Part shown: positions 1-43,681 of the stretch, one piece after another
Position numbering within the stretch: position 1 is the stretch's first letter
How the letters are laid out: every line of letters begins with the position of its first letter
Assembly: GCA_947630375.1 (NCBI GenBank)
Contig: CANRHH010000020.1
Location: forward strand, 1 to 43,681
Reading direction: 5' to 3'
DNA length: 43,681 nucleotides
From: an uncultured Oscillospiraceae bacterium
GTDB lineage: Bacteria > Bacillota > Clostridia > Oscillospirales > Oscillospiraceae
The notes under the pieces: model-generated
The model's input: the letters and a program-made list of their open reading frames with translations, nothing else
Told to the model about the DNA's origin: nothing
Databases searched by the model: none
Position numbers and translations under genes: made by a program

Positions 1-30
1 GCACATTCTTGCCCCCTTATATTTCAATTC

Positions 31-58
31 CCGGTGTATGGCTTAACTCATACACCGG
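31..58. terminator. hairpin at left edge
   Basis: A perfect 10-bp stem (CCGGTGTATG / CATACACCGG) with an 8-base loop is followed on the plus strand by GTTCTTT. It may end transcription of a gene lying left of the window. The weak T tract makes the call uncertain. Confidence 0.4.
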
Positions 59-75
59 GTTCTTTGACAGGCTGA

Positions 76-110
76 CCGTGCCCCCGGCCTTTGGCCGGGG
101 GCACGGTTTT
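76..110 (+). terminator. strong intrinsic terminator hairpin
   Basis: A perfect 14-bp GC-rich stem (CCGTGCCCCCGGCC, loop TTT) is followed by TTTT on the plus strand. It faces rightward, so it would stop plus-strand transcription entering from the left. It also sits 18 bp beyond the stop codon of the minus-strand gene at 128-718 and may serve that transcript as a 3' stabilising hairpin, although no T tract is present on that side. Confidence 0.6.
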
Positions 111-127
111 CGCTCAGTATTCGTCTT

Positions 128-718
128 TCAGTCGCCGCAGGCGCTCAGATATGCCTTGATCACCTGCACCGCCCCCTGCACGCCGATGTGGGCGCTGTTG
201 ATGCAGAGGTCATAGTTTTCCGCGTCGCCCCAGGCCTGGTCGGTATAGTACTTGTAGTAGCTGGACCGGTCCTTGTCCACCTCGCGGACCAGCTTTTTGG
301 CCTGCTCCTGGGTCAGATCCCGGCGCTTCATCATGGTCTGGATCCGGTACGGCTCATCGGCCATGATAAACACCCGCAGCAGATCCTCCCGCTTGCGGAG
401 CACATAGTCCGCGCAGCGGCCCACAAAGATGCAGTTGCCCTTGTCCGCCAGGGCCCGGATGGTCTCGAACTGGGCGGAGGCCACCTTCATATTCAGCCGG
501 AACCCCTCATGCACGCCGAAATACCCCGGCGTGGTCATCACATAGGTGGCCACCCGGCGCTCGTCATAGGAGTGGAAGATCTCCTTGCTGAAGCCGGAGC
601 TCTCCGCCGCGTGGTCCACGATCTCCTTGTCATAGCAGGCGTAGCCCAGATCCGCCGCCAGGGCCCGGGCGATGTCATGTCCGCCGCTGCCGTGCTGTCT
701 TCCCAGGGTGATAATCAT
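128..718 (-). CDS. cytidylate kinase-like family protein
   Basis: A 196-residue soluble protein of the cytidylate-kinase-like P-loop family (Cytidylate_kin2 type). The N-terminus reads MIITLGRQHGSGG, a P-loop variant with GSGG where true CMP kinases have GxxGxGKS. The middle contains the CIFVGRCADYVL stretch typical of the family, and a basic lid-like segment follows (KRRDLTQEQAKKLVREVDKDR). The ATG has a good AGGAGG site about 8 bases upstream and its own promoter. A paralogue lies in the same window at 17197-17823. The family is widespread in Clostridia and has no established substrate that I know of. Nucleotide binding is a family-level inference, and CMP phosphorylation should not be assumed because the usual P-loop lysine is missing. 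Confidence 0.85.
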   Translation of the reverse strand: MIITLGRQHGSGGHDIARALAADLGYACYDKEIVDHAAESSGFSKEIFHSYDERRVATYVMTTPGYFGVHEGFRLNMKVASAQFETIRALADKGNCIFVGRCADYVLRKREDLLRVFIMADEPYRIQTMMKRRDLTQEQAKKLVREVDKDRSSYYKYYTDQAWGDAENYDLCINSAHIGVQGAVQVIKAYLSACGD

Positions 719-766
719 ATGCGCAACCTCCTGCCTCGGTATGTTGGTTTGGATATGTATAGTATT

Positions 767-795
767 ATTTTACCATAACCGCCGCCCGGTTGCAA
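767..795 (-). promoter_or_regulatory. sigma-A-type promoter
   Basis: On the minus strand TTGCAA (790-795) and TAAAAT (767-772) are separated by exactly 17 bp, upstream of the cytidylate-kinase-like gene that starts at 718. The -10 box matches 5 of 6 and the -35 box 4 of 6 consensus positions. Confidence 0.6.
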
Positions 796-887
796 GCGGG
801 AGAAGCAGAAAAAGCGGAGAAACCGGTCCCGGCTTCTCAAACGCCCCCTCCGGCGCATAGAATTGTCCCATCGGAAGGAGGCGGACC

Positions 888-2204
888 ATGCAGCGCAGAC
901 GCTTGATAGTCAACACCGCTCTGCTCACCTGCTCCTCGCTGCTGATGAGCTGCATCGGCATGGCTTTTCAGGTCTGGCTGGTGGGGCGGATCGGCTCGGC
1001 GGGGATCGGGCTGTACCAGTTGGTGCTGTCGGTGACCAATCTGCTGGCCACCTTTGCCATCTCCGGCATCCGCTTTGCCACCACCCGCCTGGTGGCCGAG
1101 GAGATCGGCGCCGGCCAGGCCCCCGGCATCGGGGCCGCCATGCGCCGCTGCCTGGCCTACGGCGCGTTTTTCGGCTTGGCGGCGGCCGCCATCCTCTGGT
1201 ACCTGGCCCAGCCCATCGGCTTTCTCTGGATCGGCGACGCCCGGACCGTGCTGTCTCTGCGCGTCTCCTCCCTGAGTATGCCCTGTGTCTCTCTGTGCGC
1301 CTGCCTCTCCGGCTACTTCACCGCCTGCGGCCGGGTCTGGAAGCCCACGCTGGTGCACCTGTCGGAGCAGCTGGCCGGCATCGCCCTGGTGGCGGCCTGT
1401 CTGGCTCTGGCCCCGGCGGCGGATATAGAAAAAAGCTGCGCCGCGGTCACCGTAGGGCGGCTCGCGGCGGATGTGCTCTCTCTTCTTTTGATGCTCCTGC
1501 TCTATCTGCAGGACCGGCTCCGGCACTACGGGGCGGCGTCCACCGGCCGGCTCACCGGCCGGATGCTGAAGATTGCCCTGCCCCTGGCCGTCTCCGCCTA
1601 TGCCCGCAGCGCCCTGACCACCTTCCAGCATCTGCTGGTGCCCCGGGGGCTCCGGTCCGCCGGTTACTCGGCGGACGGAGCCCTCTCCGGCTACGGCACC
1701 ATCCAGGGCATGGTGCTGCCCATTCTGCTGTTCCCCTCCTGCATCATGGGGGCGGTGGCGGAGTTGATCGTCCCGGAGCTGACGGAGGCCCAGGTCCGGC
1801 AGGACATCGGCGCCATCCGGCGGACCAGCCTGAAGCTTTTCCGTTTAAGCCTTCTGTTCTCCCTGACGGTGGGAGCTTTTCTGTTCCTCTTCGCGGATAT
1901 GCTGGGCATGGCGGTCTACCGGAGCGCCGACGCGGGCCCCTATATCCGCATCCTGGCCCCGCTGGTGCCGGTCATGTACACGGATATGACCGTGGACGGC
2001 TGCCTCAAGGGCCTGGGCCAGCACGTCTGGAGTATGGGGATCAACATTCTGGACGCCCTGCTGGGCCTGCTCCTGGTCTGGGTCCTGCTGCCCCGCTACG
2101 CCCTGGCGGCCTACATTGGCATCCTCTACTTCACGGAGATTCTGAACTTTGCCCTGAGTCTGGGCCGGCTCCGAAAGGTGACGGGGCTGGACTTTTTCAG
2201 ATAA
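888..2204 (+). CDS. SpoVB/MATE-type oligosaccharide flippase
   Basis: A 438-residue polytopic membrane protein with about 12-14 hydrophobic segments. It begins MQRRRLIVNTALLTC and contains the GxxGIGLYQLV and ATTRLVAEE stretches typical of the SpoVB/Wzx branch of the MATE/MOP superfamily. Members move lipid-linked saccharides across the membrane; SpoVB itself acts in spore cortex formation. The ATG at 888 has AAGGAGG at 875-881. It is slightly shorter than SpoVB (about 500 residues), so it may be a relative rather than SpoVB itself. The gene is transcribed alone and its last bases overlap the 3' end of the convergent ribU gene by 8 bp, with no terminator visible between them. Confidence 0.8.
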   Translation: MQRRRLIVNTALLTCSSLLMSCIGMAFQVWLVGRIGSAGIGLYQLVLSVTNLLATFAISGIRFATTRLVAEEIGAGQAPGIGAAMRRCLAYGAFFGLAAAAILWYLAQPIGFLWIGDARTVLSLRVSSLSMPCVSLCACLSGYFTACGRVWKPTLVHLSEQLAGIALVAACLALAPAADIEKSCAAVTVGRLAADVLSLLLMLLLYLQDRLRHYGAASTGRLTGRMLKIALPLAVSAYARSALTTFQHLLVPRGLRSAGYSADGALSGYGTIQGMVLPILLFPSCIMGAVAELIVPELTEAQVRQDIGAIRRTSLKLFRLSLLFSLTVGAFLFLFADMLGMAVYRSADAGPYIRILAPLVPVMYTDMTVDGCLKGLGQHVWSMGINILDALLGLLLVWVLLPRYALAAYIGILYFTEILNFALSLGRLRKVTGLDFFR

Positions 2205-2859
2205 CGCCCAGCATCACCAAAAACAGCAGCACAAAGGTGATCAGCACCGCCGCGGAGAAGATGGTGAAGCCGGGGCTGAACACGCCCTTTTTGCCGCTCT
2301 TGCTGGGCTCCACCAGCCTGGCCTTCCGCAGGGCGCCCACCACGGGCTTATACAGCAGCAGGGTCAGTCCCGCGTTGATGCCGCCCTTGATCAGGTTGAA
2401 GGGCAGGAACACGGTGGCCAGCATTCCGGCCACCACCTCCCGGGGCTGTCCCATGTACAGGGGCGTGATGATATAGTTCCAGAGGACCATCACCGCCGCC
2501 AGCACCGCCACCCCGGCGGTGAGCCCGGCCACGGCGCCCTTCTGGGTGTGAAAGCGCTTATACACGCAGGCGGCGGGGATGGTGAACGCGCAGGTGGACA
2601 CGATGTTCATGATCATGCCATAAGGGCCGGTGCTGCTGATGGTGATCATTTCCACAAAGGAGACGATCACGGAGATCAGCAGGCAGGCGGCGGGCCCGTA
2701 GATGAAGCCCGCGATGGCAATGATGGCGTCCTTGGGCTCATAGCTCAAAAAGCCCATCACGTCCGGGATCACCTTGCTCAGCAGCACCGCCACAAAGGAC
2801 AGGGCCGAGAACATGGCGATGACCGCCATATACCGGGTAGACATTTTCTGTTTTTCCAT
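2197..2859 (-). CDS. ribU: riboflavin ECF transporter S component RibU
   Basis: A 220-residue integral membrane S component of an energy-coupling factor transporter, with about six transmembrane segments. The residues KVIPDVMGFLSYEPKDAI and FIYGPAACLL near the N-terminus are characteristic of RibU. It captures riboflavin and works with the shared EcfAA'T module, which is not encoded in this window. I chose the ATG at 2859 because GGGAGG lies 7-8 bases upstream, right after the terminator U tract; a longer reading to 2922 would translate through the riboswitch terminator. The FMN riboswitch directly upstream is independent evidence for the substrate. Expression should fall when FMN is plentiful. 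Confidence 0.93.
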   Translation of the reverse strand: MEKQKMSTRYMAVIAMFSALSFVAVLLSKVIPDVMGFLSYEPKDAIIAIAGFIYGPAACLLISVIVSFVEMITISSTGPYGMIMNIVSTCAFTIPAACVYKRFHTQKGAVAGLTAGVAVLAAVMVLWNYIITPLYMGQPREVVAGMLATVFLPFNLIKGGINAGLTLLLYKPVVGALRKARLVEPSKSGKKGVFSPGFTIFSAAVLITFVLLFLVMLGVI

Positions 2860-2875
2860 AATTTTTCCCTCCCAT

Positions 2876-2909
2876 AAAAAATACGCCCGAAGAAAGCTTC
2901 TTCGGGCGT
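2876..2909 (-). terminator. FMN riboswitch expression-platform terminator
   Basis: Read on the minus strand, a perfect 12-bp stem (ACGCCCGAAGAA and its complement, 3-base loop) at 2883-2909 is followed by six U residues (2876-2881), then directly by the ribU ribosome binding site. It lies between aptamer and gene, as expected for transcription attenuation by FMN. Confidence 0.9.
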
Positions 2910-2947
2910 TCAAATACGGCACAAAGGGGCGGGAAACACTTCCCGCC

Positions 2948-3078
2948 GTCTTCTTCCATCCAGACTCTACTGTCGGTCCCGGAATCTCACCGGATCATGC
3001 CTTACGGCTCGCGGACTTGACGGAGGGTCCTGCCCTCTGCCTTACCGCCGGTCGGGAATTACACCCTGCCCTGAAGAC
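2948..3078 (-). promoter_or_regulatory. FMN riboswitch (RFN element) aptamer
   Basis: Reading the minus strand from 3078 to 2948, the conserved RFN blocks appear in order: GGGCAGGGTG, AATTCCCGACCGGCGGTAA, CCGCGAGCC, GATCCGGTGAGATTCCGG and GACAGTAGAGTCTGGATG. The ends GTCTTC (3073-3078) and GAAGAC (2948-2953) form P1. The element precedes the terminator and ribU. It is a standard FMN-sensing RNA that turns off riboflavin uptake. Confidence 0.96.
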
Positions 3079-3084
3079 AGCTTC

Positions 3085-3113
3085 AGTATAGCACCTGCTT
3101 CTTGCTTTGACAA
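3085..3113 (-). promoter_or_regulatory. promoter of the FMN riboswitch-ribU transcript
   Basis: On the minus strand TTGTCA (3108-3113) and TATACT (3085-3090) are spaced by 17 bp. Transcription would start at about 3078, exactly at the 5' end of the riboswitch P1 stem. The -35 box overlaps that of the divergent promoter at 3107-3135. Confidence 0.82.
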
Positions 3114-3135
3114 GCCCCTTTTTTTGTATTATACT
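3107..3135 (+). promoter_or_regulatory. promoter of the SLOG-family gene
   Basis: TTGACA (3107-3112) and TATACT (3130-3135) with a 17-bp spacer lie about 40 bases before the start at 3174. Its -35 hexamer overlaps the -35 hexamer of the opposing ribU promoter, so both polymerases compete for the same site. Confidence 0.82.
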
Positions 3136-3173
3136 TATTTCAGCAATTTGTACTAAAGGAGGGGATGGCAGCC

Positions 3174-3674
3174 ATGGATGAACGGGCGGTCACCTGTTGC
3201 TTTACCGGGCACCGGCCCGCGAAGCTGCCCTGGGGCAGCCGGGAGAGCGACCCGCGCTGTCTGGCCCTGCGGCAGGAGCTGGCCATGCGCCTGGAGGGCA
3301 TCTGCCTGGCCGGGTACACCCGCTTTCTCTGCGGCATGGCCCTGGGCTGTGACACGTATTTTGCCGAGGCGGTGCTGGCCCTGCGGGACAGCCGCCCGGA
3401 GATCCGCCTGGAGGCGGCGGTCCCCTGCCGGACCCAGGCGGACCGCTGGAACCGGGAGCAGCAGGAGCGGTACCGGGGCCTGCTGGACCGCTGCGACCGG
3501 GTGACCGTTCTTCAGGAGACTTATACGCCCTCCTGTATGCTCCGCCGGAACGAATACATGGCCGACCGGTCTTCCCTTCTGCTGGCCTGCTTCAACGGCA
3601 GCCCCGGCGGCACCATGAACACCATCCTCTACGCCCGGCGCCGGGGCCTGCAGATACTCACCATCGAGCTATAG
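3174..3674 (+). CDS. SLOG family protein (YpsA/DUF1273-like)
   Basis: A 166-residue protein starting MDERAVTCCFTGHRPAKLPWG. The FTGHRP motif, the middle GMALGCDTYFAEAVL, and NEYMADRSSLLLACFNG with GGTMNTILYARRRG near the end match the YpsA-like SLOG family, a Rossmann-like fold thought to bind nucleotide-derived ligands. Its job in Clostridia is not established. AAGGAGG ends 11 bases before ATG 3174; the alternative ATG at 3165 lies only 2 bases from that site, so 3174 is preferred. The gene is transcribed alone and ends at a strong terminator. Confidence 0.82.
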   Translation: MDERAVTCCFTGHRPAKLPWGSRESDPRCLALRQELAMRLEGICLAGYTRFLCGMALGCDTYFAEAVLALRDSRPEIRLEAAVPCRTQADRWNREQQERYRGLLDRCDRVTVLQETYTPSCMLRRNEYMADRSSLLLACFNGSPGGTMNTILYARRRGLQILTIEL

Positions 3675-3682
3675 GCGCAAAA

Positions 3683-3716
3683 ACTCCCTGCCGCATAAAC
3701 GCGGCAGGGAGTTTTT
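3683..3716. terminator. bidirectional intrinsic terminator
   Basis: A perfect 12-bp stem (ACTCCCTGCCGC, loop ATAAAC) has TTTT on its plus-strand side and AAAAA before it, giving a U tract on the minus strand as well. It ends the SLOG gene and can also end the convergent surface-protein gene. Confidence 0.88.
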
Positions 3717-3731
3717 CTCTTGTTCTTTGCC

Positions 3732-3843
3732 GGATTTACTCGCCCCTTCCGGGCTTGCGCCTCCGCGCCCGGGCCGCCGGGGCCCGGTCCTCGCGCCGGC
3801 GGTTTACTCGCCCTTTTCGGGTTCGCGCCCCGCCCGGGACCGG
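3732..3843 (+). repeat. imperfect direct duplication, GC-rich
   Basis: Two related segments of about 43 bp begin GGATTTACTCGCCCCTTCC (3732) and GGTTTACTCGCCCTTTTC (3801), offset by about 68 bp, with further similarity in the following GGG-rich part and CGCCCGGG. They lie between the terminator and the 3' end of the surface-protein gene. No function is evident. Confidence 0.55.
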
Positions 3844-3868
3844 CCTGGCTCAGCCCGGCCTTATCTGC

Positions 3869-6800
3869 TTATTCCCGCTCTTTCTTCTTCCGGGGGAGCA
3901 GAGCTACCGCCGCCCCGCCGGAGAGGGCCAGCACAGCCAGCCACACCAGCGCGTTGTTGGGGTCGCCGGTCTGGGGGTTGTTGCCGGAGCCGGAATTGGT
4001 GCCGGTGATCTTGAAGTGGGTAATGGTATCCATCGTGCCAACCTTCACCGTCAGCTTATAGGTATTGCCCGCATGGAGCTTCTCGTTCATGAACGCGGCC
4101 TTCAGGGTGATCTTGTTGCCGCTGATGGAATACTGATCGGAGGTCAGATCAATCTCGCCCACTTTGGGCTTGACATCGGTATTGATGGGACCGGAGGCTT
4201 CAAACACCAGGTCCGCGCTGCTGCCCCTCCGGTGGGCGTCTCCATCCACCGGCCACAGAGCGGGCAGCAGGGTCACTTTGGCACTCACTTCGCCATCCGT
4301 AGTGACGAATGTGAAGGTCTTATCGCCGTAATCGTCGACCAGGCCGGTGTTGATCAGGTGCTTGAGATAGCTGGCCTTGATGGTGACGGTCCGCCCGTCC
4401 GCAGAGAGGGTGTAGTCGCTGTTCTTGGTAAGCAAGCTCTCACCCATTTTGACATCTTCGACGGCGTTGTCACCCCCGCCGATTCTGAACACCAAATCGT
4501 CCCCGTTGTAATACCAGTCAGCGCGGTCAGGAGACACGGAGGGCGGGGGCACGATCTTGACCGGGACAGTCACGGTAACCCCATCATAGCAGAAACGGAA
4601 ATACCGTACGCCCTCGTCCTTGCTGGACAGTTTGTTCAGGAATGTATCTTTAATGGTCAGTTTAAACTCACCACTCGACCATTCATAGCCTTCTGCTCCT
4701 CTCATGAGCGGGGTGCCTTTAACATCTTGCCCCGTGCTGAATTCCACACTTTCGGGCTCATCGACAGTATTCTGGAAAGTGTAGTCGAGGGACTTACCGG
4801 AATTGCGCACATACCGCTGGACCGTATCAGGCGTGACCTTCGGACAGACAATGACGTTAGCGATCCAAGGATTCGCGTCTACTCCATTGAGCTTGAACGT
4901 AAGGGTATAAACACCCGGCTCGATCTTCTTTATCGTTTCAGAATCAGATTTCAACGTGACCTTTTTGTTCGCCTTATCATAGGTGTAATCATCCGTAGGC
5001 CTTAAAGTTCCTGTGGTGCTGCCGCCACCGGATTTGTATTCGATCTCCGTTACTTCCACGGATGCTGCGGATGTATCTCCTTCAAAAGTCAGGTCAAATA
5101 CGGTTTTGTTTTCGGTGGAGCCTTTGGTGACGATTACATATTCTTTGCCGTCTGTGCCTGTTTTCTTGGGCGCCCCGTCAACCTTAGTAACGTTCAAGTT
5201 CATGACCATAAAGTCTCTGGTCTGCATAAAGCCCGGCGCTAAGAGCTTCTCGCTCACTTTCTTGTGCAGCTGGATCGTGCCCTTGAGCAGCTCGCCGCTG
5301 ACTTCGATGCCGCTGGAGATCCCCAGCGCCTCGGACATGACGGACTGGACCGCGCCGCCTATCTGCACGTTCTCGAAATCGCCGGAGTAGATATTGATGG
5401 CGCAGCTGGCCTTCAGGGAGATCAGGCCGCCCTTTACCGTGCTGCCCTCGGCCACCGTCAGCGTGCCGCCGTTCATGACCACGTCCTTCACCTGGGCGCT
5501 GCCGGTCAGGGTCAGCGCGCCGTCGTTCTGCACCGTGATATCGCCGCGGACGTCGGCGCCGTCGCTGACGGTGACGTCACCGCCGGAGACGGTGATCGCG
5601 TCCACCGCGCTGTTGACCACAGACACGCTGCCGCCAAGGACGGTCAGCCCGTTGCTGACGCCGCAGCCGGAGACCGTCAGGGTCCCGTTCGCGCTGTTCT
5701 CCACGCCGGAGACGTTCACCCGGTCCAGGGTCAGCTTGCCGGTGTTGGTGATCTTGCCATCCACCTTGCCGCCGGAGATGGTGATCTCCTGCTCGGTGTT
5801 GATCAGGATCGCGGCGGCCTTCAGGGTCCGGTCGCCCAGGTTCAGGTCGACCCCGATCTCCAGAGCCTCCCCGTCGGCATCCACGGTAACGTCCCCTGTC
5901 AGGACGATCTCGGTCACCTGCTCGCTCTGGAGCGCTTCCTTGAAGCTTTCCGCGTCCGCTACTTCCACAGAGCCGCTGAGCGCGCCGTCCTCGGGGGACT
6001 GGGCGCCGGGTTTACCCTCGAGCTTGCCGTCGGGAGAGACGATACCCAGATCGTCGTCGCCTTCCTCGGGCTCTCCGGGCACGACCTGGCCCTCCTGGCC
6101 CTTGTTCTCCTCCTGGCCCTCGTCCTTCTTCTCAGGCTCTTCGCCGTCGCCTTCCAGGGAGGGGTCGGTCTCTTCGGCCTTCTCGGTCACGGTCCAGACG
6201 CCGTCCGCCTCGCTGACCTCATACCCATCCGGGTCGATATAATCGCTGGGGTCATGGTCGAAGGTGCCCTCGTCGATGCCGACGTTGCTGGTGTCGCCGC
6301 CGATCAGGGCGCCGCCGCCTTCAACGTTCACACCGTTCATATACAGGCCGCCGCCCTCGCTGTAGATCACGCTGGCGTAGCCGTAGAATCCGCCGCCGTC
6401 CTCTTCGCTGTACTCACCGTACGCGCCCGCGAGGATCTCGCCATTGACGATGCTCAGCTGATCCACATCCTCGCCGATGATGATGGCCCCTTTTCCGGAA
6501 CCGGAGAAGGTCAGCGTGTATACGCCGTCCATATCCAGCGTCAGGCTCTTGTTGATCTGCAGGGGCATGGAGAGGTCGATATCGGCCTTCACATACACCG
6601 TGCCGAAAGCCTTGACTTCGTCCACGGCGGCCCGCAGGCCCTCGGCGGTCGTCACGCTGATCTCGTCCTCGGGTTCATCCTCGGGTACGGCCGAGGGCGA
6701 GGGCGAGGGCGCGGTCTCCTCGAACATCTCGGGACCGTCCGTGCCGCCGGCGCCGCCCGGAGCAGGAGCGGCAGTCGGGGTGACTTCGCCCTCCGGGTCC

Positions 6801-6931
6801 GTTGACGATGCAGGGGAGCCAATAATGATCTGATCCTGCCACTCGCTGCCCGTGGCATAAGCCGTCGGCACAAAGCCGATGCACATCACCACGACCAGGA
6901 GCACAGACAAAAATTTGGCGCTTGCTTTCAT
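3869..6931 (-). CDS. cell-wall-anchored beta-solenoid surface protein
   Basis: A 1020-residue secreted protein. The order is: signal peptide (residues 1-26, cleavage after AYA); Pro/Ser/Glu-rich spacer; a first parallel beta-helix-like region (about 75-240, including a GGTF-like turn GTFDHDPSDY); an acidic linker rich in Glu, Lys, Gln and Gly (about 250-310); a second, more regular solenoid rich in GxLTV/SGGxVTV turns (about 320-530); then several Ig-like units resembling CBM_X2 domains (DYTLSADGRTVTIKASYL, DQYSISGNKITLKAAF). The tail carries NPQTGD (about 985-990), a hydrophobic segment and RKKKERE, a sortase-type sorting signal. I chose ATG 6931 because AAGGAGAG lies 6 bases upstream. A role in adhesion or glycan binding is inference. 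No sortase is encoded in the window. The middle part (about 4560-5260) is clearly less GC-rich than its surroundings. Confidence 0.85.
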   Translation of the reverse strand: MKASAKFLSVLLVVVMCIGFVPTAYATGSEWQDQIIIGSPASSTDPEGEVTPTAAPAPGGAGGTDGPEMFEETAPSPSPSAVPEDEPEDEISVTTAEGLRAAVDEVKAFGTVYVKADIDLSMPLQINKSLTLDMDGVYTLTFSGSGKGAIIIGEDVDQLSIVNGEILAGAYGEYSEEDGGGFYGYASVIYSEGGGLYMNGVNVEGGGALIGGDTSNVGIDEGTFDHDPSDYIDPDGYEVSEADGVWTVTEKAEETDPSLEGDGEEPEKKDEGQEENKGQEGQVVPGEPEEGDDDLGIVSPDGKLEGKPGAQSPEDGALSGSVEVADAESFKEALQSEQVTEIVLTGDVTVDADGEALEIGVDLNLGDRTLKAAAILINTEQEITISGGKVDGKITNTGKLTLDRVNVSGVENSANGTLTVSGCGVSNGLTVLGGSVSVVNSAVDAITVSGGDVTVSDGADVRGDITVQNDGALTLTGSAQVKDVVMNGGTLTVAEGSTVKGGLISLKASCAINIYSGDFENVQIGGAVQSVMSEALGISSGIEVSGELLKGTIQLHKKVSEKLLAPGFMQTRDFMVMNLNVTKVDGAPKKTGTDGKEYVIVTKGSTENKTVFDLTFEGDTSAASVEVTEIEYKSGGGSTTGTLRPTDDYTYDKANKKVTLKSDSETIKKIEPGVYTLTFKLNGVDANPWIANVIVCPKVTPDTVQRYVRNSGKSLDYTFQNTVDEPESVEFSTGQDVKGTPLMRGAEGYEWSSGEFKLTIKDTFLNKLSSKDEGVRYFRFCYDGVTVTVPVKIVPPPSVSPDRADWYYNGDDLVFRIGGGDNAVEDVKMGESLLTKNSDYTLSADGRTVTIKASYLKHLINTGLVDDYGDKTFTFVTTDGEVSAKVTLLPALWPVDGDAHRRGSSADLVFEASGPINTDVKPKVGEIDLTSDQYSISGNKITLKAAFMNEKLHAGNTYKLTVKVGTMDTITHFKITGTNSGSGNNPQTGDPNNALVWLAVLALSGGAAVALLPRKKKERE

Positions 6932-7295
6932 AGTGTCTCTCCTTCTTTCCATTTGTCTGCCATATTGAAACCTTGAAACAGTGCAAACAAGCTGAAACTG
7001 GGCTAACCTAATAGCCTGCTCCTAATTTATCACAATCCGATTACAATTGCAAGACACAAAAAGACAAATTGAGAAAATTTTTTGAAAAAATTTTTCATCC
7101 TTGTAACCAGTGCCGGGGGATCTTGTTCCAGTTTGTTTCTTTTGCCGCTTTCGGGCGGCCGCTTGTCTCCGTCTTTGCACCATTATCATACCAGCGTCCG
7201 AAGCGGAATGTCAAGGCCGCAGCGCCTTAAATTTGTCTTAAGAAATAGGACGGGCCCGGCGCGCAAAAAAAGTTCCCGGCCGGGCGCTTTCTTTC
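6932..7295. other. AT-rich intergenic region
   Basis: This gap holds the leader and presumably the promoter of the surface-protein gene (AT-rich block at 7020-7080) and the region upstream of the capA promoter. A weak minus-strand pair (TTGCAA about 7047-7052, then TAAATT after 17 bp) is possible but matches only 4 of 6 at each box. I see no convincing gene or RNA here. Confidence 0.5.
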
Positions 7296-7324
7296 TTGCT
7301 TTATTGGCAAAATCTGATTATAAT
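7296..7324 (+). promoter_or_regulatory. sigma-A promoter upstream of the MITE and capA
   Basis: TTGCTT (7296-7301), a 17-bp spacer and a perfect TATAAT (7319-7324). The predicted start at about 7331 lies a few bases before the inverted-repeat element, so the element would be transcribed as part of the CapA-gene leader. Confidence 0.7.
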
Positions 7325-7339
7325 TTATATAACTTATTT

Positions 7340-7506
7340 TAAGGAAGCGCTGATTAAATCGAAGTGCGCAGCTGGGCGAGCAGATTTTTCGCCAGATGAA
7401 GGCGAGAAATCGCAGGAATACTTTGTGTATTTCAAGATTTCGAGACAAAATATGGCGGAAAAGATGCCGTCCAGATGTGTGCGGTGATTTATTCAGCGTT
7501 TCCTTA
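7340..7506. mobile_element. MITE-like inverted-repeat element
   Basis: The ends are imperfect 19-bp terminal inverted repeats: AGGAAGCGCTGATTAAATC at 7342-7360 and, reading inward from the right end at 7504, AGGAAACGCTGAATAAATC (17 of 19 identical). TA dinucleotides flank both sides (7340-7341 and 7505-7506), consistent with a duplicated TA target. The 125-bp interior has no gene, so any movement would need a transposase supplied elsewhere. It is inserted between the promoter at 7296-7324 and the capA ribosome binding site. Confidence 0.8.
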
Positions 7507-7519
7507 GTATATAGAGGTC

Positions 7520-8722
7520 ATGGCAGATATGAAGAAGTTTTTAAAGACCTTGTTGATGGTAATAGAGGGCGTTCTTTTGGCGGTGCTGGTGCTGGCCCTG
7601 GGGCTGCTTCTCCGGGCCCGGGTCCTGCTGGCGGTGCCGGCCATGCTGGTGGTGCCTTCGGCGGCGGTGGAGACGCTGGCCGCCGTGTCCCCCTCGCCCA
7701 GCCCTTCTCCCACGCCGTCTCCCAGTCCCTCCCCGACGCCGACGCCGGAGCCCACGCCGGAGATCTTCACCATCTCCGCCGTGGGGGACTGCACCCTCAA
7801 CTCCTCCCCCAATTTCATCAACAGCCCCTACGGCTTTAACGCCTACCTGAACGGGGACTACAGCTATCCCTTCTCCCACACGGTCCAGTATTTCGAGTCC
7901 GACGAGCTGACCCTGGCCAACCTGGAATGTACCCTCTCGGATGAGAAGCTCTATTCCGCCCAGCAGTTCTCCTTCCTCTGCCCCACGGACTACGCCAACA
8001 TCCTCACGGAGGGCGGGGTGGACTTCGTCACCACCGCCAACAACCACATGATGGACTTCATGGAAAAGGGCGCCGAGCAGACCTATGCCGCCCTGGACAG
8101 CCACGGCATCCCCTACGGGACCGACGGCCAGAGCCAAATCCTCACCACCCCCAACGGCCTGAAGGTGGGCATCCTCTGCGGCTACAACAGCTATGCCCCC
8201 CAGCAGAGCAAGTGCGTGGAGGCCATCGAACAGCTCAAGGCCGACGGGGCGGAGTATATCATCTGTATGTTCCACTGGGGCGTGGAGCTGTACTACAGCC
8301 CCAACAAGGCCCAGATGGACCTGGCCCACGCCTGTATCGACGCCGGGGCCAACCTGGTCTACGGCAGCCACCCCCACTGTCTCCAGCCCATCGAGGTGTA
8401 TAACGGCGGCATCATCCTCTACAGCATGGGCAACTGGACCTTCGGCGGCAGCACCATGCCCACCGACCCGGACACCGCCATTGTCCAGATTCGGGTCAAG
8501 CGGGATCTGGACGGCACCGTCTCCAACGACGGCTTTGACACCATCCCCTGCTCTCTCAGCTCCCAGCCCTTTGTGGCCAAAACCAATTACAACGACTATT
8601 GCCCCACCCCTTATGAGGAGGGCACCGAGGAGTATGACCGGGTGATCAGCAAGCTGGACGGCAGCTACCAGCCTGCCCGCCAGGGCGCAGACTATACGGA
8701 CTATTACGCGAGCTGGGGTTGA
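7520..8722 (+). CDS. CapA family protein (PGA_cap domain)
   Basis: A 400-residue protein with an N-terminal membrane anchor (about residues 8-45), a Pro/Ser/Thr-rich spacer (PSPSPSPTPSPSP and similar, about 57-78), and an extracytoplasmic CapA/PGA_cap domain of the calcineurin-like metallophosphoesterase fold. Visible landmarks are AVGDCTLNSS (metal-binding GDC), TLANLECTLS, TTANNHMMDF, MFHWGVE and YGSHPHCLQP. CapA is known from poly-gamma-glutamate capsule systems, but isolated clostridial homologues without capBC, as here, have no assigned role. The start is uncertain: ATG 7520 follows AGAGG by only 2 bases and ATG 7529 by 11; both keep the anchor. Its leader contains the MITE. Confidence 0.85.
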   Translation: MADMKKFLKTLLMVIEGVLLAVLVLALGLLLRARVLLAVPAMLVVPSAAVETLAAVSPSPSPSPTPSPSPSPTPTPEPTPEIFTISAVGDCTLNSSPNFINSPYGFNAYLNGDYSYPFSHTVQYFESDELTLANLECTLSDEKLYSAQQFSFLCPTDYANILTEGGVDFVTTANNHMMDFMEKGAEQTYAALDSHGIPYGTDGQSQILTTPNGLKVGILCGYNSYAPQQSKCVEAIEQLKADGAEYIICMFHWGVELYYSPNKAQMDLAHACIDAGANLVYGSHPHCLQPIEVYNGGIILYSMGNWTFGGSTMPTDPDTAIVQIRVKRDLDGTVSNDGFDTIPCSLSSQPFVAKTNYNDYCPTPYEEGTEEYDRVISKLDGSYQPARQGADYTDYYASWG

Positions 8723-8723
8723 C

Positions 8724-8797
8724 GGCAGAAAAATGCCGCCAAGCCACCCGGCGGCCCAAGGACCGCCGGGTCGGCGCGCGGCATCTTTCTGCCTTTT
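8724..8797 (+). terminator. large branched terminator after the CapA gene
   Basis: Outer arms GGCAGAAAAATGCCGC (8724-8739) and its near-perfect complement (8778-8793) enclose a second stem (ACCCGGCGG / CCGCCGGGT), followed by TTTT. It begins just after the capA stop codon. Confidence 0.75.
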
Positions 8798-8828
8798 CCC
8801 CATAGAAGGGCTTTGCCCTTCTATGGGG
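8798..8828. repeat. palindrome with AAGGGC-TTT-GCCCTT core
   Basis: A perfect 14-bp stem (CCCCATAGAAGGGC, loop TTT). It has no T tract on either side. Its core resembles the palindrome at 24884-24918, suggesting a short recurrent hairpin type rather than a gene-specific terminator. Confidence 0.6.
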
Positions 8829-8852
8829 GCCCCATTAGCCAGGATGCGTAAG

Positions 8853-8878
8853 TTAACATAATATCATTAACATAATAT
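8853..8878 (+). repeat. 12-bp direct repeat before luxS
   Basis: TTAACATAATAT occurs at 8853-8864 and again at 8867-8878, a 14-base period, ending about 20 bases before the luxS start. Each copy includes a CATAAT -10-like hexamer. It may be the promoter core or an operator; no clear -35 box is visible. Confidence 0.45.
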
Positions 8879-8898
8879 TGCAAAAGGAGGACGCCGCT

Positions 8899-9360
8899 AT
8901 GAAGACCATCGCCAGCTTCACCGTCAACCACGATATTCTGGAAAAAGGGATGTATGTCTCCCGGATCGACGGAGACGTGGTGACCTATGACATCCGCATG
9001 AAGAAACCCAACTGGGGGGACTATCTCTCCAACGGGGCGCTGCACACCTTTGAGCATCTCTTTGCCACCTGCGCCCGCAACAGCGACCTGGCCGATCAGG
9101 TGCTCTATGTGGGCCCCATGGGCTGCCGCACGGGTTTCTATCTGCTGCTGCGTGACAGCGTCAGCCGGGAACAGGCCCTCCGGCTGGTGCAGGACTGCTT
9201 CGCCTTTATCCGGGACTTTGAGGGGCCCATCCCCGGCGGGCAGCGCTGGGAGTGCGGCAATTACTTGGAGCACGACCTGCCCGGGGCCAAGCTGGTGGCG
9301 GCCAATATGCTGTCCGTCCTGTCGGACTGGACAGCGGAGAAAATGGAATATCCGCAATAA
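8899..9360 (+). CDS. luxS: S-ribosylhomocysteine lyase LuxS
   Basis: A 153-residue metalloenzyme that splits S-ribosylhomocysteine into homocysteine and DPD, the precursor of autoinducer-2, in the activated methyl cycle. The metal ligands are visible: HTFEH (His49, His53) and Cys119 in ECGNYLEHD. The catalytic Cys76 lies in GPMGCRTGFY. Length matches the family (about 150-160). ATG 8899 has AAGGAGG at 8884-8890 with 8-base spacing. The gene stands alone, without pfs or metK beside it, and is closed by a strong terminator. Confidence 0.96.
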   Translation: MKTIASFTVNHDILEKGMYVSRIDGDVVTYDIRMKKPNWGDYLSNGALHTFEHLFATCARNSDLADQVLYVGPMGCRTGFYLLLRDSVSREQALRLVQDCFAFIRDFEGPIPGGQRWECGNYLEHDLPGAKLVAANMLSVLSDWTAEKMEYPQ

Positions 9361-9406
9361 AAAAACGGCCCTGCCGGAGCTTTTGCTCCGGCAGGGCCTG
9401 TTTTTT
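9361..9406. terminator. bidirectional terminator between luxS and degV
   Basis: A perfect 14-bp stem (GGCCCTGCCGGAGC, loop TTTT) has six T residues at 9401-9406 and a run of five A residues at 9361-9365, so it can end both convergent genes. The right T tract overlaps the degV stop codon. Confidence 0.92.
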
Positions 9407-10253
9407 ACTCCACCATGAACAGCACGCCCAAGGTCTTGGGCCCGCAGTGGGTGGTGACGGTGCAGCCTGTGACGGTGTGATGGACCTCCTTGGCCCCGGT
9501 CAGCTCCCGGACCAGGTCCACGACCTCCTGCACCACCTGGGGCTCGATCTCCCGGGACTCGGTGACGAACACGTGGCCGGGGCGGACCTTCTTGCCCGCC
9601 AGGCGCTCCCGCACATACTGCTTATAGACGCTGTTGATATTGCCCCGGTATTTTTTATAGACGCCCAACTTCCCGTCCTTCATCTCCAGGGCCGGCTTGA
9701 GCTTGAGCACGTTGGCCCCCAGGGCCGTGAACCCGGTGCAGCGGCCGCCCTTCCACATGAACTCTAAGGTGTCCAGCACAAAGCTGGTGTCCACCTTCTC
9801 GGTGAGAGCGCGCAGATGCTCGGCGATCTCCGCCGCGCCCATGCCCTTATCCCGGCATTCCGCCCCTTCGATGGCCAGCAGGGCCACGCCGGTGGAGAGC
9901 ATCCGGGAATCCACCGTGTAGACCCCCTCCAGCTCCCGGGCCGCCAGGACGGCGTTGTTATAGGAGGCGGAGAGCTCGCTGCTGATATCCAGGTGGACCA
10001 CCTCATAGCCCTGGGAAGTGAACTTGCCGAAGAAATCCAGAAACTCCTGGTAGCCCACGGCGGAGGTCTTGGGCAGGGTGCCGTCGGCCCGGTAACGGGC
10101 GTACATTTCCTCCGGGCTGAAGCCCTGGCCGTCCAGGAAGCTGTCGTTCCCCAGGGTGATGGTCAGGGGGATGATCTGGATCTGGTAACGCTCCAGCAGC
10201 TCCGGGGACAGATCGCTGGTGCTGTCGGAAGTGATGATGACAGGCTTGCTCAT
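9405..10253 (-). CDS. DegV family fatty-acid-binding protein
   Basis: A 282-residue EDD-fold protein beginning MSKPVIITSDSTSDLSPELL, the classical DegV N-terminus. It contains PKTSAVGYQEF and VDSRMLSTG, matching the fatty acid pocket region of DegV/FakB proteins. FakB proteins hand bound fatty acids to the FakA kinase for phospholipid synthesis; no fakA is present here, so a FakB role is inference. ATG 10253 has AAGGAG about 10 bases upstream and a strong promoter. The gene forms a single-gene unit convergent to luxS. Confidence 0.9.
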   Translation of the reverse strand: MSKPVIITSDSTSDLSPELLERYQIQIIPLTITLGNDSFLDGQGFSPEEMYARYRADGTLPKTSAVGYQEFLDFFGKFTSQGYEVVHLDISSELSASYNNAVLAARELEGVYTVDSRMLSTGVALLAIEGAECRDKGMGAAEIAEHLRALTEKVDTSFVLDTLEFMWKGGRCTGFTALGANVLKLKPALEMKDGKLGVYKKYRGNINSVYKQYVRERLAGKKVRPGHVFVTESREIEPQVVQEVVDLVRELTGAKEVHHTVTGCTVTTHCGPKTLGVLFMVE

Positions 10254-10358
10254 AATAAACCGCTCCTTCTCTTCTGATCGAATGGGCATCCTGCCCCCTC
10301 CCCGGCGGGCGGGGCGGCAGAAAGGCATAAAATTTCATTCCATCGGTTTGACGCGGCC

Positions 10359-10387
10359 ATTATATCACAGGGGACGGCTCCTGACAA
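10359..10387 (-). promoter_or_regulatory. promoter of degV gene
   Basis: TTGTCA (10382-10387), 17-bp spacer, perfect TATAAT (10359-10364) preceded by TGA, an extended -10. It reads toward the DegV gene, leaving a leader of about 100 bases. Confidence 0.82.
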
Positions 10388-10446
10388 TGCGCTGGGGCAC
10401 CCCCCTTTCCAACTTTCGTATAGTTCAATAATTTTCCCGGTATGGC

Positions 10447-10475
10447 TTGCTTTTTTCATGGAAATGCTGCATAAT
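10447..10475 (+). promoter_or_regulatory. promoter of pfk gene
   Basis: TTGCTT (10447-10452), 17-bp spacer, CATAAT (10470-10475), about 25-30 bases before the ribosome binding site of the phosphofructokinase gene. Confidence 0.6.
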
Positions 10476-10508
10476 AAACGGGAATCAATCGAACAGGAGG
10501 GAAATCCA

Positions 10509-11594
10509 ATGAAACGGAAAACGCGCGTCGCGCTCATCACCAGCGGCGGCGACTGCCAGGGCCTCAACGCGGCCATCCGCGGCGTGGGCAAGGCGCTGTT
10601 TGAACAGGTGGACAACATTGAGATCTTCGGTATGTACGACGGGTACCGGGGCCTGATCGAGCGGGACTATAAATTCATGGAGCCCAAGGACTTCTCGGGC
10701 ATCATCACCAGCGGCGGTACCATTTTGGGCACCTCCCGCCAGCACTATATCCCCGGCAAGGACATTGTGGACGAGAACGGCCAGAGCCTGATCCCGGACA
10801 TGCTGGACACCTACAACCGCCTGGGGCTGGACTGCCTGATCGTCATGGGCGGCAACGGCACCCAGAAAAGCGCCAAGCTCCTGGCCGACGCGGGGATGAA
10901 CGTGATCACCCTGCCCAAGACCATCGACAACGACATCTGGGGCACCGACACCACCTTTGGCTTCCAGAGCGCGGTGGACATCGCCACCAATGTGATCGAC
11001 TATATCCACTCCACCGCCAGCTCCCACAGCCGTATTTTCGTGGTGGAGCTGATGGGGCGGGACGCGGGCTGGCTCACCCTCAGCGCCGGCATCGCCAGCG
11101 GCGCGGATGTGGTGCTGATCCCGGAGATCCCCTACGACGTGGACAAGGTGGCCGAGCTGATCGAGGCCCGGAAAAAGACGGGCCGCACCTTCTCCATCGT
11201 GGCCTGCGCCGAGGGGGCGGTCTCCGTCCACGACGCCAAGCTGGACGAGGAGGCCAGCCGCCGGAAGAAGGAAAACAGCCTCTACCCCACCGTGTCCTAT
11301 GCGATCGCCGCCGAGCTGGAGGCCCTCACCGGCCAGGAGGCCCGGGTAGCCGTGCCGGGGCACTACCAGAGAGGGGGTCCCCCCTGCCCCTATGACCGGG
11401 TGCTGGCCACCCGCTTCGGGGCCGCGGCGGCCCAGCTGGTCATTCAGAAGCAGTATAACCGGATGGTAGCCATCCAGGCGGAGGAGATCGTCTCCATTCC
11501 TCTGGACGAGGCCGCCAGCCGCACCAAGTTCCTGCCCATCGACCACCCGCTGATCCGGGTGGCCCGGGAGATCGGCATCTGCTTCGGAGACTGA
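10509..11594 (+). CDS. 6-phosphofructokinase
   Basis: A 361-residue cytoplasmic phosphofructokinase that phosphorylates fructose 6-phosphate in glycolysis. Visible are ITSGGDCQGLN (residues 10-20), GGNGT (114-118), PKTIDND (136-142) and ELMGRDAGWL. In this family Gly at the position after Asp/Asn of GGxG favours ATP, while PPi enzymes carry GGDD; the Lys in PKTIDND is shared by PPi enzymes and actinobacterial ATP enzymes. The combination Gly117 plus Lys137 therefore fits group III enzymes, probably ATP-dependent, but the phosphoryl donor cannot be settled from sequence alone. ATG 10509 follows AGGAGGG. The gene is monocistronic with promoter and terminator. Confidence 0.92.
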   Translation: MKRKTRVALITSGGDCQGLNAAIRGVGKALFEQVDNIEIFGMYDGYRGLIERDYKFMEPKDFSGIITSGGTILGTSRQHYIPGKDIVDENGQSLIPDMLDTYNRLGLDCLIVMGGNGTQKSAKLLADAGMNVITLPKTIDNDIWGTDTTFGFQSAVDIATNVIDYIHSTASSHSRIFVVELMGRDAGWLTLSAGIASGADVVLIPEIPYDVDKVAELIEARKKTGRTFSIVACAEGAVSVHDAKLDEEASRRKKENSLYPTVSYAIAAELEALTGQEARVAVPGHYQRGGPPCPYDRVLATRFGAAAAQLVIQKQYNRMVAIQAEEIVSIPLDEAASRTKFLPIDHPLIRVAREIGICFGD

Positions 11595-11612
11595 GTTTCC
11601 CCTGCAGCGCTG

Positions 11613-11648
11613 TCCCCTGCGCGGAGAACTCCGCGCAGGGGATTTTTT
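11613..11648 (+). terminator. intrinsic terminator of pfk gene
   Basis: A perfect 13-bp stem (TCCCCTGCGCGGA, loop GAAC) followed by six T residues (11643-11648). Confidence 0.92.
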
Positions 11649-11802
11649 GCGCCCTGCGCATATTTTCCGCCGGACCGGCCCCGCCTCTTTTCCGTCCATT
11701 TCCCATAAGGAAATTCCCTGTTTCTACAGCGCCGAGCGACGCACTTCTTGAAATTACATAATTATAATAATTTTATCTTATGTAAACTCAGGAGGGGACA
11801 AT

Positions 11803-14124
11803 ATGGAGTTTGGAGGACAGAGAAAATGGACTGCCGCGGCGGCGGCCGGCAGGATGGATCGAAGATGGCTGATCTCCGCCCGGTGCGGGATCTACCTGGC
11901 GCTGGGCCTTGTGCTGTCCTGCGCCCGCGTGTTGGAGACCGGGGCCCCTTTCGGCATGGCTATGACCGCCTGCGCCGGGCCCGGGCTGGAGGGCGTGTTT
12001 GCCCTGGCGGGGGCCTGCCTGGGCTATCTGCTCAGCGGCGGCATCGACTGGGGGATCCGGTACGTCGCGGCGGCGGTGCTGGTGTACACGGTGTCCTTTG
12101 TTTTTCATGAGCTGCGCCTGTACCGGCAGGACTTCTTCATGCCCTGCGCGGCGGGCCTGGTCATGGCGCTGACCGGGTTTTTGAGCAGCTTCACCGTATC
12201 CGAGGGCCAGGTGCCTCTGCCGGCGGAGCTGTTTTTAGAGACCACCCTGGCCTTCGGCGGGACCTACTTCTTTCGGGAGGCCCTGTCCGGCGGCGCCCGC
12301 ACCACGGAGACCGCGGAGCTCAAGCACAGCGTCTCCGGGATGATCCTGGCCGCCTGCGCCCTGATGGCCGTCTCCCGGCTGGTGCTCTTCGACACAGTGT
12401 CTATAGGCCGCTTTTTCGCCCTGCTGCTGGTGATGACCTCGGCCATGAAGGGGGGCATGCTCACCGGCGCGGCGGTGGGCACGGTGCTGGGCCTGGCCAT
12501 GGACGTGGCCCAGGCGGGGGTCCCCTTTTACACCATGGCCTATTCCTTCTGCGGCCTGCTGTCCGGGGTCTTCGGCAAGCACGGGCGGGTGATCTTTGTG
12601 CTGTCCTTCATCCTGTCCGACGCGCTGGCGGTGGTCTGCGCCTGGAACGCGGAGCTGTATATCAGCGCCCTGTTTGAGACCTTCTGCGCCTCGGTGGTGT
12701 TCATGCTGCTGCCCTCCTCCCTGCTCAACCACGTGGGACTCATGCTCCAGTACATGGAGCGGGGCACCGGGGAATCCGGCCTGCGGCGCTTCGTGGCCCG
12801 CCGGGTGAAGGACCTCAGCGAGGCCTACGGGGAACTGTTCGATATCGTCCGCCGGAGCATCACCGAGCCCTGCAACGATGAAAACATCGCCAAGGTCTTT
12901 GACCGGGCGGCGGATCAGGTCTGCGTCCGCTGCAAAAGCAAAAATCTCTGCTGGAACACCGACTATGTGGATACGCTCTCCGCCATGAACGACGCCACCC
13001 AGGCCATGGCGGAAAAAGGCAGCCTCTCCGCGGCGGATCTGCCGGGGCATTTCCGGGAGAAGTGCAGCGGCCTGCCCGCCTTTGTCACCGCAGTGAACGG
13101 AGAGCTCCGCAGCCTGTCCTACCGGCAGCAGCTCCGGGCCCGTCTGTCCGAAAACCGGCATGTGGCCTGGGGCCAGTACGCGGATATCGCCACCATTCTA
13201 GGCAGCGTGGCCGATGAGCTGGGCAGCATCAACGGCTCTGACCCCCTGGCGGAGCGGCGCCTGATGCGCTACCTCCGGAGCCTGGATATCGACGGGGAGG
13301 CGGCCGTCTACCGGGACGGCGGCGGCCGGCTGCGGGTGGTCATCGAGAGCGGCCGGCTCACGCCCCTGACCCGGGACGAGAATTACCTGGAAAAGCTCTC
13401 CACCGTGGTGGGCGTGCGGCTGTGTCAGCCTGCCGAAGCGCTGGACGGCAGCTCCCGGCTGACCCTGCTGGAGTCGGAGCCCCTGGCCGTGTCCGTGGGC
13501 ATCGCGGCCATGAAAAAACGGGGAGAGACCGTCAGCGGGGACAAGGGCAGCTATTTCAAGACCGACTCCGGCGTCCTCTGCGTCCTGCTCTCCGACGGCA
13601 TGGGCTGCGGGGACGAGGCGGCCCGGGACAGCGGCCAGGTGGTGGCTATATTGGAGAAATTTCTCCGCTCCGGCGTGGACCCGGCGGTGGCCATGAAGAT
13701 CCTCAACTCCGTGATGCTCCTCCGGGGCGGGGACAGCTGGGGCTTTGCCACGGTGGATCTGATGTGCGTGGACCTGTTCACCGGGGACACCTGCTTTTAT
13801 AAATACGGCGCCGCGCCCTCCTATGTGAAAAATGGCAGGAGCATCAAGCGCATCAAGGGCGAGAGCCTGGCCGCCGGGCTCAGCCTGGGCGACGGGATCG
13901 CCCCGGACATCGTGCGTATGAAGCTGCGCCCGGGTTCTATGGCCCTGGTGGCCTCGGACGGGGTGCTGGCCGGCACCGAGGACGGCTGGCTCCGGGCCCT
14001 GCTGGGCAAGGGCATGGCCGACATGAAGGCCCTGGCCAAGGCGGTGCTGAAAGAGGCGGAGAGCCTTTACGGCGTCGGGGACGATATGACCGTGGTCGCC
14101 GTCCGGGTGGAGGAACGGGCATGA
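11803..14124 (+). CDS. spoIIE: stage II sporulation protein E (SpoIIE)
   Basis: A 773-residue membrane-bound PP2C-type serine phosphatase that dephosphorylates SpoIIAA and so activates sigma-F in the forespore. The N-terminal half has about 8-10 transmembrane segments (residues 20-320), followed by a linker with a Cys pair (CVRCKSKNLCW) and the C-terminal phosphatase domain from about 560, with LLSDGMGCGDEA (metal-binding Asp) and GDDMTVVAVRV at the end. Length is near that of B. subtilis SpoIIE (827). ATG 11803 follows AGGAGGGG. The AT-rich stretch 11743-11785 presumably holds the promoter, but I could not find well-spaced boxes or a clear Spo0A box. The stop overlaps the next start (ATGA). 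Confidence 0.95.
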   Translation: MEFGGQRKWTAAAAAGRMDRRWLISARCGIYLALGLVLSCARVLETGAPFGMAMTACAGPGLEGVFALAGACLGYLLSGGIDWGIRYVAAAVLVYTVSFVFHELRLYRQDFFMPCAAGLVMALTGFLSSFTVSEGQVPLPAELFLETTLAFGGTYFFREALSGGARTTETAELKHSVSGMILAACALMAVSRLVLFDTVSIGRFFALLLVMTSAMKGGMLTGAAVGTVLGLAMDVAQAGVPFYTMAYSFCGLLSGVFGKHGRVIFVLSFILSDALAVVCAWNAELYISALFETFCASVVFMLLPSSLLNHVGLMLQYMERGTGESGLRRFVARRVKDLSEAYGELFDIVRRSITEPCNDENIAKVFDRAADQVCVRCKSKNLCWNTDYVDTLSAMNDATQAMAEKGSLSAADLPGHFREKCSGLPAFVTAVNGELRSLSYRQQLRARLSENRHVAWGQYADIATILGSVADELGSINGSDPLAERRLMRYLRSLDIDGEAAVYRDGGGRLRVVIESGRLTPLTRDENYLEKLSTVVGVRLCQPAEALDGSSRLTLLESEPLAVSVGIAAMKKRGETVSGDKGSYFKTDSGVLCVLLSDGMGCGDEAARDSGQVVAILEKFLRSGVDPAVAMKILNSVMLLRGGDSWGFATVDLMCVDLFTGDTCFYKYGAAPSYVKNGRSIKRIKGESLAAGLSLGDGIAPDIVRMKLRPGSMALVASDGVLAGTEDGWLRALLGKGMADMKALAKAVLKEAESLYGVGDDMTVVAVRVEERA

Positions 14125-14474
14125 TCCCCCGGCTGCGTTTTACATCCCGGCGCCTCCTGGCCGCCGCCAAAGCCCGGCTCCGGCGGCGCGGGCGGCCCGC
14201 CGGCCCGGCTGTCAAGGGCCGGATGGTGGGCGTCATCTCCGTCAAGTCCCCGGATCCCCGGTTCCGGGAGGTGCTGTTTGTGCTCCGGGAGGACTGCTTC
14301 ACCGGCGAGGAGCTGAACCGGCAGGAGCTGCTGCTCCAGGCCAGGGAGGCGGCGGGAAATTATGTAAACAATCTCCTGCCGCCGGCCCGGCGGCGTTTGC
14401 CCCTGATGCCGCTGCTGCTCCCGGCGGCGGGGGCCCTGCTGGCCCTGCTGCTGACAAGGCTGCTGCCCTTTTGA
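14121..14474 (+). CDS. small protein with C-terminal membrane segment, coupled to spoIIE
   Basis: A 117-residue protein of no family that I recognise. Its start overlaps the spoIIE stop by ATGA, so translation is probably coupled. The N-terminus is very basic (many Arg in residues 4-27), the middle (KGRMVGVISVKSPDPRFREVLFVLRED) looks like a small beta-strand domain, and residues about 92-117 are a single hydrophobic segment rich in Leu, Ala and Pro ending LLPF, suggesting a tail-anchored protein. The coupling suggests a sporulation-linked role, which is inference only. It is followed directly by a terminator, so spoIIE and this gene form a two-gene unit. Confidence 0.7.
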   Translation: MIPRLRFTSRRLLAAAKARLRRRGRPAGPAVKGRMVGVISVKSPDPRFREVLFVLREDCFTGEELNRQELLLQAREAAGNYVNNLLPPARRRLPLMPLLLPAAGALLALLLTRLLPF

Positions 14475-14489
14475 TCGGATGATATTTCT

Positions 14490-14530
14490 GCGCGGCAAGA
14501 TCCGAAAGGTCTTGCCGCGCGTTGCTTTTT
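14490..14530 (+). terminator. terminator of the spoIIE unit
   Basis: An 11-bp stem (GCGCGGCAAGA, loop of 9) is followed by GTTGCTTTTT. It separates the spoIIE unit from the downstream polymerase gene. Confidence 0.8.
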
Positions 14531-14548
14531 GCGCGGTTTTGGGGTACA

Positions 14549-14558
14549 CTGTATACAG
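14549..14558. promoter_or_regulatory. 10-bp palindrome upstream of the Y-family polymerase
   Basis: CTGTATACAG is a perfect palindrome 33 bases before the polymerase start. It lies where a promoter or operator would be. It is not a Firmicutes LexA box (CGAAC-N4-GTTCG) and is shorter than the E. coli SOS box, so the role is only a suggestion. Confidence 0.3.
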
Positions 14559-14581
14559 AATGGACGAGAGGAGGCACGGCC

Positions 14582-16105
14582 GTGGAGGGCAGGACCTATC
14601 TGGCGATCGATCTGAAATCTTTTTATGCCTCCGTGGAGTGTGTGGACCGGGGGCTGGACCCGCTGAACACCAACTTAGTGGTGGCGGACCTGAGCCGCAC
14701 GGAAAAGACCATCTGTCTGGCCGTCTCCCCCTCGTTGAAACAGCATGGCATCCCCGGCCGGCCCCGGCTGTTTGAGGTGATCCAGAAGCTGGACCAGGTC
14801 AACGCCCGGCGGCGGCAAAACGCGCCGGGCCGGACCTTCACCGGCTCCTCCGCCGACGCGCGGCTGTTGGAGCGGGATCCGGCCCTCTCTGTAGACTATA
14901 TCGTCACCCCGCCCCGGATGGCCCGGTATATCGCCGTCAGCACCCAGATCTTCGGGATCTATACCCGGTATGTGGCCCCGGAGGACATCCATGTCTACTC
15001 GGTGGACGAGGTGTTCATGGACGTGACGGACTATCTCCCCAGCGCCGGTCTCTCGGCCCACGCCTTTGCCCGGCGGATCATCCAGGACGTGCTGCGGACC
15101 ACGGGCATCACCGCCACCGCCGGCATCGGCACCAATCTGTACCTGTGCAAGGTGGCCATGGATATCTGGGCCAAGCACGTGCCGGCGGACCGGGACGGGG
15201 TGCGCATTGCCCAGCTGGACGAGCTGAGCTACCGGCAGCGGCTCTGGAACCACCGGCCCCTGACGGATTTCTGGCGGGTGGGCCGGGGCATCGCCAAAAA
15301 GTTAGAGGAGAACGGCCTGTTCACCATGGGAGACGTGGCCCGCTGCTCCTTAGGCGGGCCCAACGAGCACTACAACGAGGAGCTGCTGTACCGGCTCTTC
15401 GGGGTCAACGCGGAGCTGCTCATCGACCACGCCTGGGGCTGGGAGCCCTGTACCCTCCGGGAGATCAAGGCCTACCGGCCCGAGACCAACAGCCTCAGCG
15501 CCGGCCAGGTGCTCCAGAGTCCCTACCGCTTTGACAAAGCCCGGATCGTGGTCCGGGAGATGGCGGACGCCCTGGCCCTGGAGCTGTTGGAGAAAGGGCT
15601 TATCACGGACCAGGTCGTGCTGACCGTGGGCTACGATGCGGAAAACCTCTCGGATCCGGAGCGGCAGAAGAGCTACGCGGGCCCGGTCACCGTGGACCGG
15701 TACGGCCGCCGCATCCCCAAGCACGCCCACGGCAGCGCCAATCTGGACGCGCCCACCGCCTCCGCCCGGCAGATCACCCAGGCGGTGCTGGCTCTGTATG
15801 ACCGGGTGGTAGACCCGGCGCTGCTGGTACGCCGGATCACCCTGGCGGCCAACCGGGTGGTGGAAAAAGGGGCCGCCCCTCCGTCTGAGACCTATGAGCA
15901 GCTGGACCTGTTTACCGACTATGACCTGGCCCGGGAGCAGCAGGAACGGGAGACGCTGGAGCAGGCCAAAGAGGAGCGGATGCAGCAGGCGCTGCTGCAT
16001 ATCAAGCAGAAGTACGGCAAAAATGCTATTTTAAAAGGCACCAGCTATGAGGAGGGCGCCACTGGCCGGGACCGGAATGGGCAGATCGGAGGGCACAAGG
16101 CATGA
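14582..16105 (+). CDS. Y-family DNA polymerase (UvrX/UmuC-like)
   Basis: A 507-residue translesion polymerase of the UmuC/UvrX branch, with AIDLKSFYASVECVDRGLDP (catalytic Asp and steric-gate region) near the N-terminus and YSVDEVFMDVTDYL (catalytic Asp-Glu pair) at about 140-153. A helix-hairpin-helix thumb follows (RVGRGIAKKLEENGLFTMGDVAR), then the little-finger domain. GTG 14582 is taken as start because AGGAGG (14569-14574) lies 7 bases upstream; an in-frame reading farther upstream enters the previous terminator. The downstream yolD gene overlaps by ATGA. This polymerase/YolD pair is often found on plasmids and conjugative elements in Firmicutes, but no mobility genes are nearby here. 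Confidence 0.9.
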   Translation: MEGRTYLAIDLKSFYASVECVDRGLDPLNTNLVVADLSRTEKTICLAVSPSLKQHGIPGRPRLFEVIQKLDQVNARRRQNAPGRTFTGSSADARLLERDPALSVDYIVTPPRMARYIAVSTQIFGIYTRYVAPEDIHVYSVDEVFMDVTDYLPSAGLSAHAFARRIIQDVLRTTGITATAGIGTNLYLCKVAMDIWAKHVPADRDGVRIAQLDELSYRQRLWNHRPLTDFWRVGRGIAKKLEENGLFTMGDVARCSLGGPNEHYNEELLYRLFGVNAELLIDHAWGWEPCTLREIKAYRPETNSLSAGQVLQSPYRFDKARIVVREMADALALELLEKGLITDQVVLTVGYDAENLSDPERQKSYAGPVTVDRYGRRIPKHAHGSANLDAPTASARQITQAVLALYDRVVDPALLVRRITLAANRVVEKGAAPPSETYEQLDLFTDYDLAREQQERETLEQAKEERMQQALLHIKQKYGKNAILKGTSYEEGATGRDRNGQIGGHKA

Positions 16106-16545
16106 CAAAGGCATCCAATCCCTACGAGGACATGCTCCTTCTCCCCCACCATGTCTCCTCGGTCCACCCCCGGATGCCCCTGCGGGACCGGGCGGCCCAG
16201 TTTGCCCCCTTTGCCGCCCTGGCCGGCTACGGCGCGGCCATTGCCGAGGCGGCCCGGCTGACGGCGGAGCGGATTGAGCTGGACGAGAGCCGCAAGGCGG
16301 TGCTGAACAGGCGGCTGAACCTGGCCCTGGCCCACATCCGGGAGCGCCCGGTGCTGACCGTCACCTATTTTAAGGCAGACGAAAAAAAGTCCGGCGGCGC
16401 GTATATACGCGCCACCGGGCCTTTGAAAAAAATCGACGAGCTTCAACGCCGCCTGCTGCTGGCGGACGGGACCGCCATTCCCTTGGAGGGCCTGTTCGAC
16501 CTGGAAGGGGATCTGTTTGAGCAGCTGCGGGAAAGCGCCGAATAG
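16102..16545 (+). CDS. YolD-like family protein
   Basis: A 147-residue protein starting MTKASNPYEDMLLLPHHVS, with RMPLRDRAAQFAPFAALAGYG, the signature of the YolD-like family. YolD-like proteins commonly sit directly after UvrX-type Y-family polymerases and are thought to assist or control them. The start overlaps the polymerase stop (ATGA at 16102-16105), so the two are translationally coupled. The C-terminal half carries a short beta-rich stretch and ends in an acidic helix. It converges on the next minus-strand gene with only 8 bases between them and no terminator visible. Confidence 0.85.
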   Translation: MTKASNPYEDMLLLPHHVSSVHPRMPLRDRAAQFAPFAALAGYGAAIAEAARLTAERIELDESRKAVLNRRLNLALAHIRERPVLTVTYFKADEKKSGGAYIRATGPLKKIDELQRRLLLADGTAIPLEGLFDLEGDLFEQLRESAE

Positions 16546-16553
16546 GATAACAC

Positions 16554-17033
16554 TTATAAAATGCGGATGGCGCCGAAGGTCAGCGCCGTCATGATGGTAG
16601 CGGCGATGCAGACCCCTAACAGAATGCTGGGCACCGCGCTCTTCAGGCGCATATTCAGCAGCGCGGCCACCAGAGCGCCGGTCCAGGCCCCGGTCCCCGG
16701 CAGGGGGATGGCCACAAAGATCAGCAGGCCCAGGGGCCCGTATTTGCGCACGGTCTCCCCTTTCAGATGGGCCTTCTTCTCCAGGCGGGTGATCACGTTT
16801 TCCAGCGCGCCCCAGTGCCGCCGGAGCCAGGCGAAGATCCGCTGGATGTACACAATGATAAAAGGCACCGGGACCATGTTCCCCAGCAGGGCCGCGGCCA
16901 GGGCCAGGGGATAGTCCAGCCCTAAGGCGATGCCGTAAGGCAGACCCAGGCGCAGCTCGACCACCGGGACCATAGAGATGAAAAAGGTGCTTATGAACTT
17001 GCCAAAGGTCGTCCCCGTCAGCCAGCTTATCAT
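16554..17033 (-). CDS. small multidrug export family membrane protein
   Basis: A 159-residue membrane protein with about four transmembrane segments. MVPVVELRLGLPYGIALGL and LLGNMVPVPFIIVYIQ near the N-terminus and KYGPLGLLIFVAIPLPGTGAWTG in the middle are typical of the COG2426 small multidrug export family. The transport role is annotated by family only and, as far as I know, not proven for most members. GGAG lies about 11 bases before the ATG. A well-formed promoter is present upstream. Confidence 0.85.
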   Translation of the reverse strand: MISWLTGTTFGKFISTFFISMVPVVELRLGLPYGIALGLDYPLALAAALLGNMVPVPFIIVYIQRIFAWLRRHWGALENVITRLEKKAHLKGETVRKYGPLGLLIFVAIPLPGTGAWTGALVAALLNMRLKSAVPSILLGVCIAATIMTALTFGAIRIL

Positions 17034-17085
17034 GTGCCTTACTCCAACCGGGCCGCGCCGCGGCGGCCAAATTCGTACAAATCAA

Positions 17086-17114
17086 AGTATACCATACCGG
17101 CTTTTTTTTCGCAA
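17086..17114 (-). promoter_or_regulatory. promoter of the small export protein gene
   Basis: TTGCGA (17109-17114), 17-bp spacer including an A tract, TATACT (17086-17091) on the minus strand, about 50 bases before the start at 17033. Confidence 0.75.
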
Positions 17115-17147
17115 CCTACATTTATCTTAAGATTTTCTAAAGAAGAA

Positions 17148-17174
17148 ACCGGGGCGGCAACAGGCCGCCCCGGT
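17148..17174 (-). terminator. terminator of the liv operon
   Basis: An 11-bp stem (ACCGGGGCGGC, 5-base loop) lies 22 bp beyond the stop of the last gene of the operon and is followed on the minus strand by the T-rich TTCTTCTTT. Confidence 0.75.
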
Positions 17175-17196
17175 CATGCGTTTTTTCAATTGGGAA

Positions 17197-17823
17197 TTAC
17201 TTGCCGACGAAGACGGGCAGCGCCTGGATGATGCGCTGCACACAGCCCTCCTCGCCCAGGGCGCCGGAATCCAGGCACAGATCGTACCCGGCGGCGTCCC
17301 GCCACTCCTCGCCGGTATAATACCGGTAGTAGGAGGCGCGGCGCTTATCCTCGGTGCGGATGTAGCGGGCGATCTCCCCCTGGGTCCAGGCCTGGGAATA
17401 GGAGGCCACCCGGTTCATCCGGTCCTCCAAGGGCGCGTGGATAAAGACACGGACCAGGTCCTTCCGGCCCTGGAGCAGGAAGTTGGCCGCCCGGCCCAGG
17501 ATGATGCAGCTCTCGCTTTCGGCCAGCTCTTTGATGATCTTGGCCTGGAAGCTGAACAGGTTGCGGGTAGAAATATAGTCGTCGCTGTCGGGAGGGAGAA
17601 TCTCGCCGGTATAGACCTTTTCCGCCGCAGAGAGCATTTCCCGCAGGCCGATGCGCTCATCCGCCGCGCCGAAAAGCTCTTCATGGATCCCGCTGACTTC
17701 CGAAGCCTTGCGCAGCAGGTCCCGGTCGTAATAGGCCACACCTAATGCCTGGGAAAGGCGCTTGGTGATGTTATAGCCGCCGCTGCCGGTCTCGCGGGCT
17801 ACCGTGATCACAAACTTGTTCAT
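17197..17823 (-). CDS. cytidylate kinase-like family protein, last gene of liv operon
   Basis: A 208-residue paralogue of the protein at 128-718. It begins MNKFVITVARETGSGGYN, again with GSGG in the nucleotide-binding loop, and shares CIILGRAANFLL, VRVFIHAPLEDRM and a basic lid segment (YIRTEDKRRASYYRYYTG), which parallels YYKYYTD in the first copy. An AAAGGAGG site precedes the ATG. It starts 44 bases after livF with no terminator in between, so it is probably co-transcribed with the branched-chain amino acid transporter. The substrate is unknown. The missing P-loop Lys in both copies argues against calling it CMP kinase. Confidence 0.85.
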   Translation of the reverse strand: MNKFVITVARETGSGGYNITKRLSQALGVAYYDRDLLRKASEVSGIHEELFGAADERIGLREMLSAAEKVYTGEILPPDSDDYISTRNLFSFQAKIIKELAESESCIILGRAANFLLQGRKDLVRVFIHAPLEDRMNRVASYSQAWTQGEIARYIRTEDKRRASYYRYYTGEEWRDAAGYDLCLDSGALGEEGCVQRIIQALPVFVGK

Positions 17824-17867
17824 CCTGAACCTCCTTTGTTCCGCTTTTTTCAGAGTCCTTGCCTTTT

Positions 17868-18572
17868 TTATGCGCCCAGATAGGCCTTGCGCACCCGGTC
17901 ATCCTGGGCCAGTTGGGCCGCCTTGCCGGACATGGAGATCTTCCCGGTCTCCAGCACATAGGCCCGGTCGGCCACGGCCAGCGCCATCTTGGCGTTTTGC
18001 TCCACCAGCAGGATGGTGATGCCGCTCTTGTGGAGCTCTTCTATTATAGCAAATATTTCCTTCACAAGCAAGGGGGAAAGGCCCATAGAGGGCTCATCCA
18101 TGAGGATGATCTTCGGGTCGGTCATCAGGGCCCGGCCGGTGGCCAGCATCTGCTGCTCGCCGCCGGAGAGGGTGCCGGCCAGCTGACGGCGCCGCTCCTT
18201 GAGCCGGGGGAAGTGGGAATACACCATGTCCAGATTCTTGGTGATGGTCTTCTGGTCCCGGATGATGTAAGCCCCCATGCGCAGATTCTCCTCCACGGTC
18301 ATCCGGGCGAACACATGCCGCCCTTCGGGCACATGGGACAGGCCCATGGAGATGATCTTGTTGGCAGGGGTCTTGCGCAGGTCCGCCCCGTCCAGGGTGA
18401 TGGAGCCGGAGGCGGAGGGGATCAGGCCGGAGATGGCGTGGAGGGTGGTGGTCTTCCCGGCGCCGTTGGCGCCGATGAGGGAGACCAGCTCCCCTTCGTC
18501 CACGGACAGGGAGATGCCCTTGATGGCATGAATGGCCCCGTAGAACACATTCAGATCTTTGATTTCCAGCAT
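17868..18572 (-). CDS. livF: branched-chain amino acid ABC transporter ATP-binding protein LivF
   Basis: A 234-residue ATPase subunit. Walker A is GANGAGKTT, the signature motif is LSGGEQQML and Walker B with the catalytic Glu is IILMDEPSMGL. The HVPEGRHVFARMTVEENL stretch is typical of LivF. It pairs with LivG on the cytoplasmic face of the LivHM permease. ATG 18572 has a GAGGAGGGG site upstream. It lies 13 bases after livG in the five-gene transporter set. Confidence 0.95.
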   Translation of the reverse strand: MLEIKDLNVFYGAIHAIKGISLSVDEGELVSLIGANGAGKTTTLHAISGLIPSASGSITLDGADLRKTPANKIISMGLSHVPEGRHVFARMTVEENLRMGAYIIRDQKTITKNLDMVYSHFPRLKERRRQLAGTLSGGEQQMLATGRALMTDPKIILMDEPSMGLSPLLVKEIFAIIEELHKSGITILLVEQNAKMALAVADRAYVLETGKISMSGKAAQLAQDDRVRKAYLGA

Positions 18573-18585
18573 ACTTCTCCCCTCC

Positions 18586-19359
18586 TCATTCGCCCAGATA
18601 CGCCGCAATGACCCGCGGGTTGGAGGCGATCTCCTCCGGCAGGCCGTCCGCGATGGTAATGCCGTAGTCTATGACCTTGATGCGCTCGCACACGTTCATG
18701 ACCAGGGACATGTCGTGCTCGATGAGCAGGATGGCGATGCCGAAGCGGTTGCGGATGGTGTTGATGCACTCCAGCAGCTCGGCGGTCTCCGTGGGGTTCA
18801 TGCCGGCGGCAGGTTCGTCCAGCAGCAGCACCTTCATATCCGTGGCCAGCGCCCGGGCGATCTCCAGCTTCCGCTGGCGGCCGTAGGGCAGGCTGGAGGC
18901 GGGCAGGTCCGCCGCGTCCTCCAGGCCGAAGATGCTCAGCAGCTCCATGGCCTTGTCGGTCATCTCCCGCTCGGCCTTCCAGAACTTTTTGGTCCGGAGG
19001 CTGGCGTCCAGCAGGTTATACTTCACGTCCTTGGTGAAGGCCACCTTTACGTTCTCAATGACGCTCATCTGGCCGAAAAGCCGGATGTTCTGGAAGGTCC
19101 GGGCGATCCCGGCGGCCACGAACTGGTGGGTCTTTTTGCCGTTGAGGGGCACGCCGTTTAAAAGGACGGTGCCCTCGGTGGGCTCATACACGCCGGTGAG
19201 CATGTTGAAAACCGTGGTCTTTCCGGCGCCGTTGGGGCCGATGAGCCCCCGCAGCTCCCCTTCGTAGATCTGGATATTGAAGTCCGACACGGCCTTCAGG
19301 CCGCCGAAGTTGATGCCCAGCTTTTTGGTCTCCAGCACGGGAACCTTGTTTTCAGCCAT
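18586..19359 (-). CDS. livG: branched-chain amino acid ABC transporter ATP-binding protein LivG
   Basis: A 257-residue ATPase subunit with Walker A GPNGAGKTT, the LivG-specific ARTFQNIRLFGQMSVIENV, a degenerate signature LPYGRQRKLEIARAL (Y in place of the first S of LSGG is normal in LivG) and Walker B VLLLDEPAAGMNP. Its start overlaps the 3' end of livM by 8 bases, showing tight translational coupling. Confidence 0.95.
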   Translation of the reverse strand: MAENKVPVLETKKLGINFGGLKAVSDFNIQIYEGELRGLIGPNGAGKTTVFNMLTGVYEPTEGTVLLNGVPLNGKKTHQFVAAGIARTFQNIRLFGQMSVIENVKVAFTKDVKYNLLDASLRTKKFWKAEREMTDKAMELLSIFGLEDAADLPASSLPYGRQRKLEIARALATDMKVLLLDEPAAGMNPTETAELLECINTIRNRFGIAILLIEHDMSLVMNVCERIKVIDYGITIADGLPEEIASNPRVIAAYLGE

Positions 19360-20503
19360 GGCTCGCGGCCTCCTTTCTCTCCGCCTTGGCGGCGGCCCGG
19401 CGGGCCCGGGCTTTTTTGATGTCCTCCGGCAGCCTCACAAGAGAGAACTCATAGGTGCCGAAAATGCCCCGGGGCCGGAAGATAATGACAATTACCAGCA
19501 CCACCGCGTACACCAGCATGGGATACTTGAAAATGCCGTTGATGAGGGGAGGAAGGGCGGCCACCCAGGAGCCGTTGGCGATCTGATAGTTGACAAAGAA
19601 CATGATCACCGCCGCCACGATGGACCCGGTGAGGGAGCCCATGCCGCCCAGCACCACCATGACCACCACGAAGGTGGAGTTGAGGATGCCGGCGTTGGTG
19701 AAGGCAAAGGAGGAGGTGGACAGGGAGGAGTTGGCGCAGGCGTACAGCGCCCCGGCCACCCCGGCAAAGAAAGCGGAATAGGTAAAGGTCAGCACCTTAT
19801 AGGAGGAGACGTTGATGCCGGAGGCGGAGGCGGCGATCTCATCGTCCTTGATGGCCCGGATGGCCCGGCCATACTTGGAACGGACGAACATGAACATCAG
19901 CGTCAGGCACACGATGGTCACCACCAGGGCGATCCACAGGTAGGTCACCTTGGCCTTGCTGCCGAAGCCCAGCCCGGTCTTATACAGGGAGGCGGCGGCA
20001 GAGCCCTGGCTCAGGCCGTCCTGCCCGCAGAAGGGCAGGTTGTTGATGACGTTGACGATGATCATGCCAAAGCCCAGGGTGATGATGGCCAGGTAGTCCC
20101 CCTTCAGCCGCAGGGCCGGGATGCCCACCAGCAGGCCCGTGACCGCGGCCAGGAGCCCGGCGGCGATGATGCAGCCGAAGATGATGAGGATGTACACCAG
20201 ACCGGCCTTGTCGGTAAAGACGCCGGCCCGTTCGCAGGCCAGGCTGATCAGGGCGGCGGTGTAGGCCCCGATGGCCATGAAGCCGCAGTGCCCTAAGCTC
20301 AGCTGGCCCAGGAAGCCCAGCACTAAGTTCAGGGAGGCGGCCAGCAGGATCAGATAGCAGCACTGCCACAGGCTGGGCACCAGCACCAGCTTGAAGTCGC
20401 CCTCGCCGCCGAAGATGCCGGTGAGCATCTGGAAAAGGATGAACGCCGCGGCAATGACCAGGGTGTTGACCAGGTAACCCCGGGCGGTTTTGTTGTTCTT
20501 CAT
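19352..20503 (-). CDS. livM: branched-chain amino acid ABC transporter permease LivM
   Basis: A 383-residue permease with about 9-10 transmembrane segments. The EAA-like region GDYLAIITLGFGMIIVNVINN and GINVSSYKVLTFTYSAFFAGVAGAL are typical of LivM. The C-terminus is a basic cytoplasmic tail (KKARARRAAAKAERKE). The start overlaps the livH stop by ATGA, and the 3' end overlaps livG. Confidence 0.95.
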   Translation of the reverse strand: MKNNKTARGYLVNTLVIAAAFILFQMLTGIFGGEGDFKLVLVPSLWQCCYLILLAASLNLVLGFLGQLSLGHCGFMAIGAYTAALISLACERAGVFTDKAGLVYILIIFGCIIAAGLLAAVTGLLVGIPALRLKGDYLAIITLGFGMIIVNVINNLPFCGQDGLSQGSAAASLYKTGLGFGSKAKVTYLWIALVVTIVCLTLMFMFVRSKYGRAIRAIKDDEIAASASGINVSSYKVLTFTYSAFFAGVAGALYACANSSLSTSSFAFTNAGILNSTFVVVMVVLGGMGSLTGSIVAAVIMFFVNYQIANGSWVAALPPLINGIFKYPMLVYAVVLVIVIIFRPRGIFGTYEFSLVRLPEDIKKARARRAAAKAERKEAASHG

Positions 20504-21396
20504 ACCTTCTCACCCACATTCTTTCCCATGATGCCGGCCGGCTTGAGCAACAGCACCACGATCAGGATCAAAAACACCACCGCGTCGGCTAAACTGGAGG
20601 AGATGTAGCTGGTGGTAAAGGACTCAAACAGGCCCACCACGAAGCCCCCCAATACCGCGCCGGGGATGATGCCGATGCCGCCCAGCACGGCGGAGACGAA
20701 AGCCTTGATGCCCAGGTCAGAGCCCAGGGTCGTATAGATCCGGGGGTACTGGGCCATATACATCAGCGCGGCCACGGCGGCCAGCGCGGAGCCGATGGCA
20801 AAGGTGAGAATGATGGTGTGGTTCACGTTGATGCCCATGAGGGTGGCCGCGGATTTGTCCTCGGAGACACAGCGCATGGCCCGGCCCAGACGGGTCTTCT
20901 GGGTGAACATATAGAGCACGATCATGATCACCGCGCTGATGACGATGGTGATGACCGTGGTATATTCAAAGGTGACGGAGCCGATCTTGAAGCCCCCGGC
21001 GGCAAAGATCTGATTGGCCACCTTGGGGTTGGGACCGATGGCCGGGATGGCCTGGGCCAGGTTCTCCAAAAACAGGCTCATGGCGATGGCGGTGATCAGG
21101 GCGCTCATATTGGTGCCCTTTTTGCGCACGGGCCGGTAGGCGATGATCTCGGTGCCCATGCCCACCAGAGCGCATACCGCAATAGCCGCCAGAACGGCCG
21201 CCCAGGCGGGCAGGCCCAGGGCCAGCACCAGGGGGACCGTAAAGATGATGGTATAGCCGCCCACCATGATGAAGTCACCGTGGGCGAAGTTGATGAGTCG
21301 GATAATGCCGTAGACCATGGTGTAGCCCAGGGCGATCAGCGCATACACGCTGCCCAGGCGCAGACCCACGATCACGGTCTGGATGAAGGTACTCAA
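20500..21396 (-). CDS. livH: branched-chain amino acid ABC transporter permease LivH
   Basis: A 298-residue permease with about eight transmembrane segments, beginning with STFIQTVIVGLRLGSVYALIALG and containing YGIIRLINFAHGDFIMVGGY, the LivH hallmark. I place the start at TTG 21396: a GGGGAG site lies 7 bases upstream and this matches the usual LivH N-terminus; reading farther upstream would run through the intercistronic hairpin and into livK. The TTG start may lower permease synthesis relative to the binding protein. Confidence 0.93.
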   Translation of the reverse strand: MSTFIQTVIVGLRLGSVYALIALGYTMVYGIIRLINFAHGDFIMVGGYTIIFTVPLVLALGLPAWAAVLAAIAVCALVGMGTEIIAYRPVRKKGTNMSALITAIAMSLFLENLAQAIPAIGPNPKVANQIFAAGGFKIGSVTFEYTTVITIVISAVIMIVLYMFTQKTRLGRAMRCVSEDKSAATLMGINVNHTIILTFAIGSALAAVAALMYMAQYPRIYTTLGSDLGIKAFVSAVLGGIGIIPGAVLGGFVVGLFESFTTSYISSSLADAVVFLILIVVLLLKPAGIMGKNVGEKV

Positions 21397-21444
21397 GGAG
21401 TTCTCCCCTTTCTGTGTTTTGGCGGAAAACGCAGGAAAAGCGGT

Positions 21445-21474
21445 CCGTATGGCCGTATTGCTACGGCCATACGG
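21445..21474 (-). terminator. intercistronic hairpin between livK and livH
   Basis: A perfect 13-bp stem (CCGTATGGCCGTA, 4-base loop) lies in the 101-base gap between livK and livH, followed on the minus strand by ACCGCTTTTCC. It has only a short T tract, so partial termination or protection of the livK transcript from 3' decay is likely, which would give more binding protein than permease. Confidence 0.6.
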
Positions 21475-21497
21475 GCTGCTGCGAAGGACTATGCTGT

Positions 21498-22727
21498 TCA
21501 GGCCAGGTCGGTAGCCTCGACCACGTCCACCAGCTCCATGCCGATGGTGCCGTCGCCGTTGTCCTTGAAGGTGATGACAGGCGCGCCCTTGACGGGAGTG
21601 CCGCTCACATCGAAGGAGAAGGTGCCGGAAACGCACTCGTAAACGGTGCTGGTGTCGGCCAGGGCGTCACGGACGGCGGAGGGCTCGGTGGAACCGGCAG
21701 CCTCGATGGCCGCTTTGTAGACATACACGCTGTCGTAGCCGGTGGCGCCGAAGGCGCTGGGCTCGGAGCCAAACTTATCCTTATAGGCCTTCACAAAGCT
21801 GGTGACCTTCTCGGAGGTGTCGCCGGCGAAGTAGTGGTTGGTCCAGTAGATGTTGTTGAACACGGGAGCGTCCGCCTCGCGAACGTAGTCGGGGGTGGTG
21901 TCATAGCCGTCGGCGCCCATGATTACGCCGTCATAACCGGCCGCCCGGGCCTGGGGAATGACATAGGGGCCGATCACGTCATAGTAGTAGGGGGCGTACA
22001 CGAAGTCCACACCCGCGTTGACCATGGCGGTGAACTGGTTGGTATATTCGGTGGTGGTCAGAGCGGCGGAGGACTCGGTAGCGACGACCTCGATGCCCTG
22101 CTCGGCGCAGGCGGCGCTGAAGGAGTCCTTCAGGCCGGAGGAGTACACGTCGCCGGTGCAGTAGACGATGCCCACCTTGTCATAACCGGCGGTCTTGGCA
22201 TAGGCAGCGGCGATGGCGCCCTGGGCGCTGTCGGCGTAGCACACACGGAAGATATAGTCGTCCTCGGTGGTGATGGAGTCAGCCGTGGCGGTGGGGGCGA
22301 TGATGACCACTTCCTCCTCGTTGGCAGGGCCGGTGATGGCGGAGGTAGCGCCGGAGGTGGCGGACCCGATGATCAGACCGATGCCCTGGCTGACCAGGTT
22401 ATTGAAAGCGTTGAGGCACTCGGTGGGGTCGGCCCGGTCGTCCAGCTCTACCAGCTCGACCTGCTGGCCCAGGATGCCGCCGGCCGCGTTGATCTCTTCC
22501 ACAGCCAGCTCCGCGCCGGTGTGGATGCCAGTGCCGTAGGCGGCCAGGTTGCCGGTGTTGGGGGAGATGACGCCGATCTTCAACGTGTCACCGCTGGCGG
22601 CGGGGGCTTCCTCGCCATCGGCGGCAGCAGGGGCGGAGCTGCCGGAAGAGCCGGAGCCGCCGCAGGCAGCCAGGCTCAGCACCATGCACAGTGCCAGAAG
22701 CAGACAAAACAGTTTCTTCATTCTCAT
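21498..22727 (-). CDS. livK: branched-chain amino acid ABC transporter substrate-binding lipoprotein LivK
   Basis: A 409-residue secreted lipoprotein of the periplasmic-binding-protein type I fold. The signal peptide ends in LSLAAC, so Cys22 is lipidated and anchors the protein to the outer face of the membrane. The mature part starts with a Gly/Ser/Ala-rich spacer, then LKIGVISPNTGNLAAYG and GAELAVEEINAAGGILG, standard for LivK-like proteins. The ATG at 22727 follows AAGGAGG. It is the first gene of the operon behind a consensus promoter. The exact ligand (Leu, Ile, Val or a related compound) cannot be read from sequence. Confidence 0.94.
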   Translation of the reverse strand: MRMKKLFCLLLALCMVLSLAACGGSGSSGSSAPAAADGEEAPAASGDTLKIGVISPNTGNLAAYGTGIHTGAELAVEEINAAGGILGQQVELVELDDRADPTECLNAFNNLVSQGIGLIIGSATSGATSAITGPANEEEVVIIAPTATADSITTEDDYIFRVCYADSAQGAIAAAYAKTAGYDKVGIVYCTGDVYSSGLKDSFSAACAEQGIEVVATESSAALTTTEYTNQFTAMVNAGVDFVYAPYYYDVIGPYVIPQARAAGYDGVIMGADGYDTTPDYVREADAPVFNNIYWTNHYFAGDTSEKVTSFVKAYKDKFGSEPSAFGATGYDSVYVYKAAIEAAGSTEPSAVRDALADTSTVYECVSGTFSFDVSGTPVKGAPVITFKDNGDGTIGMELVDVVEATDLA

Positions 22728-22809
22728 TTTTCCTCCTTATGATTTCAACGCACCCTATATGTATGGGAAAGGCCCGGAAAACGTTCGCTTCCGGCCTTGC
22801 GTTGGCTGT

Positions 22810-22838
22810 ATTATAGTCATTAGAACTTGTAATGTCAA
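22810..22838 (-). promoter_or_regulatory. consensus sigma-A promoter of the liv operon
   Basis: A perfect TTGACA (22833-22838), 17-bp spacer and perfect TATAAT (22810-22815) on the minus strand. The leader of about 75 bases contains a weak GGCC-ended hairpin. No riboswitch or T-box was recognised. Confidence 0.92.
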
Positions 22839-23027
22839 TTACTTTAAATCGTCAAATTAAGACGTTTATCCATTACAAATTCTCATGTTTTGTGCAATCT
22901 TTATCGGAATACCGGGCGCGGGCTTTTTCGGACTATAGAAAATGACGAAACCGCGCAAAAAATTTTTTTCGCGGATAAAATGATCCTCTGTCAATACAGT
23001 TTTTTATTTTTTCTCTTTTTTTGCACC
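22839..23027. other. AT-rich intergenic stretch
   Basis: Between the liv promoter and the terminator of the HAD gene the sequence is AT-rich with T-rich runs at 23000-23022. I see no gene, repeat or structured RNA in it. Confidence 0.5.
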
Positions 23028-23060
23028 GAAAAGCCGCCCGGATATCCCGGGCGGCTTTTC
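23028..23060 (-). terminator. terminator of the HAD hydrolase gene
   Basis: A perfect 14-bp stem (GAAAAGCCGCCCGG, 5-base loop) whose 3' arm ends in CTTTTC. It lies 16 bp past the HAD stop codon. Confidence 0.75.
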
Positions 23061-23076
23061 AATATGCGTGATCGTC

Positions 23077-23712
23077 TCACCTTAGAAGCAGTTCCTTCAG
23101 TTCCTCCACGCTCCGGACGATGCAGTCCGCCCCGGCGGCGCGCATCCCCTCGGTGCCGTAGCCGTAGCCCGCGCCGATAAAGCCCACGCCGCAGCGCTGA
23201 GCCCCTATCGCGTCATACTTGGTGTCCCCCACCAGGACGGTCTCCTCCTCCGCGGCGCCCAGGGCCTCCATGGCCCGCCGGACCAGCTGCCATTTGGGGC
23301 TGTCCCCGCCTGCGCCGCTGCCGCAGATCACGTCAAAATACCCCAGCAGGCCGGCGCGCCGCAGCAGCTCTTCCGCCAGGGCCTGGGGCTTGGTGGTAGC
23401 GATGCCGGTCTTCTTCCCGGCGGCCTTCAGCGCCGCCAGCAGCTCCTCCATCCCTGGGAAGGGGCGGCTCTCATAGAGCCCGATGGGCTGGTACCGCTCC
23501 CGAAAGGCGGCCGTCAGCTCCAGGGCCCGCTCCGGGGAGACGCCGTATTTCTCCTGGAACATGTCCACCAGCGGCGGCCCGGCAAAGCAGGTCAGCTCCT
23601 CCAGCTCCGCCCGGATGCCGAATTTTGCCAGGGCATACTGGACGGATCTGGTGATCCCCTCCACCGTGTCGTACACGGTGCCGTCAAAATCGAACAGAAT
23701 ACATTGTGCCAT
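23077..23712 (-). CDS. HAD family phosphatase (phosphoglycolate phosphatase-like)
   Basis: A 211-residue haloacid-dehalogenase-type hydrolase with an alpha-helical cap of the Gph/PpaX kind. Motif I is LFDFDGTVYDT, motif II IATTKPQ, motif III Lys in SPKWQLV, and motif IV VLVGDTKYDAIGA. The ATG at 23712 follows a weak GGCGGGC site but a perfect promoter. The substrate cannot be predicted; phosphoglycolate or another small sugar phosphate is typical for the subfamily. It is a single-gene unit. Confidence 0.9.
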   Translation of the reverse strand: MAQCILFDFDGTVYDTVEGITRSVQYALAKFGIRAELEELTCFAGPPLVDMFQEKYGVSPERALELTAAFRERYQPIGLYESRPFPGMEELLAALKAAGKKTGIATTKPQALAEELLRRAGLLGYFDVICGSGAGGDSPKWQLVRRAMEALGAAEEETVLVGDTKYDAIGAQRCGVGFIGAGYGYGTEGMRAAGADCIVRSVEELKELLLR

Positions 23713-23747
23713 GGGCAGCCCGCCTTTTCCGTTTTTTCTGTTTTTTG

Positions 23748-23776
23748 ATTATAATCTCTGGCTAAAGCAATGTCAA
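23748..23776 (-). promoter_or_regulatory. consensus sigma-A promoter of the HAD gene
   Basis: A perfect TTGACA (23771-23776), 17-bp spacer and perfect TATAAT (23748-23753) on the minus strand, about 36 bases before the start codon. Confidence 0.92.
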
Positions 23777-23818
23777 CCGGGGAAAAATCCGCATAGGATA
23801 CATGGCGAGGTGACAAAA

Positions 23819-24868
23819 ATGAACGAAACCTATTTTCTCGGCGCCAACTCCAAAGACGGCTTTTCCTCTCTCTACGCGGGCTTTCCCGGCCGCCCGGGTG
23901 ATTTCCTCCATATCATCAAAGGCGGCCCGGGGACCGGCAAATCCGGCTTCATGCGCAAGATCGGCAAGGCGGCGGAGGGGCGGGGGCTGGATGTCCAGTA
24001 CGTGCTCTGCTCCGGCGACCCGGATTCCCTGGACGGGGTGTACATACCCGCCCTGCACTGCGCCTGGGTGGACGGCACCGCCCCCCACGTGACCGAGCCC
24101 GCCGGCTTCGGGGCGGACGCCGACTACCTGAACCTGGGCAAATTCTGCCGGACTCCCTTCAGCCCGGAGGAGAGCGAACAGGTCTTTTCGCTGAACCGGC
24201 GCTACAAAGCCCTCTATGACCGGGCCTATGCCTACCTGGCCGCGGCGGCGGCCCTGCGCCGGGCCGCCCGTCCGGCGCTGTTTGGCGAGGAGGAGACCGC
24301 CGCCCTGCAAAAGCGGATAGACGGCATCCTGGACCGGACCCTGGGCCGGGCCAAGGCCGGCGGCGGGAAAAGCGCCTCCCGCTTTCTCAGCGCCCTCAGC
24401 TGCCAGGGGGAGCTGCGTCTGAACGGCGAGATAGAAAAATTATGTAAACTTATCTATGTCTTTGACGGCAGCCTGGGCGGGGCGGACGCCGCCCTGCGGC
24501 TGGCGGCCCGGGGGGCCATGGACCGGGGCGCGGACGTGCTGCTCTGCCCCTCCCCGCTGGAGCCGGAGCGGCTGGAGGCGGTGCTGCTGCCCCAGAGCGG
24601 CGTGGCCTTCGCGGACGGCAGCTGGCAGTTGGAGGAGGTCCGGCGCCTGCGTATCGACGCCCTTGTGCCCGCCGAAAAGCAGCAGGCCGCCAAAGGGGAG
24701 CTGAAGCAGAGCGCAAAGCTCGGCGGTCAGCTGCTGGAGCTGGCCTGCGGGAAGCTGAAGGAGGCCAAGGCCCTCCACGATGAGCTGGAGGCGGTGTATA
24801 AGCCCCACATGGACTTTCCCGCCCTGACCCGCTTTACCGAGAACGAGATCAAAAAGCTGCTGAAATAA
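23819..24868 (+). CDS. P-loop ATPase of unknown function (PRK06851-like)
   Basis: A 349-residue protein starting MNETYFLGANSKDGFSSLY, with Walker A IIKGGPGTGKSGFM at about 37-50. The following text (GLDVQYVLCSGDPDSLDGVYIPAL and AWVDGTAPHVTEP) matches the conserved clostridial/Bacillus ATPase family PRK06851 from memory. A second nucleotide-binding-like region is degenerate (YVFDGSLGGADAALRLAARGAM), since the usual second GxxGxGKS is not seen. The C-terminus is helical and ends ENEIKKLLK. The start ATG 23819 follows GAGGTGA. The biological role is unknown. It is divergent from the HAD gene and lies convergent to the DnaJ gene. Confidence 0.75.
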   Translation: MNETYFLGANSKDGFSSLYAGFPGRPGDFLHIIKGGPGTGKSGFMRKIGKAAEGRGLDVQYVLCSGDPDSLDGVYIPALHCAWVDGTAPHVTEPAGFGADADYLNLGKFCRTPFSPEESEQVFSLNRRYKALYDRAYAYLAAAAALRRAARPALFGEEETAALQKRIDGILDRTLGRAKAGGGKSASRFLSALSCQGELRLNGEIEKLCKLIYVFDGSLGGADAALRLAARGAMDRGADVLLCPSPLEPERLEAVLLPQSGVAFADGSWQLEEVRRLRIDALVPAEKQQAAKGELKQSAKLGGQLLELACGKLKEAKALHDELEAVYKPHMDFPALTRFTENEIKKLLK

Positions 24869-24883
24869 GGCCGAAAAATCTGA

Positions 24884-24918
24884 CTCCCCTGCAAAGGGCT
24901 TCGCCCTTTGCAGGGGAG
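24884..24918. repeat. 16-bp palindrome between convergent genes
   Basis: A perfect stem CTCCCCTGCAAAGGGC with loop TTC, lying 15 bp after the P-loop ATPase gene and 7 bp after (on the other strand) the DnaJ gene. It lacks a clear T tract. The AAGGGC-TTC-GCCCTT core resembles that at 8798-8828. It probably works as a two-way 3' end. Confidence 0.6.
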
Positions 24919-24925
24919 ATGTTCT

Positions 24926-25606
24926 TTAGCAGCAGAAGAAATGCGTTCCGCACAGGGGGCCCAGGCAGGCATTGGCCGCGCACATGGTCAGGCACAGCCG
25001 CTCCGGGCTCAAGCCCGCGTTATAGCGGACGGTGTAATTGTTGTAGAAATCGCCGCCGCTCTGCAGCTGAGCCAGCAGGCGCCGGTACTCCTCGTTGGAC
25101 GGGTCCAGCTCCACGGCCCGCTTGGCATCCTCCAGGGCGTTGATCCGGTTGCCCATGTACATATTGGCCCCGGCACTGAGGTAGTACCAGCGGCCGTCCC
25201 GCTCGCTGGCGGGGACATTGGACAGGGCGTTGAGGGCCTCCCGGTACATGCCGTGGCGGATATAGTTCCTGGCGGCCACATATTCGCTGCGCTCGGTCTG
25301 CTGATACTGGCTCTCTCCCCAGCTGCCCCAGGGGTTCCAGCCGCTCCAGCCGGAGGCCCCGCCGTACTGCTGATAGCCCCCGTATTGCTGATACGCCCCG
25401 CTGCCGGAGCCGCCGGCCTGCTGGCCGCCGCCGTTTTTGATCTGGTCATAGGCGGCGTTGATCTCGTTCATCTTCTCTGCCGCCGCCGGATTTCCCGGGT
25501 TCAGGTCCGGGTGGTACTTCTTGGTCAGATCCCGGTATGCTTTTTTGATTTCCTCGTCTGAAGCGCCCGGTGAGACGCCCAGCACTTTGTACGGGTCCTG
25601 GATCAT
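24926..25606 (-). CDS. DnaJ domain protein with TPR-like and Cys-rich tail
   Basis: A 226-residue protein. Residues 4-57 form a J domain ([33 protein letters not shown] with the essential HPD). A low-complexity Gly/Gln/Tyr/Ser segment follows (about 60-103), then TPR-like helices ([18 protein letters not shown] and [17 protein letters not shown]). The C-terminus is hydrophobic and Cys-rich ([22 protein letters not shown] holds six Cys), suggesting metal binding or lipid/membrane association. It is not DnaJ itself: the CxxCxGxG zinc domain and substrate domain are absent. It is the third gene of a unit with DUF5685 and zinc-ribbon proteins. Role unknown; recruitment of DnaK is inferred from the J domain. 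Confidence 0.85.
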
Positions 25607-25624
25607 AGGAGAGATCCCCTCTCG

Positions 25625-26455
25625 TCAGCTTCGTTCCGCCGGCCGGCCATATTTTCGGTCAAATTGGCCCCAAAGCCCCTGGCACAGGATGTTCTTTAAA
25701 AGCGCCGCGTCCTGCACCAACGGCAGCTTGTCAAAATAAAACAGGCACTCGCCCAGCTGCATTTTCAGGATATCCCGAAAACGGGAGGCGTTGCTGTCCA
25801 GGCCGTAGTAGCGCCTGAACGGGTTATAGCGCCCGAAAAAAGCGTCCCTGTCCAGGTCCAGACAGGCGTCCGCCGTGTATATAAAGGCCCCCAGAGCCCA
25901 GCCCATGCGCCGCAGGCAGCCGCTCCAGCGGTCCTCCCGCAGGACCAGCGCCTCGGCCATCAGGCCGCCGAAGGCCGCGGCCGCGGCGTCCGGGTCCTCC
26001 ACCCGGTCCCGCTCCAGCCGGGCCAGCTCCTCCATGCAGCGCTCCATCGCGGCGCTCTGGCGGGGCCAGCGGCGGCAGACCGCCCGGTACTTCTCTTTCA
26101 GCAGCCCCTGCCCCGCCAGGGCCAGGGGGTTTGCGTCGTCCTGCCAGTCGTCCCGGCACTTGAGGTAACCCAGAGCCACATTCAGATCGGCGGCATACTC
26201 GGTGGCCTCGCTGATAAACCAGCCCCGCCTGGAGCGGGGGTGGACCGGGCAGCGCGCCTCGCCGGCGCGCTCCTCCGGCTCATACAGGGAGCCCAGCAGC
26301 AGCACCAAAAAGGTCATGTCGTAGGTCAGCACCAGGCGGCCCAGCTCCCCGTGCCGCTCCTTCAGGCAGCGGCAGAGGCCGCAGTAACAGGCCCGGTAGC
26401 GCTGCGCCTCCTCCGGCGTCAGCAGCTCCGGTGCGGCGGACAGAGAACCGAACAT
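25625..26455 (-). CDS. DUF5685 family protein
   Basis: A 276-residue helical protein starting MFGSLSAAPELLTPEEAQRYR. The Cys cluster ACYCGLCRCLKERHG at about residues 23-37, a Cys at about 69 (ARCPVHPRSR), and DDWQDD with YTADACLDLDRDAFFGRYNP farther on match the DUF5685 family as I remember it. Acidic DDxxDD-like patches in a mostly helical protein recall isoprenoid-type folds, but that is a weak analogy. The gene starts one base after the upstream zinc-ribbon gene ends and precedes the DnaJ gene by 18 bases. Function is unknown. Confidence 0.75.
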   Translation of the reverse strand: MFGSLSAAPELLTPEEAQRYRACYCGLCRCLKERHGELGRLVLTYDMTFLVLLLGSLYEPEERAGEARCPVHPRSRRGWFISEATEYAADLNVALGYLKCRDDWQDDANPLALAGQGLLKEKYRAVCRRWPRQSAAMERCMEELARLERDRVEDPDAAAAAFGGLMAEALVLREDRWSGCLRRMGWALGAFIYTADACLDLDRDAFFGRYNPFRRYYGLDSNASRFRDILKMQLGECLFYFDKLPLVQDAALLKNILCQGLWGQFDRKYGRPAERS

Positions 26456-26456
26456 C

Positions 26457-26861
26457 TCAGGACTTGCCCAGGAAGGAGTTGCCGCACTTGCGGCAGACGA
26501 TCTTGATCTTCCCCTGCCCCCGGGGAACTCTCAGGGTGGTGTGACAGGAGGGACAGGTGAAAAATTTATAGTCCTTCCGCTGGACCCAGCGCTCCCGGCG
26601 CACCTTGAAGGCCGCCGACACCTTGAAGCGCAGGCGCATGAATTTGCCGTTTTCCTCCTGACGGCGGGGAATATTCCGGGAGAGCATACGAAAATACACA
26701 TAGGCCAGCAGTACGACCGCCAACGGGTACAGAAACTTGCCTATGCTGCCGTTGAAGAGAACGGCTGCCAGCAGCAGCACCATCTCCACTATCAGCAAAA
26801 ATCCGTTCAGCTGGTCGTTGCCGTGCCGGCCAGCCATGAACCGCGCCAGGCGCTCCCTCAT
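26457..26861 (-). CDS. membrane protein with C-terminal zinc ribbon
   Basis: A 134-residue protein with two hydrophobic segments (about 17-37 and 43-58), a basic stretch, and a zinc ribbon at the C-terminus (CPSCHTTLRVPRGQGKIKIVCRKCGNSF, a CxxC-CxxC pair). It should be membrane-anchored with the ribbon in the cytoplasm. It is the first gene of the unit with DUF5685 and DnaJ proteins, and is preceded by an extended -10 promoter. No specific function is assigned. Confidence 0.8.
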   Translation of the reverse strand: MRERLARFMAGRHGNDQLNGFLLIVEMVLLLAAVLFNGSIGKFLYPLAVVLLAYVYFRMLSRNIPRRQEENGKFMRLRFKVSAAFKVRRERWVQRKDYKFFTCPSCHTTLRVPRGQGKIKIVCRKCGNSFLGKS

Positions 26862-26911
26862 GCTCTCACCTTTGTTTCGCTCAAATATGCAGATCTCTTT
26901 CTGCTTTTTTA

Positions 26912-26920
26912 ATTATATCA
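26912..26920 (-). promoter_or_regulatory. extended -10 promoter of the zinc ribbon-DUF5685-DnaJ unit
   Basis: TGATATAAT on the minus strand is a perfect TGnTATAAT extended -10 element. A TTGATT (26937-26942) lies upstream at a long spacing of 19 bp. The transcript would start about 40-45 bases before the first gene. Confidence 0.65.
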
Positions 26921-26949
26921 CAGGCCAGAGACAAAAAATCAACAATTTG

Positions 26950-28014
26950 TTAACAGACGGCTTTTTTATTCAGGGAAAGCCGGACGATCTCCTGGCAGAG
27001 GGCGGGATAGCTCATGCCCTCCACCGCGGCGGCCTTGGGAATGAGGCTGTTGGGGGTCATGCCGGGCAGGGTGTTGACCTCCAGGCACCAGGGCCGGCCT
27101 TGGCTGTCCAGGATAAAATCGGTCCTGGAATAGACCGCCAGGCCCAGGGCCCGGTGGAGCTTCAGCGCCAGGTCCCCCAGCAGGGCCTGCTCCCGGGCCG
27201 TGATGGGCGCGGGGCAGATCTCCCGGGCCCCCTGGCTGCCGCTCTGGTACTTGGCCACATAGTCAAAGCTCTTACCCTCCGGCGGGACGATCTCGATGGC
27301 GCTGAGGGCCCTGTCCCCTAACACGGGCACCGTCAACTCCCGGCCCCGGATCTTTTCCTCCACCACAATCCGGTCCCCATAGGGCAGAACCTCCCGCAGA
27401 GCCTGCTCCAGCTCCTCCCGGGTCTCCGGCAGGGCCACGCCCAGGGAAGATCCGCCGTTGACCGCCTTCACCGCGCAGGGCAGAGGCAGCTCCTGCGTCA
27501 GGCGGGGGATGTCCTCCGGGCCGTAGCTCAGCTCCTGCCAGGCGGGGGTGGGCACGCCGCAGCCGGCCATGATCCGCTTGGCCACGGCCTTATCCATCGC
27601 CATGGCGCTGCCCAGCATATCCGAGCCGGTGTAGGGCACCCCCAGCAGGTCCAGAGCCGCCTGGATCTTGCCATCCTCTCCGTCGGCCCCGTGGAGCCCT
27701 AAGAACACGCAGTCCGCCAGGGTGCAGACCGCCAGCACGTTCTTTCCCAGGCGGCTGGGGCCCTGATCCTGCCGGGAGGCGCGCACCGCCGCCAGATCCG
27801 GCGCCGCGGTCTCGATGGCGGCGCTGCCGCACAGGCCGTCCGGCGCTTCAAAAACCGCCTCCAAGGGTCCGTCGAAATGCTCCAGGCCCAAATACATATC
27901 CACAAAGACCGCCTGATGGCCCAGGCTCCGAAGGGCCCGGCACACCGAGGTGGCCGTCACCAGGGAGACGTGGCGCTCGGCGCTGATGCCGCCCCCCAAA
28001 ACAACAATTTTCAT
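26950..28014 (-). CDS. ddl: D-alanine--D-alanine ligase
   Basis: A 354-residue ATP-grasp ligase that joins two D-Ala for peptidoglycan precursors. N-terminal LGGGISAERHVSLVTA, middle FLGLHGADGEDGKIQAALDLLGVPYTG, the Glu-Arg site IRGRELTVPVLG, and FDYVAKYQSG with Tyr in the omega-loop, the residue pattern of D-Ala:D-Ala rather than D-Lac or D-Ser ligases. The C-terminus carries EVNTLPGMTPNSLIP. GGAAG lies about 10 bases before the ATG. It is a single-gene unit with its own promoter. It therefore gives no hint of glycopeptide resistance. Confidence 0.95.
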   Translation of the reverse strand: MKIVVLGGGISAERHVSLVTATSVCRALRSLGHQAVFVDMYLGLEHFDGPLEAVFEAPDGLCGSAAIETAAPDLAAVRASRQDQGPSRLGKNVLAVCTLADCVFLGLHGADGEDGKIQAALDLLGVPYTGSDMLGSAMAMDKAVAKRIMAGCGVPTPAWQELSYGPEDIPRLTQELPLPCAVKAVNGGSSLGVALPETREELEQALREVLPYGDRIVVEEKIRGRELTVPVLGDRALSAIEIVPPEGKSFDYVAKYQSGSQGAREICPAPITAREQALLGDLALKLHRALGLAVYSRTDFILDSQGRPWCLEVNTLPGMTPNSLIPKAAAVEGMSYPALCQEIVRLSLNKKAVC

Positions 28015-28063
28015 GGTCCGCTTCCTTTCGCGTCCGGGCGCTCTCCCGCCCGGCTCTCCCTAT

Positions 28064-28092
28064 AAAATACCACAGGGAGAAAGGAAGTACAA
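28064..28092 (-). promoter_or_regulatory. promoter of ddl
   Basis: TTGTAC (28087-28092), 17-bp spacer ending TGG, TATTTT (28064-28069). The leader contains a 7-bp GC hairpin (CCGGGCG / CGCCCGG at 28034-28053). Confidence 0.65.
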
Positions 28093-28111
28093 GCAAAAAA
28101 TGGCATAACGT

Positions 28112-28154
28112 AAAAAACGCGGCGTGTCAGCGAAGCTGACACGCCGCGTTTTTT
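28112..28154 (-). terminator. terminator of the spoIIQ-like gene
   Basis: A perfect 20-bp stem beginning AAAAAACGCGGCGTGTCAGC with loop GAA. The 3' arm on the minus strand supplies the U tract. It overlaps the stop codon of the gene. Confidence 0.92.
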
Positions 28155-28923
28155 ATGCCGGCAGATAGTCCATCGGGTCGGCGCTGCGGCCGTCCACGGT
28201 CACGGCAAAGTGCAGATGGATCCCCTGGCCGATCTCGCCCAGGGCGGTGACGCCCACAGAGCCCAGCACGTCTCCGGCCTCCACCCAGTCGCCCGCGCTG
28301 ACGGCGGGCGTCTCGGCCAGGTTGGCGTACACGGTCCGGACTCCGTCCCCATGGCTGACGGTGACCACCGTGCCGTAGAGATCGTCGGTCTCCACGCTCT
28401 CCACGGTCCCGGCCCGGGCGGCAGAGACGGTGTCGCCCAGGGCGGCGGCGATGTCCACCCCGTCATGGGTGCGCCAGTCCTTCATCGTCACGTCATAGAG
28501 GAGCTTTTCGGTGCTGAAGGGCCGCTCCAGCTCTCCGCTGACCGGCCAGACATAGCTGACCGGGGCGGCCGCGGGCACCTCCTCTTCCCCGTTCCAGACC
28601 GGCTGAAGGGCCTGTTCAGGCTCCTCCTCTGTCTCCAGGGCCGGGGCCTCCTCCTGGGTCTCGGGCGCCATGGCGCTCTGGGCCGGCTCCTGAGCCAGGG
28701 AGGGCTGGGTGGGTACCTGGGGCGTCACGTATACGGTCTCCACCCGCTTGTTGTCCAGGCTGGACCGGTTCACGCTGCTCACGTCTTTTGCCATAGTCTC
28801 ATTCCCCGCCGCCATCATCCAGGCGGACACGCCGATCACCGCGGCGCACAGGAAAAGGACTATGTAAAAGCCCTTTCCGGTGAAAAATCCCTCCAGCTTT
28901 TTGCCGGAGCTGCTGCTGTTCAT
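28153..28923 (-). CDS. M23/LytM family protein, SpoIIQ-like
   Basis: A 256-residue membrane protein with one N-terminal transmembrane segment (about 19-40), a long Pro/Glu/Gln-rich spacer (to about 135), and a LytM/M23 domain. The metal-binding pattern appears intact: WRTHDGVDIAA (HxxxD) and IHLHFAVTVDG (HxH). The WRTHDGVDI context is typical of clostridial SpoIIQ, which stays in the forespore membrane and binds SpoIIIAH across the engulfment gap. The ATG at 28923 follows GGAGGT. A sigma-F-type promoter is found upstream, which supports the assignment, but another LytM-type envelope protein cannot be excluded. Clostridial SpoIIQ, unlike the B. subtilis one, can retain metal ligands. Confidence 0.78.
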   Translation of the reverse strand: MNSSSSGKKLEGFFTGKGFYIVLFLCAAVIGVSAWMMAAGNETMAKDVSSVNRSSLDNKRVETVYVTPQVPTQPSLAQEPAQSAMAPETQEEAPALETEEEPEQALQPVWNGEEEVPAAAPVSYVWPVSGELERPFSTEKLLYDVTMKDWRTHDGVDIAAALGDTVSAARAGTVESVETDDLYGTVVTVSHGDGVRTVYANLAETPAVSAGDWVEAGDVLGSVGVTALGEIGQGIHLHFAVTVDGRSADPMDYLPA

Positions 28924-28962
28924 AAATTTGACCTCCGTTTGCATGAAATAGGTTTGCAAGCC

Positions 28963-28992
28963 TATTTTTGCCGGAGCTGGTATATCTTATAC
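28963..28992 (-). promoter_or_regulatory. sigma-F/sigma-G-type promoter
   Basis: Minus strand GTATA (28988-28992), a 15-bp spacer and GGCAAAAATA (28963-28972). This fits the sigma-F consensus GYWTA and GGnnAWAnTR at every position I compared. It lies about 40 bases before the spoIIQ-like start. No sigma-A pair was seen in the same place. Confidence 0.65.
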
Positions 28993-28994
28993 AT

Positions 28995-29022
28995 AAAAAA
29001 GCTGCCTTCCGGCAGCTTTTTT
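28995..29022. terminator. terminator of eno
   Basis: A 12-bp stem (AAAAAAGCTGCC, loop TTCC) with A/U-rich ends, working in both directions. It closes the enolase gene and shields the spoIIQ-like promoter from read-through. Confidence 0.88.
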
Positions 29023-29047
29023 AGAGATTGCTTTTTGACTTAGCAGA

Positions 29048-30364
<1,317 letters not shown>

Positions 30365-30366
30365 TT

Positions 30367-30375
30367 AGTATACCA
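30367..30375 (-). promoter_or_regulatory. extended -10 promoter of eno
   Basis: TGGTATACT on the minus strand, a TGn-extended -10, about 35 bases before the TTG start. No good -35 box is at 17 bp. Confidence 0.6.
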
Positions 30376-30401
30376 CAAAACGGAAAAAAATAAAGGCTTT
30401 T

Positions 30402-30445
30402 CTGTAAAACATCCTCCCGTCTTTGGGCGGGAGGATGTTTTACAG
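30402..30445 (-). terminator. hairpin after the histidine kinase gene
   Basis: A perfect 18-bp stem (CTGTAAAACATCCTCCCG, 8-base loop) lying 9 bp past the kinase stop. On the minus strand it is followed by AAAAGCC, then a T-rich stretch, so termination is likely but not of the classical form. Confidence 0.7.
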
Positions 30446-30453
30446 ATCACATA

Positions 30454-32658
30454 TCAGTTTGTCGTGTCGAAGCGGAGGGCCACTTTGAACAGGTCCCCAT
30501 CCACGGTCAGCTCCAGCTGGCTGCCCTGGAGCTGGGCCAGGCTCCGGGCGATGGAGAGGCCCAGGCCGCTGCCCTCGGTGTTCCGGGAGGTATCCCCCCG
30601 GACAAAGCGCTCCATCAGCTCGTCCCCGCTGATGTTCAGCTGGCTGCGGGAGATGTTGCGGAAGGTGACGAGAGCCTTTCTCCCCTCCCGCTCCAAGTTC
30701 AGATAGACCCGGGTCCCGGGCTGGGCGTACTTGCAGACGTTGTTCATCAGGTTATCGAAGATGCGCCAGGTGTGCCGCCCGTCGGCCAGCACGGTCACCG
30801 GCTCCTCCGGCTTTTTCACCACCAGCTCCAGCCCGGCGGCGGCCAGCTTCTCGGCGTACTCTCCCACCGTCTGGTCCAGCAGTACCCCCAGCTCGCAGTG
30901 CTCCAAATTGACCGACAGATTGCCGGTGCTGGCTTTGCTGGCTTCGATCAGATCATCGATCAGTTTTTTCAGCCGGGCGGACTGGCGGGACAGCACCTCG
31001 ATATATTCCCGCATCTTCTCGTTCTCCGGCTGCTCCTTCTCCAGCAGGTCCACATAGTTGATGATGCTGGTCAGGGGCGTCTTGATATCGTGGGACACGT
31101 TGGTGATGAGCTCGGTCTTGAAGCGCTCGCTCTTCATCCGCTCGTTCACGGCCCGGACCATGCCCTCCCGGATGTGGTTCAGGTCCTCGGCGCTGTCCTT
31201 GAAGTCCCCCCGGAGATACCGGGTGTCCACCACGGTATTCTCGTTGCCGTTGGCGATCTCTTTGATGCCCCGCTGGAGCCGCCGCAGGCAGAGGATGGCG
31301 TAAAAGAAGGCCAGGCTCAGCGCCGCGCTCCTCAGGAACCAGAGCACGACCTCCACTCCAAGGTCATACTCGGTGCTCATGATGACGATAAGCTCCGCAA
31401 AGAGCAGGACCGCCACAAACAGGATGGCCTTCCACAGCAGGGGGATCTTCCGCAGGAAGAGCTTCAGGACCCGGAAAAAGCCCCGGACCGCCCGCCAGCA
31501 CCAGCCCAGCACCGCCCGGGCGATCCGCCAGGCCCAGACCAGCAGCTTCCAGCACAGGCTGTTTTTGATCACCGTGCCCAGCTTCAGCCGGGTGGCAAAG
31601 CCCATGCACAGCCATACGGCCAGCAGGAGTCCTGCGACCAAGAGCAGCACGCCGCAGGTGAAGAAAAACGGGTCAAAGCTCTGGACCCCCACCGCTTCGT
31701 CCAGGATCTCTATGCTGAAATAGGCGCACCAGCAGGTCCCGGCCCCCACGGCCGCGGCGAACAGATCGGAGGGCAGCTTGTCGGAGAAGTTGGGGACCAC
31801 CTCATCCCCGCCGCCCCGGTGCCCGGCGGCGCACATCAGGAACACGAACAGCAGCACACAGAGAAGCAGCGCGCCCAGGGCGCCCCACAGAAGGGCGTAG
31901 CGGACCGGCTGCAGCGTGTTGTACAGGTCCATCAAGATCTGATCCCAGCCTGTCAGCGGGGCGATCAGGCAGCCGGTGAGGGTATAGGTGTAGACCAGAT
32001 CCTCCTGGGGCGGCTCCCGGTATCCGGCGGGGATCTCGGGGATCTTTTTGGTGCCGTCCTCCTTGACGTCCTCCTCTTCCCCGCTCACCGGCGGGAAAGA
32101 GCTGTACCCGTATTTTGTGGAGCCCCGGTCATATTCTTCAGGCGGGGTGCCCAGGTACTCCACCAGGGGCTTGTTGATATACAGCGGCACGCTGTTCTGG
32201 ATGGTGTTGCCCCACCATACGCTGTTCTGGTCATCATAGCCTGCCACGTTGATCCTGTACAGGGTCTCCGTCTCGGTGGTCTCCTGGTATTCCGCCACAT
32301 ATTTCAGCCGGCCAGTGCCGCTCCAGAGGACCGTCTCTCCCTCGGTCTGTCCGACGAGGGTCTTTCCGTCCTCGTCGGTGAGGGTATAGCGGAAATCGTC
32401 AAACAGGACAAAGTTCAGGCCGTCCGTATCCTTCAGCTCCGGGTCATACAGCAGCCGCTCCGAGACCATGGCCATGGCGGAGCGCAGCTTGCTCTGCCCC
32501 AGCCGGTCCAGCAGCTCCTCCGAGGTGCCGCCGTTGTAGGCCCCGAGGTCATAGAGGAACACGCCGCCTAAAACGCAGGCGCCCAGACACAGGGCCAGCG
32601 CCACCAACAGCAGGATCGCCAGCACCTTGACCGGGGTGCTGCCTCTGAGCTTTTTCAT
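30454..32658 (-). CDS. sensor histidine kinase with large multi-pass membrane sensor
   Basis: A 734-residue kinase. It has an N-terminal transmembrane segment (about 10-33), an extracytoplasmic region (about 35-240), five or so further transmembrane segments up to about 460, a HAMP-like linker, the dimerisation His in LITNVSHDIKTPLTSI (about residue 520), N box DNLMNNVCKYA and G2 box GSGLGLSIARSL. A classical DxGxG (G1) box is not evident between them; the place is taken by RNISRSQLNISGDELMERF, a pattern I associate with VanS-like clostridial kinases. It overlaps the response regulator by ATGA, so the two are partners. The signal sensed is unknown. Confidence 0.9.
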   Translation of the reverse strand: MKKLRGSTPVKVLAILLLVALALCLGACVLGGVFLYDLGAYNGGTSEELLDRLGQSKLRSAMAMVSERLLYDPELKDTDGLNFVLFDDFRYTLTDEDGKTLVGQTEGETVLWSGTGRLKYVAEYQETTETETLYRINVAGYDDQNSVWWGNTIQNSVPLYINKPLVEYLGTPPEEYDRGSTKYGYSSFPPVSGEEEDVKEDGTKKIPEIPAGYREPPQEDLVYTYTLTGCLIAPLTGWDQILMDLYNTLQPVRYALLWGALGALLLCVLLFVFLMCAAGHRGGGDEVVPNFSDKLPSDLFAAAVGAGTCWCAYFSIEILDEAVGVQSFDPFFFTCGVLLLVAGLLLAVWLCMGFATRLKLGTVIKNSLCWKLLVWAWRIARAVLGWCWRAVRGFFRVLKLFLRKIPLLWKAILFVAVLLFAELIVIMSTEYDLGVEVVLWFLRSAALSLAFFYAILCLRRLQRGIKEIANGNENTVVDTRYLRGDFKDSAEDLNHIREGMVRAVNERMKSERFKTELITNVSHDIKTPLTSIINYVDLLEKEQPENEKMREYIEVLSRQSARLKKLIDDLIEASKASTGNLSVNLEHCELGVLLDQTVGEYAEKLAAAGLELVVKKPEEPVTVLADGRHTWRIFDNLMNNVCKYAQPGTRVYLNLEREGRKALVTFRNISRSQLNISGDELMERFVRGDTSRNTEGSGLGLSIARSLAQLQGSQLELTVDGDLFKVALRFDTTN

Positions 32659-33353
32659 GTCTGTTTTCCCCCTTCGATCTTATAGCCCTGGCCCCAGACC
32701 GCCTTGATGTACCGGGGCTCGGCCGGGTTGATCTCCACCTTTTCCCGCAGGTGCCGGATGTGCACCGCCACGGTGCTCTCCGCCCCGTAGGGCTCGTCCG
32801 CCCAGACCTTGCGAAAGATGGCCTTGGGCGAAAAGACCTGCCCCGGGTGCTCCATCAGCAGCCTCAGAATGCCGTACTCCGTGGGGGTCAGGCTCACCCG
32901 CTCCCCGTCTACGGTGACCTCTTTGCTCCGGTCGTCCAGGCAGATGTTGCCGATGGTGAGGGCCCCGTCCTGGACCGCCCCGCCCCCCAGCTGCATATAG
33001 CGCCTCAGCTGGGAGCGGACCCGGGCCAGCAGCTCCACCGGGTTGAAGGGCTTGGTGATATAATCGTCGGCCCCTACGTTCAGCCCCAGGATCTTGTCCG
33101 TGTCCTCCCCCTTGGCGGTCAGCAGGATCACGGGCACGTTGCTGTCCTTGCGCAGCTCCACCATGGCGCTGATCCCGTCCATCTCCGGCATCATGATATC
33201 CATGAGCACCAGGTGGATATCCTCCTCGGCCTTGACGCGCAGGGCCTCCCGGCCGCTGTAGGCGGAAAAAGTCCTGTAGCCCTCCGCCTCCAGGTATATT
33301 TTCAGAGCGGAGACGATGTCCCGCTCATCGTCGCAGATCAGGATGTTATACAC
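32655..33353 (-). CDS. OmpR/PhoB-type response regulator
   Basis: A 232-residue regulator. The receiver domain (1-115) has acidic DD8-9, phospho-acceptor Asp52 in LVLMDIMMPEMDG, Thr in ILLTAKG and Lys in DYITKPFNP. The C-terminal winged helix includes LTPTEYGILRLLMEHPGQVFS and VAVHIRHLREKVE. It is the first gene of the two-component operon and overlaps the kinase start. The site before the gene contains an OmpR-type direct repeat, so autoregulation is plausible. RBS is GAGGTGA. Confidence 0.95.
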   Translation of the reverse strand: MYNILICDDERDIVSALKIYLEAEGYRTFSAYSGREALRVKAEEDIHLVLMDIMMPEMDGISAMVELRKDSNVPVILLTAKGEDTDKILGLNVGADDYITKPFNPVELLARVRSQLRRYMQLGGGAVQDGALTIGNICLDDRSKEVTVDGERVSLTPTEYGILRLLMEHPGQVFSPKAIFRKVWADEPYGAESTVAVHIRHLREKVEINPAEPRYIKAVWGQGYKIEGGKQT

Positions 33354-33391
33354 GCTCTCTCACCTCGCGTTTTTATTGTACACAAAGCGCT

Positions 33392-33431
33392 CTTAAAAAC
33401 CAAGAGCCAAAATTTTTAAGATTTGTTTAAG
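33392..33431. promoter_or_regulatory. candidate operator for the response regulator
   Basis: Two TTTAAG hexamers on the plus strand (33415-33420 and 33426-33431) are 11 bp apart, the hexamer-N5-hexamer layout bound by OmpR-family dimers. An inverted partner CTTAAAAA (33392-33399) mirrors TTTTTAAG (33413-33420). The set lies about 40-80 bp upstream of the regulator start, beside a TACAAT -10-like box at 33374-33382 or so. Confidence 0.5.
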
Positions 33432-33440
33432 GAGAGCCCC

Positions 33441-33488
33441 AAAACGCAAAACAGCTCCCCGGCACCTGGGGAGCTGTTTGAGCGTTTT
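33441..33488. terminator. double-stem terminator-like hairpin
   Basis: Outer arms AAAACGC / GCGTTTT and inner arms AAACAGCTCCCC / GGGGAGCTGTTT. It separates the two-component operon from the repeat region and may stop the lepA-DUF559 transcript coming from the right. Confidence 0.6.
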
Positions 33489-33540
33489 CATTTTGCCGCG
33501 CTCTCGGCTCCCCTGCGTAAGGGGAGCTGTCAGCGGCGGA

Positions 33541-33630
33541 GCCGCTGACAGAGGGGTCGCCGCTGACAGAGGGGTCGCCGCTGACAGAGGGGTCGCCGCT
33601 GACTGAGGGGTCGCCGCTGACTGAGGGGAC
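33541..33630 (+). repeat. five tandem copies of an 18-bp unit
   Basis: The unit GCCGCTGACAGAGGGGTC occurs exactly three times (33541-33594), then twice with GACTGA for GACAGA (33595-33630, the last ending GGGGAC). The first copy also pairs with the preceding CTGTCAGCGGC to form a hairpin together with AGGGGAGC upstream. The array looks like slippage expansion of the right arm of a common intergenic palindrome. Confidence 0.9.
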
Positions 33631-33676
33631 GCTTCTTTTTATATGTGGCCGGATCGGTTTCAGCCGTTCAGAACAA

Positions 33677-33733
33677 CCCCTCCGCCTCGCTGCCGCTCGG
33701 CACCTCCCCTTGCTCAGGGGAGGCAAGGGCGGC
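33677..33733. repeat. palindromic intergenic repeat
   Basis: On the minus strand: GCCTCCCC...GGGGAGG followed by GTGCCGAGCGGCAG and GAGGCGGAGGGGTTG. Such hairpin sequences (CTCCCCTnnnnAGGGGAG followed by CTGAGGGGTTG-like ends) recur in Oscillospiraceae intergenic regions from my memory. A related left half is found at 33501-33550. Confidence 0.5.
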
Positions 33734-33792
33734 ATGCCATAAAGTGCGTTTTAAGATATCCCGGAGAGAGATATAGATTTCGCATTTCCCGG

Positions 33793-34164
33793 TCATAGAT
33801 TGCCGGAGGCCATCCGCTGTTTTACCATCTCGTCGATCTGTTCGCACACCCCTCTGAAGTTTCTCCGAATTTCGTTGTTGGCAATCCGCAGTACCTTTAA
33901 GCCGTAAGACTCCAAAAAGGCCGTCCGCTCTTTGTCCATGGCCAGGTTGGGCTCCTCATAATGCTGCGACCCGTCCACTTCAACGACAAGGCCGGCCGAA
34001 GCGCAGTAAAAATCCGCAATATATCTGCCCAAAATTTTTTGCCGCGTAAATTTGGCCGGATAGTCGCGCAAAAAGCCATACCAGAGGCGGCGCTCCTCCT
34101 CCGTCATATTCTTCCGAAGCTGTCTCGCCACCGGTACAAGCTTGTGATTTCCTTTTCGTTCCAC
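33793..34164 (-). CDS. DUF559 domain nuclease-like protein
   Basis: A 123-residue protein of the DUF559 family (Vsr/restriction-endonuclease-like fold). It has LRKNMTEEERRLWYGFLRD, RYIADFYCASAGLVVEVDGSQHYE with the Asp and Glu-x-Asp positions of a PD-(D/E)xK-like site, and ESYGLKVLRIANNEI. It lies 6 bases after lepA on the same strand and is therefore read from the lepA transcript. The GC content is clearly lower than in lepA. DUF559 genes move easily and have no fixed role. Confidence 0.85.
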   Translation of the reverse strand: MERKGNHKLVPVARQLRKNMTEEERRLWYGFLRDYPAKFTRQKILGRYIADFYCASAGLVVEVDGSQHYEEPNLAMDKERTAFLESYGLKVLRIANNEIRRNFRGVCEQIDEMVKQRMASGNL

Positions 34165-34170
34165 TGGCTT

Positions 34171-35976
<1,806 letters not shown>

Positions 35977-36028
35977 TTTTGACCCCCAGGCGCTTTCGCG
36001 CAAGAAAAAAGCTTCGGTGGATGTTCGT

Positions 36029-36057
36029 ATTATACCCGGGAAGCCGCTCTTTGTAAA
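36029..36057 (-). promoter_or_regulatory. promoter of lepA
   Basis: TTTACA (36052-36057), 17-bp spacer, perfect TATAAT (36029-36034) on the minus strand, about 50 bases before the lepA ATG. Confidence 0.88.
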
Positions 36058-36090
36058 GGACAAGTTTGGCGCCGGGCGGGCTCTTTTCCG

Positions 36091-36135
36091 GCAAAAGGCC
36101 CCGGAGATCCCTTCTCGATCTCCGGGGCCTTTTGC
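36091..36135 (-). terminator. terminator after the XRE regulator gene
   Basis: A perfect 19-bp stem (GCAAAAGGCCCCGGAGATC, 7-base loop) in which the 3' arm ends in CCTTTTGC. It separates the XRE gene from the lepA promoter. Confidence 0.8.
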
Positions 36136-36188
36136 TGTCTCTCACTCATATTGTCCAGGTGCTGTTGGAGAAGGCGCAGATGCCGGTT

Positions 36189-36509
36189 TTACGCCAGGTC
36201 GCCTTCCACGTCGTCCAGCGCCATATCCGCCCGGTCCAGCATGGACCGGACCTGGGCCAGCAGGGCCCGGGCCGTGGACAGATCTCCCGCGTGGGGTTCG
36301 TCTGAACGGCAGAGGAGGTAGTCGGCGGTCACGCCGTAGTAGTCGCAAGCCCGGCGGACAAAATCCAGCCCCGGTTCCCGGGCGCCGTTTTCATAGTGAC
36401 TCAGCAGCGCCTGGCTGATGCCCAGACTCTCCGCTGCCATACGTTGGCTGATATTCTTCTCGTGGCGTAGAGCAGAGAGTGTTCCCTGAAAGCTTCTCAT
36501 GGTATTCAC
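36189..36509 (-). CDS. XRE-family transcriptional regulator
   Basis: A 106-residue DNA-binding protein. The Cro/C1-type HTH covers about residues 8-60: LSALRHEKNISQRMAAESLGISQALLSHYENG and the SlrR-like YYGVTADYLL. The C-terminal part is helical and acidic. The start is taken as GTG 36509, 10 bases after AAGGAG; ATG 36500 is an alternative. An ATG at 36530 lies upstream of the ribosome binding site and is rejected. It is a single-gene unit with a 5' leader of about 160 bases. Its targets are not identifiable here. Confidence 0.88.
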   Translation of the reverse strand: MNTMRSFQGTLSALRHEKNISQRMAAESLGISQALLSHYENGAREPGLDFVRRACDYYGVTADYLLCRSDEPHAGDLSTARALLAQVRSMLDRADMALDDVEGDLA

Positions 36510-36673
36510 GTTTACACCGCTCCTTAGCATTTATTCTCAAAGGCAATACCCGTAGGGCACCGGCAAAAACCGCCCAAGCACCCTTGAAGATTCCTTTGGA
36601 TGAGAAGAACAGGTCTGTCACGTCATTTTCTTGGCGAATGACGCCTCAGCCTTGTTCTATTCAGGTTGCCCGT

Positions 36674-36702
36674 ATTATATCCGTCTCCGGCGGCTTTGTA
36701 AA
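36674..36702 (-). promoter_or_regulatory. promoter of the XRE regulator
   Basis: TTTACA (36697-36702), 17-bp spacer, perfect TATAAT (36674-36679) on the minus strand. The leader to 36509 is unusually long. No operator palindrome was recognised in it. Confidence 0.8.
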
Positions 36703-36731
36703 GAAAAATTTTACTCATTTTTCGATTATTC

Positions 36732-36760
36732 TTGAAAAATAAGAGAGGTCGTGATACATT
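36732..36760 (+). promoter_or_regulatory. promoter of pta
   Basis: TTGAAA (36732-36737), 17-bp spacer ending TGA, TACATT (36755-36760). This gives an extended -10 arrangement about 70 bases before the pta start. Confidence 0.6.
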
Positions 36761-36831
36761 ATACAATGGTTTTAAGTAAATAGCCGGTTAGGAATATCAT
36801 CCGGGCTTAGAAAAAATTGGAGGTATTTGAA

Positions 36832-37830
36832 ATGTTTGAGAATTTGGTCGAAATCCTGAAAGCAAATCCCCGCAAGATCGTCTACACCGAGGGCCCCGAC
36901 GCGCGCATCCTGGAATCTGCCGCCCGTTTGAAAAAAGACGGTTTCCTGACCCCCATCCTGGTGGGCAACGTGGAAGAAGTCAAGGCCGCGGCCGCCAAGG
37001 GCGGTTTTGATATCGACGGTCTGGAGATCATCGACCCGGCCACCTACGAGGGCATGGACGAGATGGTGGAGACCATGGTAGCCCTGCGCAAGGGCAAGAT
37101 GACCGCGGAGGACTGCCGGGCCGCGCTCCAGAAGGGCAACTATTTCGGCACCATGCTGGTGAAGATGGGCAAGGCCGACGCGCTCCTGGGCGGCGCCACC
37201 TACTCCACTGCCGACACCGTGCGCCCCGCGCTGCAGCTGGTGAAGACCAAGCCTGGTGCCAACCTGGTCAGCTCTTGCTTTATCCTGGTCCGGGGCGAGG
37301 AGATGCTGGCCATGGGCGACTGCGCCATCAACATAGATTATCAGGACAAGCTGGACAAGGAGGGCAACGTGGTCCTCACCGCCGCCCAGCAGCTGGCTGA
37401 GGTGGCCGTAGCCACCGCCGGGACCGCCAAGGTCTTCGGCATGGACCCGAAGGTGGCCATGCTGTCCTATTCCACCAAGGGCTCCGGCAAGGGGGCCAAC
37501 GTGGACCTGGTGCGGGACGCTACCGCCGCCGCCAAGGCTCTGGCCCCGGATCTGGCCATCGACGGGGAGATGCAGTTTGACGCCGCCGTGTCCCCGGTGG
37601 TGGGCCAGCTGAAGTTCCCGGGCAGCAAGGTTGCCGGCTATGCCAACACCTTCATTTTCCCGGAGATCCAGTCCGGCAACATTGGCTATAAGATCGCCCA
37701 GCGGCTGGGCGGCTTCGCGGCCTTTGGCCCCATTCTCCAGGGCCTGAACGCCCCCATCAATGACCTGTCCCGCGGCTGCGACGCGGAGGAGGTCTACCAG
37801 ATGTCCATCATCACCGCCGCGCTGGCGTAA
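36832..37830 (+). CDS. pta: phosphate acetyltransferase
   Basis: A 332-residue cytoplasmic enzyme that interconverts acetyl-CoA and acetyl phosphate, the step before acetate formation by AckA. MFENLVEILKANPRKIVYTEG, GGATYSTADTVRPALQLVKTKPG and MLSYSTKGSGKG are classical Pta (short form) motifs. GGAGGT (36819-36824) is 7 bases before ATG 36832; a TTG 15 bases upstream lies before this site and is rejected. ackA is not in this window and must be elsewhere. A hairpin and a new promoter follow. Confidence 0.96.
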   Translation: MFENLVEILKANPRKIVYTEGPDARILESAARLKKDGFLTPILVGNVEEVKAAAAKGGFDIDGLEIIDPATYEGMDEMVETMVALRKGKMTAEDCRAALQKGNYFGTMLVKMGKADALLGGATYSTADTVRPALQLVKTKPGANLVSSCFILVRGEEMLAMGDCAINIDYQDKLDKEGNVVLTAAQQLAEVAVATAGTAKVFGMDPKVAMLSYSTKGSGKGANVDLVRDATAAAKALAPDLAIDGEMQFDAAVSPVVGQLKFPGSKVAGYANTFIFPEIQSGNIGYKIAQRLGGFAAFGPILQGLNAPINDLSRGCDAEEVYQMSIITAALA

Positions 37831-37848
37831 ATTTCCTGAAAAATGTCT

Positions 37849-37873
37849 CGCGGAGGGGCAAAGCCCCTCCGCG
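37849..37873 (+). terminator. hairpin after pta
   Basis: An 11-bp stem (CGCGGAGGGGC, loop AAA) 18 bp past the pta stop. It has no T tract, so it may only partly stop transcription. Confidence 0.55.
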
Positions 37874-37878
37874 TGGAC

Positions 37879-37907
37879 TTGACAAAAAGGTGTAAACAGG
37901 TTAAAAT
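37879..37907 (+). promoter_or_regulatory. strong promoter upstream of the structured RNA and tadA
   Basis: A perfect TTGACA (37879-37884), 17-bp spacer and TAAAAT (37902-37907, 5 of 6). The predicted start is at about 37914, in front of the structured RNA. tadA starts 144 bases later. Confidence 0.85.
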
Positions 37908-37913
37908 AGCATT

Positions 37914-38005
37914 GTAAAAAGGCGCTGCCGGTAAACGGTCAGCCCCTCATCAGATGTACGAAGTAATCGCCAAACTTTAGAGGGGTTGGGCGGTTACTTC
38001 TTTTT
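37914..38005 (+). ncRNA. candidate small structured RNA or tadA leader
   Basis: About 92 bases from the predicted start to a terminator made of GAAGTAATCGCC (37960-37971) and GGCGGTTACTTC (37989-38000), followed by TTTTT. A second pairing, CCCCTC (37943-37948) with GAGGGG (37980-37985), crosses this stem. It would form either an H-type pseudoknot or an alternative to the terminator. A third hairpin lies at 37924-37943. It could be an independent sRNA, an antisense (type I antitoxin-like) RNA, or an attenuator/riboswitch of tadA. It matches no riboswitch class I can name. Confidence 0.55.
37921..37945 (-). terminator. minus-strand terminator inside the RNA locus
   Basis: Read leftward: GGCTGACCG, loop TTTAC, CGGCAGCGCC, then TTTTTAC. 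It is a good terminator for a minus-strand transcript, but no gene on the minus strand leads into it. A short reading frame, ending KEVTAQPL at a stop codon at 37977-37979, lies just before it. Confidence 0.5.
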
Positions 38006-38057
38006 GGCCTGTATAAACGATTGCCAAACAGAGCCTGTTGTCAAGTGAGGAGAACGT

Positions 38058-38507
38058 ATGACCAGAGAAGAGCAGATGTCCCTGGCCCTGGAGCTGGCGG
38101 CCCAGGCGGCCCAGGCGGGAGAAGTGCCCGTGGGCTGCGTGGTGACGGACGCGGAGGGCCGGGTGCTGGGCCGGGGCCGGAACCGCCGGGAGGAGCGGGG
38201 CGACGCCACCGCCCACGCGGAGTTGGAGGCCATCCGCCAGGCCTGCCAGGCTGTAGGCGACTGGCGCCTGGAGGGCTGCACCCTGACCGTGACGCTGGAG
38301 CCCTGCCCCATGTGCGCCGGGGCCATCATCAACGCCCGCATTCCCCAGGTGGTCTTTGGGGCCCGGGAGGCGCTGTCCGGCTCCTGCGGCAGTGTGATCG
38401 ACCTGTTTTCCGAGCGCTACGGCCACCGGCCCGCCGTTTTCGGCGGTGTCCGGGAAGCGGAATGCGCCGCCCTCCTGCGGGACTTTTTTAAAACCAAACG
38501 TCCATAA
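38058..38507 (+). CDS. tadA: tRNA-specific adenosine deaminase TadA
   Basis: A 149-residue zinc deaminase that converts wobble A34 to inosine in tRNA-Arg(ACG). His53-Ala-Glu55 (TAHAELEAI) and Cys83/Cys86 in LEPCPMCAGA form the zinc/catalytic site; RxPQVVFGARE follows. Length is normal. ATG 38058 follows GTGAGGAG by 6 bases. The nearest visible promoter is the one at 37879-37907, so tadA is probably reached through the RNA terminator at 38000. Confidence 0.95.
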   Translation: MTREEQMSLALELAAQAAQAGEVPVGCVVTDAEGRVLGRGRNRREERGDATAHAELEAIRQACQAVGDWRLEGCTLTVTLEPCPMCAGAIINARIPQVVFGAREALSGSCGSVIDLFSERYGHRPAVFGGVREAECAALLRDFFKTKRP

Positions 38508-38551
38508 CACGCCAAAACGCCCCTCCTCCCGGAGGGGCGTTTTGGCGTGTT
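38506..38551. terminator. bidirectional terminator between tadA and the kinase gene
   Basis: A perfect 21-bp stem (AACACGCCAAAACGCCCCTCC, loop TCCC), overlapping the tadA stop and ending 3 bp before the stop of the convergent kinase gene. Confidence 0.85.
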
Positions 38552-38553
38552 CG

Positions 38554-39489
38554 CTAATATTCATAGATCCCGCCGCCGATGAACTCCCTGAGCAGAGAGT
38601 CGTCGGCGACATATTTTTCCTCGATATGCCCGAAGAGCTGGATGGCCGGCAGCACCGCCCGCAGCTCCTCAAAGCGCTCGATCCCCTCCGGCACGGAGCG
38701 GAACAGCTCCGTGGCAGTGGCGTTGAACACCGCCGGCTCATAGGGCAGGGAGGTATCCAGCTGCAGATCCGCCTTTTCCTTAAAGGGCGAGATGTTCAGC
38801 TTCTCCCCCCGGCGCACGTTGGCCCACATGGCCATGGTCTCCGCCGGGTCCGAGCCCCGGAACTTATAGTCCCGCACCATACGCCGCACCAGGCGGAACC
38901 AGGTCCGCTTAAAGACCACCTTGCCCTCGAAGAGCACGTCGCTGCGGGCGGAGATATAGAGCTTGAAGGCCTCCGGATGCTTTTCGGTGATCCGGTCATT
39001 CAGGGCGTGGATCCCCTCAAAAATGACGATCTCGTCCGGCCCCAGCTTGATGGATTTGGACGGCTCCTGGACCCGCATCCGCCGGGAGAACTCGTATTTG
39101 GGCACAAAGATCCGCTCGCCCCTGGCCAGCTGGCTGAAATGCCGGTCCATCAGCTCCATGTCCAGGCACAGGGGGGACTCCAGGTCCATCTCCCCCGCCG
39201 GCGTCCGGGGCACGGTGGCCGGGTCGATGGTCTTGAAATAGTCGTCCATGGCCACATAGTGGGTCCCTACACCCCGGCGCTTGAGCTCGTCGGCAATTTT
39301 CATGGCCGTGGTGGTCTTGCCGGAACCGGAGGGGCCCGAGAGGAGCACGATGGGGCTGCTCTTCCGGTTTTGGAGGATCTTCTCCGCCACTAAGGCCACC
39401 TTTTTCTGATATTGCGCGTCCCCTTCCTGCACAAAGGCCAGCGGGTCGGACACGGTCTTAAAGTTGATCTCCTGTAATTGATACGCCAT
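38554..39489 (-). CDS. uridine kinase-like nucleoside kinase
   Basis: A 311-residue P-loop kinase of the phosphoribulokinase/uridine kinase family. Walker A is LLSGPSGSGKTTTAM (about 49-63), followed by YVAMDDYFKT and a Glu-Gly-Ile in VIFEGIHALND. A short N-terminal helical region precedes the kinase domain, and the C-terminus carries a longer extension than in Udk. It resembles the Udk-type domains of clostridial threonyl-tRNA-synthetase-like kinases. The ATG has AAGGAGG inside the 3' end of hemZ, so the two genes are coupled. Substrate is probably uridine/cytidine, not proven. Confidence 0.87.
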   Translation of the reverse strand: MAYQLQEINFKTVSDPLAFVQEGDAQYQKKVALVAEKILQNRKSSPIVLLSGPSGSGKTTTAMKIADELKRRGVGTHYVAMDDYFKTIDPATVPRTPAGEMDLESPLCLDMELMDRHFSQLARGERIFVPKYEFSRRMRVQEPSKSIKLGPDEIVIFEGIHALNDRITEKHPEAFKLYISARSDVLFEGKVVFKRTWFRLVRRMVRDYKFRGSDPAETMAMWANVRRGEKLNISPFKEKADLQLDTSLPYEPAVFNATATELFRSVPEGIERFEELRAVLPAIQLFGHIEEKYVADDSLLREFIGGGIYEY

Positions 39490-39492
39490 GCT

Positions 39493-40977
39493 TCACTCCT
39501 CCTTCGCGTATGCCTGGTAAAAGGCCCCGATGGCCTGCTTCCCGGCGCAGGTCCGCTCCAGGCTCTGGATATACTCCAGGGGGTACTTGGGGGCTGTCAG
39601 CCGGATGTTCCGGCTCCCCGGGGGGCCGATGAGCTTGGTGGAGCCCCCGGCGCCCATGGCCAGGATGCTGCACAGCTCCTCCATCATACAAATATTATAT
39701 AGATTGATATACCCTTTTTTCGCCCAGCCCACATTTTCAAAGCCGCCGGACATAAATTTTTGCCGGTAGAGATAATAGGGCGCGTAGCCGCAGGCGCGCA
39801 GCCTCTCCTCCGCCAGGGCCAGCATCCGGGCCACTTCCTCCCCGCCGGGCAGCCCCGCCTCCTCTTGGGCAAGGCGGGAGCCTTTTTTTATCGACAGGGT
39901 GTGCACGGTGATATTCTCCGCCTGGAAAGCCAGCACCCGCTCCAGGGTCTGCGCAAAGCCCGCCGGGCTGTCCTGGGGCAGGCCCGCGATCAGGTCCATG
40001 TTCACCGCGAAGCCCCCCACAGCCCGGACCTTTTCCAGGGCCCGGACGATGTCCTCCGCCGTGTGCCGCCGGCCGATGGCCTCCAGCACCGCATCCGACA
40101 TGGTCTGTGGGTTCACGCTGACCCGGTCCACCCCGTGGGCCCGGAGCACGGACAGCTTCTCCTCGGTGATGGTGTCCGGCCGGCCGGCCTCCACGGTGTA
40201 CTCCCGCAGGGCGGACAGATCGAGGGCCCGCTCCAGCCGGCCGCAGAGGGCGTCCAGCTCCCGGGCGGACAGGGTGGTGGGAGTGCCGCCGCCCATATAC
40301 AGGGCCACCGGGCGCAGCCCCAAAAGGCGGACCTGCTCCGCCACCGCGTCGATCTCCCGCTCCAGCGCCTCTAAAAAAGGCCGGATCAGCGCCATGCTCT
40401 TCTCCACCGACTGGCTCACAAAGCTGCAATAGGCGCAGCGGGTGGGGCAGAAGGGGATGCCCACATACAGGCACACGTCCCGCTCCCCCAAGGTGCGCGC
40501 CGCCGCCAGGGTCTCCCGGGCGGTGTCCAGGCAGAGGCGGGCGCGGGCCGGGCTCACATCGTAGTCCGCCTGAAAGCGCTCCAGGGCCTCTTCCCCGCTG
40601 AGCCCGGCGCGGAGCAGCGGCGTCATCAGCTTGCCGGGGCGGACCCCCGTGAGGGCCCCCCAGGGGGGCCGGGGATGCCCGGCGGCCAGAGCCGCCCGGT
40701 ACACCGCGTTCTTGATGAGCCGCTGGCAGCGGCTGTCCGCCTCCAAGGGATCCCGGAGAGCGGCGGCAGGGGCCGTGTCCCTCCCCTGCCAGGCGTTCTC
40801 CCCCAGCACCAGCGTGCAGACAGCCTCCGCCCCGGCGGGCGTTTTTTCCAGGCGGATCTCCATCCGGTCCCCTTCCGGCGCCCCCGCCGGATACACGGGC
40901 CGCTGGCCGGGGTACAGGGTCAGCAGGATCTGCTCCGCCGCGTATTTATAGTCGTGTCCGTATAAATATAAGTTCAC
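39493..40977 (-). CDS. hemZ: HemZ, coproporphyrinogen dehydrogenase-like radical SAM protein
   Basis: A 494-residue radical SAM enzyme. An N-terminal domain of about 165 residues is followed by LYVGIPFCPTRCAYCSF (4Fe-4S CxxxCxYC), GGGTPTTLSARELD, and NVGWAKKGYINLYNICMMEELCSILAMGAG, all typical of HemZ. HemZ is annotated as oxygen-independent coproporphyrinogen dehydrogenase in Firmicutes; its heme role is doubtful in organisms without a full pathway. Start is GTG 40977 with AGGAAG about 9 bases upstream. It sits between a PIG-V-like gene and the uridine-kinase-like gene in one operon. Confidence 0.92.
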   Translation of the reverse strand: MNLYLYGHDYKYAAEQILLTLYPGQRPVYPAGAPEGDRMEIRLEKTPAGAEAVCTLVLGENAWQGRDTAPAAALRDPLEADSRCQRLIKNAVYRAALAAGHPRPPWGALTGVRPGKLMTPLLRAGLSGEEALERFQADYDVSPARARLCLDTARETLAAARTLGERDVCLYVGIPFCPTRCAYCSFVSQSVEKSMALIRPFLEALEREIDAVAEQVRLLGLRPVALYMGGGTPTTLSARELDALCGRLERALDLSALREYTVEAGRPDTITEEKLSVLRAHGVDRVSVNPQTMSDAVLEAIGRRHTAEDIVRALEKVRAVGGFAVNMDLIAGLPQDSPAGFAQTLERVLAFQAENITVHTLSIKKGSRLAQEEAGLPGGEEVARMLALAEERLRACGYAPYYLYRQKFMSGGFENVGWAKKGYINLYNICMMEELCSILAMGAGGSTKLIGPPGSRNIRLTAPKYPLEYIQSLERTCAGKQAIGAFYQAYAKEE

Positions 40978-41010
40978 TCTGTATTTCTTCCTCGAACGCT
41001 CCGCTGTTTC

Positions 41011-42363
41011 TCAATATACGTCCCATCGGTTGACAAAGGCCCAGAGATAGAAGACCGCCGCGCAGACGCACAGCACGCTGAACAGCCGGTCCACCCTCTT
41101 GTTCTCCGTGACCTGGGCCAGGCCCGCATAGACCGGCACCGCCGCCGCCAGATACCGGGGCGCGCTGATCAGATAGGTGGTGCCGATGGCGAAAAAGTAG
41201 TAGGCGATGAACCAGGCGCTGTAGCTGGGCCGGAGGCGTTTGGCAGCCGCCGTCATCAGGATCAGCGCGATGAAACAGTACGCCACGTTTGGCAGCCACA
41301 GGCCCAGGGATATCTGATAATAATCCGTCCCCAATACATAGAGGGCCAGGTCCGTCTGATAGGCGGCGGTGGCCCAGAACAGGCCGAAGCCCTGGCCCCA
41401 TTTTGCATGCTCAAAGACCATGAATTGGAAGGGATCCCCGAACTGCCGGTAGTTTATCAGCAGGTACAGGACCGTCCCCAGGGGGACCAGCAGCAGGGAG
41501 GCAAAGCGCAGGACCCATTTTTTCCGCCCGGCGGGGGAAAGCTTCCCGTCCCGGACGCAGGCGTGGACCGCCTCTAAAATCAGTGGGGCCAGCAGCAGTA
41601 CCCCCAGAGAGCGGGTAAAGGCGGCATATCCGCCGAGGGCCGCGGCGGGCAGCCACCTGCCCCGCCGGGCCGCATACAGGCTCCCGAGGCACAGCATCAG
41701 GAAAAGGCTCTCACTCATAGGCCCGGCGAAGAAAAAGGCGCCGGGTATGATCCACAGATATTTCACGGCGCGCCTGGCGCCGGCAGCGCCGTAATCCAGG
41801 GCCAGGAGACGGACCAGCAGGCAGCCCGAAGCGGCATAGCACAGGGCGGACACCAGGAGAGCCGCGTGCAGATAATTTCGCGTGAGATAATACGCCAGCC
41901 GGACCAGCAGCGGATAGCCGGGAAAGAAGACGATCTCCTCCCCGCCGCCGGTATAGCCTTGCTGGGCAATTTTCAGATAGTATCCCGTGTCCAGGTAACC
42001 CCAGAAATTCAGATGTTCCCGGAAGCTGTCGGTATCCCCCAGCAGACGGCGCAGCGCAAAGACCGCCAGCAGCGTCCCCAGAGCCGCCGCCAAAAAGAGG
42101 CAAAACAGCTTCCCCAGGCCGGCCCCCCGGCCCTGCTCTTCTAAAGCGGGCTCCTCCCAGTCCTTTCGCCAGAAGCGCATCCAGCCGGGCACGAAGCGCA
42201 GGCACATGGCCGCGAACAGGGCCGCGGCCGCGAAAGCCGCCACGGTCCCCGCCTTATTGACATCTTTCGTGCCCACCAGCCAGAAAAGAAAGGCGCCGCT
42301 CAAAACGGCCAGGCCGACCCCCGATATCCAGATCTCCGGTTTCTTCCACCAAGGTCTCTCCAT
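41011..42363 (-). CDS. PIG-V-like mannosyltransferase family membrane protein
   Basis: A 450-residue membrane protein with about 10-11 transmembrane segments. LNFWGYLDTGYYLKIAQQGY (residues about 116-135) and EIVFFPGYPLLVRLAYYLTRN are the loop motifs of the PIG-V/GPI-mannosyltransferase-II family (GT-C fold), with the catalytic Asp expected in the first. Bacterial members use polyprenyl-phosphate sugars to glycosylate extracellular targets; the acceptor here is unknown. It is the first gene of the operon and is followed by hemZ after 33 bases. Confidence 0.83.
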   Translation of the reverse strand: MERPWWKKPEIWISGVGLAVLSGAFLFWLVGTKDVNKAGTVAAFAAAALFAAMCLRFVPGWMRFWRKDWEEPALEEQGRGAGLGKLFCLFLAAALGTLLAVFALRRLLGDTDSFREHLNFWGYLDTGYYLKIAQQGYTGGGEEIVFFPGYPLLVRLAYYLTRNYLHAALLVSALCYAASGCLLVRLLALDYGAAGARRAVKYLWIIPGAFFFAGPMSESLFLMLCLGSLYAARRGRWLPAAALGGYAAFTRSLGVLLLAPLILEAVHACVRDGKLSPAGRKKWVLRFASLLLVPLGTVLYLLINYRQFGDPFQFMVFEHAKWGQGFGLFWATAAYQTDLALYVLGTDYYQISLGLWLPNVAYCFIALILMTAAAKRLRPSYSAWFIAYYFFAIGTTYLISAPRYLAAAVPVYAGLAQVTENKRVDRLFSVLCVCAAVFYLWAFVNRWDVY

Positions 42364-42430
42364 CTTTTCCCCTTTCCGGCCTCCTATGGCAGGTATGGCT
42401 CCGGTTTAAAACCGGTAAAGTCTGTTTATT

Positions 42431-42545
42431 ATTATACCAGAGCCGCGAAGCGGGGATGGTATAATTCGGCCATGTTTTTCGGTTGCCGCGCAAGCGGCGA
42501 GAAAAACGGCATAAAATTTATAATAGCCGTCCTGCGGCTATTATA
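42431..42545. repeat. hairpin-rich region with three TGGTATAAT elements
   Basis: Three hairpins in a row: TATACC-CCGC / GCGG-GGTATA (42433-42463), GTTTTTC-GCCGC / GCGGC-GAAAAAC (42475-42507), and TATAATAGCCG / CGGCTATTATA (42519-42545). The 13-mer TATTATACCAGAG occurs at 42430-42442 and 42539-42551. Extended -10 sites TGGTATAAT occur on the minus strand (42431-42439, 42540-42548) and on the plus strand (42457-42465). The rest of the 348-bp gap to 42711 is AT-rich without recognised genes. Confidence 0.7.
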
Positions 42546-42568
42546 CCAGAGGCCGCATATAAACTCAA
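42540..42568 (-). promoter_or_regulatory. candidate promoter of the glycosyltransferase-hemZ-kinase operon
   Basis: Minus strand TTGAGT (42563-42568), 17-bp spacer ending TGG, perfect TATAAT (42540-42545). A second extended -10 (TGGTATAAT at 42431-42439) nearer the gene is an alternative, with no -35 box. Confidence 0.55.
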
Positions 42569-42711
42569 TGATAAAATTCCTTGAAATATTCACGCTTCAC
42601 AACAAAGAGTAATATAAAATACCACGCGTAATAGTACAAAAAATCGCTGGAACTCTCGAGAAAAATCGTTTAAAATGGGCGCGTAAATTAAAATGGAGGG
42701 GGTGGTGTATC

Positions 42712-43203
42712 ATTTTCAGCGTTGGAGACAAAATTGTATATGCGGAAAGCGGCGTATGTACGGTGGAAAAAATACAGCCTTTGGAAATGGCAGGCGCTTC
42801 CAAAGACAAGCTGTATTATCAGCTCTCTCCCCTGATCGGCAGCAGCACCCTGTTTGTGCCGGTGGATACCAGGGATTACATGCGCTATGTAATGACCCGG
42901 GACGAGGCCGAGGCCCTGATCGACTCCATCCCAAACATCGAGCCCGCGATCTGCAACGACAACCGTTTTAACCATGTGGACGCGTTTTACAAGGACCTGT
43001 TCAAGGTGCACACCTGCGAGACCCTGGTCTCCATCGTCAAAGGACTGCGGGCCCGGCTGTCCGGGAAGAAAAACCGCAGCAGCCGGGCGGAGGCCACCAT
43101 GCGCCGGGCCAAGGACATTCTCCATGGGGAGCTGGCCGTGGCGCTGGAAATGGAAGTGGAAGATGTGGAGGGTTATATCATCCACCGGCTCACAAAGGGC
43201 TGA
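42712..43203 (+). CDS. CarD family transcriptional regulator with ATT start
   Basis: A 163-residue CarD/CdnL-type protein that binds the RNA polymerase beta subunit lobe with its Tudor-like N-terminal domain. The expected N-terminus FSVGDKIVYAESGVCTVEKI is preceded by ATT (42712) where family members have Met, and GGAGGGG (42695-42701) is 10 bases upstream. No ATG, GTG or TTG occurs in frame near it; the next in-frame GTG (42763) would remove the VGDKIVY strand. The C-terminal domain is helical (LVSIVKGLRAR, AEATMRRAKDILHGELAVAL). The gene is monocistronic. The alternative is a frameshift in the source sequence. Confidence 0.85.
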   Translation: MFSVGDKIVYAESGVCTVEKIQPLEMAGASKDKLYYQLSPLIGSSTLFVPVDTRDYMRYVMTRDEAEALIDSIPNIEPAICNDNRFNHVDAFYKDLFKVHTCETLVSIVKGLRARLSGKKNRSSRAEATMRRAKDILHGELAVALEMEVEDVEGYIIHRLTKG

Positions 43204-43221
43204 TGGCAGGTAAACATATGG

Positions 43222-43261
43222 GCACTGGGGCGGCGAAGAAAATTCTTCGCCGCCCCAGTGC
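43222..43261 (+). terminator. terminator-like hairpin after carD
   Basis: A perfect 19-bp stem (GCACTGGGGCGGCGAAGAA, loop AA) beginning 19 bp after the carD stop. It lacks a T tract; termination is probable from stem strength. Confidence 0.65.
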
Positions 43262-43304
43262 ATTCCATGCATCAAAAAAATTTTGTCTGAAAAAGGCCGC
43301 GGAG

Positions 43305-43332
43305 TGAAACCAACGGGCAAAAACGGGGTCTT
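43305..43332 (+). promoter_or_regulatory. ECF-type promoter of the sigma factor gene
   Basis: TGAAACC (43305-43311) followed after 15 bp by GGTCTT (43327-43332). The TGAAAC -35 and GTCTT -10 are typical of ECF sigma autoregulated promoters. It lies about 35 bases before the sigma gene start. Confidence 0.5.
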
Positions 43333-43367
43333 ATAAGATAGAAGCCATTGGAAGGGAGGGACGCTCT

Positions 43368-43681
43368 ATGCAGGACAGCGCCATTGTGGACCTGTACTGG
43401 CAGCGCTCCGACGCAGCCATTGCGGAGACCGACAAAAAATATGGGGCCTACTGCCACAGCGTGGCCTTTGGCATATTAAACGACCGGGAGGATTCGGAGG
43501 AATGCGTCAACGATACCTGGCTGCGGGCCTGGAACGCCATGCCGGACCAGCGGCCTGACAAGCTCTGCCCCTTTCTGGGCAAGATCACCCGCCGTCTGGC
43601 TCTGAACCGGCAGCGGGACCAACAACGGCTCAAGCGGGGCGGCGGAGAGCTGGACCTGTGCCTGGACGAGCTGGCCGACTG
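43368..43681 (+). CDS. ECF-type RNA polymerase sigma factor (3' end outside window)
   Basis: The first 104 residues of a sigma-70 family ECF factor. MQDSAIVDLYWQRSDAAIAETDKKYGAYC and NDREDSEECVNDTWLRAWNAMP match region 2 (region 2.4-like promoter-melting helix). LAKIT-like LGKITRRLALNRQRDQQRLKR follows. The ATG at 43368 has GGGAGGG about 10 bases upstream. The rest, including region 4, is cut off by the window edge. An upstream ECF-like promoter suggests autoregulation. Confidence 0.88.
   Translation, partial: MQDSAIVDLYWQRSDAAIAETDKKYGAYCHSVAFGILNDREDSEECVNDTWLRAWNAMPDQRPDKLCPFLGKITRRLALNRQRDQQRLKRGGGELDLCLDELAD

Follow-up and report, generated by a model that had tools for sequence, protein, structure and literature searches.

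The predicted structured RNA gene between pta and tadA in an uncultured Oscillospiraceae bacterium is, with high confidence, an orphan type I antitoxin gene. The gene lies in contig CANRHH010000020.1, of which positions 1 to 43,681 of the forward strand were analysed (the whole stretch of 43,681 nucleotides is called the window here), and the block is homologous in sequence and structure to RNAs antisense to toxin genes. On balance we favor the description of an orphan antitoxin gene that would still be transcribed and is predicted to pair in trans with the mRNAs of two toxins remaining in the same genome. Transcription of the RNA is likely, judging from its sequence; a real silencing of the toxins in trans, as modelled, is possible, with our judgment leaning slightly against it. 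Orphan type I antitoxins are already known from the orz-only loci of Escherichia coli, and what is new here is an orphan member of a seemingly unnamed family. This identity explains a puzzling structured intergenic RNA and places it in a common antitoxin RNA family.

Two competing readings of the block had been offered in the initial annotation, an attenuator or riboswitch of tadA and the antitoxin half of a type I pair that has lost its toxin. The latter stands, with a toxin ORF in the predicted place at two paralogues and in most of the relatives collected, whereas the former does not.

Features of the orphan RNA

The features of the RNA and of the opposite strand are as follows.

37879..37907, plus strand: promoter of the antitoxin RNA, TTGACA-17-TAAAAT, agreeing with the consensus at 11 of 12 positions
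37915..38007, plus strand: predicted orphan antitoxin RNA, about 92 nt including the terminator, ends putative
37925..37942, plus strand: 5' hairpin P1 (CUGCCG / CGG-U-CAG, loop GUAAA)
37943..37948, plus strand: 5' arm of the crossing helix, CCCCUC, present in the sequence, family support mixed
37980..37985, plus strand: 3' arm of the crossing helix, GAGGGG, within the terminator loop
37960..38005, plus strand: intrinsic terminator, 12-bp stem 37960-37971 / 37989-38000 and U-tract (TTTTT)
37916..37945, minus strand: putative vestige of the former toxin mRNA's terminator (hairpin and T-tract), complement of the antitoxin 5' end
37994..38005, minus strand: codons AAA AAG AAG TAA (KKK-stop) that ended the former toxin gene, complement of the terminator
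38006..38057, minus strand: possible degraded toxin coding remnant, the part adjoining the KKK-stop being more convincing

The near-perfect promoter and the strong intrinsic terminator reported in the initial annotation are both present in the sequence, the promoter being the sole promoter-like site in a scan of 37500-38700, where 0.2 sites were expected in shuffles. The fold of 37914-38008 has an energy of -37.3 kcal/mol (z = -4.06), and none of 200 shuffles was equally stable. With covariance model R1 the RNA scores 99 bits, the highest value among the matches listed, the window sequence itself having helped to build the model.

A terminator facing the other way had also been described and is found on the minus strand as a hairpin at 37945-37921 with a T5 run behind it; it is absent from the list of the consensus scan because a bulge interrupts its stem. 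Both terminator-like structures lie in the window sequence, and the convergent arrangement with overlapping 3' ends is seen at the paralogue loci, where a corresponding hairpin and T-tract come after the toxin ORF. The minus-strand frame ending in KEVTAQPL* at 37977, to which attention had been drawn, exists but is merely an antisense frame of tadA; the informative minus frame in the window ends in FIQAKKK* at 37994.

The 6-bp helix proposed to cross the terminator stem is partly supported: both arms exist in the sequence, but support at the family level is mixed. For the pairing of the spacer with the terminator loop 145 of 5000 shuffles were as good, and 5 of 5000 when the three bases shared with the 5' hairpin were counted.

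Insertion site between pta and tadA

The neighbouring genes, which we take to be pta and tadA as in the initial annotation, and the insert are located as follows.

36817..37830, plus strand: pta (phosphate acetyltransferase), upstream neighbour of the block
38058..38507, plus strand: tadA (tRNA adenosine deaminase), downstream neighbour of the block
37877..38046, no strand assigned: approximate extent of the insert, flanked by inverted ACTTGACAA (37877-37885) and TTGTCAAGT (38038-38046), boundaries putative

A tadA homologue is present in 89 of the 102 genomes of the genus (E <= 1e-15). Thirty tadA loci were fetched, one of them the window itself, and the 29 others were inspected. In 26 of these 29 relatives pta lies upstream of tadA, and the RNA was found at the tadA locus in none of the 29, with the covariance model and by inspection. 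Because it is missing from the tadA loci of 29 relatives, the block is regarded as an insert seen in a single lineage; at the pta-tadA site it is known from one species. In the genus (L036-L064) the pta-tadA gap measures 58-454 bp with very diverse filler; it holds 284 bp of unrelated sequence in the closest relative by TadA identity (90%) and 58 bp, with a hairpin and T-tract, in the second-closest (TadA 84%). The inverted ACTTGACAA framing the insert would correspond to both -35 elements of a complete locus.

A tadA leader acting as attenuator or riboswitch via terminator and crossing helix would suit a terminator that ends about 52 nt upstream of tadA, a promoter that is the sole one detected by the scan between pta and tadA, and two conceivable mutually exclusive folds. 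This reading fails because 26 of the 29 relatives keep the order pta-tadA, yet none carries the block. In the flanks retrieved for the other loci of the first searches (L002-L034), which extend to at most about 1.5 kb, there is moreover neither pta nor tadA, the paralogues sit opposite toxin ORFs, and no Rfam riboswitch family matches the block, so that we consider a tadA leader very improbable and retain the orphan antitoxin.

Just past pta a hairpin at 37849-37878 (CGCGGAGGGGCAAAGCCCCTCCGCG) has no T-tract on the plus strand; in relative L037 a similar post-pta hairpin runs into TTTTT. Possibly the insert has taken the place of the U-tract of the pta terminator, in which case the terminator of the orphan would end pta transcripts. 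An FMN riboswitch is present at window positions 2944-3082 (minus strand, 112.7 bits).

Paralogues and probable toxin remnant

The same genome carries two paralogues of the block, one on contig C6 (84% identity over 99 nt) and one on contig C8 (79% identity over 115 nt), with 101 and 95.1 bits in a DNA search. The covariance model, in which the window copy and both paralogues are included, gives them 94.2 and 92 bits; the next match in the genome has 26.8 bits. Both have the promoter TTGACA-17-TATACT at the equivalent place. Opposite the C6 and C8 paralogues lie ORFs encoding ...NITYSELFQLCLVIIGVINLVFQAKKK-stop and MHVTYSELFQLCLVIIGIVNLFLQIKKK-stop, which are convergent, hydrophobic, 28-30 amino acids long depending on the choice of start, and end in KKK-stop, with the stop located 14 nt inward from where the RNA match ends. 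The terminator of the antitoxin spells the end of the toxin, since AAA AAG AAG TAA is the complement of its GGUUACUUCUUUUU, and the terminator of the toxin mRNA is the complement of the antitoxin 5' hairpin. The resemblance of the overlapping 3' ends to txpA/ratA-like loci, suggested in the initial annotation, is thus borne out at both paralogue loci. Using the second peptide as query, just two matches were obtained in the genome, namely the C6 and C8 toxin ORFs. The two peptides matched no model in Pfam and NCBIfam at E <= 1 and are presumed to be toxic.

Opposite the window RNA no intact toxin ORF is present; only the KKK-stop end remains, just where the paralogues have their toxin stop and with the 12-nt overlap kept. 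The frame upstream of this KKK-stop is an antisense frame of tadA. Over the 52 nt past the overlap, an anchored alignment in register with intact toxin genes was equalled by 1 of 500 shuffles, and by 7 of 500 when the last 8 nt were kept in the shuffles. A degraded toxin stub beyond the overlap is therefore likely but not certain from the sequence, as the anchored alignment beats the shuffles whereas an unanchored search gave no significant similarity (equalled by 37 of 300 shuffles).

Distribution of the RNA family

The covariance model was built from 22 homologues (alignment A1), which are 22 of the 30 loci first fetched. Omitted were L016 (a near copy of L014), L021 and L023 and, for their other terminator type, L019, L022, L024, L025 and L031. 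The latter five belong to a second RNA branch with a different 3' half and terminator, several of them lying opposite a convergent peptide of the type MPITLTFH..TITVTVK...

At E <= 0.001 the model matches 137 of 400 genomes of the family (own genome included) in 56 of 106 genera, and in 88 of the 400 genomes its best E is <= 1e-6; weak single matches near 1e-3 may be chance. The covariance search proposed in the initial annotation thus yields homologues across the family and none at tadA in the 29 relatives. Loci were taken from the best-scoring among the matches listed, and because they were taken best-first the locus rates lean to strong matches and many-copy genomes. The 145 scored rows represent 154 matches of at least 48 bits minus 9 repeat fetches of the same places; an identical copy was removed for toxin-ORF scoring (144 distinct loci) and kept in the crossing-helix test (145).

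Of the 144 loci among the matches listed, 114 were classed automatically as having a short hydrophobic ORF together with a stretch resembling a ribosome-binding site, and in 107 of the 114 the stop falls in the usual register close to where the RNA ends. On reading, four of the 114 calls were chance or broken frames (L026, the second copy at L093, L100 and L120); of the 30 loci with no such call, L158 was dropped (its contig ends 54 nt away), and L173 and the second copy at L135 were counted as intact. The corrected classes of the 143 usable loci among the matches listed comprise 112 with an intact toxin, 27 without an intact toxin and 4 with broken or chance frames; small hydrophobic ORFs beside the block, for which a search of related genomes had been suggested, are thus found at these 112 loci. 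Six of the 27 toxin-less loci retain a truncated, startless or frame-broken toxin frame (L006, L032, the first copy at L093, L146, L165 and L167), and five have an intact locus as direct neighbour within the sequence retrieved (L069, L078, L082, L134 and L150). Tandem copies occur about 340-400 bp apart at L122, L135, L076 and L109; where one toxin is absent, the antitoxin RNAs are only about 97-151 nt apart (L150, L078, L082 and L134).

Copies of the RNA were further found in three Selenomonas records and in six viral contigs; on reading, each of these viral contigs has a convergent short hydrophobic ORF. The presence of the RNA with convergent ORFs in these records (L183-L185, L187-L192) suggests a spread by mobile elements. 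In one uncultured Oscillospiraceae record the RNA copy reads the same as in relative G071. An exact 30-nt search of genome_contigs found nothing, and a degenerate search of genome_contigs gave 4 records. Phage matches were confined to one 43-nt stretch in two records of a single Lactococcus phage, located inside a structural gene and probably due to chance; a phage origin was set aside on this result.

Rfam gave no match over the block at gathering score, and no family covering the RNA at 20 homologous loci at the same cut-off. Among Rfam families ctRNA_pT181 comes closest over the block (23.8 bits, E 0.4), as would suit a plasmid-type copy-number antisense RNA stranded in the chromosome. Its gathering score of 56 is far above this value, however, the plasmid collection gave 0 matches, by which a plasmid origin was rejected in general, and the homologues lie opposite short hydrophobic ORFs; a stranded pT181-like RNA is hardly credible beside an orphan type I antitoxin. 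At L122 a candidate Gut-1 RNA overlaps a weak 27-bit model match and is on reading a separate element. Its Gut-1-like hairpin repeats (130-292 of the locus, minus strand) follow directly after the 5' part of a cut-off antitoxin RNA copy and score 58 bits at gathering and 38.7 bits and lower at a loose threshold. Among the papers listed from an open-access library, none describes the RNA family in its title or the opening of its abstract, and the family seems to be unnamed.

Structural conservation

In the 22 aligned sequences the terminator helix has 98% of its cells paired, and at 5 of its 12 pairs both partners have changed; P1 has 91% paired and such double changes at 2 of 6 pairs, and the crossing helix, taken in fixed columns, has 61% paired and double changes likewise at 2 of 6 pairs. 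None of 500 shuffles attained the covariation score or the number of cells with a double change, while the number of pairs with a double change was reached in 88 of 500 and that of further pair types in 451 of 500. Compensatory changes, by which the initial annotation had proposed to judge both stems, are thus found in the terminator, with mixed support for the crossing helix. U-G pairs are common in the terminator on the antitoxin strand (9 of 22 sequences at one position); as they would read A-C on the toxin strand, the terminator helix belongs to the antitoxin.

In a first test, with 23 sequences, the crossing helix did not reach significance, 6573 of 100000 permutations doing equally well. 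With the position left free, the spacer-loop pairing on the antitoxin strand exceeds that of swapped partners with z = -5.1 in all 145 sequences, relatives kept, and with z = -1.25, not a significant value, in 44 representatives. Read on the toxin strand, the same pairing gives z = -7.2 (145 sequences) and -3.4 (44 representatives). Because the toxin-strand value stays at -3.4 with representatives as opposed to -1.25, the crossing pairing may have its role in the toxin mRNA and not in the antitoxin. The crossing pairing of the window copy (-17.0) is the second strongest among the 40 representatives listed.

Relation to known systems

The arrangement resembles that of TxpA/BsrG with RatA and SR4 of Bacillus subtilis, in which an antitoxin RNA is convergent with a small hydrophobic toxin gene and overlaps its 3' end; here, in contrast, the RNA is about 92 nt long, its terminator contains the toxin stop, and no toxin accompanies the window copy. 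For txpA/RatA, PMC3531473 describes convergent genes with a predicted 3' overlap of about 120 nt and proposes loop-loop contacts between hairpins and terminators. BsrG is grouped with TxpA in PMC6563280, in which type I loci of Clostridia are also reviewed. At a loose threshold the Rfam model of BsrG matches the toxin strand, across the toxin gene, in 6 of 28 loci with 25.1-39.5 bits (E 5e-6 to 0.05, gathering 55), namely L029, L086, L112, L166, L189 and L192, all of the Hol_Tox branch; at the window and the two paralogue loci it gave no match at E <= 0.1. In view of these six sub-gathering sequence matches the family may be a distant offshoot of TxpA/BsrG, and the matches appear to tie the wider RNA family to known type I loci. 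Among ten toxin peptides scanned, two pass Hol_Tox (Pfam PF16935) with 30.2 and 24.2 bits (cut-off 23.3) and a third candidate remains under the cut-off with 18.9 bits; the own-genome C6 and C8 peptides differ in having no match to it at E <= 1.

Orz is not known to be an overlapping antisense RNA of the kind found in the window. The orz-only loci of E. coli are nevertheless comparable in being type I antitoxin genes without a toxin that retain a fragment of the toxin gene. The retained piece belongs to the 5' UTR of the toxin gene in E. coli and to its 3' end in the window, and host and toxin gene also differ. According to PMC11264685, orz-only loci occur in about 30% of E. coli assemblies, orphan OrzP is accompanied by a short toxin-gene fragment, and the orphan OrzPmg of MG1655 is expressed.

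Pairing with toxin mRNAs and proposed action

All duplex energies were computed without internal folding of either RNA. The orphan RNA forms duplexes of -135.1 and -139.2 kcal/mol with the two own-genome toxin mRNAs; with 103 foreign toxin mRNAs the best value is -125.5 and the mean -103.2 kcal/mol, and shuffled orphan RNA against the L002 toxin mRNA has a mean of -51.0 kcal/mol. The 5' end of the orphan is perfectly complementary over 35 nt to the 3' end of the C6 toxin mRNA. Better pairing with own-genome toxins is expected from shared ancestry alone. Cognate pairs of an intact antitoxin with its own toxin mRNA reach -191.0 and -192.8 kcal/mol, and the two intact antitoxins cross-pair at -130.2 and -142.2 kcal/mol, about like the orphan. 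On these modelled energies an action of the orphan in trans is plausible and possibly redundant; it perhaps adds nothing, given the far stronger binding of each intact antitoxin to the mRNA of its own toxin.

Toxin mRNAs of the hok type pair their 5' and 3' ends. A similar pairing of toxin leader and own 3' end is predicted in L002, L003 and other intact loci; the window copy differs in being without such a leader. In L002 the toxin leader repeats GGCGCTGCC of the antitoxin 5' end. The pairing was scored in the 45 intact loci whose flanks were long enough and whose toxin promoter has 9 or more of 12 matches, and in 43 of the 45 it beats shuffled leaders, the means being -46.3 kcal/mol with the own 3' end, -27.6 for shuffled leaders and -38.5 with the 3' ends of other loci.

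We propose that a complete toxin-antitoxin locus was inserted between pta and tadA and later lost its toxin, and that the orphan RNA is probably still transcribed from its own promoter and would base-pair in trans with the mRNAs of the two remaining own-genome toxins. The antitoxin would compete with the toxin leader for the 3' end of the mRNA by forming a long duplex. A duplex of this kind, predicted below -130 kcal/mol for the orphan with both mRNAs, might lead to decay of the toxin mRNA, as with RNase III on txpA/RatA; PMC3531473 states that decay of txpA mRNA requires RatA and RNase III.

Orphan and intact loci compared

With about one in five usable loci (27 of 143 among the matches listed) being without a toxin ORF, the order of toxin-antitoxin decay and a possible protection of cells against addiction by orphan antitoxin RNAs become testable with many natural replicates. 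It is quite unlikely, in our estimate, that this is a widespread type I branch that repeatedly sheds its toxins and leaves working antitoxin RNAs, the RNA between pta and tadA being one of them and exerting anti-addiction in trans against remaining and incoming phage-borne copies.

The main rival reading is that the RNA is an inert remnant of the same toxin-antitoxin origin, recent and decaying, which, made or not, has no effect. The insert is seen in one lineage only, it occupies a gap that is variable and insert-rich in the genus, and intact cognate antitoxins exist for both toxins. Orphans as a group also have weaker promoters: at least 10 of 12 matches are found in 21 of 27 orphans vs 110 of 111 intact loci among the matches listed (p = 0.0008; 24 of 30 vs 105 of 106 and p = 0.0016 with the uncorrected automatic classes), with means of 10.4 and 11.3 matches, respectively. 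Relaxed constraint is therefore indicated. Orphan folds are somewhat weaker than intact ones (p = 0.015), and orphan and intact loci show no difference in crossing energy (p = 0.30) or model score (p = 0.63). Slow decay after toxin loss would give weaker promoters and folds of this kind. Against inertness, the promoter of this copy (11 of 12 matches), its terminator and its crossing arms are intact, and its model score is the highest among the matches listed, though the copy helped to build the model. We regard an inert remnant as somewhat unlikely and keep to the orphan antitoxin that would still be transcribed; the window copy lies at the well-preserved end of the orphan range.
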